Part shown: one piece after another, positions 1-64,000 of the stretch
Position numbering within the stretch: position 1 is the stretch's first letter
How the letters are laid out: every line of letters begins with the position of its first letter
Origin: Lachnospiraceae bacterium
GTDB lineage: Bacteria > Bacillota > Clostridia > Lachnospirales > Lachnospiraceae
Assembly: GCA_017450065.1 (NCBI GenBank)
Contig: JAFSYI010000023.1
Location: forward strand, 1 to 64,000
Direction of reading: 5' to 3'
Length of the DNA: 64,000 nt
Translations under genes and position numbers: made by a program
The notes under the pieces: generated by a model
What the model saw: the letters and a program-made list of their open reading frames with translations, nothing else
What the model was told of the DNA's origin: nothing
The model's database searches: none

Positions 1-308
1 AGAGAACATATACCGTTAGATTCGGAGTGGGAATGCTGATGGAGCATTTTCTGGATGAAGACTTTGATCCTGTGTATCCTGAGATGGTTGCCGGATTGCG
101 AAGTGAAGAGTATTACGTCAATATGATGATCGCATGGTATTTTGCTACTGCTCTTGCAAAGCAGTATGAAAGTATCCTGCCTTTTATTGAGGAGAAAAAG
201 CTTGATGACTGGACGCATAACAAAGCCATCCAGAAAAGTGTGGAGAGCAGAAGGATCACGGAAGAACAGAAAAAGTATCTCAGATCATTGAAGGTACCAC
301 GCAAATAA
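1..308 (+). CDS. DNA alkylation repair protein (AlkD-like), C-terminal part
   Basis: The reading frame is open from base 3 at the window edge to TAA at 306-308, so only the last ~101 residues are visible and the start lies outside. The helical sequence (VRFGVGMLMEHFLDEDF, then SEEYYVNMMIAWYFATALAK) resembles the C-terminal repeats of the DNA_alkylation/AlkD HEAT-like family, glycosylases that remove alkylated bases by wrapping DNA in a helical solenoid. The GTG at 27 is an internal valine codon, not a start. Family assignment is from recalled motif similarity; substrate is unknown. Confidence 0.75.
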   Translation, partial: RTYTVRFGVGMLMEHFLDEDFDPVYPEMVAGLRSEEYYVNMMIAWYFATALAKQYESILPFIEEKKLDDWTHNKAIQKSVESRRITEEQKKYLRSLKVPRK

Positions 309-530
309 ACAATGGGAAAAAGTACCGCGTACTGTTAACTGCGGATTGCGTGGAATCTCTGGCGAACCATGACCCGGATATTGCCCCGCATGTCATAGAA
401 CTGTGAGGTGATCTGATTGAAAAAACATAAGACAGCGCTCATTGCAGGATTGTTCCTCGGTCTGTGGCGAGGAAGTATGCGGAAAGAATGAATCGCTGAA
501 GAGTAGTAATATTTATAAAGCAGCAATAGG
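309..530. other. intergenic stretch, no supported gene
   Basis: Between the AlkD-like gene and the DUF554 gene. One frame is open up to TGA near 407 (ending in HDPDIAPHVIEL) but has no start or ribosome site of its own, and a second short frame follows (LKKHKTALIAGLFLGLW, stop near 490). Both look like chance frames or gene remnants. No terminator or promoter stands out. Confidence 0.4.
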
Positions 531-1259
531 ATGATAAATGGAATGGTAGGTATTGGAACAGTTTTAAATAGCATAGCCATTATTTGTGCCGGATTTGTAG
601 GTCATTATACAAATAAGTTATTCCGGGAAGAACAGCAGGATGCTCTTACAAAAACTTGTGGTATCAGCGTAATGTTTATTGCGATTGCGGGAGCTATGCA
701 GGGAATGCTGTCTATTGACGGAGGCGTACTTGTTAGTGGGAAATCCATGTTGGTTGTGCTGTGTTTAGCTGTGGGTACAATTATAGGTGAGATAATAGGA
801 ATCGAAAAAAGAGTTGAGAAATTTGGAGAATGGCTTAAAAATAAAACGGGAAACAGCGGCGATAAGCAATTCGTGAATGCTTTTGTGACGGCGTCATTAA
901 CGGTATGTATCGGGGCAATGGCAATCGTAGGTGCTATACAGGATGGCATTTTAGGTGATTACTCGACGCTTGCAGTGAAATCTGTACTGGATTTTATAAT
1001 AATAGCAGTGATGACTTCGTCTCTTGGAAAAGGCTGCGCATTTTCGGCAATTCCTGTATTTGTATTTGAGGGAATCATTACATTGCTTGCCAGATTACTT
1101 TCACCAATCATGACAGATCTGGCCATTGCCTATTTATCATTGATTGGGTCTATTCTTATCTTTTGTGTGGGATTAAATCTTTTGTGGAATAAGATGATTC
1201 GGGTGGCTAATATGCTGCCGGCGGTTTTGATAGCGGTACTTATGGCATATTTTTCGTGA
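531..1259 (+). CDS. DUF554 family membrane protein
   Basis: 242 residues, almost entirely hydrophobic, with about six to seven membrane segments. It matches the DUF554 (YdfK/YqgA-like) family: N-terminal GIGTVLNSIAIICAGFVGH followed by a polar loop, and a central GAMAIVGAIQDG segment. Function of the family is not established; a transport role is often suggested. The start ATG at 531 has only a weak upstream AGGAT. It stands alone between an alkylation-repair gene and an oxidoreductase, in a stretch more AT-rich than most of the window. Confidence 0.8.
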   Translation: MINGMVGIGTVLNSIAIICAGFVGHYTNKLFREEQQDALTKTCGISVMFIAIAGAMQGMLSIDGGVLVSGKSMLVVLCLAVGTIIGEIIGIEKRVEKFGEWLKNKTGNSGDKQFVNAFVTASLTVCIGAMAIVGAIQDGILGDYSTLAVKSVLDFIIIAVMTSSLGKGCAFSAIPVFVFEGIITLLARLLSPIMTDLAIAYLSLIGSILIFCVGLNLLWNKMIRVANMLPAVLIAVLMAYFS

Positions 1260-1347
1260 CCATCATAAGAAAAAGGAATTAAGAAGGACAACACTCAGGG
1301 ACTGCATGGACAGGATGCAGGGTGAGATAGAAAGGAGCTTATGATCA

Positions 1348-2346
1348 GTGAAGGCAGCAATATTAAAGGGCTACGATAAGAACGGATGCGATCTGGAGAT
1401 CAGGGATATTCCGGTTCCGGAAATTTCAGAGAAAGAGGTCCTGGTGAAGATCCGGACGGCAGGTGTGAATCCTCTCGATAATATGATCATTCACGGGGAA
1501 GTAAAGTTAATTGTTCCGTATTCATTCCCGCTGGTTATGGGAAATGAGTTCGTGGGAATCATTGAAAAAACAGGAAGCGGTGTCAAAGGCTTTGCAGCAG
1601 GGGATCGTGTATATGGAAGAATGCCGCTTAAGAAGATCGGAGCGTTTGCGGAATATGCCGCAATTGATGCTTCGGCAATCGCCAAGGTGCCGGAGTATCT
1701 TTCCGATGAAGAAGCGGCCTGTGTTCCGCTGACAGCTCTTACAGCACTGCAGGCATTTGAACTGATGCACCCGAAGGCAGGAGAGACTGTTTTTATCTCC
1801 GGGGGCACCGGAAGCCTTGGCGCAATGGCGATCCCTGTGGCAAAGAGCTTTGGCTTGACTGTGATCACCAATGGAAACGGTGCCAGCGAAGAACGTGTCA
1901 GGAGACTGGGAGCGGACAGGTTTATCGATTACAAGAAGGAAGATTACGCGAAAGTCCTTTCGGATGTGGACTATGTGCTGGATACTCTTGGAGACCGGGA
2001 ACTGGCGAAGGAGTTCGCAATACTGAAAAAAGGCGGCAGCCTTGTATCGCTTCGAGGTTTTCCGAATGGAGAGTTTGCTGCAAGGAGCGGAATGTCATTC
2101 ATTAAACGGGTGATGTTTAAGATGGCCGGCGGAAAGTATGATAAGATGGCTGCGGCTAAGAACCAGAAGTATTTCTTCATTTTCGTTCATGAAGACGGGG
2201 CAGGACTGGAGAAGATTTCAGAGATATTTAAAGACAGTCATATAGAGGCATCTGTGGATGAGGTGTTTAGTCTGGATGATGTGAACAAGGCATTGAAGAA
2301 AGTGGCTTCCGGTGGATCGAAAGGGAAGACGATACTAAAGATATAG
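1348..2346 (+). CDS. NADP-dependent zinc-less MDR alcohol dehydrogenase/quinone oxidoreductase
   Basis: 332-residue medium-chain dehydrogenase/reductase. The N-terminal GroES-like half contains VNPLDNMIIHGEV and GNEFVGIIEKTGSGV; the Rossmann half contains GETVFISGGTGSLGAMAI (about 139-157) and an NADP-binding-like region GNGASEERVRRLGADRFIDY. The cysteine cluster of the structural zinc site and the catalytic zinc ligands are absent, placing it with quinone oxidoreductase/enoyl reductase-like MDRs. The start is GTG at 1348, chosen because AAAGGAGC lies about 10 bases upstream and the protein begins MKAAILKGYDK as in relatives. A terminator follows directly. The physiological substrate cannot be read from sequence. 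Confidence 0.85.
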   Translation: MKAAILKGYDKNGCDLEIRDIPVPEISEKEVLVKIRTAGVNPLDNMIIHGEVKLIVPYSFPLVMGNEFVGIIEKTGSGVKGFAAGDRVYGRMPLKKIGAFAEYAAIDASAIAKVPEYLSDEEAACVPLTALTALQAFELMHPKAGETVFISGGTGSLGAMAIPVAKSFGLTVITNGNGASEERVRRLGADRFIDYKKEDYAKVLSDVDYVLDTLGDRELAKEFAILKKGGSLVSLRGFPNGEFAARSGMSFIKRVMFKMAGGKYDKMAAAKNQKYFFIFVHEDGAGLEKISEIFKDSHIEASVDEVFSLDDVNKALKKVASGGSKGKTILKI

Positions 2347-2372
2347 TAACAAGAGGCATGAAAGAAATCGAT

Positions 2373-2409
2373 GGCCAGTGGAGATATTTTTTCTACTGGC
2401 CGTTTTTTT
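2373..2409 (+). terminator. Rho-independent terminator after the MDR gene
   Basis: GGCCAGT (2373-2379) pairs with ACTGGCC (2395-2401), with a U-rich loop, followed by a run of seven T. Confidence 0.85.
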
Positions 2410-2481
2410 GCTTAAAAATCGGAATGATAGCTCTCCAGGGAACTTTAGGGAGTAGGAAAAAACTACTCTTGGAGGTGGCCG

Positions 2482-2571
2482 ATGGATAAGCTTAAACTGA
2501 CACCGGAACAGCAACTTGCGTATGACGGATTCATTGATATCATGGTTCAGATATACAAGATGACTTTCTGA
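2482..2571 (+). CDS. very short ORF, possible remnant of a mobile-element gene
   Basis: 29 codons (MDKLKLTPEQQLAYDGFIDI...), preceded by a strong GGAGGTGG ribosome site. The sequence looks like the N-terminus of a longer small protein that loses its frame near 2560; a neighbouring frame continues a few codons (DDFLNANKEMHSEIM) before stopping. It lies just before a recombinase fragment, so a decayed element-encoded accessory gene is the likeliest reading. Function unknown. Confidence 0.4.
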   Translation: MDKLKLTPEQQLAYDGFIDIMVQIYKMTF

Positions 2572-2650
2572 ATGCAAACAAGGAAATGCATTCAGAAATC
2601 ATGCGTTCCGCATGACACGGTCCTGCTTTTAGCAGAACCTGGTCCGGTAC

Positions 2651-2683
2651 GAATACCGAATTTCTGATGAAATTCGCTATTCT
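2651..2683. repeat. near-perfect palindrome in recombinase remnant region
   Basis: GAATACCGAATTTC (2651-2664) and GAAATTCGCTATTC (2669-2682) form a 14-bp inverted repeat with one mismatch around a 4-base spacer. The right arm plus flank (2666-2685) recurs exactly at 57405-57424. Confidence 0.7.
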
Positions 2684-2733
2684 ATGAGTGTTCAAATTAT
2701 AAATTTAAGAAAAGTTCAAAAGCTGCATATTCA

Positions 2734-2991
2734 TTGATGCGAGAGGATATCAATATCTGTGATTATGAGTTTGAAAGCCATGGTTATAATCTGAAGGATG
2801 GAAAGTTATATATCAACGAAGAAGAAGCAGAGGCTATCCGCATTATATTTGACCAGTACATCCATACTGACAGTGGTTCTATCGGTATAGCAAAGTATCT
2901 TGCCAATCATGGAATACAGAAAAGACCGCGTCAAAACGGAACCAATCCTTTATTCGATGCAGTACTTATCCGAAATATAATCGAAATATAA
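2734..2991 (+). pseudogene. serine recombinase fragment (Recombinase domain)
   Basis: About 85 residues (YEFESHGYNLKDGKLYINEE, EAEAIRIIFDQYI, GIAKYLANHGIQKRP) match the 'Recombinase' domain that follows the catalytic resolvase domain in large serine recombinases of integrative elements. The catalytic N-terminal domain (S/R/YSR motif) and the zinc-ribbon/coiled-coil C-terminus are both missing. The frame starts at a TTG without a ribosome site and ends in IRNIIEI just where family members read on (IENPVY...). This is a decayed piece of a mobile element, not a working enzyme. Confidence 0.7.
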
Positions 2992-3064
2992 TAAAGAAGG
3001 AGGGGCGATACCCTAATGCAGAGAAGGTTAAGGCGGCTGAGGAATAACAGGCAGGAAAGAATAC

Positions 3065-3093
3065 TTGACAGGTTAGCTTTTACTAACTATAAT
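3065..3093 (+). promoter_or_regulatory. feo operon promoter
   Basis: Consensus TTGACA (3065-3070), 17-base spacer, TATAAT (3088-3093). The whole spacer is one arm of a perfect inverted repeat, so a repressor bound there would cover the -35/-10 region. Confidence 0.9.
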
Positions 3094-3117
3094 ATACACG
3101 GTTAGTAAAAGCTAACC
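3071..3117. promoter_or_regulatory. operator pair over the feo promoter and start site
   Basis: GGTTAGCTTTTACTAAC (3071-3087) and its exact reverse complement GTTAGTAAAAGCTAACC (3101-3117) flank the -10 box and predicted start point. Each arm is itself an imperfect TTAG...CTAA dyad, like the boxes of DtxR/IdeR-family metal repressors. The proposed repressor is an inference from the shape of the site and the iron-uptake genes downstream. Confidence 0.75.
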
Positions 3118-3133
3118 ATTTTTGATGATCTGT

Positions 3134-3151
3134 GGTTAGCTAAAGCTAATC
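3134..3151. promoter_or_regulatory. third feo operator-like dyad in the leader
   Basis: GGTTAGCTAAAGCTAATC is a dyad of TTAGCT/AGCTAA half-sites matching the two upstream arms. It sits between the predicted transcription start and the feoA ribosome site. Confidence 0.7.
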
Positions 3152-3164
3152 AGAAAGGAAAACT

Positions 3165-3398
3165 ATGAATCTGAATGAGGCCGATACAGGGAAGGAATAT
3201 GTTATAGCGAATGTTGACACCGGCGGGGATGAAGATATGGAGAGCTTTCTTTTTTCGCTCGGATGTTACAGTGGTGAACATATAACTGTTGTAGACAGAA
3301 AAAAGAATCTTGTTGTGTCGATCAAGGATGCCAGATACAACATAGATCCTGAGCTGGCAGCAGCGATAAACATTTTTCAAAGGGAGGAAGAACAATGA
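3165..3398 (+). CDS. feoA: FeoA-family protein
   Basis: 77 residues with the SH3-like FeoA fold pattern (GKEYVIANVDTGGDEDMESF...LGCYSGEHITVVDRKKNLVVSIKDARYNIDPELAAAI). FeoA is a small cytosolic partner thought to assist FeoB. It starts at ATG 3165 with AGAAAGGA upstream and overlaps feoB by four bases (ATGA), indicating translational coupling. It is the first gene downstream of the metal-regulated-looking promoter. Confidence 0.92.
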   Translation: MNLNEADTGKEYVIANVDTGGDEDMESFLFSLGCYSGEHITVVDRKKNLVVSIKDARYNIDPELAAAINIFQREEEQ

Positions 3399-5386
3399 GA
3401 ATCGCACTAACGGGAAATCCCAACAGCGGTAAAACGACAATGTATAATGCGCTGACGGGAAGAAATGAGAAGATCGGGAACTGGGCCGGTGTTACGGTTG
3501 ACAGGAAGGAAAGCCAGATTAAGGGTAAATACAACGACAGCGGAAAAGAGATCATTGCCGTTGATCTGCCCGGTGCTTATTCCATGTCACCATTCACATC
3601 AGAGGAAAGTATAACCAGCGGTTATGTTAAAAATGAGCATCCGGATGCTATAATAAATATAGTGGATGCTACAAACTTAAGCAGAAGCCTGTTCTTCACA
3701 ACGCAGCTTCTTGAGCTTGATATTCCGGTTGTTGTCGCGCTTAATAAAAGTGATATAAACGATAAAAAAGGAAATAAGATAGATACAGCACGACTGTCCG
3801 AAAAGCTTGGCTGCCCGGTGATAAATACCGTATCAACATCCGAACAGGGCATTAAGGAAGCAGTGTCTGTTGCGGCAAGTCTTGAGGGTAAGGGACAGAA
3901 AGCGCCTTATCATCAGGGAAACGTGGATGTGACAAACAAGGAGGCTGTGGAAACGGCAGACCGCAAGCGTTTTGATTTTGTGAAAGGCATTGTAAATGAT
4001 GTTGAGGTCAGGAAAACGCTGACGAAGGATAAGACTACAGGCGACGCGATCGACAGGGTGGTTACCAATCCTGTGGCCGGGCTTATAATTTTTGCAGGCA
4101 TCATGTTCCTTGTATTCTATATCAGCCAGACAACGGTGGGAACCTGGCTTTCCGAATTGCTTGCAGGATGGATCGAGACCTTCCAGGGATGGGCGGGAGA
4201 ACAGCTCGGAGATGCCAATCCGCTTCTCTATGCTCTCCTTATTGACGGTATAATAGGCGGTGTTGGCGCCGTCGTAGGTTTCCTCCCTCTTGTTATGGTA
4301 ATGTATTTCCTTATCGCACTTTTGGAAGACTGTGGATACATGGCAAGGGCAACCGTTGTTCTTGATCCCATATTCAAGAAGGTAGGTCTTTCCGGGAAAT
4401 CGGTTATCCCAATGATCATCGGAACCGGATGCGGTATACCTGCCATTATGGCGTGCAGGACTATCAGGAATGAGAGGGAGAGAAGATCGACCGCAATGCT
4501 TGCAACCTTTATGCCGTGTGGCGCCAAGCTCCCCGTTATCGCTCTGTTCGCAGGAGCGTTCTTCCCTGAGTCAAAATGGGTGAGCTTTGTATGCTATATG
4601 CTGGGTATAGTGCTCGTGCTTCTGGGGGCATTACTGATCAAGGCGATAACAGGCATGAAGTACAGAAAGAGCTTCTTTATTATCGAGATGCCTGAGTACA
4701 AGGTTCCGAGCCTTGGATTTGCTTTTAAGAGCATGCTCGAGCGTGGTAAAGCCTATATCGTTAAGGCCGGTACAGTAATTCTTGTATGCAACACGGTGGT
4801 ACAGATAATGCAGACATTTGACTGGCAGTTCCATGTGGTTGAAGAGGGCGCTGAGAACACTTCGATACTCGCAGGTATCGCGGGTCCGTTCTCTTATCTG
4901 CTCGTTCCCATCGTGGGTATTGCTTCGTGGCAGCTTGCGGCAGCAGCGGTTACAGGCTTTATCGCCAAGGAAAATGTTGTCGGAACGATAGCTACCGTTT
5001 ATGCAATATCCAATCTGATCGACACTGAAGAGCTTGAGCTTATAGGTGAAGGAAATGCAGTTGCGGCTGTGATGGGGATAACCAAAGTTGCTGCGCTTGC
5101 ATACCTTATGTTTAACTTATATACACCGCCGTGCTTTGCAGCGCTCGGCGCAATGAATTCCGAAATGAAGTCGGCCAAGTGGCTGTGGGGAGCTATAGGC
5201 TTGCAGCTTGCGACCGGATTTACCGTGGGATTTCTGGTTTATCAGATCGGAACCCTTATTACCACCGGATCTTTCGGTACCGGTTTTATTGGCGGAATTA
5301 TCGCCGTAGCATGCTTCGCGGCTGTGATCACTGCGTGCATCAGGAGCAACCGGAAGAAGATGGCATTGGAGTATAAACTAAGCTGA
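3395..5386 (+). CDS. feoB: ferrous iron transporter FeoB
   Basis: 663-residue GTP-gated Fe(II) permease of the cytoplasmic membrane. The N-terminal G domain has GNPNSGKTT (about 7-15), the DLPGAYSM switch and NKSD specificity motif, then a helical linker; from about residue 225 come the multiple membrane helices with the two FeoB cores. The signature GCGIPAIMACRT-(I)-RNERERRSTAM followed by MPCGAKLPV is intact. Length is normal for a Firmicutes FeoB. It overlaps feoA by four bases and is followed by the Cys-rich accessory protein, all under the same triple-operator promoter, so repression under iron repletion is likely (inference). Confidence 0.97.
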   Translation: MRIALTGNPNSGKTTMYNALTGRNEKIGNWAGVTVDRKESQIKGKYNDSGKEIIAVDLPGAYSMSPFTSEESITSGYVKNEHPDAIINIVDATNLSRSLFFTTQLLELDIPVVVALNKSDINDKKGNKIDTARLSEKLGCPVINTVSTSEQGIKEAVSVAASLEGKGQKAPYHQGNVDVTNKEAVETADRKRFDFVKGIVNDVEVRKTLTKDKTTGDAIDRVVTNPVAGLIIFAGIMFLVFYISQTTVGTWLSELLAGWIETFQGWAGEQLGDANPLLYALLIDGIIGGVGAVVGFLPLVMVMYFLIALLEDCGYMARATVVLDPIFKKVGLSGKSVIPMIIGTGCGIPAIMACRTIRNERERRSTAMLATFMPCGAKLPVIALFAGAFFPESKWVSFVCYMLGIVLVLLGALLIKAITGMKYRKSFFIIEMPEYKVPSLGFAFKSMLERGKAYIVKAGTVILVCNTVVQIMQTFDWQFHVVEEGAENTSILAGIAGPFSYLLVPIVGIASWQLAAAAVTGFIAKENVVGTIATVYAISNLIDTEELELIGEGNAVAAVMGITKVAALAYLMFNLYTPPCFAALGAMNSEMKSAKWLWGAIGLQLATGFTVGFLVYQIGTLITTGSFGTGFIGGIIAVACFAAVITACIRSNRKKMALEYKLS

Positions 5387-5408
5387 TATAAGACTGTGAG
5401 GTTAGGAC

Positions 5409-5606
5409 ATGGGATCTGTGATAGCAAACATTGTAGTAATTTTGATCCTGGCTGCCGCAATTACGGGAGCATGTGTCTATATCTATAAGGAAAAGAAGAA
5501 GGGCAGACACTGTATCGGGTGTCCTTATTCGGCATCCTGTCCCAAAACAGATCTGACCGGGGCAGGACATGCCTGCAACGGCGGATCCGCCTCATGCCCA
5601 AAGTGA
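5409..5606 (+). CDS. FeoB-associated Cys-rich membrane protein
   Basis: 65 residues: one N-terminal membrane helix (IVVILILAAAITGACVYIY), a basic KEKKKGRH stretch, then CIGCPYSASC and later two more cysteines (HAC, SCPK). This is the small FeoB-associated family found directly after feoB in many clostridia; the cysteines may hand Fe(II) to or from the channel, which is not proven. It sits 22 bases after feoB and before a terminator, so it is the last gene of the operon. Confidence 0.9.
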   Translation: MGSVIANIVVILILAAAITGACVYIYKEKKKGRHCIGCPYSASCPKTDLTGAGHACNGGSASCPK

Positions 5607-5635
5607 AAGGTATAAAATGTAATAACAGCAATGTA

Positions 5636-5680
5636 GCCGGAAAGGGTCTCATACGTCCTTTCCGGCGATTTTGTGTTTAA
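5636..5680 (+). terminator. terminator of the feo operon
   Basis: GCCGGAAAGG (5636-5645) pairs perfectly with CCTTTCCGGC (5657-5666), followed by a T-rich tail (GATTTTGTGTTT). Confidence 0.85.
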
Positions 5681-5694
5681 AGGGGAGGATGCTG

Positions 5695-5723
5695 TTGACA
5701 AGCCCGTGATTTTGACTCATATT
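5695..5723 (+). promoter_or_regulatory. promoter for the HD-domain gene
   Basis: TTGACA (5695-5700), 17 bases, CATATT (5718-5723). The region is bounded by a 10-bp inverted repeat, GGAGGATGCT (5684-5693) and AGCATCCTCC (5734-5743). A further hairpin ACGGGC/GCCCGT follows in the leader (about 5777-5796). Confidence 0.65.
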
Positions 5724-5796
5724 GTGTTTTGGAAGCATCCTCCGATGCAACCGGTATTACCAACAGACAGGAGATGACGGGCTTCTTAATGCCCGT

Positions 5797-5810
5797 GTAG
5801 TGTAAAGCAG
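5797..5810 (+). repeat. GTWGTGTAAAGCAG leader repeat, copy 1
   Basis: GTAGTGTAAAGCAG followed by ATTATGAA, with the ATG being the start of the HD gene. Further copies are at 6695-6708 and 24183-24196. Confidence 0.6.
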
Positions 5811-5813
5811 ATT

Positions 5814-6620
5814 ATGAATAATTCCCGGAATAAGGATTTTGAATTTGATAAGGAAACCATAGAAAGAAACTGTGAGGATTTCTATTCCTTGTATAACGGA
5901 ATCCGCGGTGAGGTGCACGATATGTGTGAACGTAAGAAAGCACATACCCGCGAGGTTGCAAAAAACTGCCGGATGATAGCGGAAAAGATGGGCCTTGGTG
6001 AATATGACTGCGATCTGGCATGGGTTATAGGAATGCTGCATGATTTTGCCCGGTTCGGACAAGCCGTAAGAACCCACAGCTTCGTTGATAATGAGAGATT
6101 TGATCATGCAAAGTTAGGTGCAAGGCTCCTGTTCACCCATCACCTTGCCGATGATATCATACCCGGTTATGACAGAATATGTGAGACTGACAGGCTTGTC
6201 ATGGAGAAGGCGGTGTATCATCACAGTGACTACAGCCTCCCGGAGGATCTGTCTGAAAGGGAGAGTCTTTTTTCCAGGATCATAAGGGATGCCGATAAGC
6301 TTGATATATTCCGGGTGGTTGTGATTAACGGCCCCGAGCGCATTTACGGATGCAGCCTTGAGGAACTGCTGAAAACGGATATTTCTCCTGAGATAGAGAA
6401 AGCCTTCTACGAACACAGGCCTGCGGATTACCGCGAAAGGGTAACAAAAGCGGATTTCCTTATGGCACATATTGCCCTGTTCTTCGGTCTTGAGGAAACG
6501 ATATCAAGGCAGAGGGCTAAGGAGCAGGGATATCTTGGGAAGATGATGGATATTGAATTTGCCGTTCCGTCAGTTCAGAAGAAGTATCTTGGAATGAAAG
6601 AGCAGATACTGAAACGTTAA
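5814..6620 (+). CDS. HD-domain phosphohydrolase
   Basis: 268 residues. Metal ligands of the HD superfamily are visible: H44 (KKAHTREVAKNC), H76-D77 (IGMLHDFARFGQ), further histidines in VYHHSDYSL and a C-terminal aspartate in IRDADKLDIFRVV. Such proteins hydrolyse nucleotides or other phosphoesters; the substrate is not evident. The start ATG lies immediately after the repeat GTAGTGTAAAGCAG and lacks a normal Shine-Dalgarno sequence. It is a single-gene unit between the feo terminator and the epimerase gene. Confidence 0.85.
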   Translation: MNNSRNKDFEFDKETIERNCEDFYSLYNGIRGEVHDMCERKKAHTREVAKNCRMIAEKMGLGEYDCDLAWVIGMLHDFARFGQAVRTHSFVDNERFDHAKLGARLLFTHHLADDIIPGYDRICETDRLVMEKAVYHHSDYSLPEDLSERESLFSRIIRDADKLDIFRVVVINGPERIYGCSLEELLKTDISPEIEKAFYEHRPADYRERVTKADFLMAHIALFFGLEETISRQRAKEQGYLGKMMDIEFAVPSVQKKYLGMKEQILKR

Positions 6621-6652
6621 ATATTCTGTTCCCCCACCTCTGTGAGAGAATG

Positions 6653-6661
6653 TGATATAAT
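6653..6661 (+). promoter_or_regulatory. extended -10 promoter before the epimerase gene
   Basis: TGATATAAT forms an extended -10 element (TGN-TATAAT). There is no recognisable -35 box 17 bases upstream. Confidence 0.5.
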
Positions 6662-6694
6662 GTAGTCCACAGCATTTTTGGTACGGTAAGAAAG

Positions 6695-6708
6695 GTTGTG
6701 TAAAGCAG
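6695..6708 (+). repeat. GTWGTGTAAAGCAG leader repeat, copy 2
   Basis: GTTGTGTAAAGCAG followed by TTTATGAA. The context is nearly identical over 22 bases to copy 1, but here the following ATG (6712) opens only a short out-of-frame reading frame. Confidence 0.6.
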
Positions 6709-6748
6709 TTTATGAAAGTTGAGGACCGTCATAAGGAAGGAGAAATAC

Positions 6749-7789
6749 ATGAAAGCACTTTTTATCGGTGGTACGGGAACAATAAGTATGGGCATAGTAA
6801 ACAGATTGTCCACGGATCCGTCATGGGAGGTATATCTTTTAAACAGGGGAAACAGAAAAAACTGTGTTCCCGGAAATGTGCATCAGATTGTAGCGGATAT
6901 AAATAATGAGGATGAAGTTGCCGGGAAGCTTGAAGGCATGAAGTTTGATGTCGTGAGTGATTTTATTGCCTTTGATGTGAAAGCAGTTGAAAGAGATCAC
7001 AGACTGTTTAAAGATAAAACAGACCAGTATATCTTTATCAGTTCAGCTTCCGCATATAATAAACCGGCAGCAGGCTACATTATTTCGGAAGGGACTACTC
7101 TTGCCAATCCTTTTTGGGAGTATTCGAGGAACAAGATCGCGTGTGAAGAGTACCTGTTAAGGAAATACAGGGAAGAAGGGTTCCCTGTAACAATAGTAAG
7201 GCCTTCACATACCTATGATGAAAGAAATATCCCGCTGGGAGTTCATGGTAATAAGGGCTTCTACCAGGTTATAAAGCGTATGCAGCAGGGGAAGCCGGTT
7301 ATAATCCAGGGCGACGGATCTTCGCTTTGGACGCTTACCTTTAACAGTGATTTTGCGATCGGATTCACCGGGCTTATGGGAAACCGTCATGCGATCGGTG
7401 AAGCCTTCCAGATTACGGGTGATGAAACGCTTACATGGGATCAGATATATCAGACGATAGCAGATGCGCTGGGTGTTAAGCTTAATGCTTATCATGTATC
7501 GTCGGATTTTTTGGGTAAGACCGGAAAAGCATACGGATATGATTTTACCGGAAGTCTTACGGGTGATAAATCGGTTTCGGTCATATTTGATAACAGGAAA
7601 TTGAAGAAGCTGGTTCCGCAGATGACGACAAATATACCTTTTCACAGGGGAGTACGGATGGCGCTTGAATATGTCCTGTCGCATACGGATGAGTATGAGG
7701 AGGATCCGGAATTCGACCTGTTCTGCGATAAGATCATAGATTCCCTTGAAAAGGCCGGAAAGGAAGTCATTTCCGGCAGTAAGGAATAA
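6749..7789 (+). CDS. NAD-dependent epimerase/dehydratase (extended SDR)
   Basis: 346-residue Rossmann-fold enzyme. The nucleotide-binding GGTGTIS motif lies at residues 7-13; ISSASAY and the catalytic-like YSRNK (Tyr-X3-Lys) follow. The middle and C-terminal parts (VRPSHTYDERNIPLG, GDGSSLWTLTF, EAFQITGDETLTWDQI) match nucleoside-diphosphate-sugar epimerase-like proteins, although the actual substrate is unknown. The start ATG 6749 is preferred over the upstream in-frame ATG at 6719 because AAGGAAGGAG sits just upstream and the fold begins at MKALFIGG. A short gap separates it from the PHP gene, so the two may be cotranscribed. Confidence 0.85.
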   Translation: MKALFIGGTGTISMGIVNRLSTDPSWEVYLLNRGNRKNCVPGNVHQIVADINNEDEVAGKLEGMKFDVVSDFIAFDVKAVERDHRLFKDKTDQYIFISSASAYNKPAAGYIISEGTTLANPFWEYSRNKIACEEYLLRKYREEGFPVTIVRPSHTYDERNIPLGVHGNKGFYQVIKRMQQGKPVIIQGDGSSLWTLTFNSDFAIGFTGLMGNRHAIGEAFQITGDETLTWDQIYQTIADALGVKLNAYHVSSDFLGKTGKAYGYDFTGSLTGDKSVSVIFDNRKLKKLVPQMTTNIPFHRGVRMALEYVLSHTDEYEEDPEFDLFCDKIIDSLEKAGKEVISGSKE

Positions 7790-7802
7790 GAGGAGCAGAG
7801 CA

Positions 7803-8546
7803 ATGCCATACAAATACGAAACCCATCTTCATACCAGTGCTTCATCGGCATGCGGTAAGTCCAGGGGATATGAGTATCTGGAAAGATTTAAGGAGCTTGG
7901 ATATGATGGGATATTTATAACAGAGCATTTCTATCTCGGAAACACATGTATTCCAAGATCTCTTCCATGGAATGAATGGGTGGACGAATACAGCCGCAGT
8001 TATTATGAAACAAAGGAGGCGGGTATCAGAAAAGGAATACAGGTATTCTTCGGATGGGAAAGCACCTATGGTACCGGTGAGGACTTCCTTATATATGGTC
8101 TTGATACGGACTGGCTGAAAAGACATCCCGAAATAATCAGCCTTTCCCAGGAACAGCAATATGAACTCGTGCATTCCGAGGGAGGTCTTGTTGTACAGGC
8201 TCATCCGTTCAGAGAGCGGGGATACATGAATGAGATCAGACTGCATCCCAATCACTGTGATGCATGGGAAGTTGCTAACAGCGGAAATGAACCGTACATG
8301 GATCTGAGGGCATATGAATATGCAAAAGAGCACAATATGAGAATGACCTGCGGCTCTGATATACATTCGGCAGATCATGCGAACGAAGAAGAAGTATTCC
8401 CCATGCTGACCGATGAGCGCCTTACTTCGGAGATGGATTATGTGCGTATTATTATGTCGGGTACGGGCTTTGCGGCCGGGTTTCCGAAGGAACGGCTGAA
8501 CTGCAGTCTCCGCGAGCCGGGACTGCCTGTGATATGGTGCTGCTGA
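7803..8546 (+). CDS. PHP-domain phosphoesterase
   Basis: 247 residues with the PHP metal-site motifs in order: HLHTSASSACGK, FITEHFYLG, VVQAHPFR and TCGSDIHSADH. PHP proteins hydrolyse phosphoesters, for example histidinol phosphate or small nucleotides; the exact substrate is not evident. The start ATG 7803 follows AAGAGGAGC; an upstream in-frame ATG at 7746 would overlap the preceding gene and adds no domain. It is 13 bases after the epimerase stop, so likely in the same transcript. Confidence 0.85.
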   Translation: MPYKYETHLHTSASSACGKSRGYEYLERFKELGYDGIFITEHFYLGNTCIPRSLPWNEWVDEYSRSYYETKEAGIRKGIQVFFGWESTYGTGEDFLIYGLDTDWLKRHPEIISLSQEQQYELVHSEGGLVVQAHPFRERGYMNEIRLHPNHCDAWEVANSGNEPYMDLRAYEYAKEHNMRMTCGSDIHSADHANEEEVFPMLTDERLTSEMDYVRIIMSGTGFAAGFPKERLNCSLREPGLPVIWCC

Positions 8547-8614
8547 CCGTTTTTGAATTGTTACAGGGAGTTATAAGGACAAAGGATAAATAATAAAATT
8601 AAAGGAGGTTTCTT

Positions 8615-10045
8615 ATGGCAAAAACATTAAAGGATGTTCAGAAGCTGATCAAGGATAAAGGGATCAGGATGGTGGACTTTAAGCTTACGGATATTGACGG
8701 AAGATGGCGCCACCTGAGTATTCCGGCTGAAAGGCTGACGGAGAGTACCATGGAACACGGAATCGGTTTTGACGGATCCAATTACGGATATGCTCCGGTG
8801 GAGAACAGTGACATGGTCTTCATACCTGTTCTTGAATCGGCCGTTATAGACCGTTATGCCGAAGTACCGACTCTGTCTATGATCGGTGATGTGCGGGTGA
8901 TCGATCTTCCGGATAACAGACCCTTTGACCAGTATCCGAGAAATGTGGCCATACGTGCCCTGGAATACATGGAAGAGATTGGGGTGGCCGACAGGATGGT
9001 GATCGGACCGGAGTACGAATTCTATATCTTTGACAGTGTTCAGTACAGTACCGATTATTATAATATGTTTACCGAGATATATACTCCTCAGGCAGGTTTC
9101 GCTTCGGGATACGAAGATAATAATAACGGTTATCAGCTTAAGCCGGGAGCGGGATACCATAATTCACTTCCCACCGATATAAGGAACGATCTGAGATCAC
9201 GTATGTGCCTTGCCATGAGTGAATGGGGCATTGATGTTAAATACCATCACCCCGAGGTCGGCGGCAGCGGACAGATGGAGATAGAGGTAGAGCTCGGTGA
9301 TATGCTTAAGCTTGCGGATGATACGATGTCGGCAAAATACGTGATCAAGAATGAAGCCGTACTGGATGGCTGCACCGCCACATTCATGCCTAAGCCCCTG
9401 GCCGGGGAAGCAGGGAACGGAATGCATGTGCACATGCTTCTGTTCAAGAATGGCAAGCCTGTATTTTATGATGCGGACGGATATGCACAGCTCAGTAAGG
9501 AAGCACACTGGTTCATGGGCGGACTGCTCTCCCATGCGCGCTCCTTATGCGCAATAACCAATCCTTCCACCAATTCCTATAAGAGACTGATCCCGGGCTT
9601 TGAAGCGCCGGTTACCATAGGCTATGCAATGTCAAACCGCAGTGCGGTCATACGTATTCCCGCTTATGCCAAAACTCCGGAGACCAAGCGCTTCGAGCTC
9701 AGGAATCCTGATGCAACCTGTAACCCGTATTATGCTTATGCGGCGATACTGATGGCTGGACTTGACGGTATCAGGAATAAGATCGATCCACACAAAGCAG
9801 GCTGGGGGCCGTATGATTTCAATCTGTATGAGCTTTCGGATGAGGAGAAAGCTAAGCTTTCCGGACTCCCGGCATCGCTTGATGAAGCACTTGATGCGCT
9901 TGCGGCCGATCACGATTACCTGACGGCCGGAGGAGTGTTCCCCGAAAGGCTGCTGACCCAGCTCGCAGGAAGATGCAGAAAGGCAAGTGACAGGATTTCA
10001 AGGCTGCCGCATCCTGCGGAGTTCGCCGAGTATTACGATCTGTAA
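8615..10045 (+). CDS. glnA: type I glutamine synthetase
   Basis: 476 residues catalysing glutamate + NH3 + ATP to glutamine. The beta-grasp N-domain carries the GIGFDGSNYGY segment; the catalytic domain has EYEFYIF, the ATP-site KPLAGEAGNGMHVH, the glutamate loop NPSTNSYKRLIPGFEAP and RFELRNPDATCNPYYAYA. NLYEL (Tyr about 405) aligns with the adenylylation-site tyrosine of beta-type GSI enzymes. Normal length. A textbook AAAGGAGG precedes ATG 8615. It is not next to amtB or glnB here. Confidence 0.96.
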   Translation: MAKTLKDVQKLIKDKGIRMVDFKLTDIDGRWRHLSIPAERLTESTMEHGIGFDGSNYGYAPVENSDMVFIPVLESAVIDRYAEVPTLSMIGDVRVIDLPDNRPFDQYPRNVAIRALEYMEEIGVADRMVIGPEYEFYIFDSVQYSTDYYNMFTEIYTPQAGFASGYEDNNNGYQLKPGAGYHNSLPTDIRNDLRSRMCLAMSEWGIDVKYHHPEVGGSGQMEIEVELGDMLKLADDTMSAKYVIKNEAVLDGCTATFMPKPLAGEAGNGMHVHMLLFKNGKPVFYDADGYAQLSKEAHWFMGGLLSHARSLCAITNPSTNSYKRLIPGFEAPVTIGYAMSNRSAVIRIPAYAKTPETKRFELRNPDATCNPYYAYAAILMAGLDGIRNKIDPHKAGWGPYDFNLYELSDEEKAKLSGLPASLDEALDALAADHDYLTAGGVFPERLLTQLAGRCRKASDRISRLPHPAEFAEYYDL

Positions 10046-10080
10046 TGCCGATAAAATGGCTTTATACGTGAAGCAATCTC

Positions 10081-10109
10081 TGTACAAAACGTTCAGGCTG
10101 CGATATAAT
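10081..10109 (+). promoter_or_regulatory. promoter of the NifU-like/GGGtGRT operon
   Basis: TGTACA (10081-10086), 17 bases, TATAAT (10104-10109); AAGGAGG and the start codon follow at 10143. Confidence 0.75.
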
Positions 10110-10142
10110 TAATGAATCAGAATAAATAAGGAGGTTTACCAC

Positions 10143-10835
10143 ATGATCTATTCAACAGAAGTAAAGGCAATGTGCCCCGTACATCAGGGCGCCCGTCATG
10201 GTGCTGCACCCATTCCCGAAGAAGCTAAATGGGTAAAGGCTAAAGAGATTAAGGACATATCCGGATATACACACGGTATCGGATGGTGTGCTCCCCAGCA
10301 GGGATGCTGTAAGTTATCCTTAAACGTTAAGGATGGTATCATCCAGGAAGCTCTGGTTGAAACACTTGGATGTTCAGGTATGACTCATTCGGCAGCAATG
10401 GCTTCCGAGATACTTCCGGGTCTTACAATACTTGAGGCTCTTAATACAGACCTTGTATGCGATGCCATCAATACAGCCATGAGAGAGCTCTTCCTTCAGA
10501 TCGTTTACGGCCGCACACAGAGTGCATTCTCAGAGGATGGCCTTCAGATCGGTGCAGGTCTTGAGGACCTTGGCAAGGGTACACGCTCAATGCTCGGAAC
10601 AACCTACGGAACACTTGAAAAAGGTCCCAGATATCTCGAGCTTACCGATGGATACATCACACATCTTGCGCTTGATGAGGATGATGAGATCATCGGTTAC
10701 AAGTACATCAACTTCGGTAAGATGATGGATTTCATCAAGGCCGGTGATGATGCCGCTACTGCAGTTGAGAAGGCTTCGGGCCAGTACGGCCGTGTTGCTG
10801 ATGCGGTCAGGCTGATTGACCCTCGTAAAGAGTGA
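10143..10835 (+). CDS. NifU-like iron-sulfur cluster scaffold protein
   Basis: 230 residues. Cysteines appear in AMCPVHQ, GIGWCAPQQGCCKLSL and ETLGCSGMTHSAAM; the last matches the NifU_N/IscU-type core in which conserved cysteines bind a transient Fe-S cluster. The C-terminal half (GYITHLALDEDDEIIGYKYI) is not in classical IscU. It is 18 bases upstream of the GGGtGRT gene; the two families are regularly adjacent in clostridia, so a joint role is likely but unknown. AAGGAGG at 10131 sets the start. Confidence 0.75.
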   Translation: MIYSTEVKAMCPVHQGARHGAAPIPEEAKWVKAKEIKDISGYTHGIGWCAPQQGCCKLSLNVKDGIIQEALVETLGCSGMTHSAAMASEILPGLTILEALNTDLVCDAINTAMRELFLQIVYGRTQSAFSEDGLQIGAGLEDLGKGTRSMLGTTYGTLEKGPRYLELTDGYITHLALDEDDEIIGYKYINFGKMMDFIKAGDDAATAVEKASGQYGRVADAVRLIDPRKE

Positions 10836-10853
10836 TAAAGGGAGGATATTAAA

Positions 10854-11873
10854 ATGGCAAAATTTGAATCTTATGAAAGAAGAGAAAAGCAGATCCTTTC
10901 CAAGCTCGCTGAGTACGGTATCGGATCGATAGATGAAGCTGAGAAGATCACGAAGGATGCAGGTCTTGATGTTTACCATATGGTAGAGAACATCCAGCCT
11001 ATATGTTTTGAGAATGCCAAGTGGGCATATACAGTAGGAGCAGCTATTGCAATAAAGAAGAACTGCCGTAAGGCTTCCGAAGCAGCAGCAGCTATAGGTG
11101 AAGGCCTTCAGGCTTTCTGTATTCCCGGTTCCGTTGCAGACCGTCGTAAGGTTGGTCTCGGACACGGAAATCTCGGAAAGATGCTTCTTGAAGAAGATAC
11201 CGAATGCTTCGCATTCCTTGCAGGACATGAGTCATTCGCAGCAGCTGAGGGTGCTATAGGTATCGCCGAGAAGGCTAACAAAGTTCGTCAGAAGCCCTTA
11301 AGGGTCATCCTTAACGGACTTGGCAAGGACGCAGCCCAGATCATCTCAAGGATCAATGGTTTCACACATGTTGAGACGGAATACGATTACTTTACGGGAG
11401 AACTTAAGGAAGTATCACGTAAGTGCTATTCCAAGGATCCTAAGAGTCCGCGTGCACTTGTTAACTGCTATGGTGCAAATGACGTTCAGGAAGGCGTTGC
11501 CATCATGTGGAAGGAGAATGTTGATGTTTCCATAACAGGTAACTCAACCAATCCTACCAGATTCCAGCATCCTGTTGCAGGTACCTACAAGAAGGAGCGT
11601 ACAGATGCAGGAAAGAAGTATTTCTCGGTTGCATCGGGCGGCGGTACCGGACGTACACTTCATCCCGATAACATGGCTGCAGGTCCTGCTTCATACGGTA
11701 TGACGGATACAATGGGACGTATGCATTCAGACGCTCAGTTCGCAGGATCTTCATCAGTTCCGGCTCATGTAGAGATGATGGGTCTTATCGGAGCAGGTAA
11801 CAATCCCATGGTCGGCATGACCGTATCTGTTGCCGTGTCTATCGAAGAGGCTGCCAAGGCAGGCAAGTTCTGA
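10854..11873 (+). CDS. GGGtGRT family protein
   Basis: 339 residues with the family-naming motif SGGGTGRTLHPDN near residue 262 and well-conserved flanks (CFAFLAGHESFAAAEGAIG, NCYGANDVQEGVAIMWKEN, NSTNPTRFQHPVAGTYKKER). The family has no established activity. Its tight pairing with the NifU-like gene suggests it acts with an Fe-S scaffold, perhaps as a metalloenzyme; this is inference. Codon usage appears strongly biased, as in well expressed genes. A terminator follows. Confidence 0.9.
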   Translation: MAKFESYERREKQILSKLAEYGIGSIDEAEKITKDAGLDVYHMVENIQPICFENAKWAYTVGAAIAIKKNCRKASEAAAAIGEGLQAFCIPGSVADRRKVGLGHGNLGKMLLEEDTECFAFLAGHESFAAAEGAIGIAEKANKVRQKPLRVILNGLGKDAAQIISRINGFTHVETEYDYFTGELKEVSRKCYSKDPKSPRALVNCYGANDVQEGVAIMWKENVDVSITGNSTNPTRFQHPVAGTYKKERTDAGKKYFSVASGGGTGRTLHPDNMAAGPASYGMTDTMGRMHSDAQFAGSSSVPAHVEMMGLIGAGNNPMVGMTVSVAVSIEEAAKAGKF

Positions 11874-11909
11874 CCGGATACAGATAATGATACTGTAAAG
11901 AGATAACAG

Positions 11910-11945
11910 AAAGCCCTGAGGCCATCGGCCTTAGGGCTTTAATTT
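11910..11945 (+). terminator. terminator after the GGGtGRT gene
   Basis: AAAGCCCT-G-AGGCC pairs with GGCCT-T-AGGGCTTT (11910-11940) around a 3-base loop. It can also serve the convergent FliD-like gene whose stop is at 11962. Confidence 0.85.
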
Positions 11946-11961
11946 ACCGTAAATAAACAAG

Positions 11962-13266
11962 TTAACAATAGCTTGAGAACATCAAACCGCTGTAATTACT
12001 TGTGATATAAGGAGAAGAATAGTTGTTTGCATTGGGATTCTTATAGGCAACTATCTTCTTATTTGTATACTGCAGCGGATCCAACGATACCGAATTTGCC
12101 TTGTCCAGAATGTTGTTCGCAAATTTCTTTACGTTATCAAATCTTGTAAGCGAATCATCCTCCTCCGCTGTCTGCTGGATGAGGTTTTTGTCAAGAGAGA
12201 TCTGTCCGTCCTCGTTGAAGTTGACTCCGAGAGCTTCGAGATCGTTATTAAAGCCGTTGCTAAGCCCTGTCATTTCACGTACAAGAGCCTTGGACTGAGG
12301 CTGCGAATCAAGGTATTTTGACGCATTCTGCAGGAAGGCATTATATCCCGATATAAGGTGGGAAATATTGTCGGTAAGAGACTCGACATCGGTCTTGACT
12401 CCCACGGATACTGTCTGTCCGCTTTCGGTGGTCCCCCTAAAGGTCAGATCATATACTTTTCCGATGGTCACCTCGTTTGACGATGAGGACCTGGCCTCGC
12501 CGTTTATGGTATAAAGCGCATTGGACGGGAATTCATCCACGGAATCCAATCCGAAATATTTAACCGCTCCACGGGTTTTGCTTGTTTTATCATCGCTTAC
12601 TATGAACTGAAGTCCGGAGTCACCTTTAACACCGGTGTCATCCGAGCTTAACAGAAGAGATATGTTTCCTGTCTGATCTTCCGTTGTTTCGGCATGTATC
12701 CCGATGTTGGATCTTGTAATAAGCCTTGCCAGCTTTTCTTCAATTGTTCTGTTTGTATCACCCTCATTAATATTGAACTGGAATTCGTAATCTATATCCC
12801 GCGATCGTATATCGAAGGAATAGGTATCCGGTGGAAGTCCCATTTCATCAGGAGGCAGTCCGCGTCCTCTGTTCAGCTGCCGTGAAGCCAGCTGATCCAC
12901 CGTCAGTTCTATCGGAGGCGGGCTTTCGGCTTCCGAACCGCCGGAATATGAAGCCGATACAATGTCCTCATTACTGCTTGACACCGTCTTTTTGGACAGC
13001 ATACCGTCACCGTTCTCACCGGACAGTGAAGTTATAGTGTTCTTAAGGGATCTTGCGCTTTCTTTAAGACTGACCGCAAATTCTTTGGTCTCGGGACTGT
13101 TATCTATGAGAAAAACAGGAGCGTCCTTATTTAATTTGGCAATAGAATTAACGACGCCTTTCAGCTCACTCTTCTTATGGGCATCATACTTACTGTTTGA
13201 GCCCGAGCTGGCGTACGCCGTCATATAATGATTATAGACTGTATTTAAAGCAGCTATATCCGCCAT
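11962..13266 (-). CDS. FliD-like flagellar filament cap/hook-associated protein
   Basis: 434 residues. The region from about 115 to 240 (IELTVDQLASRQLNRGR, IRSRDIDYEFQFNI, NRTIEEKLARLI) resembles FliD_N, and the C-terminal part (SVSVGVKTDVESL-like, SGYNAFLQNASKYL, LGVNFNEDGQISLDKNLI) resembles FliD_C, which polymerises as a pentameric cap at the filament tip. The start differs from classical FliD (no 'GxDTxxIV' opening) and it ends SPYITSNYSGLMFSSYC with a terminal cysteine. AAGGAGGG precedes ATG. It is alone, with no other flagellar gene in the window. An adhesin-like FliD relative is possible. Confidence 0.55.
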   Translation of the reverse strand: MADIAALNTVYNHYMTAYASSGSNSKYDAHKKSELKGVVNSIAKLNKDAPVFLIDNSPETKEFAVSLKESARSLKNTITSLSGENGDGMLSKKTVSSSNEDIVSASYSGGSEAESPPPIELTVDQLASRQLNRGRGLPPDEMGLPPDTYSFDIRSRDIDYEFQFNINEGDTNRTIEEKLARLITRSNIGIHAETTEDQTGNISLLLSSDDTGVKGDSGLQFIVSDDKTSKTRGAVKYFGLDSVDEFPSNALYTINGEARSSSSNEVTIGKVYDLTFRGTTESGQTVSVGVKTDVESLTDNISHLISGYNAFLQNASKYLDSQPQSKALVREMTGLSNGFNNDLEALGVNFNEDGQISLDKNLIQQTAEEDDSLTRFDNVKKFANNILDKANSVSLDPLQYTNKKIVAYKNPNANNYSSPYITSNYSGLMFSSYC

Positions 13267-13638
13267 AAGTGACCCTCCTTTCTTCCGTGATAGAGCTCAT
13301 GATCCTTTATCGTGAGCTGCCGGTTTATGATATCGTTATAAGCTTTTTGCGAAAGCCTGCGATATCTGTACCTCATGTCCATATGGGAACAGCCGGCAAA
13401 TGGGTACACTTCTAGATATTTCTGTACTTATTATATCACTGCGCGTCACGGAATGCAACATATGTGACAATAAATAACTTAGTTTTTTTATAGAAATTGC
13501 CGAAAATGACCAAATGTATATAAAACCTGTTGACATATCCAAGATTATGTGGTAATAGCGGATCCTGTACCATATATTGTATGATTAAAGGGTCAAAAGC
13601 CTGTCAACACCATAAGCTTGCCTGATATCTGCCGGAAA
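13267..13638. other. 372-base gap between two - strand genes
   Basis: Contains the promoter of the FliD-like gene (13430-13458, -). On the - strand there is also a TTGACA (13602-13607) with poor -10 matches (TCATAC at 17 bases), possibly a second upstream promoter. On the + strand there is TTGACA (13530-13535) with a poor TAATAG box and no gene behind it. No terminator with a clear T tract and no recognised riboswitch were seen. Confidence 0.5.
13430..13458 (-). promoter_or_regulatory. promoter of the FliD-like gene
   Basis: Read on the - strand: TTGCAT (13458-13453), 17 bases, then TGA-TATAAT (-10 at 13435-13430, extended -10). This leaves a leader of about 160 bases before the ATG at 13266. 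It is a sigma-A-type rather than sigma-28-type flagellar promoter. Confidence 0.75.
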
Positions 13639-15444
13639 TTATTTTTTCCTGTACAATACTCCGCAGGGTACATCCAGTTTTTCGTATCCACGGTCTTCAA
13701 CATAATCCAAAAGCCATCCGCCGATCTCGTTTATGTTGGGAGTGGGATCAGACACCACATCTCCGCTTGTGATATAGCTTCCGTATGTTTCATCCATTAC
13801 AAGTATGATATCCGGTATCTTATCAGGATTCATTTCATAATAAGGCTTCAGTCTTTCGCTGTTGAATGCCGTCCGCCAGGTGGTAGGAGCTCCGCAGCGA
13901 AGGTCGGTGCACATATAGCCCCAGGGGAGAAGACTTGTTATGAATATATTTCCCGAGCCATCCGGAGTGTTTCCGCTTTGACAGTATTTATGAATGGTTG
14001 CGTATGCCACATTGTATGAAAGATAGTGATCCGGTGTCGTATACAGGCCTTTGGCAGGTCCTTCGGCTATCCGGAAGTCGAGCATCTGAACAGGAGCATC
14101 CCGGTAGATGTTGACAAGCCTTAACATCATGGTCTGTGTCAGGGATATGCAGATTATTGCCGTGCAGCATATAAGATACAGATATCCGGTTATACTGCGG
14201 CCTGTTTTACCGGTATTTTCCCTTTTGCCGAGTGATTCCTTTGCGAACTGCTCAAGAATGATGATGCATCCTATACTGCTGATAAAGTGTCCCATGGACA
14301 GTACATAAAGATATCCGTTGGATGAGTAGCTGTATACCAGTGAAAAGATCATTCCGCTTACGATAAGCGTGAAGAAAAGCCTTAGATCCTTCTTCTCCTG
14401 AAGGAAGAAAAGGGGAAGGGCAAACAGACACAGAACCGTCTGGATATATCCTGTATGACCTACAGAAACAATGTACAGCCGGACAAATAAAGCTGCATCC
14501 GCCACGAAGATAAGCAGACGCAGTATCCTGTTCCCACCCTTTTTGAAATATGAGATAAGAGCCGATGAAAGGATCAGGAGATATGCCGCATAAGCTCCGT
14601 AGCCGAATACTTCATTGATACCGATAAAGAATTTCTTTATCGGATATATAAGAGTGGTCCCATGCTCTTCGTCGCTCAGAACGTATGGTATCGCTTTTAT
14701 GAAATCCGTAACAGGAACGGTCAGAAGAAGATATATGATAAATACGGTTGCCGGAATGACGATACCCGCAAAGGTATAACGTATCACTTCATAGAGCCTT
14801 GCCTTTGCCACCATGTTTACGGTACGGTCGCTCAGCTTCTGCTTTTTCTCCAGCATAAACACAATGCCGGCTCCTGCCAGCAACAGGAAGTAAGCTATGC
14901 TAAGCGTCGGAAGGCTTAGAACGCTTAAGGCAAAGATCACTCCCGACAGAATGAGCTGTCCTTTGCTTTCGCTGCTGTAATAGTGATATATTATCAGCAT
15001 GGATACAAGGAAAAACTGTACGGAAAAAGTATAATACGAAAGGGTGGCTATATTCAGATGAGTATAAAATACCAGAAATAACGCACAGACCATTGAGGTA
15101 AATACGGAGGCATGTTTTTTCAGGATATTGTATACTATAACGGCATTCAGGGTACTCATAAGAACGAAAAGGATCCTGAAATACACAACGATCCCTTCGA
15201 CAGATCCCGTAATGGCAATATAAAGAGCATAAAACGGAAGCATTATAAGGGAGGACAGCTGCGTGGGGAACCATTCATGCCTGAAAATACCATCGCCTGT
15301 ATACAGACGGTGACAGGTGGAGAGATAGAAGGTTTCGTCTGACCAGCAGAAGCTGTAAAAGGCTCTTATTATCAGGATAACAGCGCTCAGTATAAACACA
15401 ACGTAAGGTAATGCGGATGGAATCTTTCGGATATATTTCTTCAT
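13639..15444 (-). CDS. polytopic membrane protein, probable GT-C-type glycosyltransferase
   Basis: 601 residues with roughly a dozen membrane helices and a C-terminal extracytoplasmic domain of about 130 residues (from TPDHYLSYNVAYATI to GVLYRKK). Early after the first helix is FYSFCWSDETFYLSTCHRLY; an acidic D-E in the first outer loop is typical of GT-C enzymes that use polyprenyl-phosphate sugars (ArnT/PMT-like). No precise family is recognised. It is transcribed divergently from the polysaccharide cluster and may decorate its product. GGGAG lies upstream of the ATG. Confidence 0.6.
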   Translation of the reverse strand: MKKYIRKIPSALPYVVFILSAVILIIRAFYSFCWSDETFYLSTCHRLYTGDGIFRHEWFPTQLSSLIMLPFYALYIAITGSVEGIVVYFRILFVLMSTLNAVIVYNILKKHASVFTSMVCALFLVFYTHLNIATLSYYTFSVQFFLVSMLIIYHYYSSESKGQLILSGVIFALSVLSLPTLSIAYFLLLAGAGIVFMLEKKQKLSDRTVNMVAKARLYEVIRYTFAGIVIPATVFIIYLLLTVPVTDFIKAIPYVLSDEEHGTTLIYPIKKFFIGINEVFGYGAYAAYLLILSSALISYFKKGGNRILRLLIFVADAALFVRLYIVSVGHTGYIQTVLCLFALPLFFLQEKKDLRLFFTLIVSGMIFSLVYSYSSNGYLYVLSMGHFISSIGCIIILEQFAKESLGKRENTGKTGRSITGYLYLICCTAIICISLTQTMMLRLVNIYRDAPVQMLDFRIAEGPAKGLYTTPDHYLSYNVAYATIHKYCQSGNTPDGSGNIFITSLLPWGYMCTDLRCGAPTTWRTAFNSERLKPYYEMNPDKIPDIILVMDETYGSYITSGDVVSDPTPNINEIGGWLLDYVEDRGYEKLDVPCGVLYRKK

Positions 15445-15481
15445 GGTACGGACTCCCGTTTTGTATTTGATAAAAATATGT

Positions 15482-15504
15482 TATAATTCAACTGTTCCGA
15501 ACAT
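15482..15504 (+). promoter_or_regulatory. -10 box and adjacent palindrome before the sugar dehydrogenase
   Basis: TATAAT (15482-15487) follows an A/T-rich stretch with a weak TTGTAT-like -35. CTGTTCCGAACAT (15492-15504), a nearly perfect dyad, lies right at the expected start point. It marks the left boundary of the polysaccharide region. Confidence 0.55.
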
Positions 15505-15555
15505 TTATTATACATCAATAAGAACGGATAATTCAATATTCAAAGAGGTTGTGGT

Positions 15556-16875
15556 ATGAGCTTATATGAGAAAATAGTAAAAGGTGAAGAAAAGATAGCA
15601 CTGGTCGGACTCGGGTATGTGGGAATGCCGATAGCCGTTGCTTTTGCAAGGAAGGTAAAGGTTATAGGCTTTGACCTGAACGAAGAAAAGATAAGGCGGT
15701 ATAAGAACGGCGAGGATCCCACCCAGGAGGTTGGGGATGAGGTTATTTCGTCCACTACGGTTGATTTTACCAGCGATCCCGCGAAGCTTAAGGAGGCAAG
15801 ATTCCATATCGTGGCGGTACCCACTCCGATCAATCTCGACAAAACCCCGGATCTTCATCCGGTTGAATCGGCAAGCAGGCTGCTCGGCAGGAATCTTACC
15901 AAAGGCTCGATAGTGGTATATGAATCGACCGTATATCCTGGAGTCACCGAGGATATATGTGTTCCGATACTCGAAAAGGAATCAGGACTTAAATGCGGAA
16001 CCGATTTCAGGGTCGGTTATTCCCCGGAACGTATAAATCCCGGGGATAAGCTTCACAGGCTGGAAAATATCAAGAAGATAGTATCCGGAATGGATGAAGA
16101 ATCACTTGAAGAGATCGCAAAGGTATATGAGCTTGTGATTGAGGTCGGAGTACACAGGGCAGGGAGCATTAAGGTAGCGGAGGCAGCCAAGGTTGTCGAG
16201 AATTCCCAGAGAGATATCAATATAGCCTTTATCAATGAGCTTGCGATGGCCTTTGATAAGATGGGGATAGATACAAATGAGGTGATAGATGCAATGAATA
16301 CCAAGTGGAATGCGCTTGGATTCCGTCCCGGACTTGTCGGAGGACACTGTATAGGAGTGGATCCGTATTACTTCATTTATGAAGCGGAGAAGCTGGGATA
16401 CCATTCGCGGCTGATATCGTCGGGAAGGCAGATAAATGATGATATGCCTGCGTTTGTGGGTGAAAACATAATCAAGTATCTTGTGCTTGCGAATAAGCAG
16501 GTAAGGCAGGCGAAGGTGGTATTCTTCGGAGTAACCTTCAAGGAGAACTGCCCCGATGTGCGTAATTCCAAGGTCATTGAGATAATCAGGCATCTTGAAC
16601 AGTACAGGATAACGCCGGTACTCGTGGATCCGCGGGCCGATGCGTCTGAGGTTGAGAAGAGCTACGGGTATAAGCTGTCAGATATAGAAGATGCATATGA
16701 TGCGGACTGCCTGGTCATAGCGGTTGCCCATGATGAATACAGGGAGAAGAGTCTTGAAGACTGGAATACCTTCTTCAGGAACTGCAATGACAATGAAAAG
16801 GTCATAATAGATGTAAAGTCGGTACTTGACAAAAAAGCAGTGGCCGAAAAAGGATACAGATACTGGAGCTTATAA
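15556..16875 (+). CDS. nucleotide-sugar dehydrogenase (UDP-HexNAc/TviB-WecC type)
   Basis: 439 residues; NAD-dependent two-step oxidation of a UDP-sugar to the uronic acid. The N-terminal Rossmann motif ALVGLGYVGMPIA lies at about 15-27, the substrate region VGYSPERINPGDKLH is present, and catalytic Cys265 sits in GGHCIGVDPYYF. That last context and the central VENSQRDINIAFINEL resemble TviB/WbpA-like dehydrogenases that act on UDP-N-acetylhexosamines rather than UDP-glucose. GAGGTTGTGGT precedes the start. One base separates its stop from the YdjC gene. Confidence 0.88.
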   Translation: MSLYEKIVKGEEKIALVGLGYVGMPIAVAFARKVKVIGFDLNEEKIRRYKNGEDPTQEVGDEVISSTTVDFTSDPAKLKEARFHIVAVPTPINLDKTPDLHPVESASRLLGRNLTKGSIVVYESTVYPGVTEDICVPILEKESGLKCGTDFRVGYSPERINPGDKLHRLENIKKIVSGMDEESLEEIAKVYELVIEVGVHRAGSIKVAEAAKVVENSQRDINIAFINELAMAFDKMGIDTNEVIDAMNTKWNALGFRPGLVGGHCIGVDPYYFIYEAEKLGYHSRLISSGRQINDDMPAFVGENIIKYLVLANKQVRQAKVVFFGVTFKENCPDVRNSKVIEIIRHLEQYRITPVLVDPRADASEVEKSYGYKLSDIEDAYDADCLVIAVAHDEYREKSLEDWNTFFRNCNDNEKVIIDVKSVLDKKAVAEKGYRYWSL

Positions 16876-16876
16876 T

Positions 16877-17665
16877 ATGGCGCTATTCGTAAATGCAGAT
16901 GATTTTGGCAAAAGTAAAGAGATAAACGGGGCGATATGCGAGGCCTTTGAAAGAGGGTACATCACATCGGCAACCCTGATGGCAAACATGCCGGGGGCGA
17001 AAGAAGCATATAAACTGGCCAGGGAAAACGGTTTTGATGATAAGGTGGGAGTCCACCTTAATATTACGGAGGGTATGCCGCTGACCACGGGTATACGCAA
17101 TAATCCCCTGATCTGTTCACAGGACGGCAGCTTCAATGCAGCCTTTTACCATAACACAAAATACAGACTGTATATGGACAGGCAGTCGGTTGATCAGATC
17201 AAGGCCGAGCTGGATGCGCAGATAACGCTTTTTCTGGAGCTTGGGTTTAAAAGCATGCATATAGATTCGCATCATCATGTACATACCAATTATCCCGTAT
17301 ACCGGGCAATTAAGGAGCTTTCCGCCAAATATCATTACGAATATATCAGGCTCAGCCGCAACCTGTACAGAGGCGGAAGCCTGTTTAACGGTATTTACAA
17401 GGCTGTTTACAACAGGGGTATACACAGACTGGCAGACAGGCATTCGGCCTGTTTCGGGTCTTACAGGGATCTCATGACATATTTTCTTCTTGATCCCGAT
17501 AACAGGGATGACAGGTGCAGAGAGGCTTCCGACCCCATGCTGAAGCTGTATTCGGACAAGGATGTGGAAATAATGGTGCATCCGATGTATGGAGAAAACG
17601 GTGAGCTTATGGATACGGACATTCCGATGAAAGAAGAACGCTGCCTTGATATAAAGGGCGTATAG
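16877..17665 (+). CDS. YdjC/ChbG-family carbohydrate deacetylase
   Basis: 262 residues. NADDFG (6-11) supplies the metal-binding aspartates and DSHHHVH (around 128-136) the histidines of the YdjC family, TIM-barrel enzymes that remove acetyl groups from N-acetylhexosamine units. The start ATG 16877, one base after the dehydrogenase stop, is preferred over an upstream in-frame ATG that would overlap that gene by 50 bases and add residues outside the fold. Its coupling to a UDP-HexNAc-type dehydrogenase suggests action on an aminosugar or aminouronic-acid precursor (inference). Confidence 0.85.
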   Translation: MALFVNADDFGKSKEINGAICEAFERGYITSATLMANMPGAKEAYKLARENGFDDKVGVHLNITEGMPLTTGIRNNPLICSQDGSFNAAFYHNTKYRLYMDRQSVDQIKAELDAQITLFLELGFKSMHIDSHHHVHTNYPVYRAIKELSAKYHYEYIRLSRNLYRGGSLFNGIYKAVYNRGIHRLADRHSACFGSYRDLMTYFLLDPDNRDDRCREASDPMLKLYSDKDVEIMVHPMYGENGELMDTDIPMKEERCLDIKGV

Positions 17666-17674
17666 TGGTATAAT
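17646..17674 (+). promoter_or_regulatory. promoter of rmlA
   Basis: TTGATA (17646-17651, inside the end of the YdjC gene), 17 bases, TGG-TATAAT (-10 at 17669-17674, extended). The leader is about 95 bases. Confidence 0.8.
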
Positions 17675-17776
17675 TACCATTATTTATGCGTTGTTATCCG
17701 GCCGGTGGCGAATTTAAGCTTCAGAGGTCGGGATTATTGTGTTTATGAAGCAGAAAAAGGAAAGGACTAAGGCACG

Positions 17777-18646
17777 ATGAAAGGAATTATTCTTGCCGGT
17801 GGATCAGGAACAAGGCTGTATCCGCTGACCAAAGCAGTAAGCAAGCAGATGATGCCTGTATATGATAAACCCATGATCTATTATCCCCTGTCAATACTTA
17901 TGCTTGCGGATATAAGAGAGATAATGATAATTTCCACTCCGAGAGATCTTCCTATGTTTAAGGAACTGTTCGGAACCGGTGAACAGCTTGGACTCAGAAT
18001 GGAATATGCGATCCAGGAGGAACCCAGAGGTCTGGCGGATGCCTTTATCATAGGTGCGGATTTTATCGGAACTGACAGCGTGGCACTTATTCTGGGTGAT
18101 AATATATTTTACGGACAGGGATTCTCGAAGCTGTTAAGACAAGTGGCTTCCAGAAAGAGCGGAGCAACCATCTTCGGTTATTATGTAAGGGATCCGAGAG
18201 AATACGGCGTGGTTGAGATAGGTGATGACGGAATGGCGGTTTCCATAGAGGAGAAGCCTGAGAACCCGAAGTCCAATTATGCTGTTCCGGGTCTGTATTT
18301 CTATGACAATGACGTTGTAAAGATAGCATCGGAGGTTAAACCATCGGCCAGGGGTGAGATTGAGATAACCAGTGTAAATAATGAATATCTTTCAAGAGGT
18401 GAGCTTCATGTTGAGACTCTCGGACGTGGTTTTGCGTGGCTGGATACAGGCAATCACGATATGCTTCTTGCAGCCGCTGATTTTGTCAGCTCCATACAGA
18501 AGCGCCAGGGTCTGTACGTATCGTGCATAGAGGAGATAGCTTACCGCAGAGGCTTTATTACCGCAGAACAGCTGAAAGCATTGGCTGAGCCTCTCATGAA
18601 GACGGATTACGGCAGGTATCTTATCGAGGTAGCCGAAGGATTATAA
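17777..18646 (+). CDS. rmlA: glucose-1-phosphate thymidylyltransferase
   Basis: 289 residues, the usual length. [18 protein letters not shown] is the nucleotide-binding signature; ILGDNIFYG carries the catalytic aspartate; [10 protein letters not shown] and [15 protein letters not shown] are family hallmarks. It makes dTDP-glucose from dTTP and glucose 1-phosphate, the first step to dTDP-rhamnose. The start follows AAAGGAAAGGACTAAGGC. rmlC is 4 kb downstream across the muramidase gene; rmlB and rmlD are not seen in the window. Confidence 0.96.
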
Positions 18647-18653
18647 GCAGACG

Positions 18654-18687
18654 CGGAATAAACCGCAGGGGGTTACGGCTTATTCCG
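18654..18687 (+). repeat. hairpin between rmlA and the muramidase gene
   Basis: CGGAATAA-A-CCG pairs with CGG-C-TTATTCCG around a 10-base loop. There is no T tract, so it may be a processing or attenuation hairpin rather than a terminator. Confidence 0.5.
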
Positions 18688-18722
18688 AAGGTTTGGCGGG
18701 GGTATTTATCAAGGGAGAAAAC

Positions 18723-21700
18723 ATGAAGGAAATCAAGGGAAACAATGAAGATAAGAAGGCTGTAAAATATACGGCCGTCGATTGGAATGCATATAAGGTC
18801 GGCAGGGGAGAGAAGGGTATCGATCCGGAGGATGACGGCGGACATCACGGGAGCCGCCATGGCAGCCACGGAAGCCGTCATGAGGACGAAGCTTTCCGCA
18901 GCAGGGGTAATTTCAGACCCGATAATGTGGCCCGGGATGATTTTGACGACAAGGTATTCAGGGAACTTAAGGATGCCCTCGGCAAAGAGGATGAAGAGGC
19001 ATTAAACAGTAAAAAAAGAAAGAAGAAATCCCTGAACACCAAGCTTGAAGAATTGAGCAGGGAAAGTAAGAAGGCTGAGGATCCGGAGCTTAAATCCCTT
19101 GAAAATAATATAATAAAGAGTACTGAAGCCGTTTCGGATGATTTTCTTGCCGGTGCGGTCAAAGAGGTCAGCAAGGCGCTTGAAGAATCAAGTGATAAGT
19201 TCTTTCTGGATGCGGTTTCGGATGCGGCGACTTTTGAGCTGCCGAAGCTTGATATTCATTTTGGTGATACCGCCGAGCTTTCGGGAATACAAAAGGCGAT
19301 AGAGGATACTGATTTCGGGCGCATGATCGCAGAGGAAGATCACGATCTGGAGGCCAGCATAGAATCGGAGACCGCAAAGGAGATACTGGAGCGGGAAAGC
19401 AGTAAAAATATCGGGGAATCTTCAAAAGAAGAAAAGAAAACCGAAGGAAAGAAAACCGAAGGAAAGAAAGCCCCGGAAAAAGCGTTGCCGGAACCGGGAA
19501 TTAAGCCTTCTGAGGCAGCGGCAGCAAAAGACAGGAAGAAAGCATCAAGAAAAGCAGAGGCGGAGGCCTTAAATAAACCCGCTGACGATACTGCTGCAAA
19601 AAGCAGGAAGAAGAGAGCAAAAGAAGCGGTACCTGAGACGGAAATATCTGAGCGGGAAGTATCCGGAACCGGGAAAAAAGCTTCAAAGAGAGACCTGAAG
19701 GAAGCCGGAAAAAAACCTTTAAAAGAAACAGCGGGGGAAGAAAAAAAGAAATCATCAAAAGAACCGCTATCGGAAAGAAGGAAAAAGTCAGTTAAAAAGA
19801 CGCCTGCGGATAATCCTGAAACACCGGCTGAAGATGAGATCACCGGGAAAAAGAAAAGATCAGCTGAGAAAAAAGCTTTAAAAAGCAGGCATTCCGATAA
19901 AGACAAGATAATAGTTCAGTCAGATGAACTGAAGGAGAGCAGGTTCAGAAAAAAGAAATCATCCGCTAAGACAGACAAAAAGCTTCCCGCAGAAACGGTG
20001 GAAAGTGTTAAAGATGATGTAAAAGCGGAACGAAAGAATAGACGCATCAGATCTGCGGACGGTAAAAAAACGGAAAAAAGCATAAAGCCCGTAAAGGATA
20101 AAAAAGTTCCGGCGGTCGCAGGTGATAAGAAGCCGTCCGTGATCAGGAAGGCCGGGAAGGCAGAGAAGAATGCTAAGACCGGCCCGAGTGAGTTCAGGAA
20201 GAAGTCAGCTGACTGGAAGGATAAGAAAACAATTGAGAAAACCGCCAGGACTGTATCCTTCGGGGAAAGAAGGAAGCAGTTTGCGGCGAGGATAAAGAAT
20301 ATAACTCCGCTTCAGTGGAGCATCGCGGCCATGGGTCTTGTGATCCTTCTTTCCGGAGTGATGACTTCAGCCGTATATGCCAATTATCAGGGTGAAGAAA
20401 ACAAGAAATCCGCCATAGCGAGCCTTAGCAGATACAATGAGGATGACAGCTATGCCGCGGTAGCCGGGGCTGTGACGGAAAATATGTTTCCGGAAGCGGC
20501 GCAGGAACCCGAAACACCGGAGATTAAAACGCTTTCTCTTGAGATGACTTCGGTTGAGAAGGATCTTAAGATCAAGCTGGTGGATGATGAAGACACGCTT
20601 GTCAGGGATGTCACATGGAGCGTGACCGTACAGAAGGACGATGAGGGAGAAGGTGCGGGCTCCGATGAGGGCGATAATACCGGAACCGTCTATGAAGATG
20701 ATGACCGCGACGGAATTATATATATAACCGATATAGCGGCAGGAGATTATTCGGTAGAGCTGAATCCTTCCGATGCTCTTGCTGATTATATCCTTCCTCA
20801 GGAAAAACAGCTCGTTTCGGTAAAGGCATCAATAGAATATAAGGTTATAGCCAACATTAAGGATGAGATCAAAACCGAGAAAGAGGTTAATGTGGCATTG
20901 GAGGATCCCAACGGAAATCAGGCGGCAGACGTGGAAACAGCGCCTCCCGCAAGTAATGATACCGTTGAATGGGTTGAATCCACCAAAACCGCCAACGGGG
21001 AGGAATACGTTGAAGCAACACCGGATCTGAGCAAGACGGCAGTTTCGGTAAAAAAGGATAACGGATTCGTAGCTGCGGTCAGGAACATAGTCAGTACTTG
21101 CAGGGCATCTGTTGCCAAAGGCCGTGTATTGGGATTCAGAATGCTTCCGGGATATCTGGTCGCAACCGAGAATAATCAGGATCTGGATGATGCGAATTCG
21201 GAAATAACCACACAGCCCGATCCCATAGAAACACCCACACAGGAACCTACGGAAACGCCGACGCCGACACCTACGGAAACACCTACACCTACACCGACGC
21301 CGACGGATTCTCCTACACTTACGCCGGCACAGGATAATACCGAGCTTGTTGTTGATACACCGAAAACTGACCAGCAGACGGATAATATTGAACCGAAGGA
21401 AGAGGCAAGCCTTTCGGTTTCCGGCCAGAATTCTGTAAGGATAGGTGAAACGATAAGATTAACCGCTGACTACAGGCCGGGATCCGCATCGGTAACATGG
21501 AGTATATCCGACAGCGACACGGCTTCACTGAACGACTTCGGATCATACTGTGAAGTAAAGGGAATAAAGGGCGGTACCGTTACGGTGACCGCAACATGCA
21601 GTAACGGTAAGACCACCACACTGACCGTTACCGTAACAAAGGAAGAATACAGTGATGATGCAAAGCTGTATGATGCAAGTAAGAATCTTCTGTATGTAAA

Positions 21701-22520
21701 AGATGGGGACAATTACAGAGTCGCAACATACGGCGACTACAGGAACGGCTTATACACGACCTTCTATCGTAAGCAGGAAGGCTATCTGTATACCGGATGG
21801 CAGAATATAGAGGGTAAAACATATTATTACCGGAGCGACCATACCTTTGTTACAGGGGAACAGATCATACAGGGTGTGAAGTATAAGTTTGGTGAGGACG
21901 GAGCTCTGGCTACAGGTTCGGGAACCCTCGGAATAGACGTTTCCAAGTACCAGCCGAACATCAACTGGGCATCGGTAAAAGCATCGGGAGTCAATTATGC
22001 AATAATAAGATGCGGGTACAGAGGCGCAAGCACCGGTGTACTTATTCAGGATCCGTATTTTACCTCACATATCAAGGGAGCCAAGGCTGCGGGACTGAAG
22101 GTTGGCGTTTATTTCTTTACAACAGCGCTTACGGAAGCCGAAGCCGTGGAAGAGGCAAGTATGTGTGCCGCTCTCTGTGCGGGATACGGAATAAACTATC
22201 CGATATTTATAGACTGTGAGAACAGCTCAAGACCGGGCTATAATTCACTGTCGGCTTCGCAGAGGACACAGATAATAAAGGCGTTCTGCAACACCATTAA
22301 GTCGGCGGGTTACACACCCGGTGTTTATGCGAATAAGACATGGCTTACAAGTTATATGAACACCTCGGCTCTCGGAGGCTGCAAGATATGGCTTGCACAG
22401 TATAATGCGGCAGGGCCGACGTATTCGGGACGCTATGATATATGGCAGTATACATCAAAGGGTAAGGTGGACGGTATCAGCGGATATGTTGATATGAACC
22501 AGTCATTTCTGGGATACTAA
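18723..22520 (+). CDS. large membrane-anchored GH25 muramidase with charged cytosolic tail
   Basis: 1265 residues. Residues 1 to about 525 are extremely rich in Lys/Glu/Ala (many KKK, EEKK, KKSSK runs) and probably disordered and cytosolic. A single membrane helix follows at about 530-553 (WSIAAMGLVILLSGVMTSAVY). Outside lie a beta-like region, a Pro/Thr linker with TPTPTE repeats (about 835-866), a Big_2-type Ig domain (about 893-975), a short YTGWQNIEGKTYYYR cell-wall-binding-like repeat, and a C-terminal GH25 domain (about 1066-1265) with GIDVSKYQPNINW, FIDCENS (catalytic D-x-E) and WQYTSKG. It would cut peptidoglycan during glycan attachment or wall growth. ATG 18723 with AAGGGAG is preferred over an upstream TTG. 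Confidence 0.88.
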   Translation: MKEIKGNNEDKKAVKYTAVDWNAYKVGRGEKGIDPEDDGGHHGSRHGSHGSRHEDEAFRSRGNFRPDNVARDDFDDKVFRELKDALGKEDEEALNSKKRKKKSLNTKLEELSRESKKAEDPELKSLENNIIKSTEAVSDDFLAGAVKEVSKALEESSDKFFLDAVSDAATFELPKLDIHFGDTAELSGIQKAIEDTDFGRMIAEEDHDLEASIESETAKEILERESSKNIGESSKEEKKTEGKKTEGKKAPEKALPEPGIKPSEAAAAKDRKKASRKAEAEALNKPADDTAAKSRKKRAKEAVPETEISEREVSGTGKKASKRDLKEAGKKPLKETAGEEKKKSSKEPLSERRKKSVKKTPADNPETPAEDEITGKKKRSAEKKALKSRHSDKDKIIVQSDELKESRFRKKKSSAKTDKKLPAETVESVKDDVKAERKNRRIRSADGKKTEKSIKPVKDKKVPAVAGDKKPSVIRKAGKAEKNAKTGPSEFRKKSADWKDKKTIEKTARTVSFGERRKQFAARIKNITPLQWSIAAMGLVILLSGVMTSAVYANYQGEENKKSAIASLSRYNEDDSYAAVAGAVTENMFPEAAQEPETPEIKTLSLEMTSVEKDLKIKLVDDEDTLVRDVTWSVTVQKDDEGEGAGSDEGDNTGTVYEDDDRDGIIYITDIAAGDYSVELNPSDALADYILPQEKQLVSVKASIEYKVIANIKDEIKTEKEVNVALEDPNGNQAADVETAPPASNDTVEWVESTKTANGEEYVEATPDLSKTAVSVKKDNGFVAAVRNIVSTCRASVAKGRVLGFRMLPGYLVATENNQDLDDANSEITTQPDPIETPTQEPTETPTPTPTETPTPTPTPTDSPTLTPAQDNTELVVDTPKTDQQTDNIEPKEEASLSVSGQNSVRIGETIRLTADYRPGSASVTWSISDSDTASLNDFGSYCEVKGIKGGTVTVTATCSNGKTTTLTVTVTKEEYSDDAKLYDASKNLLYVKDGDNYRVATYGDYRNGLYTTFYRKQEGYLYTGWQNIEGKTYYYRSDHTFVTGEQIIQGVKYKFGEDGALATGSGTLGIDVSKYQPNINWASVKASGVNYAIIRCGYRGASTGVLIQDPYFTSHIKGAKAAGLKVGVYFFTTALTEAEAVEEASMCAALCAGYGINYPIFIDCENSSRPGYNSLSASQRTQIIKAFCNTIKSAGYTPGVYANKTWLTSYMNTSALGGCKIWLAQYNAAGPTYSGRYDIWQYTSKGKVDGISGYVDMNQSFLGY

Positions 22521-22532
22521 GTCCGGGATAAC

Positions 22533-22574
22533 AACAGCGGCCGGCTTCCGGCAGGGCTGCTGTTAACCTGCCGG
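22533..22574 (+). repeat. two mutually exclusive hairpins before rmlC
   Basis: Hairpin A: AACAGCGGCC (22533-22542) with GGGCTGCTGTT (22554-22564). Hairpin B: CCGGCAGG (22548-22555) with CCTGCCGG (22567-22574). They share bases and cannot form together. No T tract follows. Confidence 0.5.
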
Positions 22575-22610
22575 GCAAATAAAGATATAAAAGTAAAGAA
22601 GGTATGAAAA

Positions 22611-23168
22611 ATGGGCAAAATCAAAGTGGAAACATGCGAAATAGAAGGGCTTAAGATCATTACTCCCACCGTTTTCGGGGATGAACGCGGATATTTCATG
22701 GAAACCTATAATTATAATGATTTTAAGGAGGCCGGCATAGATCTTGAGTTTGTTCAGGATAATCAGTCGGCATCCAAAAAAGGAGTTCTGAGGGGACTTC
22801 ATTTTCAGATAAATTACCCGCAGGACAAGCTTGTAAGAGTCATAAGAGGAGAGGTTTTTGATGTTGCCGTCGATATGAGGCCGGGCTCGGAAACCTACGG
22901 AAAGTGGCATGGAGTAAGGCTGTCCGAGGAAAACAAAAAGATGTTTTTCATCCCACGGAATTTTGCCCATGGTTTTCTTGTTCTGTCGGATTATGCGGAG
23001 TTTACTTATAAGTGTACGGACTTTTACCATCCGAATGACGAAGGAGGGATCATATGGAATGATCCCGGTCTTGCCATCAGCTGGCCGATAGAAGAAGGCC
23101 TTAAGCTTACAATATCGGAAAAGGATACCAGATGGCCGGTATTTGATGAGATAAGAAAGGACAGATAG
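22611..23168 (+). CDS. rmlC: dTDP-4-dehydrorhamnose 3,5-epimerase
   Basis: 185-residue cupin, normal length. VFGDERGYFMETYN, then VLRGLHFQ with the catalytic His at about 64, LVRVIRGEVFDVAVDMR and FIPRNFAHGFLVLSD are the RmlC signatures. It epimerises dTDP-4-keto-6-deoxyglucose at C3 and C5 on the way to dTDP-L-rhamnose. Six bases separate it from the exporter permease gene. Starts at ATG 22611 after AAGAAGGT. Confidence 0.95.
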   Translation: MGKIKVETCEIEGLKIITPTVFGDERGYFMETYNYNDFKEAGIDLEFVQDNQSASKKGVLRGLHFQINYPQDKLVRVIRGEVFDVAVDMRPGSETYGKWHGVRLSEENKKMFFIPRNFAHGFLVLSDYAEFTYKCTDFYHPNDEGGIIWNDPGLAISWPIEEGLKLTISEKDTRWPVFDEIRKDR

Positions 23169-23174
23169 GCGGCT

Positions 23175-24164
23175 ATGTCCGGAAAAAAGAAGCTGATAGC
23201 TGTTGTGTCGGCCGCTGTGCTGGCATTGAATCTTTATATTATTTTTCATCATAATCCCTTGGCGGACAGAACACAGGAAATAATCAAGAAGATAGTTTCC
23301 TGTGTTATTCTGGAGGGATTTTATATTGTTTTTCTGAAAATGTACGACAAAATAGTCATACTTCCGATGGAGCTTTATCAGAACAGAAAGCTGATCTGGA
23401 AGCTTGCCAAGAATGATTTTAAGACAAGGTTTGCAGGCTCCTATCTTGGAATATTCTGGGGCTTTGTTCCTCCGATAATCACAGTGCTGCTCTACTGGTT
23501 TGTATTTGGAGTGGTCATGCCGAACAGGGCAACCAACATAAAGGGCGATATGGAACTGCCCTATATACTCTGGCTGATAGTCGGTATAGTCCCGTGGTTC
23601 TATTTTTCGGAGGCAATATCCGGCGGCACAAATGCGCTTCTTGAATATAATTATCTGGTTAAAAAGGTAGTATTTAAGATCAGTATCCTTCCCATCATAA
23701 AAATCCTGTCGGCTTTGTTTGTACATGCCTTCTTTATATGTTTCACAATGATCCTGCTCGCATGCTACGGCTTTTTCCCGGATCTTTACACCTTACAGCT
23801 TATCTACTATTCATTCTGCATGTTTATGTTTGTTCTGGGATTAAGCTATATAACATGCTCTCTTGTGGTCTTCTTCAGAGACCTCGGACAGATGATAGCT
23901 ATCGCGCTGCAGGTAGGTATATGGGCAACCCCGATATTGTGGAACCTGCATCTGCTTGATAACAAGCCGGTGCTTAAGTTCATAATAAAGCTTAATCCGA
24001 TGACATACATCGTGGAGGGCTACAGAGGTGCGATCTTTGATAAGATAGGCTTTTGGGAAACCTTCTATTCGACAGCATATTTCTGGATACTGACGGCAGT
24101 TACTTTTGCTGTCGGTGCGCTGGTATTTAAGAGACTCAAGATACACTTTGCAGATGTACTCTGA
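23175..24164 (+). CDS. wzm: ABC-2-type polysaccharide export permease
   Basis: 329 residues. The main body (KLAKNDFKTRFAGSYLGIFW, then six membrane helices ending GALVFKRLKIHFADVL) is the Wzm/TagG family. An unusual N-terminal extension of about 70 residues carries one extra hydrophobic segment (LIAVVSAAVLALNLYIIF). It pairs with the ATPase 44 bases downstream to export a finished undecaprenyl-linked glycan across the cytoplasmic membrane. The symbol is used by family; a teichoic-acid exporter (TagG) is the alternative, but the ATPase's glycan-binding domain favours Wzm. Confidence 0.9.
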   Translation: MSGKKKLIAVVSAAVLALNLYIIFHHNPLADRTQEIIKKIVSCVILEGFYIVFLKMYDKIVILPMELYQNRKLIWKLAKNDFKTRFAGSYLGIFWGFVPPIITVLLYWFVFGVVMPNRATNIKGDMELPYILWLIVGIVPWFYFSEAISGGTNALLEYNYLVKKVVFKISILPIIKILSALFVHAFFICFTMILLACYGFFPDLYTLQLIYYSFCMFMFVLGLSYITCSLVVFFRDLGQMIAIALQVGIWATPILWNLHLLDNKPVLKFIIKLNPMTYIVEGYRGAIFDKIGFWETFYSTAYFWILTAVTFAVGALVFKRLKIHFADVL

Positions 24165-24182
24165 CTAAGATCCATGGAAATG

Positions 24183-24196
24183 GTAGTGTAAAGCAG
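24183..24196 (+). repeat. GTWGTGTAAAGCAG leader repeat, copy 3
   Basis: GTAGTGTAAAGCAG, identical to copy 1, ends 12 bases before the wzt start codon. Confidence 0.6.
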
Positions 24197-24208
24197 AAAA
24201 GATATAAT

Positions 24209-25516
24209 ATGAGCGAAAACAAAGAATCACAGGTGGCCATAAGTGTCAGCCATCTTACAAAAATATATAAGCTTTATGACAGAAACCGTGACCGCTTAAA
24301 GGAAGCGCTGCATTTAAGCAGGAATATCAATTTCAGGGAACATTACGCTCTGGATGATGTCAGCCTTTCGGTCAATACAGGTGAGACGGTTGGTATAATA
24401 GGCACCAACGGCTCCGGTAAATCAACAATACTTAAGATAATTACCGGAGTGCTCAATCCAAGCCGCGGAGAGGTTAAGATAAACGGAAGGATATCAGCCC
24501 TGCTTGAGCTTGGAGCCGGGTTTAACATGGAATTTACCGGTATTGAGAACATCTATCTTAACGGAACCATGATCGGCTTCTCGGAGGAAGAGATAGATGC
24601 CAGGCTGCAGGATATACTGGATTTTGCGGATATAGGTGATTTCGTATATCAGAAGGTTAAGACTTACAGCAGCGGTATGTTTGTAAGACTTGCATTTGCG
24701 GTGGCCATAAACATCGACCCGGAGATCCTGATAGTTGACGAGGCACTGTCCGTGGGAGATGTCTTTTTCCAGAATAAATGTTACCGTAAGTTTGAGGATT
24801 TCAAAAAACAGGGAAAGACCATTCTTTTTGTGTCCCACGATCTGTCTTCGGTGAGCAAGTACTGCGACAGAGTGATCCTGCTTGAAAAAGGGAAAAAGAT
24901 AGGCGAGGGTTCGCCCAAGGAAATAATCGACATGTACAAGAAGGTGCTTGTCGGCCAGCTTGATATGCAGAGTAATACGCAGAAGAGCGCGGACTTAAGT
25001 AAGGGAAGCAGGTGGAAGGACAGGATGCAGCTTAATCCTGACAAGGATGAGTACGGGAGCGGACTTGCGGAGTTTGAGGACTACTGTGCTTATGATAAGT
25101 CGGGTGAGATCACAAACACCATAATAAAGGGAGAAGAGTTCACCGTAAAGGTCAAGGTAAGATTCTTTGATACCATTCAGGAACCCATATTTGCCGTATC
25201 CTTCAAGAACCGGCAGGGAACCGAGATTACGGGAACCAATACCATGTTTGAAAAGCTGTCGACAGGTACGGCTGTTCCCGGTGATGTGATGGTAGCGACT
25301 TTCACCCAGAATATGAGCCTTCAGGGAGGCGAGTATCTGATATCCCTGGGCTGTGTCGGATACAGGGAAGGTGAGTTTACCGTATATCACAGGCTGTATG
25401 ATATTTTCAGTCTGACCGTCATATCGGATAAGGATACTACGGGATTTTATGATATGGACAGTATTGTGACTGTCAGGAGTGAGGATGATAGCGATAAGGT
25501 TTCGCAGGAAACCTGA
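24209..25516 (+). CDS. wzt: ABC export ATPase with C-terminal glycan-binding domain
   Basis: 435 residues. The nucleotide-binding domain has Walker A GTNGSGKST (about 65-73), signature YSSGMFVRLAFA (about 154-165), Walker B ILIVDEAL and the H-loop FVSHDLSS. From about 275 a second beta-rich domain (GEEFTVKVKVRFFDTIQEPI, QGGEYLISLGCVGY) matches Wzt_C, which in Gram-negative O9a-type systems recognises the capped end of the glycan before export. TagH-type ATPases lack this domain. The next gene encodes a methyltransferase-kinase of the sort that makes such caps. Confidence 0.9.
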   Translation: MSENKESQVAISVSHLTKIYKLYDRNRDRLKEALHLSRNINFREHYALDDVSLSVNTGETVGIIGTNGSGKSTILKIITGVLNPSRGEVKINGRISALLELGAGFNMEFTGIENIYLNGTMIGFSEEEIDARLQDILDFADIGDFVYQKVKTYSSGMFVRLAFAVAINIDPEILIVDEALSVGDVFFQNKCYRKFEDFKKQGKTILFVSHDLSSVSKYCDRVILLEKGKKIGEGSPKEIIDMYKKVLVGQLDMQSNTQKSADLSKGSRWKDRMQLNPDKDEYGSGLAEFEDYCAYDKSGEITNTIIKGEEFTVKVKVRFFDTIQEPIFAVSFKNRQGTEITGTNTMFEKLSTGTAVPGDVMVATFTQNMSLQGGEYLISLGCVGYREGEFTVYHRLYDIFSLTVISDKDTTGFYDMDSIVTVRSEDDSDKVSQET

Positions 25517-25553
25517 AAACAGACAGAAATGAACCTACGTAAATGAGGGAAAA

Positions 25554-25573
25554 CGCTGTATCATTTTACAGCG
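25554..25573 (+). repeat. small hairpin between wzt and the methyltransferase-kinase
   Basis: CGCTGT (25554-25559) and ACAGCG (25568-25573) around an 8-base T-rich loop. No T tract follows. Confidence 0.45.
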
Positions 25574-25601
25574 CCGGCGAAGAACAGGACGGGCAGCAGG
25601 C

Positions 25602-27914
25602 ATGGATAAGATGGAAGCCATAGGAAATGTGGTGTTGAATTATAAATATTACAGGGGAGAGGATCTTTATTCGGAGGGTGTGAGCGAGGATCTTCTTCTT
25701 CAGTATGTGACTGAGAACAAAGAAGCGGAGTATCCTCATGTCATACAGAATACAAGATCCTGGCCTGTTCTCTATCATCTGTCATCGGAAAGAGAGAATA
25801 TCTGCAGCTGGCTTCCGATAAAGAAAACAGACAGTGTTCTTGAAATAGGTTCCGGCTGCGGAGCGGTTACCGGCTGCCTGTCAAGACTTGCGGAAAGGGT
25901 GACCTGTATTGAGTTAAGCAGGAAACGAAGTACTATAAATGCGGTAAGACATAAGAATCTCAGCAATATAGAGATCATGGTCGGCAATTTTGAGGATATT
26001 GAACCCGAACTGACCGTAAAATATGATTATATAACTCTGATAGGTGTACTGGAATATGCAGGCAGTTACATTAATTCGGACGATCCGTATCATGATATCT
26101 TAAGAAGAGTAAGCAGACATCTCAATAAAGACGGAAAGCTGATAATAGCAATAGAGAACAGACTTGGCCTTAAGTATTTCGCAGGGTGTAAAGAAGATCA
26201 TACGGGACTGTTTTTTGAAGGTATAGAGGGCTATCCCGAAACATCCGGCGTAAGGACTTTTTCACGTAAAGAGCTTAAACAGCTGCTTAAGGAATGTGGG
26301 TATGCTGCAAGATTTTATTATCCGTATCCGGATTACAAGCTTCCGCATGCTGTTTATTCGGATGTGTGGCTGCCGGGTGTCGGTGAACTGAATACAAATA
26401 TCAGGAATTTTGATGCGGACAGGGTTGTGACGTTTGATGAAACGAAGGTGTTTGATTCCCTGATCAGAGAAGGCAGGTTTGCGGATTTTTCCAATTCATT
26501 CCTTGTGATGGCAACCGTGGATGAAATAAAAAGCACGGATGTTCTGCCCGTTTACGCCAAGTTTTCGGGAGAACGTGCAAGCTGTTACCGCATAGCAACG
26601 ATAATAGAAGCCGACGGAACGGGTAATAACAGGGCTGTATACAAACAGGCACTCAGTCTTGAAGCGAATGCCCATATAGACCGGATATTTGTCAATTATA
26701 CCGCATTGTCCGGACTCTATGACGGAACGGGTTTTGCGCCCAATGTATGTAAGAGAGCCGGAGACGGTGGCGATTACCCGGTAGCCGATAATGAGGATGA
26801 GGAAAGGATCGGCCGCGTGGCTTTTGAATTTCTGGAGGGTATTACTCTGGAAGCTTATCTTGACATTCTTGAGGAGAACGGCGGATATGAACGGATGCTT
26901 CTTCTCATGAAGCAGTATGAGGCAATGGTCTCTTCCATAAGCCGGGAACCGTTTTATAACAGTGAGGGCTTCAGAACGGTGTTTGGCGAGGATCTGGAAG
27001 ACGGGTATATGAGTCCGGCGGTTTCGGACATAGATCTGATATTCACAAATGTGGTTTTTGATAAGACAAAGAAGGAGAACGGTGAATGGACGGTTCTTGA
27101 CTATGAATGGACATTTAATTTCCCCGTTCCCTCAAAATTCGTTATATACAGGGCTTTGTTCTATTATATTGAAACACATAAAGGATCGAAATACTTAAGA
27201 TACATAAAAAAAAGAGGAATCGATCTGTATGCCGAATTTAAGATTTCGGAAGCCGAAAAGGAGATATTCAAAAGACTGGAGAAGCATTTCCAGGTGTATA
27301 TCATAAAAGGAGCTCCTTCGCTTGAGGTAATGCATGAGCTTATGTCTGTGCAGACAGTTGACATGAAGAAGGTGTTTGACAGGGAATTTGCTTTCAGAAA
27401 TATGCACAATCCCGAGATATTCTTCAGCAGTGACAGAACATTTACTGCGGATAAACGTATATATGAATTTGCGAATGTGAACGAACATGATATAGAGATA
27501 GATATCCATCTTAAGGATAATATGACTTCGGTACGTTTCGATCCGGTTGAGTTCAGATGCGTGGTCGTACTTAAGCAGATCGTGCTGATAAACGGGAACG
27601 GGATGGAAGAGCCTGTTGCGTCGGTTCTTATAAACGGTGTGGAAGGACCCGACAGGACGATTCTTTTTGATACCCGGGATCCGCAGATACATATTTACGA
27701 TCTGCCGGGGGGCGAAAAGAGGCTTCGTCTGAAGTACAGGGTTTCGGTGCCGGATGATGAAGTGTTTGCCGTTCTGAAAAAAATGTTTGATGAACGTTAT
27801 GAAGCGTCCGTCAGACATAACGCTTTTAAGGATAAGGTATTAAAGAAGCTTGAAAGAAATGAGAAAGAGGCAATACCTCAGGGACTGAGAAGAGTAACAG
27901 GGGGAGTGGTATGA
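25602..27914 (+). CDS. methyltransferase-kinase resembling chain-terminating WbdD
   Basis: 770 residues in three parts. Residues about 50-300 are a class I SAM methyltransferase (VLEIGSGCGAVTG near 79-91, then YDYITLIGVLEYAGSY). Residues about 330-540 look like an aminoglycoside-kinase-type fold: VYKQALSLEAN (possible ATP lysine, near 347), FEFLEGITLEAYLD (hinge), SDIDLIFTNVVFD (catalytic D with N, near 475-487) and VLDYEW (metal aspartate, near 499). A C-terminal beta-rich domain lies at about 620-735. A methyltransferase followed by a kinase is the arrangement of WbdD, which caps O-antigen ends with methylphosphate. Assignment is by architecture and neighbours. The stop overlaps the next ATG. 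Confidence 0.6.
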   Translation: MDKMEAIGNVVLNYKYYRGEDLYSEGVSEDLLLQYVTENKEAEYPHVIQNTRSWPVLYHLSSERENICSWLPIKKTDSVLEIGSGCGAVTGCLSRLAERVTCIELSRKRSTINAVRHKNLSNIEIMVGNFEDIEPELTVKYDYITLIGVLEYAGSYINSDDPYHDILRRVSRHLNKDGKLIIAIENRLGLKYFAGCKEDHTGLFFEGIEGYPETSGVRTFSRKELKQLLKECGYAARFYYPYPDYKLPHAVYSDVWLPGVGELNTNIRNFDADRVVTFDETKVFDSLIREGRFADFSNSFLVMATVDEIKSTDVLPVYAKFSGERASCYRIATIIEADGTGNNRAVYKQALSLEANAHIDRIFVNYTALSGLYDGTGFAPNVCKRAGDGGDYPVADNEDEERIGRVAFEFLEGITLEAYLDILEENGGYERMLLLMKQYEAMVSSISREPFYNSEGFRTVFGEDLEDGYMSPAVSDIDLIFTNVVFDKTKKENGEWTVLDYEWTFNFPVPSKFVIYRALFYYIETHKGSKYLRYIKKRGIDLYAEFKISEAEKEIFKRLEKHFQVYIIKGAPSLEVMHELMSVQTVDMKKVFDREFAFRNMHNPEIFFSSDRTFTADKRIYEFANVNEHDIEIDIHLKDNMTSVRFDPVEFRCVVVLKQIVLINGNGMEEPVASVLINGVEGPDRTILFDTRDPQIHIYDLPGGEKRLRLKYRVSVPDDEVFAVLKKMFDERYEASVRHNAFKDKVLKKLERNEKEAIPQGLRRVTGGVV

Positions 27915-30076
27915 GTATTTTTGATAAAAAAAGACTTACGGAAGAATACTCTGAGGAAATAAGGAAACAGACGGATCCTTACGGGTATTTTTGTCGCAAC
28001 GAAGCTGTTAAAAGAGGGGAAGGGCATGAGTCCTTTAACCCTTCTTTTTGCGTTATAAAGGATCTGGCGGGTCTTGTTTTTCCCGGACAGGGTGGAGAAG
28101 GCGGTGCTCCCGCTGAAGGAAAGAGTCATATTCTCCTTACCGATGAGAACAGCGAATTTGAACTGTTGCAAATAGAAGATGACCTTAAGAATAATGCGGA
28201 TGCCGACATTATATACTGGGATGAGGACAGGATACTTGAAGGAAAGAGGCATGCTCCTTTTTTCAAGCCCGACTGGTCACCGGATACACTGCTTAACTGT
28301 AACTATATAGGAGATACATTTCTTATAAAAACAGAACTGGCGCTTAAGGCTGCCGAAGCCGCACGCAGTGACGGCGACGGAAGCGGCCCCGCAGGCCTTT
28401 CATATAACGAGAGCGAGTTAAGATACGATTTTCTTTTAAGAGCAACAGAGCTTGCGGCCACTGTAAAGCATATTCCGGTCATAGTAAAGCATATTGCGGA
28501 TGAAACGGCATCCGAAGAAGAGATATATGCAGAATATACGTGGCAGAATCAGTCGCAGAAATATATTAAGATCCGTAATGATGCCCTTAAGAGAAGAGGA
28601 TACGGAATCTATTATGAAAAGGTTTTCGAAAGGAAAGATAACAGCGTTATTAATAACAATGCTATCAATAACATTGTTATTAAAACAATGAACAGCCGTA
28701 TGAGCCTTTCGGTAATAATACCTTCAAAGGATCACAGCGATATACTTAAGGCCTGTCTGGAGAGTATAAAAAGAAATTATGCATACGGTTCCGACAGACT
28801 GCTTGAGATCATCATTGTGGATAACGGGAGCAGCAGCGCCGAGGGTCTGAAAACAGAGGATTATCTGAGAGGATATCCGCGGGAGATCCCAGTTAAATAT
28901 ATCTATAAAAAGATGGACTTCAATTATTCCGTCATGTGTAATATGGGAGCGGAGCAGGCGCAGGGTGAATATCTGCTGTTTCTGAATGATGACATAGAGC
29001 TGACGGACGACAATACTCTTGAGAGAATGTATGCCTATGCATCACTGGAGCATACGGGAGCCGTGGGTGCCAAGCTGTATTATCCGGGCGATACCGTGAT
29101 CCAGCATACGGGAATCACAGTGGATCCGGACTGCGGACCTACACATAAGCTTGCCACATATTCGGACGATAAACCGTACTACTACGGAAGGAATGTGTTT
29201 AATCTGAATATTCTTGCCGTGACAGGGGCCTGCCTTATGGTGAGCCGTGAAAAGTACTTTAAATGTGGCGGTTTTAATGATAAAATGAGTATTGGTTATA
29301 ATGATGTGGAGCTGTGCGTAAGACTGTATGAAAACGGGTATTTTAATATTATCCTGAATGAGTGCATTCTGTTCCATCATGAGTCTCTGTCAAGAGGTAT
29401 GGATCATGTGGATGACGCAAAGTATAAGCGTCTTAAGGATGAACGTCAGCTTCTTTATGATCTTCATCCCTGGATAAGGCAGAAGGGAGATCCGTTTTAT
29501 TCCGTTAATCTTATTCCGGATACACTCGATTATTCGGTTGCGGTGATGCCGGAGTATTCTGTGAGGGCATCAAGGAGCAGGCTCCTTAATGATAATAAGC
29601 TTGCGGACAGAGTGACCGCAATGGTACAGTCGGATGCCGGGTCGGCCACGCAGGAAGAGGTGCCGGGAAAACGTAAGGCAGGTAATAAGAGGGTGCATTT
29701 CAATATCGAAAGAACCGGTTCATTCCGAGGAATAATGAAGGATGAAGAGGACTATTATCAGATAGAGGGATGGGCAATACTCAATAAAAGAGATAACGCC
29801 TTATATACTACGGAACTGGCTCTGATATCTTCCTCCGGTGAATGCAGGATATTCGACACATTTAAGCGCAGCCGTGAGGATGTGGCTGTAGTGTTTGTGA
29901 ATGAAAAGAACCTGTTCCTGACCGGGTTTGTCTGCAAGATACCTGTAAGTCTTCTGGACAAAGAGGATACATACAGGATCGCCGTGATAAAGAGATCCGG
30001 TCTTACCGGACGTAAATATATAGGATTGGGAGACTATTATGAACCTGCAAGGGGATACAGAGCTAAAGAAGGGTGA
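27911..30076 (+). CDS. GT2 glycosyltransferase with degenerate N-terminal GT half and C-terminal beta domain
   Basis: 721 residues. The central GT-A domain (about 263-510) starts LSVIIPSKDHSDILKACLES and has the DXD-like LFLNDDIEL (about 356-364) and the acceptor-side GYNDVELCVRLYENGY. The N-terminal 230 residues contain only the second half of another GT2 domain (YWDEDRILEGKRHAPFFKPDW is similar to the matching part of the neighbouring two-domain transferases), without its nucleotide-binding half. Residues about 593-715 form an extra beta domain (YYQIEGWAILNKRDNALY). It probably adds one residue type of the exported glycan. It overlaps the preceding gene by four bases. Confidence 0.8.
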   Translation: MSIFDKKRLTEEYSEEIRKQTDPYGYFCRNEAVKRGEGHESFNPSFCVIKDLAGLVFPGQGGEGGAPAEGKSHILLTDENSEFELLQIEDDLKNNADADIIYWDEDRILEGKRHAPFFKPDWSPDTLLNCNYIGDTFLIKTELALKAAEAARSDGDGSGPAGLSYNESELRYDFLLRATELAATVKHIPVIVKHIADETASEEEIYAEYTWQNQSQKYIKIRNDALKRRGYGIYYEKVFERKDNSVINNNAINNIVIKTMNSRMSLSVIIPSKDHSDILKACLESIKRNYAYGSDRLLEIIIVDNGSSSAEGLKTEDYLRGYPREIPVKYIYKKMDFNYSVMCNMGAEQAQGEYLLFLNDDIELTDDNTLERMYAYASLEHTGAVGAKLYYPGDTVIQHTGITVDPDCGPTHKLATYSDDKPYYYGRNVFNLNILAVTGACLMVSREKYFKCGGFNDKMSIGYNDVELCVRLYENGYFNIILNECILFHHESLSRGMDHVDDAKYKRLKDERQLLYDLHPWIRQKGDPFYSVNLIPDTLDYSVAVMPEYSVRASRSRLLNDNKLADRVTAMVQSDAGSATQEEVPGKRKAGNKRVHFNIERTGSFRGIMKDEEDYYQIEGWAILNKRDNALYTTELALISSSGECRIFDTFKRSREDVAVVFVNEKNLFLTGFVCKIPVSLLDKEDTYRIAVIKRSGLTGRKYIGLGDYYEPARGYRAKEG

Positions 30077-32108
30077 GTATTATAAAGAGCTGTATGAGAA
30101 GGAGCTTAAGAAGAACGGGGAACTGACCGCAAGGCTCGTGGATATTGAAGCAGAGAATGCAGACCTTAATTATAAGCTTGACAAGATCAGAAAGAGTAAG
30201 CTGTGGAGAAGCATATATCCCTTCAGACTTGCATATTCACATTTGAGGAATCTTATAACCAGGATACGGCGATACGGGAACATCAGGAATCTGACAGCCA
30301 AGATAAGATCAAAAAGGATCGAACGGGCGGCATATAAAAGCTACGGTACACTCAGCATGCCGGATGAAGAAACACGTAAAAAGCAGAGTGAGACCGTATT
30401 TGAAACAAAGATCACATTCAGCATTCTTGTGCCTCTATACAATACACCGAAGAATTTCCTGACACAGATGATAGATTCGGTCGTAGCCCAGACCTACAAA
30501 GGATGGGAGCTGTGCCTTGCAGACGGTTCCGATGACGGGCATAAGGAAGTGGGCGATATCTGCCGTGAGTATGCCGAAAAAGATAAGCGGATCAAATATA
30601 AGAAGCTTGAAAAAAATCTCGGAATATCGGGAAATACAAATAAATGTCTTGAAATGGCGACAGGCGAATATATAGCGCTGTTTGATCATGATGATCTGCT
30701 GCATCCGTGTGCGCTTTACGAATATATGAAGGTGATCGATTCCCACGGGGAAGGCTCTGTGGGCCGGGCAGATTACATTTATTGTGATGAGACTACGTTT
30801 CAGGGCGACAGTATTGACAATATGATCACGCTGCACTTTAAACCGGATTTCGCGATAGATAATCTGAGGGCAAATAATTATATCTGTCATTTCTCGGCTT
30901 TTTCACGTGAGCTTATTGACAGTACAGGTTTATTCCGTTCCGAGTTTGACGGTTCACAGGATCATGACCTTATTCTGAGGCTGACACATAATGCAAAGAA
31001 TATAGTCCATGTTCCCAGGATACTGTATTACTGGAGATCGCATGCGGGTTCAGTGGCATCGGACATTAACGCAAAAACCTACGCGATCGACGCGGCAAAG
31101 GGTGCGGTGGCGGCTCATCTTACCCAGTGCGGATTTAAGGATTTTAAGATCGAGAGCTCAAGAGCTTTTGAGACAATATTCAGGATAAGATACAGTCTGA
31201 CGGCGAGGCCTCCTGTTTCGATACTCATTCCCAACAGGGATCATGTACCGGATCTCAGGAGATGTATCGATTCGATTACGGGAAAAACCTCATATGAGAA
31301 TTATGAGATTATTGTAATAGAGAATAACAGTACCGATAGTGGGACATTTGATTATTATGAGACAATAAAGAAGCATCCGCAGATCAGGGTAGTTGACTAT
31401 ACATCCGCGCAGAAGGCCGGTGGAGAACAGGGTGCCGGTACCGGTTTTAATTATTCGCGTATCAATAATTTCGGAGAGAAGTATGCCGAAGGTGAGTACC
31501 TTATCCTCCTTAACAATGATACGGAGGTCGTGACAAGAACCTGGATCGAGGAGATGCTCATGTATGCGCAGCGCCCGGATGTCGGAGCCGTGGGCTGTAT
31601 GCTTTATTATGATGACTATTCAATACAGCATGCAGGTATTGTATTGGGGCTCGGGGCACACAGGACAGCCGGTCATTCCCATTACCGGATGAGCAAGGAT
31701 AATCTGGGATATATGGGCCGCCTGTGTTATGCGCAGAATGTTTCGGCTGTAACCGGAGCATGTCTTATGACCTCGAAGGCTGATTATGAATCGGTCGGAG
31801 GACTTAATGAGGATCTTGCAGTTGCGCTGAATGACGTGGATTACTGTCTTAAGCTCCGGAGGAAGGGGTTGCTTAATGTATTTACCCCTTATGCCGAGCT
31901 GTTTCATTATGAATCGAAATCAAGGGGGATGGATGTCACGGATGCTGCGGATAAGGAGCATGCGGAACGCTACAACAGGGAATGTGAGCTGTTTAAAAGT
32001 ATCTGGAAGGAAGAGCTTGAAAAGGGCGACCCTTATTTCAATCCCAACTTCTCTCTTGACTACAGTAATTTTGTGTTAAAGGGAGATCCCAAGTCAATGG
32101 TTGATTAA
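30039..32108 (+). CDS. two-domain GT2 glycosyltransferase
   Basis: 689 residues: an N-terminal coiled-coil-like region (1-55), GT2 domain A from about 127 (FSILVPLYNTPKNFLTQM, LFDHDDLL near 213-220) and GT2 domain B from about 394 (VSILIPNRDHVPDLRRCID, LLNNDTEV near 490-497, GLNEDLAVALNDVDYCL). Both domains keep the aspartate motifs, so it may form two different linkages, as in bifunctional rhamnan/mannan polymerases. It starts at ATG 30039 inside the preceding gene (38-base overlap, different frame) with GGGAG upstream. Confidence 0.85.
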   Translation: MNLQGDTELKKGEYYKELYEKELKKNGELTARLVDIEAENADLNYKLDKIRKSKLWRSIYPFRLAYSHLRNLITRIRRYGNIRNLTAKIRSKRIERAAYKSYGTLSMPDEETRKKQSETVFETKITFSILVPLYNTPKNFLTQMIDSVVAQTYKGWELCLADGSDDGHKEVGDICREYAEKDKRIKYKKLEKNLGISGNTNKCLEMATGEYIALFDHDDLLHPCALYEYMKVIDSHGEGSVGRADYIYCDETTFQGDSIDNMITLHFKPDFAIDNLRANNYICHFSAFSRELIDSTGLFRSEFDGSQDHDLILRLTHNAKNIVHVPRILYYWRSHAGSVASDINAKTYAIDAAKGAVAAHLTQCGFKDFKIESSRAFETIFRIRYSLTARPPVSILIPNRDHVPDLRRCIDSITGKTSYENYEIIVIENNSTDSGTFDYYETIKKHPQIRVVDYTSAQKAGGEQGAGTGFNYSRINNFGEKYAEGEYLILLNNDTEVVTRTWIEEMLMYAQRPDVGAVGCMLYYDDYSIQHAGIVLGLGAHRTAGHSHYRMSKDNLGYMGRLCYAQNVSAVTGACLMTSKADYESVGGLNEDLAVALNDVDYCLKLRRKGLLNVFTPYAELFHYESKSRGMDVTDAADKEHAERYNRECELFKSIWKEELEKGDPYFNPNFSLDYSNFVLKGDPKSMVD

Positions 32109-32154
32109 ATACCTGAAAAGGGATAAAAGGAAACATAAAAAAGGAGGTATGAAC

Positions 32155-33885
32155 ATGGGTTACAAGGAGCAGTACAAATACTGGAAAGAGGATGCATACT
32201 TTGATGATGCCACCAAAGCGGAGCTTGCTGCGATCGAGGGCAACGATGCGGAGATCGAAGACAGGTTCTATAAGGATCTTGAATTCGGTACCGGCGGATT
32301 AAGGGGTGTTATCGGTGCCGGAACGAACAGGATGAACATTTATACCGTAAGAAGGGCTACCCAGGGTCTTGCCAACTATATCATTAAGCAGGGTGATCAG
32401 GCAAAGGCGAAGGGTGTTGCCATTTCATATGATTCAAGGCGGATGTCACCGGAGTTCGCGGATGAAGCGGCTCTGTGTCTTAATGCCAACGGCATAAAGG
32501 CATATGTTTTTACATCGCTGCGTCCCACACCTGTTCTTTCTTATGCTGTCAGGAAGCTTGGCTGCACGGCGGGAATCATGGTAACGGCCAGCCATAATCC
32601 TCCGGAGTATAACGGATATAAGGCTTACTGGGAGGATGGTGCTCAGATAACATCTCCCAGAGACGTAGATATCATTAATGAGGTTAAGGCAGTTACCAAT
32701 TATAATGACTGCAGGACAATGGATAAGGATGAGGCTGTAAAGCAGGGTCTGTATAATCCCATTGATAAGGATATTGACGATCCGTACATGGAGGAGCTTA
32801 AGAAGCAGATAATCCATCCCGATGTTATAAAGGCAATGGCGGATGATATCAAGATCGTTTACACTCCTTTCCACGGAACCGGAAACATACCCGTAAGACG
32901 TATTCTGTCTGAGCTTGGCTTTAAGCAGGTATACGTAGTTCCCGAGCAGGAGCTTCCCGATCCTGACTTTACCACTCTTGAATATCCCAATCCGGAGGAT
33001 CCGAAGGCATTTGAGCTTGCTCTTAAGCTTGCGAAGGAGAAGGATGCGGATATCGTACTCGCAACGGATCCCGATGCGGACAGACTGGGAATATATGCCA
33101 AGGATACGGCATCGGGTGAGTATATTCCGTTCACCGGAAATATGTCGGGAATGCTTATAGCGGAATATATCTTAAGGGAACGAAGCGCAAACGGAACAAT
33201 GCCTGAAAATCCTGCTCTTGTTAAGACCATTGTTACGACCAACCTTGCAGATCCTATGTGTGAGGCTTACAAGGTTAAGCTGATCGAGGTACTTACAGGC
33301 TTTAAGTATATCGGTGAGCAGATCAAGTGGTTTGAAGAGAACAATACATATAATTACGTATTTGGTCTTGAAGAAAGTTATGGCTGTCTTGCCGGAACCC
33401 ATGCAAGGGATAAGGATGCCATTGTTGCGGTCATGTGCCTGTGTGAGGTTGCCGCATACTGCAAGAGCAAGGGAATAACCGTTTGGGATCAGATGATCAA
33501 TATTTATAAGCAGTACGGTTTCTTTAAAGAGGGCATTCATACACTTACGATGAAGGGTATAGAGGGCGCTCAGGAAATACAGAACATAATGGACAGACTG
33601 CGTAATGATCCGCCTAAGGAATTTGCTTCGCTTAAGGTACTTAAGTTCAGGGATTATAAGAAGAACGTTATTATAGATATGGCTTCGGGAGAGAAGAGCG
33701 AGACCGGACTGCCGGAGTCCAACGTACTCTACTTTGAGCTTGAGAATAACTCATGGTGCTGCGCAAGACCGTCAGGTACCGAGCCCAAGATCAAGTTCTA
33801 CATGGGTATTAAGGGTGACAGTCTTGAGGATGCGGATAAGAAGCTCGAGGAATTAAAAGAAGCCGTGATCGCAAGGATAAAATAA
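32155..33885 (+). CDS. phosphoglucomutase/phosphomannomutase
   Basis: 576-residue alpha-D-phosphohexomutase. The phosphoserine loop TASHNPPEYNG has the catalytic Ser at about 146; the Mg site is DPDADRLG (about 305-312); the sugar loop is GLEESYGC and the phosphate loop RPSGTEPK (about 538-545). It interconverts glucose 6- and 1-phosphate, supplying RmlA and UDP-sugar synthesis. The length matches the Firmicutes PgcA group. ATG 32155 is chosen over ATG 32149 because AGGAGG (32142-32147) is then seven bases away. It sits within the glycan cluster. Confidence 0.93.
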   Translation: MGYKEQYKYWKEDAYFDDATKAELAAIEGNDAEIEDRFYKDLEFGTGGLRGVIGAGTNRMNIYTVRRATQGLANYIIKQGDQAKAKGVAISYDSRRMSPEFADEAALCLNANGIKAYVFTSLRPTPVLSYAVRKLGCTAGIMVTASHNPPEYNGYKAYWEDGAQITSPRDVDIINEVKAVTNYNDCRTMDKDEAVKQGLYNPIDKDIDDPYMEELKKQIIHPDVIKAMADDIKIVYTPFHGTGNIPVRRILSELGFKQVYVVPEQELPDPDFTTLEYPNPEDPKAFELALKLAKEKDADIVLATDPDADRLGIYAKDTASGEYIPFTGNMSGMLIAEYILRERSANGTMPENPALVKTIVTTNLADPMCEAYKVKLIEVLTGFKYIGEQIKWFEENNTYNYVFGLEESYGCLAGTHARDKDAIVAVMCLCEVAAYCKSKGITVWDQMINIYKQYGFFKEGIHTLTMKGIEGAQEIQNIMDRLRNDPPKEFASLKVLKFRDYKKNVIIDMASGEKSETGLPESNVLYFELENNSWCCARPSGTEPKIKFYMGIKGDSLEDADKKLEELKEAVIARIK

Positions 33886-33940
33886 GGCTGGGGTCAGCGT
33901 ACCGTAAAGCCTGAAAGAAACAGACGGAAATGACCGGATA

Positions 33941-35110
33941 ATGAAAGATTTTATGAGTAGCCTGTGGGGCAATAAGGGTGTAAGGATCACCGTTATTGCT
34001 CTGCTGGCGGCTATGGCTGCAGTCTCGCTGATACAGGGTATAAGAAACGCTGCGGAGTTTTCACAGGATTTTCAGTGGGATGCGGTCAAAGCATTTACAA
34101 TGCGAATAAATCCATATGACGAATCACTGCATCCAAGCGGTATTCTGGATGCATACGGATTCGAGGATGTTTACCTTCAGATGGAAGCCAACCAGTTTCC
34201 ATCCCTTTTGATGCTCTTAATTCCTTATACATTTTTCGCGCCGCTTACTGCGAGATATGGATGGATAGCATCTAACCTTGTTTTTACGGCAGGTATAGTT
34301 ATTTTACTCGGAAAGACATTCCTTAAGACGGCCCGGAAAGATGTTTTTGCGGCGTTTATGCTGCTTATGATCGCGGGAACCCCGTACAGGAACCAGCTCG
34401 GTGTCGGACAGCATTCGCTTTTTGCGTTCTTCTTCTTTCTGCTGGCTGTATGGTTTGATGAAAGGGAGGACAGAAGGATTTCATTTACCGGAACTGTTGT
34501 ATGTCTCTTCATCTGTTACTTTAAGTATACGCTTACCGTTCCGTTATGTCTGTATTTTATCTACAGAAGGAGATATGCAAAGATAGCGGTATCCGTTATC
34601 CTGCATGTGATACTGACAGTGTTTTCCGCATGGTGGCTGGGTGACAGCCTGATCAACATGATCGTCAAACCTCTTAAGGTCTCGGGAGCTCTGGCAGGTG
34701 AAGGATGTCTTGACTTTGGTGTGATTTTTAACGGGTCCAAAGCAGCTTACGCAGCGGCTTTTGCCGTTATGGCCGTGCTGTTTGTACTGGCTCTGAGACT
34801 TGAAGAGAACAGGGGATCCGATTATATAAGTGTATTGACGCTGTGGTCGCTTATAATAACCTATCACAGGATATATGATTTTTTCATTATCGTTATTGTA
34901 CTTGCTTTCTTTCTTGCAAAGGAAAGGAGTATATATTATAAGGCAGGCTACGGAGCCGTGCTGGCCGCAGTGTTCTTCATACTCAGGATATTTTCCGAAT
35001 CTCCGGGTTCAAAGCTGGTGACGGGTATCCTGTATTATGCATTTACCCTGGCGGTCACGGTGACGGTTTTCAGGGAAGATATAAAAAAGACTGAACAGTT
35101 ACGTAAATAA
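33941..35110 (+). CDS. GT87-like membrane glycosyltransferase
   Basis: 389 residues with about nine membrane helices. The order of landmarks (DFQWDAVKAFTMRINPYDES in the first outer loop, NQFPSLLMLLIPYTFF, GTPYRNQLGVGQHSLFAFF) matches the GT87/DUF2029 family, polyprenyl-phosphate-dependent mannosyl- or arabinosyltransferases of the GT-C fold. Donor unknown. A DPM-like GT2 and a GtrA protein follow at once, a grouping that usually makes and uses a polyprenyl-linked sugar for side-branch decoration. Confidence 0.75.
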   Translation: MKDFMSSLWGNKGVRITVIALLAAMAAVSLIQGIRNAAEFSQDFQWDAVKAFTMRINPYDESLHPSGILDAYGFEDVYLQMEANQFPSLLMLLIPYTFFAPLTARYGWIASNLVFTAGIVILLGKTFLKTARKDVFAAFMLLMIAGTPYRNQLGVGQHSLFAFFFFLLAVWFDEREDRRISFTGTVVCLFICYFKYTLTVPLCLYFIYRRRYAKIAVSVILHVILTVFSAWWLGDSLINMIVKPLKVSGALAGEGCLDFGVIFNGSKAAYAAAFAVMAVLFVLALRLEENRGSDYISVLTLWSLIITYHRIYDFFIIVIVLAFFLAKERSIYYKAGYGAVLAAVFFILRIFSESPGSKLVTGILYYAFTLAVTVTVFREDIKKTEQLRK

Positions 35111-35119
35111 AGGTGTGGT

Positions 35120-35839
35120 ATGAATGATAACGGAGGGGACAGGCTCTACATAGTCATCCCGGCATACAATGAAGAAGAAAACATAAGACAGGTTATAGCC
35201 GACTGGTATCCTGTTGTTGACAATAAAAGCGGAGACAGCAGGCTTGTTGTGGTAAATGACGGAAGTAAGGACAATACCCTGAAGGTGCTTAAGGATCTTC
35301 AGGCGAATCACCCGAAGCTTGTCGTACTTGATAAGGAGAACGGGGGACATGGCTCGACGATCCTTTTCGGATACAGATATGCCCTTGAACAGGGAGCCGA
35401 TTATGTGTTCCAGACCGATTCGGACGGTCAGACCTTCGCTTCCGAGTTTGGTGCCTTCTGGGATGAAAGAAACCGTTATGACATGCTTATAGGATTCCGC
35501 AGTCACAGGGAAGACGGACTGTCACGCATAATAGTGACCAAGATACTTAAGATTGTCATAAGACTGTGTTTCCACGTCAGTGTTACCGACGCAAATACTC
35601 CGTACAGGCTGATGAGAGCATCGGTACTGAATGAAGAAATAGAGATGGTACCAAAGGACTTTTTCTTATCAAATGTCCTTATCACGGTACTCTTTACCAA
35701 GCATCTTCGCAGGATAAAGTATATCCCGATAACCTTCAGACCCAGACAGGGCGGGGTTAATTCCATAAATCTCAAGAGGATATTCAGGATAGGGAAGCAG
35801 TCACTGAGGGATTTCAGGGAGTTAAACAGAAGGATATGA
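35120..35839 (+). CDS. GT2 glycosyltransferase, polyprenyl-phosphate sugar synthase-like
   Basis: 239 residues, a single GT-A domain: LYIVIPAYNEEENIRQVI, VVNDGSKDNTL, and the metal-binding FQTDSDGQ. It resembles DPM/GtrB-type enzymes that transfer a sugar from a nucleotide to undecaprenyl phosphate, but has no C-terminal membrane helices; the final part (ITFRPRQGGVNSINLKRI) is the membrane-proximal segment of this family. With the adjacent GT87 and GtrA genes it would supply the lipid-linked donor (inference). Confidence 0.85.
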   Translation: MNDNGGDRLYIVIPAYNEEENIRQVIADWYPVVDNKSGDSRLVVVNDGSKDNTLKVLKDLQANHPKLVVLDKENGGHGSTILFGYRYALEQGADYVFQTDSDGQTFASEFGAFWDERNRYDMLIGFRSHREDGLSRIIVTKILKIVIRLCFHVSVTDANTPYRLMRASVLNEEIEMVPKDFFLSNVLITVLFTKHLRRIKYIPITFRPRQGGVNSINLKRIFRIGKQSLRDFRELNRRI

Positions 35840-35866
35840 TTTACGGGGAAAAAGGGGACCGGGTAA

Positions 35867-36424
35867 TTGAAGATGATGGGAAATAAAATGGAAAATACTG
35901 AAAATAAAACAGGTAGCGGTAATGATACCTCCGGAGGCAGGAATAAGCTCCTTTCACAGATACTTAAGTTCGGTGTCGTGGGAGGAACAGCATTCCTTAT
36001 TGACTTTGCCATATACACGATTTCGAATAAGCTTCTGCCATTTGAAAAGGGATACATCATAGCGGGTGTACTGGGATTCTCGATATCGCTGATATTCAAT
36101 TATCTTGCCAGTATGAAATTCGTTTTTGAGCGGAGAGAGGATACCAGCAGAAAGAAGGAATTCACGATTTTTCTTGTTTTAAGCCTGATAGGACTTGTAT
36201 TGAATGAGCTGTTTCTGATGCTTTATGTAGAGGGGATGGATAAGCATGTCGCATGGATCCACTCGATCCATTCGGCAATATACGGTTTCCTTGATTCGAA
36301 GGGCTTTAAGGCTGTCGGAAGCGTAGAGGAGCTGGTGGAGTTCTTTGCCAAGATTTTTGCGACGGCTCTTGTCATGGTATATAATTTTATCAGCAGGAAA
36401 ATGACGCTTGAGAAAAAAGGATAA
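35867..36424 (+). CDS. GtrA-family membrane protein
   Basis: 185 residues, four membrane helices of the GtrA type (LKFGVVGGTAFLIDFAIY, GVLGFSISLIFNYLASMKFVF, FTIFLVLSLIGLVLNELFL, ATALVMVYNFISRKMTL). GtrA proteins are thought to flip polyprenyl-phosphate sugars. There is an insertion of about 40 residues before the last helix (GMDKHVAWIHSIHSAIYGFLDSK... region). The start is uncertain: TTG 35867 is best spaced from AAGGGG (35851); ATG 35873 or 35876 are alternatives. It overlaps the next gene by 17 bases. Confidence 0.88.
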   Translation: MKMMGNKMENTENKTGSGNDTSGGRNKLLSQILKFGVVGGTAFLIDFAIYTISNKLLPFEKGYIIAGVLGFSISLIFNYLASMKFVFERREDTSRKKEFTIFLVLSLIGLVLNELFLMLYVEGMDKHVAWIHSIHSAIYGFLDSKGFKAVGSVEELVEFFAKIFATALVMVYNFISRKMTLEKKG

Positions 36425-37670
36425 CCGATACGCGGGGAGAGAAACGGATGAGAACAAAGAGAGATTTTTTTTAATTACCCGGTTGCTGGGGATACTGATG
36501 TTAAGCCTTATGCTTCAGGGCTGTGATGCAGCAAAAAACCGGGAGACCAATGTGATTGAGCCTGCAGCGGAAACGCAGGAAAATAAAATAATAGTGGCAG
36601 ATGAGCCGGATAAAGCATCCGATTCCGGAAACGGTATGGAAGATAATGATACCGGTGAAGATAATACAATGCTTAACGTAGAGACGGAGGATGCAATATC
36701 ATACTCGTCAATTCCTGTGGAAGAAGCTCCTCAGGATGATGAGGTAGAAGAAGTACAGAGCGAAGAGGATAAGGTATTACGTACCGAGGACGGTAAGGTG
36801 ATCGTCGATCTTATAATGTTCATGGGACAGAGTAATATGTCCGGAACAGGCGGGAATGCCCAGTATGCGCCCAAGGTCCCGGGCGGGTACGGATATGAAT
36901 TCCGGGCGATATCGGATCCTACAAGACTGTACCCTATAGAAGAGCCATTCGGAATAAACGAGAATGTCCGCGGAGCAATAGAAGATCTTCCGATAGCCAA
37001 GAGAGGATCAATGGTTTCGGCCTTTGTCAACAGATATTATGAGCTGACAGGTGTTCCCGTAGTCGCGGTATCGGCATCATCCGGCGGAAGGGATACCGGT
37101 TTCTGGATGAGGAGAGAGGTGGAAGACGATTTCGCGGAGAGACAGAAACGGGCTCAGGTATGGCTGGAGAGTAACGATTATTATATCAGGAAGCAGTATG
37201 TGATCTGGCTTCAGGGTGAATCGGATGCGGAGGATGGCCTGACGCCGGAGCTCTACAACCAGAACATGGACAATATTATAAGAATGCTGTTTATCGGTGG
37301 CCTTCAGAAGGTGTTCATAGTGACTCCGGGAAGGACGCTTACGGGTAAGTATTATTTTGACAATATAGTCTATTCGCAGATAAACATGTGCAAGACCAGC
37401 GGTTATTATGCGCTGGCAACGACAGTGCTTAATTCGGTGAGCACGGAGTATATGGTCGATGAGTACCACTATAACCAGTCTGTGCTTAATGTCGTCGGCA
37501 AGGAGGCGGCCGAAAGCGCCGCCTACTATACACTAAACCGTAAGGAAAAGCCTCTGTATAATTACAGGGATAATGATATATACGTACCCGAGGGCTTTGA
37601 TTATACAGCAGATGAGCTGAAGGTGGAGCCCATTGATTATAATAATAACGGTGAACTTGTGAGGTATTGA
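36408..37670 (+). CDS. lipoprotein sialate-O-acetylesterase-like (SASA) carbohydrate esterase
   Basis: 420 residues. A signal segment LGILMLSLMLQGC has the lipobox cysteine at about 39. An acidic Glu/Asp-rich spacer of about 90 residues follows, then the SGNH/SASA esterase domain: MGQSNMSG (nucleophile Ser, about 139-146), SASSGGRDTGFWM, WLQGESDAE (about 267-275) and DEYHYNQ (catalytic Asp/His, about 351-357). It probably removes O-acyl groups from an exported sugar on the outer face. The start is TTG 36408, the only start that keeps the signal peptide in this frame; AGGA lies upstream. Confidence 0.8.
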   Translation: MRKKDNRYAGRETDENKERFFLITRLLGILMLSLMLQGCDAAKNRETNVIEPAAETQENKIIVADEPDKASDSGNGMEDNDTGEDNTMLNVETEDAISYSSIPVEEAPQDDEVEEVQSEEDKVLRTEDGKVIVDLIMFMGQSNMSGTGGNAQYAPKVPGGYGYEFRAISDPTRLYPIEEPFGINENVRGAIEDLPIAKRGSMVSAFVNRYYELTGVPVVAVSASSGGRDTGFWMRREVEDDFAERQKRAQVWLESNDYYIRKQYVIWLQGESDAEDGLTPELYNQNMDNIIRMLFIGGLQKVFIVTPGRTLTGKYYFDNIVYSQINMCKTSGYYALATTVLNSVSTEYMVDEYHYNQSVLNVVGKEAAESAAYYTLNRKEKPLYNYRDNDIYVPEGFDYTADELKVEPIDYNNNGELVRY

Positions 37671-37671
37671 T

Positions 37672-38451
37672 ATGGAGAGGATCCTTGTATTCATTCCGGC
37701 ATATAACTGTGAAAACCAGATAATCAGAGTGCTGGCCCAGTTTGATGAAGAGGTTCTTAAATACATTACCGAGATCATAGTGGTAAATAACAGGAGCACA
37801 GACAATACCGAAATGCTTGCTGCCGCCTTTATCGCGCAGCACAGGGATATGCCCATACGGCTTCTCAGAAACAGATCCAATTACGGGCTGGGAGGTTCAC
37901 ACAAGGTGGCCTTTGATTATGCCATGAATAACGGGTTTGATCATGTAATAGTGCTTCATGGGGACGATCAGGGTTCAATAAAGGATTTTCTTCCCGTATT
38001 AAGAAGCAGGTATTACAAAAAACATGACTGTGTTCTCGGCGCGAGGTTTATGAAGGGATCGAAGCTGCAGGGTTATTCTGCGTTCAGGACGTTCGGAAAT
38101 ATCGTATATGATTTTCTCTTTGCTTTTGTGGTCAGGAAGAAAATATATGATCTTGGTTCCGGTCTTAATATGTACAGCGTTTCGATGCTTAGAAACCGGT
38201 TTTATGAGAAGTTTCCGGATAATCTCATGTTTAATTACTGCATGATACTGGCATCCGATTATTATGACCATGATATACGGTTTGTTCCGGTATCCTGGAG
38301 AGAGGATGACCAGGTAAGCAATGTAAAGATGATGAACCAGGCGTTCAGGGTTCTTAAGATGCTTAAGGATTACTACAGAGACCCCGGAGTAATAAAAGAG
38401 GATTACAGGGAATTGGCTGTGGAAGCGTATGAGGCGGATGTGATAGCATGA
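37672..38451 (+). CDS. GT2 glycosyltransferase, DPM1-like
   Basis: 259 residues: ILVFIPAYNCENQIIRVL, VVNNRSTDNTEMLAAAF and VLHGDDQGSIKDFLPVLR (metal-binding D-D-Q). The later GARFMKGSKLQGYS and DLGSGLNMYS match the polyprenol-phosphate glycosyltransferase group. It overlaps the flippase-like gene by four bases (ATGA), so the two are translationally coupled, as expected for synthesis and membrane handling of one lipid-linked sugar. Confidence 0.85.
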   Translation: MERILVFIPAYNCENQIIRVLAQFDEEVLKYITEIIVVNNRSTDNTEMLAAAFIAQHRDMPIRLLRNRSNYGLGGSHKVAFDYAMNNGFDHVIVLHGDDQGSIKDFLPVLRSRYYKKHDCVLGARFMKGSKLQGYSAFRTFGNIVYDFLFAFVVRKKIYDLGSGLNMYSVSMLRNRFYEKFPDNLMFNYCMILASDYYDHDIRFVPVSWREDDQVSNVKMMNQAFRVLKMLKDYYRDPGVIKEDYRELAVEAYEADVIA

Positions 38452-39242
38452 TGATCGTTAAGTTCCTGCCGGCAGTCTTGTTATGCCTGATATGGTTTTT
38501 CCTGATACATGCCGTTAAGATGTTCCGCATGTATCTGGTTCTGCTTGAGAGCAGGATAGAATTTAAAAGATTTATATTTGCATACTGCAGGACAACGCTG
38601 CTTAATCTTATAATCCCGTTTAAGCTCGGGGAGATATACAGGATGGCAGTGTTTTCGAGGATCACAAAAAACGCGGCTGTCGGAATAGCATCGGTTGCGG
38701 TGGACCGTTTTTTCGACACGCTTGCCCTGGTGCTCATCCTGCTGCCGCTGCACGTACTGAATCCTTCGAAGATATCGGTCGTATCCGTGTTCCTTATGGT
38801 ATTTGTGACCGTTGTTATCTTCATATACATGATGTTTCCTTCGGCATACGGATACCTGAATAAATACCTCATCATTAACCGTACGTCATTAAGATCAATG
38901 ACGGTATTGAGATGGCTCGAGGCACTTAATTCGGGGTACGAGTATATAAAGAAGCTTGTGACCGGAAGATATGCGCTCCTGACGCTTATGTCCTTCGGAG
39001 CATGGGTGCTGGAGGGCGGTCTGCTGTTTGCAATATCGGCGCTTTTGGATATACAGTTTAATATGTCTGATTTTTCGGACTATATAACATCGATACTGTC
39101 AAGCGTGCACAGTGAACTGCAGAGTAAGTATACGTTATTCTCTATCGCTGTTATGTTTGTCTTCAGCATAATATCGGGAGTTATAAGCTTTGCCTTATCC
39201 GGGAAGAAGGCACGGGAATACTATAGTAAACGAAATAAATAA
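38448..39242 (+). CDS. LPG-synthase-TM/flippase-like membrane protein
   Basis: 264 residues, six to seven membrane helices. LNLIIPFKLGEIYRMAVF and ASVAVDRFFDTLALVLILLPL are the landmarks of the lysylphosphatidylglycerol-synthase-TM (UPF0104/AglD-like) family; the lysyl-transfer domain of MprF is absent. The family is implicated in moving or modifying lipid-linked sugars. Its last residues (YSKRNK) and stop codon are encoded by the left part of a 35-bp palindrome at 39222-39256, suggesting that the element inserted at the gene end. Confidence 0.8.
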   Translation: MMIVKFLPAVLLCLIWFFLIHAVKMFRMYLVLLESRIEFKRFIFAYCRTTLLNLIIPFKLGEIYRMAVFSRITKNAAVGIASVAVDRFFDTLALVLILLPLHVLNPSKISVVSVFLMVFVTVVIFIYMMFPSAYGYLNKYLIINRTSLRSMTVLRWLEALNSGYEYIKKLVTGRYALLTLMSFGAWVLEGGLLFAISALLDIQFNMSDFSDYITSILSSVHSELQSKYTLFSIAVMFVFSIISGVISFALSGKKAREYYSKRNK

Positions 39243-39256
39243 TTTCGTTTACTATA
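39222..39256. repeat. 35-bp perfect palindrome, copy 1
   Basis: Arms TATAGTAAACGAAAT (39222-39236) and ATTTCGTTTACTATA (39242-39256) around AAATA. It differs from the copy at 62360-62394 by one base. It covers the stop codon of the flippase-like gene. Confidence 0.85.
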
Positions 39257-39387
39257 CCAAATTGATGCACACGATTGCGATAGGATGGGCATCTTCGATG
39301 CCTCGCAATCGGCGCAAAGTGAACGAATTAAATCCGTTCACTATAAATATGTACTGTCCCGGATAATTGCGATAAATCTTACAGAGG
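39257..39387. other. structured intergenic region
   Basis: Between two palindromes lies a nested hairpin: CGATTGCGA (near 39272-39280) pairs with TCGCAATCG (near 39303-39311), enclosing GGCATC-TTC-GATGCC. A second palindrome (39318-39342) follows. No promoter is obvious. It could be a small structured RNA or a MITE-like element with TATAGTRAACG ends. Confidence 0.5.
39318..39342. repeat. palindrome of the TATAGTGAACG family, copy 2
   Basis: AGTGAACG (39318-39325) and CGTTCACT (39335-39342); the right flank CGTTCACTATAAATA matches the copy at 62380-62400. Confidence 0.7.
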
Positions 39388-39399
39388 ATGTTCCGGAAG

Positions 39400-40800
39400 A
39401 TGAAAGAAGTTATTATCTTATATGATGATTCAAGAAAGCCCGCGCCTGAGATCGGTGCAATAACGGGGCGTAAGAGTTACGGAAACATAATATTTAAGAG
39501 ACAGTCTCTTATGCAGAGGACCAAAGAAAAGCTTTCGGGACTTAAGAATGCGGGAGTATTTATTTCCGATCCCGGAGAGCTTACGGCGGTAGTCACAGAT
39601 TCCCCCGTTTTTAAGCTTTATTCCGATCACGAGCCTGTAGATACGGATGCGATAGAGATCCTGTTTGAAAAGGCGAAATATATAAAAGAGAATTATTCTG
39701 TCGAATGCAACGGAAGTATAGCCGCTGTCATGTATCCTTCTCTCAGCGCCTGTTATGAGCAGGGTGAGACATCTAAGGAGGATGATTACGAAAGGATCAG
39801 ATCCGATGCGTTTATTCCGCTTGCCGATGTAAATAATTTCAGAACCTTTATTACCAGCGGTTTTGATGCAAGGTTTTTTAATGCGTTATCCGGTGATGAA
39901 TATGTGGTTGTTAAGAGCTCCGACAATGTGGAGAAGCTGAGAAGAGAGTATAAGTATTTTACTCTGCTTCCTCCTTCGATGAAACAGTGGTACGGTACGG
40001 TTTTTGATTATAAGGAAGAAGGCGGCCATGCATCCTATTCGATAGAACGGTATCACATGACGGATCTTGCGCTCAGATATGTGCACGGAGCCATCAGCGA
40101 AGATGAATTCAGGGATATATGCAGAGTGCTGTTCCATTTTATCCGTATACGCAGGATAAAACAGGTCAGTGACGGGGAATATGATGAAAATGCGAAGGCA
40201 CTGTATATAGACAAGGTTGATGAAAGGATACGGCAGTTAAAAGAGCTTAAGAGTTATGAAAGGATACGGGATTATATCGCGATAGGGACGCAGTATGATG
40301 ATATTGACGATATTGTCTCAAGATATAAGGACCTGTACCGGAAAATAACAGCCGGAAGGAGATTTGAGAAGGTCCTGACGGTTGCTCACGGGGATCTGTG
40401 CTTCTCAAATATACTGTATAATCATGATGTGAACCTGTTAAAGCTGATAGATCCCAAGGGTGCTGAGACAGAGGATGAGCTGTATATGAACCCGTATTAC
40501 GATATAGCCAAACTGTCTCATTCAATCTGCGGTTCATATGATTATTTCAACAGCGATCAGTATGAGATATCAATGGATGCGGACATGCGGCTTAAGCTTA
40601 CGGTGGACAGTGATAATGACAGATACGTTAAGATCTTTTATGAATACCTTAACGAAAACAGCATCGATCCGCTGCTGATAAGGATTTATGAGACATCACT
40701 CTTTTTGTCGATGCTCCCTCTTCATATGGACAGGGAAAAGAAGGTTCTCGGATTTATATTAAATGCAATAAGGATCATGGATGAACTGGAGAAATATTAA
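39400..40800 (+). CDS. phosphotransferase (APH/choline-kinase-like fold)
   Basis: 466 residues. The C-terminal part has the kinase catalytic motif HGDLCFSNI (about 330-338) and the metal-binding LIDPKG (about 350-355) of the aminoglycoside/choline kinase superfamily. The N-terminal about 150 residues (MKEVIILYDDSRKPAPEIG...) are not recognised. It is followed two bases later by a HAD phosphatase; such kinase-HAD pairs occur in capsule loci and may make a phosphorylated or phospho-derived substituent. ATG 39400 is preferred over ATG 39388, which directly abuts the GAGG ribosome site. Confidence 0.7.
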   Translation: MKEVIILYDDSRKPAPEIGAITGRKSYGNIIFKRQSLMQRTKEKLSGLKNAGVFISDPGELTAVVTDSPVFKLYSDHEPVDTDAIEILFEKAKYIKENYSVECNGSIAAVMYPSLSACYEQGETSKEDDYERIRSDAFIPLADVNNFRTFITSGFDARFFNALSGDEYVVVKSSDNVEKLRREYKYFTLLPPSMKQWYGTVFDYKEEGGHASYSIERYHMTDLALRYVHGAISEDEFRDICRVLFHFIRIRRIKQVSDGEYDENAKALYIDKVDERIRQLKELKSYERIRDYIAIGTQYDDIDDIVSRYKDLYRKITAGRRFEKVLTVAHGDLCFSNILYNHDVNLLKLIDPKGAETEDELYMNPYYDIAKLSHSICGSYDYFNSDQYEISMDADMRLKLTVDSDNDRYVKIFYEYLNENSIDPLLIRIYETSLFLSMLPLHMDREKKVLGFILNAIRIMDELEKY

Positions 40801-40802
40801 AA

Positions 40803-41207
40803 ATGGAAAGCAATGATTTAACTTTTATATTTGACATAGACGGAACCCTGTGTCCCATAAAAGGGAAGGATGAACGTTATGAGGACATTGTTCCGTATCC
40901 GGAGATGGTTGAGAAGATCAGGTATTATAAGAAGCAGGGAGCAAAGATAATCCTTTATACTTCGAGAAATATGAATACCTACAAGGGCAATATAGGACTG
41001 ATCAATGCCAATACCGCAGGAGTGATCCTTGAGTGGCTTAAGAAATGGGACATTCCGTATGATGAAATAATATACGGAAAACCGTGGCCCGGTCATAACG
41101 GTTTCTATGTGGATGACAGAACGGTAAGACCGGATGAATTCCTGAACAGAACAGTGGATGAGCTAAAGGAAATATGTGTAAAGAGCAGATGCGATGGGAA
41201 TAAATGA
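40803..41207 (+). CDS. HAD-family phosphatase of capsule-locus type
   Basis: 134-residue small HAD with no large cap: FDIDGTL (nucleophile Asp11), YTSRN (motif II, near 53-57), a lysine in IIYGKPWPG (motif III) and VDDR (motif IV, near 103-106). It probably dephosphorylates a glycan precursor made with the adjacent kinase (inference). Its last 14 bases overlap the next glycosyltransferase. Confidence 0.85.
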   Translation: MESNDLTFIFDIDGTLCPIKGKDERYEDIVPYPEMVEKIRYYKKQGAKIILYTSRNMNTYKGNIGLINANTAGVILEWLKKWDIPYDEIIYGKPWPGHNGFYVDDRTVRPDEFLNRTVDELKEICVKSRCDGNK

Positions 41208-42678
41208 CAGATTAAACCAACTCAATTTAAAACGTGCCCTGAGCTATTTAAAAAGAAACGGAGTCGGAAAAACCTACTATAAGGTAATGGAAAGGCTTGA
41301 CAGGGATAATGATGAGGCTGATTATACCGAAAAGGTCATAAGCGGCAGACTCTCCGGGGAGGAGCTTCAAAGACAGAGACGGAAGAGCTTTTTCCACAAT
41401 TACAGGTTTTCTCTTCTCGTTCCTGCCTATAATACGGATCCGCGGCTTTTAAGACAGATGATGGATTCGGTCATGGCACAGACCTATCCCTTTTGGGAGC
41501 TGTGCATCGCCGACGGCAGCGATACGGATGATGTTAAGGAGACGGTGGCAGAATACTGCGCGGGACTTAAGGAGGAGATAAGGTCCAAAATAAGATATCA
41601 GAGACTTAACCGGAACAGGGGGATAGCCGGTAATTCAAACGGCGCGCTTGTCATGGCGACAGGTGATTATGTCGGGCTGCTTGATCATGATGATATTCTG
41701 ACGCCGGATGCTCTTTTCAGTATAATGGAAGTGCTTGACACAGGTATGGAAAGGGACGGGAATATCTATTCCAACAGATATAAAGCCGTATATTCCGATG
41801 AGGATAAGACAGATCTTGAGTGTACCCGTTTTTTTGATCATCACGTTAAGCCGGATTTTGATATTGATCTTTTGAGGAGCAATAATTATATCTGTCATTT
41901 CTTTGTGGTAAGGACACAGATTGCCAGGCGTGCGGGAGGCTTCCGCAGTGAATACAACGGAGCTCAGGATCATGATTTTATATTCAGATGCGTGGAACAG
42001 CTTGAGCCGCCGGAGATATACCATATTCCGAGAGTACTGTATCACTGGAGATCGACTCCGCAGTCGACTGCCGAGAATCCCGACAATAAGCTGTACGCCT
42101 ATGAAGCGGGTAAGAGAGCGGTAAGGGCTCATCTGGAGCGCATAAAGCTTAAGGCTTCCGTTACGGATACTTCGCACCTTGGATTCTTCAGGGTAAGATA
42201 TGAGACTGACGATCAGGGCGTTAAGATCATGACAAAGGATGAATGGGATTATCTCACGAAAGAGACCTTTGACAGTATTGAAGAGGATTATATAATGATA
42301 CTCGGCAGGGATATAGAACCGTTGACCGGGGATTATATTTCAGAGCTGGCCGGAATGCTTTCCCGCACCGAGGTGGGCGCTGTGGGAGGCAAGGTATTTG
42401 ACAGGCACGGACGTATAGACAGCGCGGGATATATGTATGATGAAGAGGGAAAGCTTAAGCCGCTGTACCGGGGAATGAACGGTCATTATTCGGGATATCT
42501 GCACAGGGCTTCCATACAGCATCGGGTTGACGGACTTCCCGGTGACTGTATGATGGTTAAGAAGGAAGCCGTGGATTTTATTGATAAGCCGGTGCTGTCG
42601 GACAAATATATTACGGTTTATGATCCCTTTGCGAAGTTTAAGAGAAAGGGCAGAAGAAAACCGGAGAACAGGGCATGA
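41194..42678 (+). CDS. GT2 glycosyltransferase with degenerate second GT domain
   Basis: 494 residues. Domain A (about 67-310) closely parallels domain A of the 689-residue transferase: FSLLVPAYNTDPRLLRQMMD, ELCIADGSD, LLDHDDILTPDALF, HVKPDFDIDLLRSNNYICHF and YHWRSTP. The remaining part (DYIMILGRDIEPLTGDYI, GAVGGKVFDRHGRIDSAGYM) is the second half of a GT2 domain without its N-terminal nucleotide-binding region, so only domain A is likely active. The stop overlaps the next start. Confidence 0.83.
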   Translation: MGINDRLNQLNLKRALSYLKRNGVGKTYYKVMERLDRDNDEADYTEKVISGRLSGEELQRQRRKSFFHNYRFSLLVPAYNTDPRLLRQMMDSVMAQTYPFWELCIADGSDTDDVKETVAEYCAGLKEEIRSKIRYQRLNRNRGIAGNSNGALVMATGDYVGLLDHDDILTPDALFSIMEVLDTGMERDGNIYSNRYKAVYSDEDKTDLECTRFFDHHVKPDFDIDLLRSNNYICHFFVVRTQIARRAGGFRSEYNGAQDHDFIFRCVEQLEPPEIYHIPRVLYHWRSTPQSTAENPDNKLYAYEAGKRAVRAHLERIKLKASVTDTSHLGFFRVRYETDDQGVKIMTKDEWDYLTKETFDSIEEDYIMILGRDIEPLTGDYISELAGMLSRTEVGAVGGKVFDRHGRIDSAGYMYDEEGKLKPLYRGMNGHYSGYLHRASIQHRVDGLPGDCMMVKKEAVDFIDKPVLSDKYITVYDPFAKFKRKGRRKPENRA

Positions 42679-43718
42679 GTGCCGCGAAGTTATACGGAAG
42701 GGCTGATATGGCTAAGGTAACGGTCGTCATACCTAATTACAACGGAGAAGGATTCCTCAATGACTGTCTGGCTTCCCTTATGGAAAACCTTACGGGAAGG
42801 GATGGGGCTTTAGGTGCCGCGGACTTTGACATAACGGTTGTTGACAACGGATCCACGGACGGAAGCATCGATATCATAGAGAAAGCCGGGGCCGCCATGG
42901 CAGACAGGAGCGGAGGAAGGTGCAGGCTTGAACTTATAAGGCTTGATAAAAATTACGGATTTCCAAGGGCTGTCAATGAGGGTTTAAAGGCATCGGATTC
43001 CGAGTATGTTATACTGCTGAATAACGATACCAGGGTTTATCCGGATTTCGTGAGTAAGCTTACCGAAGCGATAGAAAAGGATAGAAACATCTTTTCCGTA
43101 AGTGCCGGAATGCTTAAAATGTATGAGCCCGACAGGATGGATAATGCAGGAGATCTGTACTGTGCGCTTGGATGGGCCTTTGCACGTGGAAAGGATAAAC
43201 CGGCATCGGTGTATGACCGGAAATGTGATATTTTTTCAGCATGCGGCGGAGCAGCCATTTACAGAAAAGCGGTTTTTGACCGGATCGGATATTTTGATGA
43301 AGACCACTTTGCCTATCTGGAGGATGTGGATGTAGGCTACAGGGCAAGGATCAACGGCTACAGGAATGTATATGAACCTGAGGCAGTTGTTTTACATGCG
43401 GGAAGCGGCAGCAGCGGATCAAGATACAATAAGTTCAAGATAGACTTGTCATCACGGAACAATGTCTATGTGGTATACAAGAATATGCCTCTTCTTCAGC
43501 TTATTATCAACCTGCCGTTTCTTATGGCGGGTACCGTCATAAAGACACTGTTTTTTATAAAAAAGGGAGAAGGCATTACCTATATCAAAGGATTTTGCAA
43601 GGGTGTTTTGATGTGCTTTAAAGGGAAAAAATATCCTTATAAAAATGCCAATCTGGGTAATTACCTGAGGATACAGCTTGAATTGTGGGGAAATATTTTC
43701 ATCCGTTTTTTTGGGTGA
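42675..43718 (+). CDS. GT2 glycosyltransferase, rhamnosyltransferase-like
   Basis: 347 residues: VTVVIPNYNGEGFLNDCLAS, VVDNGSTDGSIDII, YVILLNNDTRVYPDF (about 110-124) and FAYLEDVDVGYRARINGYR, then hydrophobic C-terminal segments (MPLLQLIINLPFLMAG). It resembles WbbL-type rhamnosyltransferases. It may begin at ATG 42675 (overlapping the preceding stop) or at ATG 42708 (MAKVTVVIPNYNG); the first has coupling, the second starts at the fold. Confidence 0.85.
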   Translation: MSAAKLYGRADMAKVTVVIPNYNGEGFLNDCLASLMENLTGRDGALGAADFDITVVDNGSTDGSIDIIEKAGAAMADRSGGRCRLELIRLDKNYGFPRAVNEGLKASDSEYVILLNNDTRVYPDFVSKLTEAIEKDRNIFSVSAGMLKMYEPDRMDNAGDLYCALGWAFARGKDKPASVYDRKCDIFSACGGAAIYRKAVFDRIGYFDEDHFAYLEDVDVGYRARINGYRNVYEPEAVVLHAGSGSSGSRYNKFKIDLSSRNNVYVVYKNMPLLQLIINLPFLMAGTVIKTLFFIKKGEGITYIKGFCKGVLMCFKGKKYPYKNANLGNYLRIQLELWGNIFIRFFG

Positions 43719-43723
43719 TCGTA

Positions 43724-43744
43724 CGGATCGTCCGGAACGATCCG
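43724..43744. repeat. short palindrome before the initiating transferase
   Basis: CGGATCGT (43724-43731) and ACGATCCG (43737-43744) in the 40-base gap between the GT2 gene and the phosphoglycosyltransferase. It could be an operator or mRNA hairpin. Confidence 0.5.
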
Positions 43745-43758
43745 GCTGGTAAAGGATA

Positions 43759-45162
43759 ATGATAAAGGATAATCAGACATTATTTAACAGAATACATGTG
43801 TTTATAGATGCAGGTATAGTTGCGGGAACCTACTGGCTGGCCTGGTGGCTTAAGTTCAAGAGCGGACTCATCGATTATTCCATGAGCCTTCCGGTGAGCT
43901 ATTTCCGCAGAGTTATGTATTTTGTCGTGCCGGGCTATGTATTGCTGTACTATTTCTTCAACCTGTATAACAGCAAACGGGCTTCGGGACGTAAGAGGGA
44001 ATTCTACAATATAGTTAAGGCCAATACCGTGGGAGCACTTGCTCTTATCATTGCCATGTATATGATGAGACAGGTTCATTTCTCCCGCGAGATGATAATG
44101 ATCTTCTGGGCGCTGGATATATTTTTCGAGACCTTTGTACGTAACATTATAAGATATATCTTAAGGTTCTTCAGGAAAAAAGGGTACAATCTTAAGTATG
44201 TCCTCCTGGTGGGTTATTCGAAATCGGCCGAATCATATATAAACAGGATCCGCTTAAATCCACAGTGGGGTTATGTTGTAAGGGGTATCCTTGATGATCA
44301 TGTTGAACGCGGTACCATGTACAAGGGTGTCAAGGTTATGGGAGTTATAGATAACCTTGAGATGATCCTTGAAGAAAACAAGCTCGATGAGATCGCGATA
44401 ACCCTGAGCCTTAAGGAATACGGGCGTCTCGAAGAGATCGTAAACATGTGTGAGAAATCCGGTGTACATACAAAGTTCATTCCGGATTATATGGGGATCA
44501 TTCCCAATAAGCCATACACGGAAGACCTGCAGGGTCTGCCTGTTATCAATATAAGACATGTGCCGCTTACGAATACCGTAAATATCGTTATGAAGCGTAT
44601 AGTGGATATAATAGGCTCTTTCTTCGGCATAATAATTTCTTCGCCGTTAATGCTTTTCTGTGCCATTGCGATCAAAGTAAGCAGCCCGGGCAGGATCATC
44701 TTCATCCAGGAGAGAGTGGGACTTCACAATAAGCCGTTTAAAATGTATAAGTTCAGGACCATGAGAGAACAGCAGGACAGGGAAGAGGATGACAAGGGCT
44801 GGACGGTTAAGGATGATCCGCGTGTGACCGGTATAGGAAAGTTCCTTCGAAGGACGAGTATCGATGAGCTGCCCCAGCTGTTTAACGTATTTGCCGGAAA
44901 GATGAGTCTTGTGGGACCGCGTCCCGAGCGCCCCATGTTTGTGGAACAGTTCAGGGAAACCATCCCGAGGTATATGATCAAGCATCAGGTTCGTCCGGGA
45001 ATGACCGGATGGGCGCAGATAAACGGACTGCGCGGTGATACCTCGATACAGAAAAGAATAGAGTATGACCTTTATTACCTTGAAAACTGGACGATGGGAT
45101 TCGATATCAAGATCCTTTTCCTTACATTTTTCAGGGGATTTATAAACGAGAATGCTTATTAA
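43759..45162 (+). CDS. undecaprenyl-phosphate sugar-1-phosphate transferase (WbaP/WcaJ-like)
   Basis: 467 residues: four to five N-terminal membrane helices, a Rossmann-like CoA-binding region (YVLLVGYSKSAESYINRI), then the bacterial sugar-transferase catalytic domain with KRIVDIIGSFFGIIISSPLM, FKMYKFRTMREQQ, RRTSIDELPQLFNVFAGKMS and VRPGMTGWAQINGLRG. Such enzymes put the first sugar phosphate on undecaprenyl phosphate and so start glycan synthesis. The sugar cannot be read from sequence; glucose-1-phosphate is most usual. Short AAAGGATAATG spacing precedes the ATG. Confidence 0.93.
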   Translation: MIKDNQTLFNRIHVFIDAGIVAGTYWLAWWLKFKSGLIDYSMSLPVSYFRRVMYFVVPGYVLLYYFFNLYNSKRASGRKREFYNIVKANTVGALALIIAMYMMRQVHFSREMIMIFWALDIFFETFVRNIIRYILRFFRKKGYNLKYVLLVGYSKSAESYINRIRLNPQWGYVVRGILDDHVERGTMYKGVKVMGVIDNLEMILEENKLDEIAITLSLKEYGRLEEIVNMCEKSGVHTKFIPDYMGIIPNKPYTEDLQGLPVINIRHVPLTNTVNIVMKRIVDIIGSFFGIIISSPLMLFCAIAIKVSSPGRIIFIQERVGLHNKPFKMYKFRTMREQQDREEDDKGWTVKDDPRVTGIGKFLRRTSIDELPQLFNVFAGKMSLVGPRPERPMFVEQFRETIPRYMIKHQVRPGMTGWAQINGLRGDTSIQKRIEYDLYYLENWTMGFDIKILFLTFFRGFINENAY

Positions 45163-45179
45163 AGCATAAGAGTGCTTAT

Positions 45180-46133
45180 ATGACACTGGATCTGATAATT
45201 CCGGTATACAGACCGGATGAAAAGCTGCTCCGTCTGTTTAAGGGTATTTCGGTACAGACGGTCAGACCTGACAATATCATAGTGATGTATACAAGGTCGT
45301 CGGCAGATGACAGTCTCGCACAGGAATATATCGAAGCCGGAACGGAGGCTGCGGCGGGAAATCTCAGGGTATATGAGATAGACAGGAAGGAATTCGACCA
45401 CGGTGGAACAAGGGCAGCCGCTGTCAGGCATTCAAAGGCCGGGATTTTTGTTATGATGACCATGGATGCGGTTCCGGCCGATGAACATCTTATAGAGAAG
45501 CTTACCGGGATTTTTGAGAAGGATATCAATGCTGCTGCGGCTTACGGCAGACAGCTTCCCGATGCCGGTTCAAGCCTTGCAGAGAGATTCACGCGTGGAT
45601 TTAATTATCCGGGTACACCGCTTTTAAAGAGCAGGGAGGATCTTGGACGTCTGGGTATCAAGACTTTCTTCTGTTCCAACGTATGTGCGGCGTACAGGAG
45701 AGATATATATGATAAGCTCGGCGGCTTTGTTGAAAAGACGATATTCAATGAAGATATGATATATGCCCACAGGATCGTCATGAACGGGTACAGGATATAT
45801 TATGCGGCTGACGCCGGAGTGATCCATACACATGATTACACACCCATGCAGCAGTTCCACCGTAATTTCGATCTGGCGGTTTCGCAGGCTATGCATCCGG
45901 AAGTGTTTAAAGGAGTATCATCGGAATCGGAAGGCGTGAAGTATATTAAGTCTGCATACGCATATTTCAGAAAAGCCGGAAAGGGATATCTGATCATTCC
46001 TTTTATTTGGGGATGCTGTTTTAAATACGCAGGCTATCTTTTGGGGAAAAAATATGATAAGCTTCCTAAGAAGCTTGTGAAAGCCTGTGCAATGAACAAA
46101 GCTTTTTTTTCGACCGGAGAAATGGAGAGGTAA
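45180..46133 (+). CDS. GT2 rhamnosyltransferase-like
   Basis: 317 residues: LDLIIPVYRPDEKLLRLF, the EFDHGGTRAAAV motif (about 71-82) typical of rhamnosyltransferases, MTMDAVPADEHLIEKL (metal-binding region) and TIFNEDMIYAHRIVMNGYRIYY. The presence of rmlA and rmlC in the same cluster supports dTDP-rhamnose as donor. Four bases separate its stop from the ClpX-like gene. Confidence 0.85.
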   Translation: MTLDLIIPVYRPDEKLLRLFKGISVQTVRPDNIIVMYTRSSADDSLAQEYIEAGTEAAAGNLRVYEIDRKEFDHGGTRAAAVRHSKAGIFVMMTMDAVPADEHLIEKLTGIFEKDINAAAAYGRQLPDAGSSLAERFTRGFNYPGTPLLKSREDLGRLGIKTFFCSNVCAAYRRDIYDKLGGFVEKTIFNEDMIYAHRIVMNGYRIYYAADAGVIHTHDYTPMQQFHRNFDLAVSQAMHPEVFKGVSSESEGVKYIKSAYAYFRKAGKGYLIIPFIWGCCFKYAGYLLGKKYDKLPKKLVKACAMNKAFFSTGEMER

Positions 46134-46137
46134 GGAA

Positions 46138-47886
46138 ATGCCGGAACAGAATAATAATAATAAAAACAATAATGATGATTACGAAGTGTTCTGCCAGATG
46201 TGCCGTCGCCCAAAGAGCCAGGTCAGTGATATGTTCAAGCTCTTTGACGGAATGTATGTATGCTCTGACTGCATGCACAGGACGATGGATACAATGGGGC
46301 AGTTCGGATTTTCACCGCTTAATCTTACGCCGTTTAACATAAACGGATTCAATACCAACCCGGGCGCGGATACTTCCGAAGGCAGCGGCAGTAAATCGGG
46401 CACTCCTCTCGGAAGCATATTCGGAGATCTGAATAAATATTCTGAGGAAGCGCTTAAAGAACATCAGGCTAAGACAGCCGGGAAGAGTTCTTCGGATAAT
46501 ACCCCGGAGAGTGATGCGGATAAAAACGATGACGGCGCATCTTCCGGTAAAGTGACGGAGAACGGTGACATAGTGGAAACGGAAAGCGGTGATGATACGC
46601 AGGAGTATGATGATAAGGATAAATCCGGAGGTATGCCGGGATTATTCCAGGGCATTCCCGGCATAAGCTTTCTCAATATGTCCGATATTCCGGGCTTATT
46701 TGGCCAGAAGACCGTTGTGAAGAAAAAGGGAAAGAGAACGACGCCGGTAATAGATCTTGGCAAGATACCGCAGCCCCATAAGATCAAACAGATGCTCGAC
46801 GAGTATGTGATAGGACAGGAGACTGCCAAGAAGAAAATATCCGTTGCCGTCTATAATCATTATAAGAGGATAGCCGCCGAGGAATTCCGTGAGGACCGTT
46901 TCGGAGAGGAATTCAGCGGAGTGGACATAGAGAAATCAAATATGCTTCTCATAGGGCCAACAGGCTGTGGCAAGACCTATCTTGTCAAGACACTTGCCAG
47001 ACTTCTGGACGTGCCTCTCGCGATAGCGGATGCCACTTCCCTTACGGAGGCAGGTTACATAGGCGATGATATCGAGAGCGTGGTAAGCAAGCTTCTTACG
47101 GCAGCAGGTAATGATGTCGAGAAGGCGGAAACAGGTATTATCTTTATAGATGAGATAGACAAGATCGCGAAGAAGCAGAATACACATTCAAGAGATGTTT
47201 CCGGAGAATCGGTACAGCAGGGAATGCTTAAGCTCCTTGAAGGAAGTGAGATAGAGGTTCCCGTAGGTTCCAATTCAAAAAATGCAATGGTTCCGCTTAC
47301 AACAGTCAATACCAAGAATATCCTGTTTATCTGCGGCGGCGCATTTCCGGACCTGGACGAGATAATAAAACAGAGACTCCGCAAACAGACATCCATAGGC
47401 TTTAATGCGGAGCTTAAGGATGCGCTTGATAAGAGAAAGGACATCCTTAAGGACGTTACGGTGGAGGACATCAAGAAATTCGGGATGATCCCGGAATTTG
47501 TCGGAAGACTTCCCATAATAGCTCCCATGGAGGGACTCACGGAAGATATGCTCGTGGATGTATTAAAGGAGCCTAAGAATGCGATCATAAAGCAGTACCG
47601 CAAGCTTCTTGCGATGGATGAGGTGGAGCTTGAGTTCGATGAGGATGCTCTTCATGAAATTGCAAAAAAGGCTATGGAAAAGGATACGGGCGCCAGAGCA
47701 CTGAGGTCGATCATTGAGGATCTTATGCTGGATATAATGTATGAGATACCCAAGGATGACAATATCGGAAGAGTAGTCATAACGAAGGATTATATTCTGG
47801 GGACCGGAGGTCCCATAATAGATTTAAGAGGCGGCGGAATGAGCTTTGCGGAAAGAGAAAGGCTGAAATCCGTAGCTGCCGTTTAG
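46138..47886 (+). CDS. ClpX-like AAA+ unfoldase with long acidic linker
   Basis: 582 residues, longer than housekeeping ClpX (about 420). An N-terminal C4 zinc finger is intact (C19-x2-C22 ... C42-x2-C45), followed by a Gly/Ser/Asp-rich linker of about 150 residues. The AAA+ core has Walker A GPTGCGKT (273-280), pore loop GYIGDD (about 306), Walker B IIFIDEID (about 334), the ClpP-docking IGF loop and sensor-2 GARALRS. The RKH pore-entrance loop of classical ClpX is replaced by GSNSKNAMVPL. It is embedded in the glycan operon, four bases after a GT2 gene and 14 before the MBOAT gene, not beside clpP or tig. This suggests a paralogue with special substrates. Confidence 0.85.
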   Translation: MPEQNNNNKNNNDDYEVFCQMCRRPKSQVSDMFKLFDGMYVCSDCMHRTMDTMGQFGFSPLNLTPFNINGFNTNPGADTSEGSGSKSGTPLGSIFGDLNKYSEEALKEHQAKTAGKSSSDNTPESDADKNDDGASSGKVTENGDIVETESGDDTQEYDDKDKSGGMPGLFQGIPGISFLNMSDIPGLFGQKTVVKKKGKRTTPVIDLGKIPQPHKIKQMLDEYVIGQETAKKKISVAVYNHYKRIAAEEFREDRFGEEFSGVDIEKSNMLLIGPTGCGKTYLVKTLARLLDVPLAIADATSLTEAGYIGDDIESVVSKLLTAAGNDVEKAETGIIFIDEIDKIAKKQNTHSRDVSGESVQQGMLKLLEGSEIEVPVGSNSKNAMVPLTTVNTKNILFICGGAFPDLDEIIKQRLRKQTSIGFNAELKDALDKRKDILKDVTVEDIKKFGMIPEFVGRLPIIAPMEGLTEDMLVDVLKEPKNAIIKQYRKLLAMDEVELEFDEDALHEIAKKAMEKDTGARALRSIIEDLMLDIMYEIPKDDNIGRVVITKDYILGTGGPIIDLRGGGMSFAERERLKSVAAV

Positions 47887-47900
47887 TACGGAGGCCTGAT

Positions 47901-49349
47901 ATGTTATTCAGCACGGCAGCCTTTGCGGTATTTATGACGGCGGTCTTCTTTGCTTACTGGCTTATGCCGCATAAGTACAGATGGATAGTCATACTTGCCG
48001 CAAATGCATGGTTTTACATAAGCTATGATATAAAGTATCTGGCTGTGATACTCGTGACGATGCTTGCTTCCTATCTGTGTGCGATCCTCATAGAGAAGCA
48101 GGATAATGAGGTTAAAAAGAAAAAGACTGTAATGGCAACAGGGGTAGTGGTAACATTATCCCTGTTACTTGTGTTTAAATATCTTAATTTTGCCCTGTAT
48201 ACGGTTGCGAAGGTATTAAACAGGTTCAGTATCCCGATGCAGGAAACAACGCTTAAGCTGATAATGCCTGTGGGAATATCCTTCTACACCTTTATGGCGG
48301 TAGGCTACATAGTGGATGTGTACAGGGGAAAGACGAGGGCTGTGAGGCATTTTGGAAAATATGCGATCTTTGTATCTTTTTTCCCCAATATATCATCAGG
48401 CCCCATAGAAAGAGCGGAACATTTTATCCCGCAGATAGATAAGGAAAAAATATTTGATTACGATTCGGTTGTCTATGGAGCAAGGCTGCTGTTTCTGGGT
48501 CTTATCAAGAAGATCGTCATAGCGGACATGATGACAAAATATGTTGACGAAGTGTTCAATAAGGTGCCGGAACATTATGGTATCTGTTTTGCATGGGCTA
48601 CTCTTCTATATACCTTCCAGATATACTGTGATTTTTCCGGATACTCGGATATGGCGGTCGGAGCGGCAAGAATGCTCGGCTTTGATCTTATACAGAATTT
48701 CAGGCAGCCTTATTTTGCAGGCAGCATTAAGGAATTCTGGGCACGCTGGCATATTTCGCTTTCGACGTGGTTCAGAGATTATGTATATATTCCGCTTGGA
48801 GGTAACAGGTGCTCAAAGGCCAGACGAGATATGAACCTTCTGATAACCTTCCTGTGCAGTGGACTGTGGCATGGGGCCAGCTGGACCTTTGTGCTTTGGG
48901 GCGGTATCCACGGGGTATGCCAGATCATCGAAAACCGGATTAAGGAGAGAATAGGGCTGACCAGAGAGAAGGAGAAGGCGCTTTCCGGACCGGTTAAGCT
49001 TCTTCTAACGCTTATAACCTTCTGTATTGTCAGTTATGCTTGGATGTTCTTCCGCGCGAATTCAATTTCGGAGGCTCTTTATATAGTCAGAAGCATGTTC
49101 ACCGACTGGTCACTTAAGGGTGCAATGGCTCAGATGACAATGAGCGGCAAGTCTGTTGTAAAGACAAGCCTTGCCATAGTGCTGCTTATCATATATGACT
49201 GTCTGAACGAAAAGAAGGATATGTTAAAAGAGCTTAACAGACTGCCTTCAGCCGTACGCTTTGCAGGCTATGTTCTGGCGGCAATAACGGTGATAGCACT
49301 TAAGGTGAATAATTCATATGCCCAGGAATTCATATATTTCAAGTTTTAA
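47901..49349 (+). CDS. MBOAT-family O-acyltransferase (AlgI/DltB-like)
   Basis: 482 residues, about ten membrane helices. Hallmarks are FFPNISSGPIERAEHFIPQ, FARWHISLSTWFRDYVYIPLGG (here FWARWHIS) and LWHGASWTFVLWGG with the catalytic His at about 324. It passes acyl (usually acetyl) groups across the membrane for transfer to a wall glycan. The stop overlaps the start of the SGNH-like partner (TAATG), the pairing seen in AlgI/AlgJ, PatA/PatB and DltB/DltD systems. Its ribosome site is TACGGAGG. Confidence 0.94.
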   Translation: MLFSTAAFAVFMTAVFFAYWLMPHKYRWIVILAANAWFYISYDIKYLAVILVTMLASYLCAILIEKQDNEVKKKKTVMATGVVVTLSLLLVFKYLNFALYTVAKVLNRFSIPMQETTLKLIMPVGISFYTFMAVGYIVDVYRGKTRAVRHFGKYAIFVSFFPNISSGPIERAEHFIPQIDKEKIFDYDSVVYGARLLFLGLIKKIVIADMMTKYVDEVFNKVPEHYGICFAWATLLYTFQIYCDFSGYSDMAVGAARMLGFDLIQNFRQPYFAGSIKEFWARWHISLSTWFRDYVYIPLGGNRCSKARRDMNLLITFLCSGLWHGASWTFVLWGGIHGVCQIIENRIKERIGLTREKEKALSGPVKLLLTLITFCIVSYAWMFFRANSISEALYIVRSMFTDWSLKGAMAQMTMSGKSVVKTSLAIVLLIIYDCLNEKKDMLKELNRLPSAVRFAGYVLAAITVIALKVNNSYAQEFIYFKF

Positions 49350-50428
49350 TGTCTGCTTTGGGAACAGGAAAGAGTATGAAAAAGTTTGTTTTGAAATTTG
49401 CGGCTTTTGCCGTTATAGTGGTTGGATTCTTTCTGACGGTCAGTATAGGGATCGACCCGTATAACATCTTTCACTATAACTATCCGCGGAATAACGGCAT
49501 AGAAGCGAACAAGAACTTTATAAAGACAAGGTATATGATCGCTGAGCCTGGGAAATTTGATTCGTTTCTTTTCGGCTCATCACGTGCGGGATTTACCGAT
49601 GTGGAGGCACTGCCTGACGGAAAATACTATAATATGTGCTCATCCGAAGCACTTCCGGCAGAACACGTACGGCTTCTTAAAGAGCTTATAAGACACGGTA
49701 TCGTACCGGAGAATGTAACCGTTATGGTAGATGATATATCCTGCTTTGTGGATCCGGACGGGCTGCATAAGACAATGCTGTTCCGTATTCCGTATCCCGA
49801 TGATAATATAAGCTCATGGTTTGCCTTTTATGTAAAATACTGTGACATACTCACAACCTGGCAGGCTTACAGGGAGGTGCGGGATTACGTTCCCACGGAT
49901 CAGGATTACACCGACAGATACAGACGAAGCGGATCGGAGCGCCTTGACAATGACCGTCCGTTCCAGGATGAGAGTCATGTCGGGTACTGGGCTGATTACT
50001 ACGAACTAAGAGTCGATGCTGTTATGGCAGATATAAGAGAGCTTAAATCCATTTGTGAACAGAACGGTATTAATCTGCGTATAATGACCAATCCGCTGTA
50101 TCATCTCACATATCAGAGAGATATAGAGAACGGATATCTTGATTTCCTTTATGCACTGGCCGGCGAGGTGGACTATTGGAATTTCAGTTCTTTTTCCGAT
50201 ATCACTCTTAATGACAATAATTATTATGAGACCAGCCATTTCAGACCATCGGTGTCAGATAAGATGATGGACACCGTGTATAACGGTACACAGGACGATG
50301 CTCTGTGGAAACAGGGCTTTGGAGTAAAGGTTACAAAGGAAAACAGGGACGAATTTATTTACTTTCTGAAATATCAGGCTGAAGAGAGAGGAGTGGTTCT
50401 TCCGGCAAGTACCGTGGGAGCCTACTGA
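49349..50428 (+). CDS. SGNH-like extracytoplasmic partner of the MBOAT acyltransferase
   Basis: 359 residues: one N-terminal signal anchor (FVLKFAAFAVIVVGFFLTVSIG), then an outer domain. DSFLFGSSRAGFTDVE (about 70-85) resembles the SGNH nucleophile block and YYETSHFRPSVSDKMM (His about 297) the terminal Asp/Ser-x2-His block. It lacks close match to named families. Translationally coupled to the MBOAT gene, it probably completes acyl transfer to the glycan. Another pair of the same type is at the right window edge. Confidence 0.7.
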   Translation: MSALGTGKSMKKFVLKFAAFAVIVVGFFLTVSIGIDPYNIFHYNYPRNNGIEANKNFIKTRYMIAEPGKFDSFLFGSSRAGFTDVEALPDGKYYNMCSSEALPAEHVRLLKELIRHGIVPENVTVMVDDISCFVDPDGLHKTMLFRIPYPDDNISSWFAFYVKYCDILTTWQAYREVRDYVPTDQDYTDRYRRSGSERLDNDRPFQDESHVGYWADYYELRVDAVMADIRELKSICEQNGINLRIMTNPLYHLTYQRDIENGYLDFLYALAGEVDYWNFSSFSDITLNDNNYYETSHFRPSVSDKMMDTVYNGTQDDALWKQGFGVKVTKENRDEFIYFLKYQAEERGVVLPASTVGAY

Positions 50429-50431
50429 TAT

Positions 50432-50995
50432 ATGACCGGTGAAACAGTGAAAAGGGTGCGGAGTATTTGTCTGTGTGCGGTATTTGGGTGCACGATGGAG
50501 CTGGCGGCGGCGCTGCTCCTCGGAAGCATATTAGCTTTTTTCCCGGAGACTGCGGCCGGCTATCAGGGACAGATGGATTCGAAACTTGCGGGCGGAATGA
50601 TAAGTCTTTTTATTGTAGCCTTTTTTTCTCCTCTGTTTGAAGAAGCTGTTTTCAGGTTCCTTTTGCTGGGGGTATTGGAAAGAAAGACAGGCTTTGCGGC
50701 AGCAAATGTGATCCAGGCACTCATCTTCGGAATATATCATATGAGTGTTATACAGGGAATATATGCATTTCTGCTCGGAATGCTGATAGGACTTCTTAAG
50801 CATTATACGGGGACGTTAATAAGCTGCATATGCTTCCATGTTTTTTTCAATATAACCGGAATACTTGTCAACATATACATGCCGGCAGAAATAGGTACCA
50901 TTAACAGGACTGCTGCAATGATCGCCGGTATTTCTGTTTCCTGTGTACTTTTTATCCTGATACGACGGAACCGATGTGATGTGCAAAAAGGCTGA
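50432..50995 (+). CDS. CPBP-family intramembrane metalloprotease
   Basis: 187 residues, about six membrane helices. The glutamates of FEEAVFRFLLLG (about 69-80), His in FGIYHMSVIQG and HVFFN are the three motifs of the CAAX-protease/bacteriocin-immunity (Abi/CPBP) family. Role unknown; relatives serve in immunity to bacteriocins or membrane protein processing. It starts three bases after the SGNH-like gene, so it may end the long + operon. Its last 44 bases overlap the convergent ATP-grasp gene. Confidence 0.85.
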   Translation: MTGETVKRVRSICLCAVFGCTMELAAALLLGSILAFFPETAAGYQGQMDSKLAGGMISLFIVAFFSPLFEEAVFRFLLLGVLERKTGFAAANVIQALIFGIYHMSVIQGIYAFLLGMLIGLLKHYTGTLISCICFHVFFNITGILVNIYMPAEIGTINRTAAMIAGISVSCVLFILIRRNRCDVQKG

Positions 50996-51944
50996 CCATG
51001 TCTATATCTGTATTGGCATAAACCATACGCGCTCCCACGACATCCTCAAATTCATTAAAGACGGGTTCCCCGTCTTTATCGAAGACGAAATCAACACCCA
51101 TATAATCTCCGGGGAGAGCCTCAGCCAGTTTTTCCGCAACGGAGCGTTCCCTTTGACCCGGATCATAAAGCGAAGCGTTTCCACCCAGGGAAAAGTTGGC
51201 ACAAAGATCTCCGGAGTTCTTTGCGGTCCTCATCATTCCGGCAACGATCTTACCGCCTATAAAATAGACACGGAGATCCCTTCCGCGAACCGATGCAAGA
51301 CGCTGGATGATAAGCTTACGGTACGGATATCTGTTATGATCGACAATGATCCCCTTTATCGCCTGAAGGAGCTCTGCTTCGCTGTTTATAAGGGAAACAT
51401 GTTTTCCGCCGTGTCCCTCTGCGGGTTTTAGTACGAATGGATAACCGAAGGCTTCGGCTTTAAGTCTGACGGAATTATATCCTTCGGTATCGGTAAGCGA
51501 TCTTATACCGGCATACAGAATTGTCAGGTCATCACTGCCGTTTCCGGAATCGGGCAGCATTGAAAGTATCTCTTCTTCATTGACAGTAACGAACGGCATA
51601 TAGGGAACACCGAGCTTATCGGCAACCTTATATGAAAGCTCCTTATCATTGGCTACTTTTGTTACCTCTGCAGGATTAAAGACCCGTATCCCCTGCTTCT
51701 CAAAATCATAAGCTATATCTGCATTACGTGAACGATTCACAATGAAAGCGGGCGTTTCCTTACGGCTTAGCAGTTCATCAGCCAGAGAACTTAAATTCAT
51801 GGCATAAGCATCTGAAACATAATCTGTATATATGAGCTTAAGAGTGAGTCCATAGGGTTCGCACTCTTTCTGCAGCTTCTCTATGAACCATTTGTTAACG
51901 GAAGCACTTTCCGATTCATACAGCAGCCAACCTGTTTTATTCAT
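50952..51944 (-). CDS. ATP-grasp ligase, RimK-like (second of tandem pair)
   Basis: 330 residues if started at the ATG with AAAGGTGGTGAC upstream (51944), which also aligns MNKTGWLLYESES with the start of its neighbour; an ATG at 52007 coupled to the preceding stop (ATGA) would add 21 residues. ATP-grasp landmarks: FVLKPAEGHGGKHVSLI, LIIQRLASVRGRDLRVYFIG, ANFSLGGNASLYD and PVFNEFEDVVGARMVY. RimK/LysX-type enzymes ligate an amino acid or amine to a carboxylate. No product can be named. Confidence 0.8.
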   Translation of the reverse strand: MNKTGWLLYESESASVNKWFIEKLQKECEPYGLTLKLIYTDYVSDAYAMNLSSLADELLSRKETPAFIVNRSRNADIAYDFEKQGIRVFNPAEVTKVANDKELSYKVADKLGVPYMPFVTVNEEEILSMLPDSGNGSDDLTILYAGIRSLTDTEGYNSVRLKAEAFGYPFVLKPAEGHGGKHVSLINSEAELLQAIKGIIVDHNRYPYRKLIIQRLASVRGRDLRVYFIGGKIVAGMMRTAKNSGDLCANFSLGGNASLYDPGQRERSVAEKLAEALPGDYMGVDFVFDKDGEPVFNEFEDVVGARMVYANTDIDMVSLFAHHIGSVVSG

Positions 51945-52003
51945 TCCTGTCACCACCTTTAACTGTTTAAATTCAGGAATCCGTTGTGAACATTCCATAA
52001 ATA

Positions 52004-52948
52004 TCATAATTTCTTTATTTTGGGTCGTCCGATGCTGTTCAGTATATGTGCAACAATGGCGTCTGCAGCATTAATACCTGTACATTCGAATATTCCTTTG
52101 AAATGTGCATTGGAATTGACTTCGCATAGTAAGGGTTCTCCGTCGCTGTCTGTAAGTATGTCAACTCCGGCATAATCAAGCTTCAGTATACTGCACGCCT
52201 TAAGAGCCATGGCAGCTTCCCGGTCTGTAGGAGTGTATGCCTTCGCGTGTCCGCCGAGAGCTATGTTTGCCCTGAAATCGCTTTCGTTATATCTGAGCAT
52301 TGAAGCAATGCATTTCCCGCCTACTACTATGATACGTTTGTCTTTACCGGATATCTGATGGTCGTTTGTCTGTTGTCCGTGAGTATTGGAATGTTCGGGT
52401 TTTATATATTCCTGGATCATACACGGACGTCCTTTAACAGTTCTTAAGATATCAACACACTGTTCATGCGTGCTTATCAGATGGACCTGCTCACCGAAGG
52501 AGCCGAAGCATTCCTTGAGCACAAACGGAAAGCCCATGCGTTCTTCAATCTGTATAAGAAAATCCGTATTGCAGTAACCCGGTCCTTCGTATGTAAAGGG
52601 TACGCTGTAGGTTACCGGCATCCTTACCGATCCTGCAAGCCTTGCACAGGTTAACGATTTGTCATCACAGGCTTCTATCGCATCCGCACAGTTAAAGAGT
52701 GTAAGTCCCGCCGCCTCAAGCACCCGTGCCAGCCGGATATCCTTGTCCCAGAAAATGACATAATCAGGCCGGCCGGTGTAAAGATCGGGATATACAATAC
52801 TGTTTATATCCGTTCTCACCGTGATATCTGCATTGGTCTTGAGCGTAAGTTCGCTTCCGGCTTTTCCTGCTGCCGTTATAAGCCAGTCATATAATTCACT
52901 GAATTTTCCGTTGTTAAGAAATCTGTTAACGATAAGCCAGCCCTTCAT
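52004..52948 (-). CDS. ATP-grasp ligase, RimK-like (first of tandem pair)
   Basis: 314 residues: MKGWLIVNRFLNNGKFSEL, FVLKECFGSFGEQVHLI, MIQEYIKPEHS, RIIVVGGKCIASMLRY, RANIALGGHAKAYTP and LLCEVNSNAHFKGI (metal ligands E and N). Clearly related to the next gene, with which it overlaps or nearly abuts, so the two probably arose by duplication and act in sequence or as a heteromer. AAAGGAGAATGT precedes the ATG. No peptide substrate gene is seen nearby. Confidence 0.82.
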   Translation of the reverse strand: MKGWLIVNRFLNNGKFSELYDWLITAAGKAGSELTLKTNADITVRTDINSIVYPDLYTGRPDYVIFWDKDIRLARVLEAAGLTLFNCADAIEACDDKSLTCARLAGSVRMPVTYSVPFTYEGPGYCNTDFLIQIEERMGFPFVLKECFGSFGEQVHLISTHEQCVDILRTVKGRPCMIQEYIKPEHSNTHGQQTNDHQISGKDKRIIVVGGKCIASMLRYNESDFRANIALGGHAKAYTPTDREAAMALKACSILKLDYAGVDILTDSDGEPLLCEVNSNAHFKGIFECTGINAADAIVAHILNSIGRPKIKKL

Positions 52949-53172
52949 ACATTCTCCTTTATGCTTTACGATCCTTCTTGTATTTTACACTTAAAACGGA
53001 CAGAATGCCATATGTATCGGATGAATGCAAAACAGTGAAAAATACGCAGTACTTTGAGGATTCCTTATGATACTACCTGTTCTGAACAGTTACGTGATTG
53101 TATTATATCTGAGCGGATGATAGAATTAAGCGGACAGGACAGGCTGAAAAATAATCTTGGAGAAGGTTTGAT
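52949..53172. other. divergent promoter region before the GTPase-nuclease fusion
   Basis: Contains the perfect 13-base palindrome CTGTTCTGAACAG (53077-53089), with TATTATATC (53101-) 11 bases further on as a possible -10 box. The ribosome site for the fusion gene is GGAGAAGG. The ATP-grasp pair starts on the other strand with TAAAAT as a possible -10. No ORF or structured RNA is recognised. Confidence 0.5.
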
Positions 53173-55896
53173 ATGAAGCATATAAATCTCGGTATAGTTG
53201 CCCATGTTGATGCGGGTAAAACGACTCTGACGGAAGCAATGCTGTATAAGGCAGGAAATATAAGGAAGCCCGGACGTGTAGACTCAGGGGATACATTTCT
53301 GGACACAGGTGAACAGGAACGGGAACGGGGGATCACGATCTATTCCAAACAGGCAGAGCTTCTGTTTGGAGAGTTCGGGATAACGCTTCTTGATACGCCG
53401 GGACATGTGGATTTCTCGGCCGAAGCTGAGAGTGTTCTCCAGGTACTTGATTACTGTATCCTTGTGATAAGTGCGGATGACGGAGTCAAGGGACATACCA
53501 TGACTCTGTGGTCACTGCTTAAGGAGTATGGTATACCTGTTTTTATTTTTATCAATAAGCTTGACCGGCCGGGGATGGACAGAGACGCCGTACTTAGGGA
53601 GATCAGGGGAAGGCTCGACGATAACTGTATCGATTTTTCGCATCTGTATACCGATGACAGCGCAATTGAAGGTGAAGGACCGGGATTTACGGATGAGGAT
53701 TACGAGTCGATCGCCATGTGTGACGAAGAGCTCATGGATGAATATCTTGCATCGGGCAGTCCTGTAAATGACGTGCAGATCGCTGAGCTTATAGCGCAGC
53801 GTAAGCTGTTTCCGGTGCTGTCCGGATCGGCGCTTAAGCTTGACGGGGTTGATGGCCTTATTGATTCGATGGGTAGATTTACGTTGATTAAGGAATACCC
53901 GCAGCAGTTCGCGGCAAGGGTTTATAAAATTACAAGGGATCCGCAGGGTAACAGGCTTACTCATCTTAAGATAGAAGGCGGAGTATTGCACGGACGGGAT
54001 GTGGTCGGTGAAGAAAAGATCAACCAGATAAGGATATATTCGGGAGACAGATATGAGACCGTTCCCGAGCTCGGAGCGGGAAGGATATGTACGGTTACCG
54101 GACTTAACGCAACCGGACAGGGCATGGGCCTGGGAACACTTAAGGGAACCAATCTTCCGATACTTGAACCGGTACTCTGCTACAGGGTGAGTGCGGATGA
54201 CGGAACGGATGATTCCGTGCTTCTTGGAAGGCTTCGGACTCTCGAGGAGGAGGATCCCCAGCTTAAGGTTGAATTTGATGAGAATAACAGACAGATCCTT
54301 CTTCGTGTCATGGGTACGGTTCAGCTTGAAGTGATCACGGAGACCATGAAAAAGAGGTTTGGAACAGGTATCAGATTCGATACAGGATCGGTTGTATATA
54401 AAGAGACAATAGCATCAGCTGTGGAAGGCGTGGGACATTATGAGCCGTTAAGGCATTATGCGGAAGCACATATCCTGCTGGAGCCCCAGCCAAGGGGAAG
54501 CGGACTAAGCTTTGATACCGCCTGCAGCGAGGACGTTCTTGACAGGAACTGGCAGCGTCTTATCCTTACTCATCTTAAGGAGAAGGTTCACAGAGGTGTG
54601 CTCACGGGTGCACCGGTAACCGATATGAAGATGACCCTGCTTACGGGGAAAGCACATCTTAAGCATACCGAGGGGGGTGACTTCAGGCAGGCTACCTACC
54701 GTGCTGTAAGGCAGGGGCTTATGTATGCAGAGAGTATTCTTCTGGAACCATACTATTATTACAGGATAGAAGTCCCTGTAGACTGTGTGGGACGGGTGAT
54801 GACGGATATAGAGAACATGAAGGGAAGGGTTGAAGCACCGCAGATAGAAGGGGATTCGGCCGTGCTTACAGGCACGGCTCCCGTTGTGTGCATCGGTAAT
54901 TATGCAAAGGAGCTTGCGGCATATACAAGGGGAACGGGATCGGTCTCACTGAGCATTGCGGGATACGGTCTGTGCCATAATCCCGAAGAGGTTATCGAAG
55001 AGGCAGGCTACTTACCGGAATCGGATATAAGGAATTCACCGGATTCTGTATTCTGCGCACACGGGGCAGGTTACGTGGTCCCATGGAATGAGGTATATGA
55101 CAATATGCATCTTCCGCATGCGTACGATCCCGGAAAGAATAATTACGGAGCTTCAGGCGCCGGTGACGGGGTGATACAGAATGCGGAGGACGCTGACGGA
55201 TACGGTACCGGACAGGGAGCATCCGGATTCCGGGCAAGACTTAATGAGAACGGGAAAAGCAGCGGACAGAGCGCATCCGGATCCATAGGAACTGATGAGA
55301 TAGATTCGATCCTCAATAAGACCTTTTACGCCAACAGCGATTCGACCGTAAAGGCCGAGGCCGAGAAACGTAAGGGAGTGGGAAAGGTGTCCGGTGCCAA
55401 TGTTGTGTCCACAGGCGGAAAGATAAATGACCCATATGATGATTTTAAGTATAATCCGGTTAAGAAAAAACAGAAGTACCTGCTCGTCGACGGATATAAC
55501 GTTATATATGCATGGCAGGAGTTAAGAACTCTTGCCGAAACAAATATTGATGGCGCAAGAGACAGACTTACCGATATCATGCATAATTACTGCGGAGCGG
55601 TTGACAGTATCGTGGTCGTTGTCTTTGATGCATATAGGGTTAAGGGAAGAAAGGCATCAGCGATCTCGGACGGACGGTTCAGGGTAGTCTATACCGGTGA
55701 AGACGAGACGGCGGATCAGTACATTGAGAGATTTGCCAACCGGAACGGACGTAAATATGAGATCACGGTCGCCACATCGGACAGGCTTGAACAGATCATC
55801 ACAAGAGGAAATAACTGTTATCTGATCTCTTCCCGTGAACTGGAAGCCGTGGTCAGGGATGAACTGAACAGACTGATGAAGGGTTATTCCACATGA
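53173..55896 (+). CDS. Tet(M)/EF-G-like translational GTPase fused to a Rae1/YacP-type NYN nuclease
   Basis: 907 residues. Residues 1 to about 600 are a ribosomal-protection-type GTPase: AHVDAGKTT (10-18), RGITI, DTPGHVDF, INKLDRPGMD, then EF-G domains II-V (GHYEPLRHYAEAHILLEP, LTGAPVTDMKMTLL). The domain IV tip reads HLKHTEGGDFRQATYR and lacks Tet(M)'s YSPVST loop, so tetracycline resistance is unlikely. A low-complexity linker (about 640-760) leads to a NYN_YacP domain (about 767-907): LLVDGYNVIYAW, VVVFDAY, DETADQYIERFA, VATSDRLEQ. All four acidic sites are kept. Rae1 of B. subtilis cuts mRNA in the ribosomal A site, so the fusion is likely a GTP-driven ribosome-associated mRNA nuclease (inference). 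Confidence 0.85.
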   Translation: MKHINLGIVAHVDAGKTTLTEAMLYKAGNIRKPGRVDSGDTFLDTGEQERERGITIYSKQAELLFGEFGITLLDTPGHVDFSAEAESVLQVLDYCILVISADDGVKGHTMTLWSLLKEYGIPVFIFINKLDRPGMDRDAVLREIRGRLDDNCIDFSHLYTDDSAIEGEGPGFTDEDYESIAMCDEELMDEYLASGSPVNDVQIAELIAQRKLFPVLSGSALKLDGVDGLIDSMGRFTLIKEYPQQFAARVYKITRDPQGNRLTHLKIEGGVLHGRDVVGEEKINQIRIYSGDRYETVPELGAGRICTVTGLNATGQGMGLGTLKGTNLPILEPVLCYRVSADDGTDDSVLLGRLRTLEEEDPQLKVEFDENNRQILLRVMGTVQLEVITETMKKRFGTGIRFDTGSVVYKETIASAVEGVGHYEPLRHYAEAHILLEPQPRGSGLSFDTACSEDVLDRNWQRLILTHLKEKVHRGVLTGAPVTDMKMTLLTGKAHLKHTEGGDFRQATYRAVRQGLMYAESILLEPYYYYRIEVPVDCVGRVMTDIENMKGRVEAPQIEGDSAVLTGTAPVVCIGNYAKELAAYTRGTGSVSLSIAGYGLCHNPEEVIEEAGYLPESDIRNSPDSVFCAHGAGYVVPWNEVYDNMHLPHAYDPGKNNYGASGAGDGVIQNAEDADGYGTGQGASGFRARLNENGKSSGQSASGSIGTDEIDSILNKTFYANSDSTVKAEAEKRKGVGKVSGANVVSTGGKINDPYDDFKYNPVKKKQKYLLVDGYNVIYAWQELRTLAETNIDGARDRLTDIMHNYCGAVDSIVVVVFDAYRVKGRKASAISDGRFRVVYTGEDETADQYIERFANRNGRKYEITVATSDRLEQIITRGNNCYLISSRELEAVVRDELNRLMKGYST

Positions 55897-55900
55897 TATC

Positions 55901-55934
55901 TACAGTGAACAGATTATTTGTTCCGTTCACTGTA
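55901..55934. repeat. palindrome of the TATAGTGAACG family, copy 3
   Basis: TACAGTGAAC (55901-55910) and GTTCACTGTA (55925-55934) between the convergent ends of the GTPase-nuclease fusion and aroA. It could act as a bidirectional terminator. Confidence 0.7.
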
Positions 55935-55944
55935 AGTGGTGCAT

Positions 55945-57387
55945 TTATTGTACTGTTATGGAATCCAGCACATCAAAATAATCCTCAAAGGTTTTACGGC
56001 AGCACATAGGATTGAGAATTGTTACCCCCTGAACACGCAGTCCGGCAAGGGCAAATGCCATTGCGATCCGGTGATCGTCGTAGGTCTCTATTTCTGCTCC
56101 GTGCATGGACTGTGGTTTTATATGGATACCGGTATTGCCGTCAATGGCCGTACATTCACAGCCAAGACGGTTAAGCTCGTTTGTTATGGCATTCAGCCTG
56201 TCGGATTCCTGGAAGCGTATATGTCCGATATCATGTATGGCAGAAGGAGATGATGCAAATGCCGCCACAACTGCCATCGTCATTGTCTGGTCTGAATAAT
56301 CCTTCATATTGATGTCGATTCCGGGATAGATTCCGTTAACGGGAGGGTTCAGTATAACTCCGTCCGGATCATCCTCCGTACTGCATCCAAGCTTTTCCAT
56401 AGTCCTGATAAACTGAAAATCTCCCTGCATGGAATAAGGATGTACTCCACGTACCTGCATGATCCTGCCGCATATGGGAGCCATTGCATAGAAATAACAG
56501 GCCGCCGACATATCCGGTTCGATATCATAGACAGAGGGGTTGTTTATCTGCCATACGGGTGTGTGAACAGTATTTTGGTCCTGCACGTCATTACCGCAGA
56601 TGGGATCTGCCTGTGTATGATTTTGTCCATATCCGGTGAGGATCTCTACCGTATTGCCCTTTCTTGTGTATCCCAGTCCAAACTGAGACATCATGTTAAG
56701 AGTTATGCCGATATACGACCCTGTTGTCCTCGAACCCTCAAGCTTTAGGGTAAGACCGTTCTTAAGAAGAGGAGCAGCCATGATGATCGCGCTTGCGAAC
56801 TGGGAACTGACATCGGTATTGCTGCTCATTTCAGATACATTGACCCCGGAGGATCTTATAATGAACGGAAAATGGCCGTCCTCCTCCGTGCAGGTTATTT
56901 CCACGCCCGCACGTCTTAAGTCACTTATCAGAGGCTCCATGGGACGTTTGCGCATCTGTTTGGATGAGTCAAGATGATATTCCCCGCCTGCAAATGCAAG
57001 AAAGACGGTAAGGAACCTTGCGGCCGTTCCTGCGCTTCCTACATTTAGCGAAGGGATGCGGCGCTCTGTATCTTCCCGGCTGACATTTTCGCCGGGTATG
57101 GCCGGTAAAATACCCGGTATGGTCCCGGCACCGCCTTCTATGGTGACGGTCTTTGCTTCTTCATTGATATCAAGCCTGTATCCCAGGGTATTTAAGCAGG
57201 ATAAAAAAGCCCGGGAATCATCACTGAAGAGTACGCCGGTAAGCGTACACTTTCCCCTGCACATTGCGGCAAGCAGGAGTGCCCGGTTGGTTATGCTCTT
57301 GGAACCGGGAACCGTGACCGTGAATTTTTTTCCGTTTCTGAGAGGCCTTACAGAGTATTTATCCATAATGTACAGCGGTCCTTTCAT
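55945..57387 (-). CDS. aroA: 3-phosphoshikimate 1-carboxyvinyltransferase (EPSP synthase)
   Basis: 480 residues, slightly longer than usual. Hallmarks: VPGSKSITNRALLLAAM near the start, LNVGSAGTAARFLTVFLAF, DSSKQMRKRPMEPLI, SSQFASAIIMAAPLL, and IRFQESDRLNAITNELNRLG. It condenses shikimate 3-phosphate with PEP in chorismate synthesis. A 30-residue insertion with NHTQADPICGNDVQDQN lies in the middle. No other aro gene is adjacent. The ribosome site (AAAGGACC) precedes ATG 57387. Confidence 0.95.
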   Translation of the reverse strand: MKGPLYIMDKYSVRPLRNGKKFTVTVPGSKSITNRALLLAAMCRGKCTLTGVLFSDDSRAFLSCLNTLGYRLDINEEAKTVTIEGGAGTIPGILPAIPGENVSREDTERRIPSLNVGSAGTAARFLTVFLAFAGGEYHLDSSKQMRKRPMEPLISDLRRAGVEITCTEEDGHFPFIIRSSGVNVSEMSSNTDVSSQFASAIIMAAPLLKNGLTLKLEGSRTTGSYIGITLNMMSQFGLGYTRKGNTVEILTGYGQNHTQADPICGNDVQDQNTVHTPVWQINNPSVYDIEPDMSAACYFYAMAPICGRIMQVRGVHPYSMQGDFQFIRTMEKLGCSTEDDPDGVILNPPVNGIYPGIDINMKDYSDQTMTMAVVAAFASSPSAIHDIGHIRFQESDRLNAITNELNRLGCECTAIDGNTGIHIKPQSMHGAEIETYDDHRIAMAFALAGLRVQGVTILNPMCCRKTFEDYFDVLDSITVQ

Positions 57388-57404
57388 AAAACATATTTTT
57401 TTCC

Positions 57405-57424
57405 GATGAAATTCGCTATTCTAT
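57405..57424. repeat. 20-bp repeat shared with 2666-2685
   Basis: GATGAAATTCGCTATTCTAT is identical at 2666-2685. It encodes the last codons and stop of the HD gene on the - strand. Identity continues imperfectly over about 28 bases. Confidence 0.75.
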
Positions 57425-58003
57425 AAGATTTCCCCTGCCGATGTGGTCTTTTATGATCGCGTCGGTGACTTCATACAGCTTCTCCGATCCGGGCCTGGTT
57501 TCACTCTGACGTCTGTATACCTGTGAGGCATGAACGCCGTGCTCTCTCCAGTCACTTCCTCCGTTGCTGTTGTTAAGGATAAGAGGCTGCAGATTATCCA
57601 TGGCGCGCGCAAACCTTGCCTCTGAGGTTTCCTGAGCCTCGAATTCGTCAAACAATGCGGAAAGTTCATCCTTCTGATCCTCAGGCAGCAGGGAGAATAT
57701 CCTGTCCCTGGCGGCTGACTCGCGTGCTTTCTGTGTTTTTTTTGCATCCGGATCGTAGGCATAGGTATCACCTGCGTCAATCTCAACTATATCATGTATC
57801 AGGCACATGAGCATGACTTTTCCTATGTCAACGGGTTCGTTGGAATACTCCTTCAACAGATATGCCATTATTGCCATATGCCATGCATGCTCCGCATCAT
57901 TTTCATTTCTGCCGTGACCGGACAGATGGGTCTGCCTGAAGACATTTTTTTCTTTATCTATTTCAAGCGCAAAATCAAGCTGGTGTTTTAATCTGTCATC
58001 CAT
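57416..58003 (-). CDS. HD-domain hydrolase, YfbR-like
   Basis: 195 residues from ATG 58003 (GGGAGG upstream); an upstream in-frame ATG at 58048 would start within the operator palindrome. HD-type ligands: NENDAEHAWHMAIMAY, MCLIHDIVEIDAGDTY (His-Asp), and ARAMDNLQPLILNNSNGG. Matches the HD_3/5'-nucleotidase group (YfbR-like). The 3' end lies in a repeat shared with 2666-2685. Confidence 0.88.
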   Translation of the reverse strand: MDDRLKHQLDFALEIDKEKNVFRQTHLSGHGRNENDAEHAWHMAIMAYLLKEYSNEPVDIGKVMLMCLIHDIVEIDAGDTYAYDPDAKKTQKARESAARDRIFSLLPEDQKDELSALFDEFEAQETSEARFARAMDNLQPLILNNSNGGSDWREHGVHASQVYRRQSETRPGSEKLYEVTDAIIKDHIGRGNLIE

Positions 58004-58028
58004 TGCTGCGTTTTCCTCCCGGATTTTT

Positions 58029-58062
58029 CCTGAATCATAATATATCATGATTCAGGGGTCAA
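58029..58062 (-). promoter_or_regulatory. promoter with overlapping palindromic operator for the HD gene
   Basis: Read on the - strand: TTGACC (58062-58057), 17 bases, TATGAT (58039-58034). The palindrome CCTGAATCAT (58029-58038) / ATGATTCAGG (58047-58056) fills the spacer and the -10 box, so a dimeric repressor here would block polymerase. Confidence 0.75.
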
Positions 58063-58150
58063 AACTATACTTTTTTATGATTGCAAAACCAAAACCACAT
58101 TTACAGGTGATGAAATATGCCGGTCTGTATTCACAAAAACAGGATTTTAC

Positions 58151-58179
58151 TTGTTACATGAACCTAATATTGATACAAT
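58151..58179 (+). promoter_or_regulatory. promoter of the CYTH gene
   Basis: TTGTTA (58151-58156), 17 bases, TACAAT (58174-58179), with a leader of about 58 bases. Confidence 0.7.
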
Positions 58180-58243
58180 GGATATGTCTGCGGCAGAGGC
58201 AGTGCTGATCATAAAACAGAATTGGGACTTAAGGGGCGGATCT

Positions 58244-58804
58244 ATGGGTGTTGAGATTGAGAAAAAATTTCTGGTTAAGGAACTTCCGGCCGGACTTTCG
58301 GAATACCCTTTTCATGTGATAGAACAGGGGTATCTTAACGTTTATCCGGCAATAAGGGTAAGGCGTGAGGATGATGTATACTACATGACCTATAAGGGTG
58401 ATACGAATGGCCCGGGAATAGGGAAAACAGAATACAATATGCCTCTTGACCGGGAATCGTATGAGCATATGGTTACAAAGGCAGACGGAAACATGATCCG
58501 TAAGAAGAGATATCTGATCCCTCTGAACGGTGATGCGTTTTCCGGAGAATATAAAGACACACATCCCGGACTCGTTAAGATGATGGAAGAGGGAGAGATC
58601 AGGATAGAGCTTGATGTTTTTGATGACCCTTTTAAGGGATTTGTAATGGCGGAGGTTGAGTTTCCCGATGAGGAAGCGGCGGCTGCCTACGTACCTGCCG
58701 GGTGGTTCGGTGAGGAGGTAACCGGTGACTGCAGATACAGTAACGCACATATGTCAATGAAGAATGCAAAGCTTTCCGGGACGGCTACGGATCATGAAGC
58801 ATAA
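58244..58804 (+). CDS. CYTH-domain protein (triphosphatase/adenylyl-cyclase-like fold)
   Basis: 186 residues. The N-terminal EIEKK (E4, E6, K8) is the ExExK signature; AIRVRREDDVYYMTYKG and IRIELDVFDDPFKGFVMAEVEF supply the basic and acidic tunnel residues. CYTH enzymes hydrolyse tripolyphosphate or nucleoside triphosphates. ATG 58244 is preferred because AAGGGG is about seven bases upstream; the frame is open further upstream (from 58151) but that would place the start within the promoter. Confidence 0.9.
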   Translation: MGVEIEKKFLVKELPAGLSEYPFHVIEQGYLNVYPAIRVRREDDVYYMTYKGDTNGPGIGKTEYNMPLDRESYEHMVTKADGNMIRKKRYLIPLNGDAFSGEYKDTHPGLVKMMEEGEIRIELDVFDDPFKGFVMAEVEFPDEEAAAAYVPAGWFGEEVTGDCRYSNAHMSMKNAKLSGTATDHEA

Positions 58805-58814
58805 AATATATGTG

Positions 58815-58827
58815 CTGTTTTGAATAG
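58815..58827. promoter_or_regulatory. CTGTTYYGRAYAG dyad before the exonuclease gene
   Basis: CTGTTTTGAATAG in the 50-base gap between the CYTH and exonuclease III genes. Related dyads are at 15492, 53077 and 59636. Confidence 0.45.
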
Positions 58828-58854
58828 TTCGTATACATATGAGAGGAACAGGAT

Positions 58855-59607
58855 ATGAAAGCGGTATCATGGAATGTAAACGGGCTGAGAGCCTGTGTGG
58901 ACAAGAATTTTATGGAGGAATTCAATAAGCTGGATGCGGATATCTTCTGCCTGCAGGAGACGAAGCTACAGGAAGGTCAGATAACTCTCGAGCTTCCGGG
59001 TTATTACCAGTACTGGAATTACGCCGATAAAAAGGGATACAGCGGAACGGCGGTCTTTACGAGGCAGAAGCCTGAGAACGTTACCTACGGCATGGGGATA
59101 GACGAGCATGATCATGAGGGCAGGATCATAACGCTTGAATTCGAAGAGTATTTCTTTATCACGGTTTATACGCCGAACAGTAAGCAGGAGCTTGAACGGC
59201 TCGGGTACAGACAGCACTGGGAGGATGATTTCAGAGAATACCTGTGTGCCTTAAAGGAGAAAAAGCCGGTAATATTCTGCGGAGACCTGAATGTTGCGCA
59301 TAAGGAAATCGATCTTAAGAATCCCAAGACAAATCACCGCAATGCAGGCTTTACGGATGAAGAGAGGGGTAAGATGACCGAGCTGCTGAATGCCGGCTTC
59401 GTTGATACATTCAGATATTTCTATCCTGATATGAAGGATATTTATTCGTGGTGGTCTTACCGCTTTAAGGCAAGGGAGAAGAATGCCGGCTGGCGTATTG
59501 ATTACTTCATTGTATCCGATGATTTCAGCGACAGGATAAAGGATGCGAAGATACATACGGATATCTTCGGTTCGGATCACTGTCCGGTCGAGCTTGATTT
59601 TGTATAA
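58855..59607 (+). CDS. xth: exodeoxyribonuclease III / AP endonuclease
   Basis: 250 residues, standard length. Motifs in order: VSWNVNGLRAC, IFCLQETKLQEGQI, GYSGTAVF, FCGDLNVAHKEIDL, WWSYRFKAREKNAGWRIDYF and FGSDHCPVEL. It cleaves 5' of abasic sites and degrades 3' ends in base-excision repair. AGAGGAACAGG precedes the ATG. A CTGTTTTGAATAG dyad lies upstream; whether it responds to DNA damage is not known. Confidence 0.96.
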   Translation: MKAVSWNVNGLRACVDKNFMEEFNKLDADIFCLQETKLQEGQITLELPGYYQYWNYADKKGYSGTAVFTRQKPENVTYGMGIDEHDHEGRIITLEFEEYFFITVYTPNSKQELERLGYRQHWEDDFREYLCALKEKKPVIFCGDLNVAHKEIDLKNPKTNHRNAGFTDEERGKMTELLNAGFVDTFRYFYPDMKDIYSWWSYRFKAREKNAGWRIDYFIVSDDFSDRIKDAKIHTDIFGSDHCPVELDFV

Positions 59608-59635
59608 CTGTCTTAAAAACGTGAGACATTTAAAC

Positions 59636-59648
59636 CTGTTCCGGACAG
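59636..59648. promoter_or_regulatory. CTGTTYYGRAYAG dyad before DUF1846
   Basis: CTGTTCCGGACAG, 20 bases upstream of the -35 box of the DUF1846 promoter. Confidence 0.45.
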
Positions 59649-59667
59649 CTGAAAATGATACTCAAGC

Positions 59668-59696
59668 TTGCCTGAACGGGATGAATGTTATAGAAT
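59668..59696 (+). promoter_or_regulatory. promoter of the DUF1846 gene
   Basis: TTGCCT (59668-59673), 17 bases, TAGAAT (59691-59696); the start codon is at 59770. Confidence 0.65.
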
Positions 59697-59769
59697 ATTA
59701 TGGTGTTTAAAAAAGTATTTATACCGGATAAAAGAAGGAATGTTAAGCAGGCAGGATGGGGAGAGTAAG

Positions 59770-61245
59770 ATGAGGATCGGATTCGATAATGAAAAATATT
59801 TAAAAATGCAGTCAGAGCACATAATGGAGAGGATAGACAAATTCGGTGACAAGCTGTATCTCGAATTTGGCGGCAAGCTGTTTGATGACTATCATGCTTC
59901 GCGTGTCCTGCCCGGATTTGAGCCCGACAGTAAGCTGAGAATGTTAATGAAGCTTAGCGACAGGGTTGAGATCGTCGTTGTTATCAATTCGGGCGATATT
60001 GAGAAAAATAAGATCCGGGGGGATCTGGGCATTACCTATGATGAGGATGTTATACGTCTGATAAAGGAGTTCGAGAGCCGCGGTCTTTATGTCGGAAGCG
60101 TAGTACTTACCCAGTTCAGCGGACAGGGCGCTGCAGAAGCGTTTCAGGCACGGATGGAAAAGAAGGGATACAGGGTATATCATCACTACAGGATAGAAGG
60201 ATATCCTTCCAATGTTGCCCTTATAGCGAGCGATGAAGGCTTCGGAAAGAATGATTATATCGAAACCTCAAGACCGCTTGTGGTTGTTACCGCTCCGGGT
60301 CCCGGAAGCGGCAAAATGGCTACCTGTCTTTCACAGCTGTATCATGAGAATAAGAGAGGCGTCAAGGCCGGGTATGCAAAGTATGAGACCTTTCCTATCT
60401 GGAACATTCCGCTGAAGCACCCGGTGAACCTTGCATATGAAGCGGCAACGGCAGATCTTAATGATATAAACATGATAGACCCGTTCCATCTTGAGGCATA
60501 CGGGAAGACAACTGTAAATTATAACAGGGATATAGAGATATTTCCCGTACTGGATGCGATATTTGAAGGGATATACGGAAGCAACCCGTACAAATCACCG
60601 ACGGATATGGGCGTGAATATGGCCGGGAACTGTATTGTGGATGATGATGCCTGCTGCGAAGCGTCCAGGATGGAGATAATACGCAGGTATTATGCAACCC
60701 TTAATGCTGTTGTCAAAGAAAAGGCCATAGACAGTGAAGTTCTTAAGCTTGAGCTTATCATGAAGCAGGCGGGGATAACGCCGGAAGACCGTAAGGTTAC
60801 CGTTGCAGCCAATAAAAGAGCCGAAGACCTGCAGGTTCCCTGTGCCGCGATCGAGCTTGATGACGGCCGCATCATAACCTCGAAGACTTCGGACCTTTTG
60901 GGAGCATCCGCTGCACTTCTTCTTAATGCCCTTAAGGAACTGGCAGGGATCGATCATGATCTTCATGTAGTTTCGAGGGAAGCCATCGAACCTATACAGA
61001 CGCTTAAGACCAAGTATCTGGGCGGTCATAATCCAAGGCTTCATACGGATGAGATACTGATAGCGCTTGCCACTTCGGCCGTGAGCGATAAGAATGCAAG
61101 GGAAGCAATGGAGCAGCTCCCGAAGCTGAAGGGATGCCAGGTGCATACATCGGTAATGCTTTCTGCGGTTGACATCAATACCTTTAAGAGACTGGGAGTG
61201 GATCTGACCAGTGAACCGGTGACCAAGCCCAAAACGAAGGAATAA
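59770..61245 (+). CDS. DUF1846 family protein
   Basis: 491 residues, normal for the family. Conserved blocks: FGGKLFDDYHASRVLPGFEPD, TQFSGQGAAEAFQARMEKKGY, VTAPGPGSGKMATCLSQLYH (P-loop-like), NYNRDIEIFPVLDAIFEGIYG, and YKSPTDMGVNMAGNCI. Structures exist for relatives but the activity is not settled; a nucleotide-dependent metabolic role has been suggested. ATG 59770 with GGGGAGAG is chosen because it is the usual family start; an upstream ATG at 59668 lies in the promoter. Confidence 0.92.
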   Translation: MRIGFDNEKYLKMQSEHIMERIDKFGDKLYLEFGGKLFDDYHASRVLPGFEPDSKLRMLMKLSDRVEIVVVINSGDIEKNKIRGDLGITYDEDVIRLIKEFESRGLYVGSVVLTQFSGQGAAEAFQARMEKKGYRVYHHYRIEGYPSNVALIASDEGFGKNDYIETSRPLVVVTAPGPGSGKMATCLSQLYHENKRGVKAGYAKYETFPIWNIPLKHPVNLAYEAATADLNDINMIDPFHLEAYGKTTVNYNRDIEIFPVLDAIFEGIYGSNPYKSPTDMGVNMAGNCIVDDDACCEASRMEIIRRYYATLNAVVKEKAIDSEVLKLELIMKQAGITPEDRKVTVAANKRAEDLQVPCAAIELDDGRIITSKTSDLLGASAALLLNALKELAGIDHDLHVVSREAIEPIQTLKTKYLGGHNPRLHTDEILIALATSAVSDKNAREAMEQLPKLKGCQVHTSVMLSAVDINTFKRLGVDLTSEPVTKPKTKE

Positions 61246-61257
61246 ACAGACCGGACA

Positions 61258-61321
61258 TTTAATCCGGAAGCAGCCCCGGTTTTGGAGATCCCGAGCTTAA
61301 GATACCCAAATCCGGATTAAA
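61258..61321 (+). repeat. long-range inverted repeat in the leader of the nucleotidyltransferase
   Basis: TTTAATCCGG (61258-61267) and CCGGATTAAA (61312-61321) are exact reverse complements, enclosing a 44-base loop just before AAGGAG and the start codon. Folding could affect ribosome access. Confidence 0.55.
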
Positions 61322-61337
61322 GAATAAGGAGATAAAA

Positions 61338-62321
61338 ATGGACAAACCTGTACTTGTTATCATGGCAGCCGGAATGGGTTCAAGATACGGTGGCCTTAAG
61401 CAGATAGACCCTGTTGACGGACAGGGAAACAAGATAATCGACTTTTCAATCTATGATGCGATCCGCGCAGGATTTAAGAAGGTCATATTCATAATAAAAA
61501 AGGAGAACGAACAGGATTTCCGTTCCTGCATAGGAGATGTGGTAAAGGACTATATCGATGTTGAATATGTATTCCAGGAACTGTCCGATATACCGGACGG
61601 AATGACAATACCTGAGGGCAGGGTCAAGCCATGGGGTACGGCGCACGCCGTTCTTAGCTGCCGTAATGTAATAAACGGTCCCTTTGCTGTTATTAACGCG
61701 GATGATTTCTACGGAAAGGAAGCCTTCAGGATAATATATGATTTTCTTGAAGGCTGTACCAGGGATAAGACTTCCGGAGTTGAGAACGCCGGTGCGGAGG
61801 GATGCAGTTCCTGCGGAAAGGATAAGGATGCTGCGGATAAATATGCCATGGTAGGATACAGGCTTAAGAATACACTGACCGATAACGGATATGTATCAAG
61901 GGGTGTATGCAGCATTGACAGTGACGGTTACCTTGTCGATATCGTTGAGAGAACCCGTATCGAGAAGAATGGTGAGGGAGCGAAATTCACCGAGGATGAC
62001 GGAGTGACTTATACGGATATAGATCCCGAAAGTATTGTTTCAATGAATATGTGGGGATTTTCAAAGAGCTTTATAGATGAGATCAAAAAGAGCTTCGTCG
62101 AATTCTTCGAAACGATCGTACCGGGCAATCCGCTGAAGGCAGAGTGCTATCTTCCGGGAGTTGTGGATGAACTGCTTAAGTCCGGTAAGGCGACGGTCAG
62201 GGTACTTAAATCATCGGACAGGTGGTTCGGCGTAACCTATAAGGAAGATAAGCCCTTCGTAATGGATTCCGTCAGGGCACTTAAGGATAAAGGTGAGTAT
62301 CCGGAAAACCTGTGGACCTGA
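61338..62321 (+). CDS. sugar-phosphate nucleotidyltransferase-like protein
   Basis: 327 residues. VLVIMAAGMGSRYGGLKQI is the nucleotide-binding signature and FAVINADDFYG carries the metal aspartates. The centre (GWGTAHAV-like KPWGTAHAVLSC) and SIVSMNMWGFSK also fit. It is distinct from RmlA and GalU in overall sequence; the sugar is unknown. A Cys-containing insertion (EGCSSCGKDKDA) lies near residue 155. The AAGGAGA ribosome site is three to ten bases after an inverted-repeat arm. Confidence 0.85.
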   Translation: MDKPVLVIMAAGMGSRYGGLKQIDPVDGQGNKIIDFSIYDAIRAGFKKVIFIIKKENEQDFRSCIGDVVKDYIDVEYVFQELSDIPDGMTIPEGRVKPWGTAHAVLSCRNVINGPFAVINADDFYGKEAFRIIYDFLEGCTRDKTSGVENAGAEGCSSCGKDKDAADKYAMVGYRLKNTLTDNGYVSRGVCSIDSDGYLVDIVERTRIEKNGEGAKFTEDDGVTYTDIDPESIVSMNMWGFSKSFIDEIKKSFVEFFETIVPGNPLKAECYLPGVVDELLKSGKATVRVLKSSDRWFGVTYKEDKPFVMDSVRALKDKGEYPENLWT

Positions 62322-62359
62322 TCTGTGAAAAGATGAGCCGGACAGAGACAACATTTACT

Positions 62360-62394
62360 TATAGTAAACGAAATAAATAATTTCGTTCACTATA
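62360..62394. repeat. 35-bp palindrome, copy 4
   Basis: Arm TATAGTAAACGAAAT (62360-62374) and ATTTCGTTCACTATA (62380-62394), 34 of 35 bases identical to copy 1. It lies between convergent gene ends. Confidence 0.85.
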
Positions 62395-62401
62395 AATACA
62401 G

Positions 62402-62430
62402 TGAGCAGTGCTTAGTGAAAGCACTGCTCA
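62402..62430 (-). terminator. stem-loop across the stop codon of the SGNH-like gene
   Basis: TGAGCAGTGCTT (62402-62413) pairs exactly with AAGCACTGCTCA (62419-62430); the TAA stop of the - strand gene is in the stem/loop. No long T run follows, so terminator function is tentative. Confidence 0.5.
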
Positions 62431-63548
62431 TAATAATATGTGCTTATATATTCGTACATGGCAAGCAGTATATCATAATAGTTATCGGAGTTAAGCTCGT
62501 GAGTGCCGTCATGCATTGCTTCATACATATAACGGTTCACGTCTATCTTATAATGCGAATAGTCCCTGTAATTGGACAGATCCGTTACTATCTCCTCATC
62601 ATCCTGAAAATAAAAGAGCCGTACATTATCGCATTCGAGCAGCTTCCTGAATTCCCGTTCCTGCACGCAGATGGTGGCTGTGGCGTAACCGCGCAGGACC
62701 ACATCGTCCCAGAACAGGATGCTGTAGGGGGGTACATAAAGCCAGAAGGTTACTTCGGGGTGTGAACGGATCTGTTCGATGAACGGATCGGTGAAAGCAT
62801 CCGCGGTTTCAAAGAACAGGTCATATTCACTTTCGGGGTTCCTCGCAAGCAGACGTTTCGACATATAGGCAAGCCTTGCCGCATACTTCGAGTATTCGTA
62901 ATCATCACTCCATAAATAAGCGTTTTCCGCACTGAATCCGCTCCGGAAATTGTTGACTATGAATTTGGGCATGTAATCAAAGAGAACCGATTTGTTGAAC
63001 AGGTAATGTACATCGCCGGGTCCGATACCTGAAACATAATAGTCTTCAATGGTCTGGGGATACGCGGACGGAAGATCCGTAAAAAGGTAGGTATCCAGGC
63101 AGAATACGACATTTTTTGTTCCTTTATGCCGGAGAACTTCATCAATGATTAGGCGGTAATCGCCGTAATGTGCTCCCTGAAGAGCTATCTTGACGCATTT
63201 ATCACCGAATACATCATCTTCAAACCAGGTATTTTTGAAATTCTCGCTCATGGACGAACCGATGAGTACGGTATCGTAATCAAGATTACGTGCAAGACCG
63301 ATGGCGGATGTTCTTTCGTCGGTCTCAACCGGTGCCAGTCCGAACCAGGGTGCATGGTAGCGCGTAAAGGGATCTATGATGATAACAAGAGCTGCGATCG
63401 CGATCAGGGTCAGCACAATAAATGTTAACGTGAACCCGATAAACCTCTGTGCACTCATAGTGGATTTAACGGCATTATCCTGCGTACCGAGGTCCCTGTT
63501 ATTGTCCTGTATTGTATTTTCCGTGACTGTTTTGTCTGAATTCATCAT
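62412..63548 (-). CDS. SGNH-like membrane-anchored protein, partner of an MBOAT acyltransferase
   Basis: 378 residues: a polar N-terminus (about 35 residues), one membrane helix (IGFTLTFIVLTLIAIAALVI), and an outer domain with DTVLIGSSMSENFKN (SGNH-like nucleophile block) and later NYRDYSHYKIDVNRYM (Asp/His block). Similar in layout to the 359-residue protein at 49349-50428. Immediately upstream on the same strand is the end of an MBOAT gene, so it is an O-acylation pair. ATG 63548 or the adjacent 63545; GGGAAG upstream. Confidence 0.7.
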   Translation of the reverse strand: MMNSDKTVTENTIQDNNRDLGTQDNAVKSTMSAQRFIGFTLTFIVLTLIAIAALVIIIDPFTRYHAPWFGLAPVETDERTSAIGLARNLDYDTVLIGSSMSENFKNTWFEDDVFGDKCVKIALQGAHYGDYRLIIDEVLRHKGTKNVVFCLDTYLFTDLPSAYPQTIEDYYVSGIGPGDVHYLFNKSVLFDYMPKFIVNNFRSGFSAENAYLWSDDYEYSKYAARLAYMSKRLLARNPESEYDLFFETADAFTDPFIEQIRSHPEVTFWLYVPPYSILFWDDVVLRGYATATICVQEREFRKLLECDNVRLFYFQDDEEIVTDLSNYRDYSHYKIDVNRYMYEAMHDGTHELNSDNYYDILLAMYEYISTYYYEQCFH

Positions 63549-63582
63549 CTGTTTTCTTCCCGGTACTTCGGGGCTTCACTGA

Positions 63583-64000
63583 TCAGAAATTGGTGTATAT
63601 ATATTCCGTCACTCCCGACAGAGACAGGATTGACAGGACCATAAGGACAGCTGTGGTGGCGACAGCCCTTTTATTAAGCTTAAGCGCTGCCAGACGTTCC
63701 GTTGCATTTCTGCAGTACATGGATATGAATATGCAAATGAGCAGAAATCCTGTCGCTATCACACATCCGCTGTAATACGGTGTCCTGTCAAGACCGGTTA
63801 GGATCAGCCACTGAAGGAACTGCATTTCATCGGGAGTGGCCTCGGCGACCAATACGATGTTAACAGGAACGAAATTAAGAGAAAACAGCTGTCTGTAGAA
63901 AGCGGCGGCGCACGTCATATCGGGTGCCCTGAACAGTATCCATGACAGGTTGATAAAGAGGAAAGTACCTGTACGCCTTAAGAAAACGGGAACCCGTGCC
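63583..64000 (-). CDS. MBOAT-family O-acyltransferase, C-terminal part
   Basis: The frame is open from the window edge to the stop at 63583, about 138 visible residues. TFLFINLSWILFRAPDMTCA matches the conserved W-x-x-FR segment near the C-terminus of AlgI-type MBOATs, followed by the last membrane helices (YYSGCVIATGFLLICIFISMY, AVATTAVLMVLSILSLSGV). The catalytic histidine region is outside the window. It is the upstream gene of the SGNH-like protein. Confidence 0.75.
   Translation of the reverse strand, partial: ARVPVFLRRTGTFLFINLSWILFRAPDMTCAAAFYRQLFSLNFVPVNIVLVAEATPDEMQFLQWLILTGLDRTPYYSGCVIATGFLLICIFISMYCRNATERLAALKLNKRAVATTAVLMVLSILSLSGVTEYIYTNF

Follow-up and report, generated by a model that had tools for sequence, protein, structure and literature searches.

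Tetracycline ribosomal protection (Tet) proteins that carry a YacP-like NYN domain were described by Atkinson in 2015 from ten clostridial species; in the excerpts of that paper available to us (PMC4342817), a role in resistance is suggested for them and their RNase ability is named as something to test. The gene studied here lies in a stretch of 64,000 nucleotides, which is referred to as the window. Compared with these excerpts, it has the same architecture, comes from the same bacterial group and is a further member of the set. Since the architecture has been in print since 2015, the fusion itself is no new discovery. Relative to the same excerpts, our picture differs in that the fused proteins form a separate subfamily, occur in most genera of a family and are found where the native yacP is lacking. 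The family-wide spread, the single origin of the GTPase, the loss of yacP from its operon and the subfamily status may be additions, some of which may have been printed earlier. One open-licence literature collection yielded no later study of the fusion, and the accessible part of PMC7725328 contains nothing on it.

Both halves of the protein have familiar counterparts. With Rae1/YacP of Bacillus subtilis it shares the NYN_YacP domain, the four aspartates and the DGYN, FDA, ETAD and ATSD motifs; however, Rae1/YacP is free-standing and its gene adjoins rlmB (yacO), whereas the window gene is joined to a GTPase and lies outside this operon. The EF-G-like domains are common to Tet(M), Tet(O) and Tet(W), and identity to Tet-size frames is 31-33%, but the window protein has HTxGGDFR where these have YSPVSTPADFR, a SVFCAHGAGxxVxW extension and a nuclease tail, and it scores below the curated cut-offs. 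EF-G has the same domain order and G motifs; in contrast, the window protein is about 26% identical to the two EF-G-type frames of its own genome, its tip is devoid of YHEVDSSEMAF and it falls under the EF-G cut-off.

A preliminary description of the locus had read one uninterrupted frame of 907 residues, made of an EF-G/Tet-type GTPase with its G motifs, a linker and a YacP/Rae1-type NYN domain. This layout is borne out by the frame itself and by Pfam, in which domain II alone stays below its cut-off (Table 1). The GTP motifs, tabulated in 56 relatives, are kept with few exceptions. In a sequence search against solved structures, TetO and TetM are the best matches of the first 600 residues, and the last 143 residues match B. 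subtilis YacP (PDB 5mq8/5mq9) at 2e-19; the NYN_YacP score is 138 bits for a Pfam cut-off of 24.6. The same domain order is present in relatives at 87, 73, 73 and 51% identity, and the nearest named records are Lachnospiraceae metagenome-assembled genomes (L002-L004), from which we take the family sampled below to be Lachnospiraceae.

Table 1. Features of the fused gene, in window coordinates
Feature	Positions	Strand	Basis
Whole gene	53173..55896	+	single ATG-started frame, 907 aa plus stop
Ribosome-binding-site-like ggagaagg	53159..53166	+	read from sequence
G domain, residues 2-233	53176..53871	+	Pfam PF00009 GTP_EFTU, 6e-50; AHVDAGKTT, RGITI, DTPGH, NKLD, SAL
Domain II, residues 246-313	53908..54111	+	PF22042, 24 bits, under the Pfam cut-off of 27
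EF-G domain III, residues 332-400	54166..54372	+	Pfam EFG_III, over cut-off
EF-G domain IV, residues 406-519	54388..54729	+	Pfam EFG_IV, over cut-off
Domain IV tip loop KHTEGGDFR, residues 497-505	54661..54687	+	alignment of relatives
EF-G domain V, residues 523-602	54739..54978	+	Pfam EFG_C, over cut-off
C-terminal extension with SVFCAHGAGYVVPW, residues 603-650	54979..55122	+	common to fused and unfused members
Linker, residues 652-766	55126..55470	+	low complexity, basic toward its end
Linker short motif EIDSIL (E[IVL]xxI[FLMI])	55297..55314	+	pattern count against shuffles
NYN_YacP/Rae1 nuclease domain, residues 770-898; D773, D819, D848, D870	55480..55866	+	PF05991, 4e-40; 5mq8, 2e-19

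Judged by sequence, the GTPase is an EF-G-shaped subfamily of its own, nearest to the tetracycline ribosomal protection proteins and yet outside them. At the tip of domain IV, the sequence is HTxGGDFR in 51 of the 56 fused members and in all ten unfused relatives examined. At the same alignment columns, a genuine Tet frame from a relative (L072) has YSPVSTPADF, the EF-G of the genome has YHEVDSSEMAF and the Tet-like frame L071 has LEHTHPLDF; with L072 as positive control, the alignment agrees with the earlier remark that the YSPVST loop is missing. The tip is altered in five of the 56 fused members (L116, L126, L127, L129 and L131), which we count against the delivery of the nuclease to the A site considered below. 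The extension that follows domain V usually reads SVFCAHGAGxxVxW in fused and unfused proteins alike; a looser pattern, S[VI]F[CYF], is present in 56/56 and 10/10, respectively.

The window protein obtains 421 bits against tet_protect (cut-off 775) and 292 bits against the TetM/W/O/S model (cut-off 1100), both from NCBIfam, and 294 bits against the EF-G model TIGR00484 (cut-off 659). L072 obtains 820 and 1283 bits with the two Tet models, while the three unfused members scanned are, like the window protein, far under the curated Tet cut-offs. The missed cut-offs and the replaced tip loop rule out a plain Tet gene, as the preliminary description had maintained.

The surroundings of the gene were also considered. 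Among 25 fused loci, no neighbour family is common to more than three. Eight of the ten flanking genes scanned match Pfam and two are without a match; they include two RimK-like ATP-grasp genes, a CAAX-type peptidase, an EPSP synthase and an HD-domain gene, and no mobile-element family was found among the ten (the two unmatched genes included in this count). The window holds no tRNA and no RNA family over threshold. The PADLOC models of anti-phage defence matched with 0 families. Matches occur in 113 phage records, but they extend over 80% or more of the protein in only two, both unannotated and of fecal origin; in IMG/VR, the best of 69 loci is 48% identical over residues 1-647 and none of the 69 reaches the NYN part. 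These three results rule out a phage or defence system.

Could the protein nevertheless confer antibiotic resistance, by acting like a Tet protection protein with a new mechanism supplied by the attached RNase? This was the suggestion of Atkinson 2015 in the excerpts at hand (PMC4342817), a Tet model scores best among the curated ones, and RefSeq names the Agathobacter rectalis copy TetM/TetW/TetO/TetS. However, the scores and tip loop given above speak against it, as does the contrast with the real Tet protein L072. A Tet-size frame, 30-33% identical and assigned by size and identity, is present in addition in 21 of 80 fused genomes, and the spread of the fusion is family-wide, with neither a recurrent neighbour family nor a flanking mobile-element family. 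We consider a resistance function very unlikely.

In the nuclease domain, D773, D819, D848 and D870 align to D7, D53, D81 and D104 of B. subtilis YacP, which we take to be its active-site aspartates, with a catalytic role. All four are kept in the 55 full-length fused members (56 rows minus L059, which is cut by a contig end; a few near copies are included), and so is N776. The acidic residues are thus as complete as first noted, and the domain, with its aspartates intact, is a predicted Rae1-type nuclease. The linker that precedes it was compared in 55 relatives, in which it is 61-199 aa long with a median of 71; its last 35 residues carry a net positive charge in 52 of them. The short pattern E[IVL]xxI[FLMI] is present in 47 of the 55 linkers, compared with a mean of 0.3 and a maximum of 3 in 500 shuffles; it was picked after the linkers had been seen, two earlier patterns having matched 11 and 21 of the 55.

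How widespread is the fusion? The genome of origin has one PF05991 match, the only YacP/Rae1 found in an assembly that is 88% complete. The genus was represented by 37 genomes, of which many are incomplete; a YacP domain is present in 18 and is standalone in none of these. Seventeen of these domains sit in frames of 864-934 aa; the other (G028) is in a 403-aa frame with part of the GTPase, more of which lies in a second, overlapping frame. The gene is missing from 19 of the 37 genomes. Even among the 17 with a completeness of 90% or more and a contamination of 5% or less, 9 do not have it, which makes the gene look dispensable.

The family sample comprised 250 genomes from 249 genera, at least 90% complete except for the genome of origin, and 224 of them contain YacP. 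Sorted by form, 205 have the fusion in one frame, 11 have a standalone YacP, 26 have no YacP and 8 are unclear. For 135 of the 205, the assignment was made by the frame in which YacP was matched (848 aa or more), the GTPase being found as well in 80 of these plus G267 and the other 54 being assigned by frame length; the remaining 70, whose genomes also have a YacP match, were assigned by the frame of the GTPase or of a re-run (806-1095 aa). Some YacP rows include stop codons within the match (up to four, in G059), which were taken to lie past the end of the protein. Ten of the 11 standalone proteins measure 174-210 aa and one measures 260 aa. Among the unclear cases, four are at contig ends (G114, G117, G225 and G248) and three are split over two overlapping or adjoining frames (G069, G155 and G227). 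The last, G151 (L289), is a 690-aa form with the G domain, domain II, part of domain III and the NYN domain, in which domains IV and V are unrecognisable, a misfit with any need for the domain IV tip.

For the phylum, 398 genomes were sampled, three candidates per genome were scored and classes were set by frame length and score. At least 30 fused and at least 7 unfused members of the GTPase clade were obtained, the fused ones in the family of origin and under 11 further family codes. By this distribution the fusion is old and common, no accident. An annotation or assembly artefact might be suspected from the split frames of four relatives (G028, G155, G227 and G069), but the same fusion is found in one-contig genomes such as G062, G192 and G229. 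Its recurrence in independent assemblies, within the genus and beyond it, rules out an assembly or frame error; we give the artefact practically no credit.

According to the trees, the fused GTPase has a single origin. In a 76-row tree, which leaves out the duplicate locus G146, a single branch separates the 55 fused rows from all others (SH-aLRT 99). In a 55-row tree, pruned from 77 rows by removing 22 that were near copies, long or doubtful, the 36 fused rows form one group (bootstrap/SH-aLRT 100/99, 200/200 bootstrap trees). The Tet frame L072, L071 (Tet-like and sub-cut-off), EF-G and the distant G579 fall outside the fused and unfused members taken together. The NYN trees are different in shape: the 11 standalone copies of the family are nested inside the fused group among 120 rows, and again among 107 (the 120 minus 13 long, broken or near-copy rows), where the fused rows form one group in 0/200 bootstrap trees. 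A single group of fused NYN domains is nevertheless compatible with the AU test (p 0.212). Because of this, and because 9 of the 11 adjoin rlmB as in other families, we read the standalone yacP genes of the family as native; they may alternatively stem from fission of the fused gene.

The ancestral position of yacP can be followed in the rlmB operon. In the family, the two standalone genes that do not adjoin rlmB are in G084 and G217. Five standalone loci show sigH flanking yacP opposite rlmB, and the order cysE-cysS-mrnC-rlmB-yacP-sigH is complete in four; these loci are of unequal length and gene names were assigned by reading sequences. In the phylum, yacP lies between rlmB and sigH in 21/21 standalone loci tested, drawn from 24 after three near copies were left out. 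What remains of this arrangement in genomes with the fused gene? The best rlmB locus contains yacP in 0/30 genomes (26 chosen fused genomes and 4 YacP-less genomes of the genus), and sigH is found near rlmB in 25 of the 30, at 2-992 bases, with 157 bases or less in 23. In the genome of origin, 21 bases separate rlmB from sigH with no yacP between them, and a second rlmB-sigH operon on another contig of the assembly is likewise without yacP. Since the rlmB-sigH slot is kept without yacP, the free gene is gone from its ancestral place. In the genomes tested, the fused form looks to have replaced the free-standing yacP.

The neighbours of the ancestral gene suggest another function. BipA and LepA are GTPases thought to act in ribosome biogenesis, and mrnC and rlmB are, to judge by their names, rRNA-processing genes. 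The fused protein might similarly be a biogenesis or rRNA maturation GTPase, equipped with an RNase that processes rRNA or tRNA. Excerpts of PMC6613710 report that, in B. subtilis, yacO (rlmB) and rae1 are co-transcribed neighbours whose mutants acted in one pathway, and rRNA/tRNA maturation was proposed earlier for YacP-like NYN domains, as can be seen in the available text of PMC4342817. However, Rae1 of B. subtilis destabilises mRNA in a translation-dependent manner, according to the portion of PMC10100781 at our disposal, and the fused gene is outside the rlmB operon in 26/26 genomes tested. This function appears improbable to us.

Does the GTPase travel with YacP when the two are separate? 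In the family, an unfused clade GTPase is present in 9 of the 11 standalone-YacP genomes, one of which, G118, has a GTPase frame of 541 aa; the exceptions are G041, which has none, and G090, which has only L071, 34% identical and Tet-like. None of the 26 YacP-less genomes has one at E <= 1e-60 (one of them, G213, has a Tet frame), and an extra unfused copy was found in 0/151 of the fused genomes searched, subsets of 80, 61, 6 and 4 out of 205. The difference between 9/11 and 0/26 gives a Fisher P-value of 4e-7, in which genome relatedness is ignored; given related genomes and the possible loss of a fused gene in one step, it is a pattern and no proof. In the phylum, YacP accompanies the unfused GTPase in four of seven genomes and is absent from three. 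Four of seven does not exceed the YacP base rate (229/398, Fisher p 1.0), so that strict phylum-wide coupling is unsupported, and the three YacP-less genomes indicate that the GTPase can be of use when the nuclease is absent.

These three genomes also favour a modest view of the fusion, in which two independent tools sit on one chain and gain co-expression or proximity to the ribosome, with no gating by GTP. The variable linker length fits such a view, as do the family members in which YacP and the GTPase are both present and separate. On the other hand, the fusion has been kept in most of the family genomes sampled and beyond the family, and a short motif is conserved in most linkers. Independent tools are in our opinion an unlikely explanation, although one to be taken more seriously than rRNA maturation.

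Our main reading, to which we assign a probability of about one half, is that the protein belongs to a separate subfamily of translation factors, carries the only Rae1/YacP copy found on a flexible linker and delivers it to the A site. The GTPase would dock on paused ribosomes whose A site is free or blocked, and domain IV, with its HTxGGDFR tip, would probe or clear this site. GTP hydrolysis would then retract the GTPase, the tethered nuclease would enter the vacated A site and cut the mRNA, and mRNA decay and ribosome rescue would follow. The advantage over a free Rae1 would be a recruitment under GTP control. In the part of PMC8161019 available, Tet-type factors are described as overlapping the A site, contacting C1054 via Pro-509 of TetM, and as requiring GTP hydrolysis to dissociate.

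Are both parts compatible with the same site? The A site is the place assigned both to domain IV of a Tet/EF-G-type factor and to Rae1, so that joint occupancy is hardly possible, a point against the reading above. The preliminary idea that the GTPase brings the nuclease into the A site thus needs correcting: a sequential hand-over or an action between ribosomes is more likely than simultaneous presence. A stronger version of A-site delivery, which we put forward tentatively, is that of a GTP-gated mRNase: in a large family of gut bacteria, the widespread free Rae1 would have become the cargo of a dedicated GTPase subfamily with the HTxGGDFR tip, in place of the ancestral gene, and cleavage would be licensed by a GTP-dependent inspection of the A site.

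Rae1 cleaves mRNA in a manner that depends on translation. In most genera of the family sampled, it is coupled to a GTPase of a kind that clears the A site, while the free gene has left its operon in the genomes tested, and its recruitment to the A site can thereby be studied on one protein. Public gut genes labelled as tetracycline resistance, such as that of A. rectalis, may be ordinary cell genes, and such labels could inflate resistance surveys.

The rlmB operon occurs twice in the assembly from which the window derives, in the order cysS-mrnC-rlmB-sigH (loci L259 and L292, contigs C28 and C100), and yacP is absent from both copies. Such a duplication possibly reflects a mixed bin. The cysS gene of the operon, when compared with that of G118, a genome with a standalone yacP, shows just 37-40% identity in the genome of the window (G000) and in G208, G066, G036, G034 and G010, versus 64-77% in the remaining genomes with a match, except for G146 (52%); no match was obtained in this comparison for G181. 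From these identities, it is possible that the cysteinyl-tRNA synthetase was replaced in the six low-identity genomes.

In four relatives (loci L016, L050, L290 and L291), the fused gene is made up of two overlapping frames and, since the overlap in L291 falls between the two parts, GTPase and nuclease are separate frames there. In a shortened form in genome G151 (L289), the NYN domain comes after domains G and II and a portion of domain III; our search of this form for domains IV and V and the C-terminal extension found none. This may be a natural variant, a product of decay or an assembly gap. Around the fused gene of the window (see table), the RimK-like pair also adjoins the fusion in L002, a close relative from the Lachnospiraceae.

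Coordinates of fused forms and of neighbours of the fused gene
Feature	Location	Strand	Source
RimK-like ATP-grasp genes (two, adjacent)	50952-52948	-	window
MBOAT acyltransferase, gene without Pfam match, CAAX-type (Rce1-like) membrane peptidase (consecutive)	47901-50995	+	window
690-aa fused form	L289 1361-3430	-	genome G151
Fused protein	L293 7977-10778		NZ_CP143948.1, Agathobacter rectalis plasmid
Full fusion, 49% identity	MT835514.1 15276-17792		human-fecal 'Bacteriophage sp.' record, unannotated
Full fusion, 46% identity	MT835563.1 5421-7958		human-fecal 'Bacteriophage sp.' record, unannotated

RefSeq names the plasmid-borne protein a TetM/TetW/TetO/TetS tetracycline resistance protein, which is likely an over-annotation, and the two 'Bacteriophage sp.' records are perhaps bacterial contigs rather than phage.
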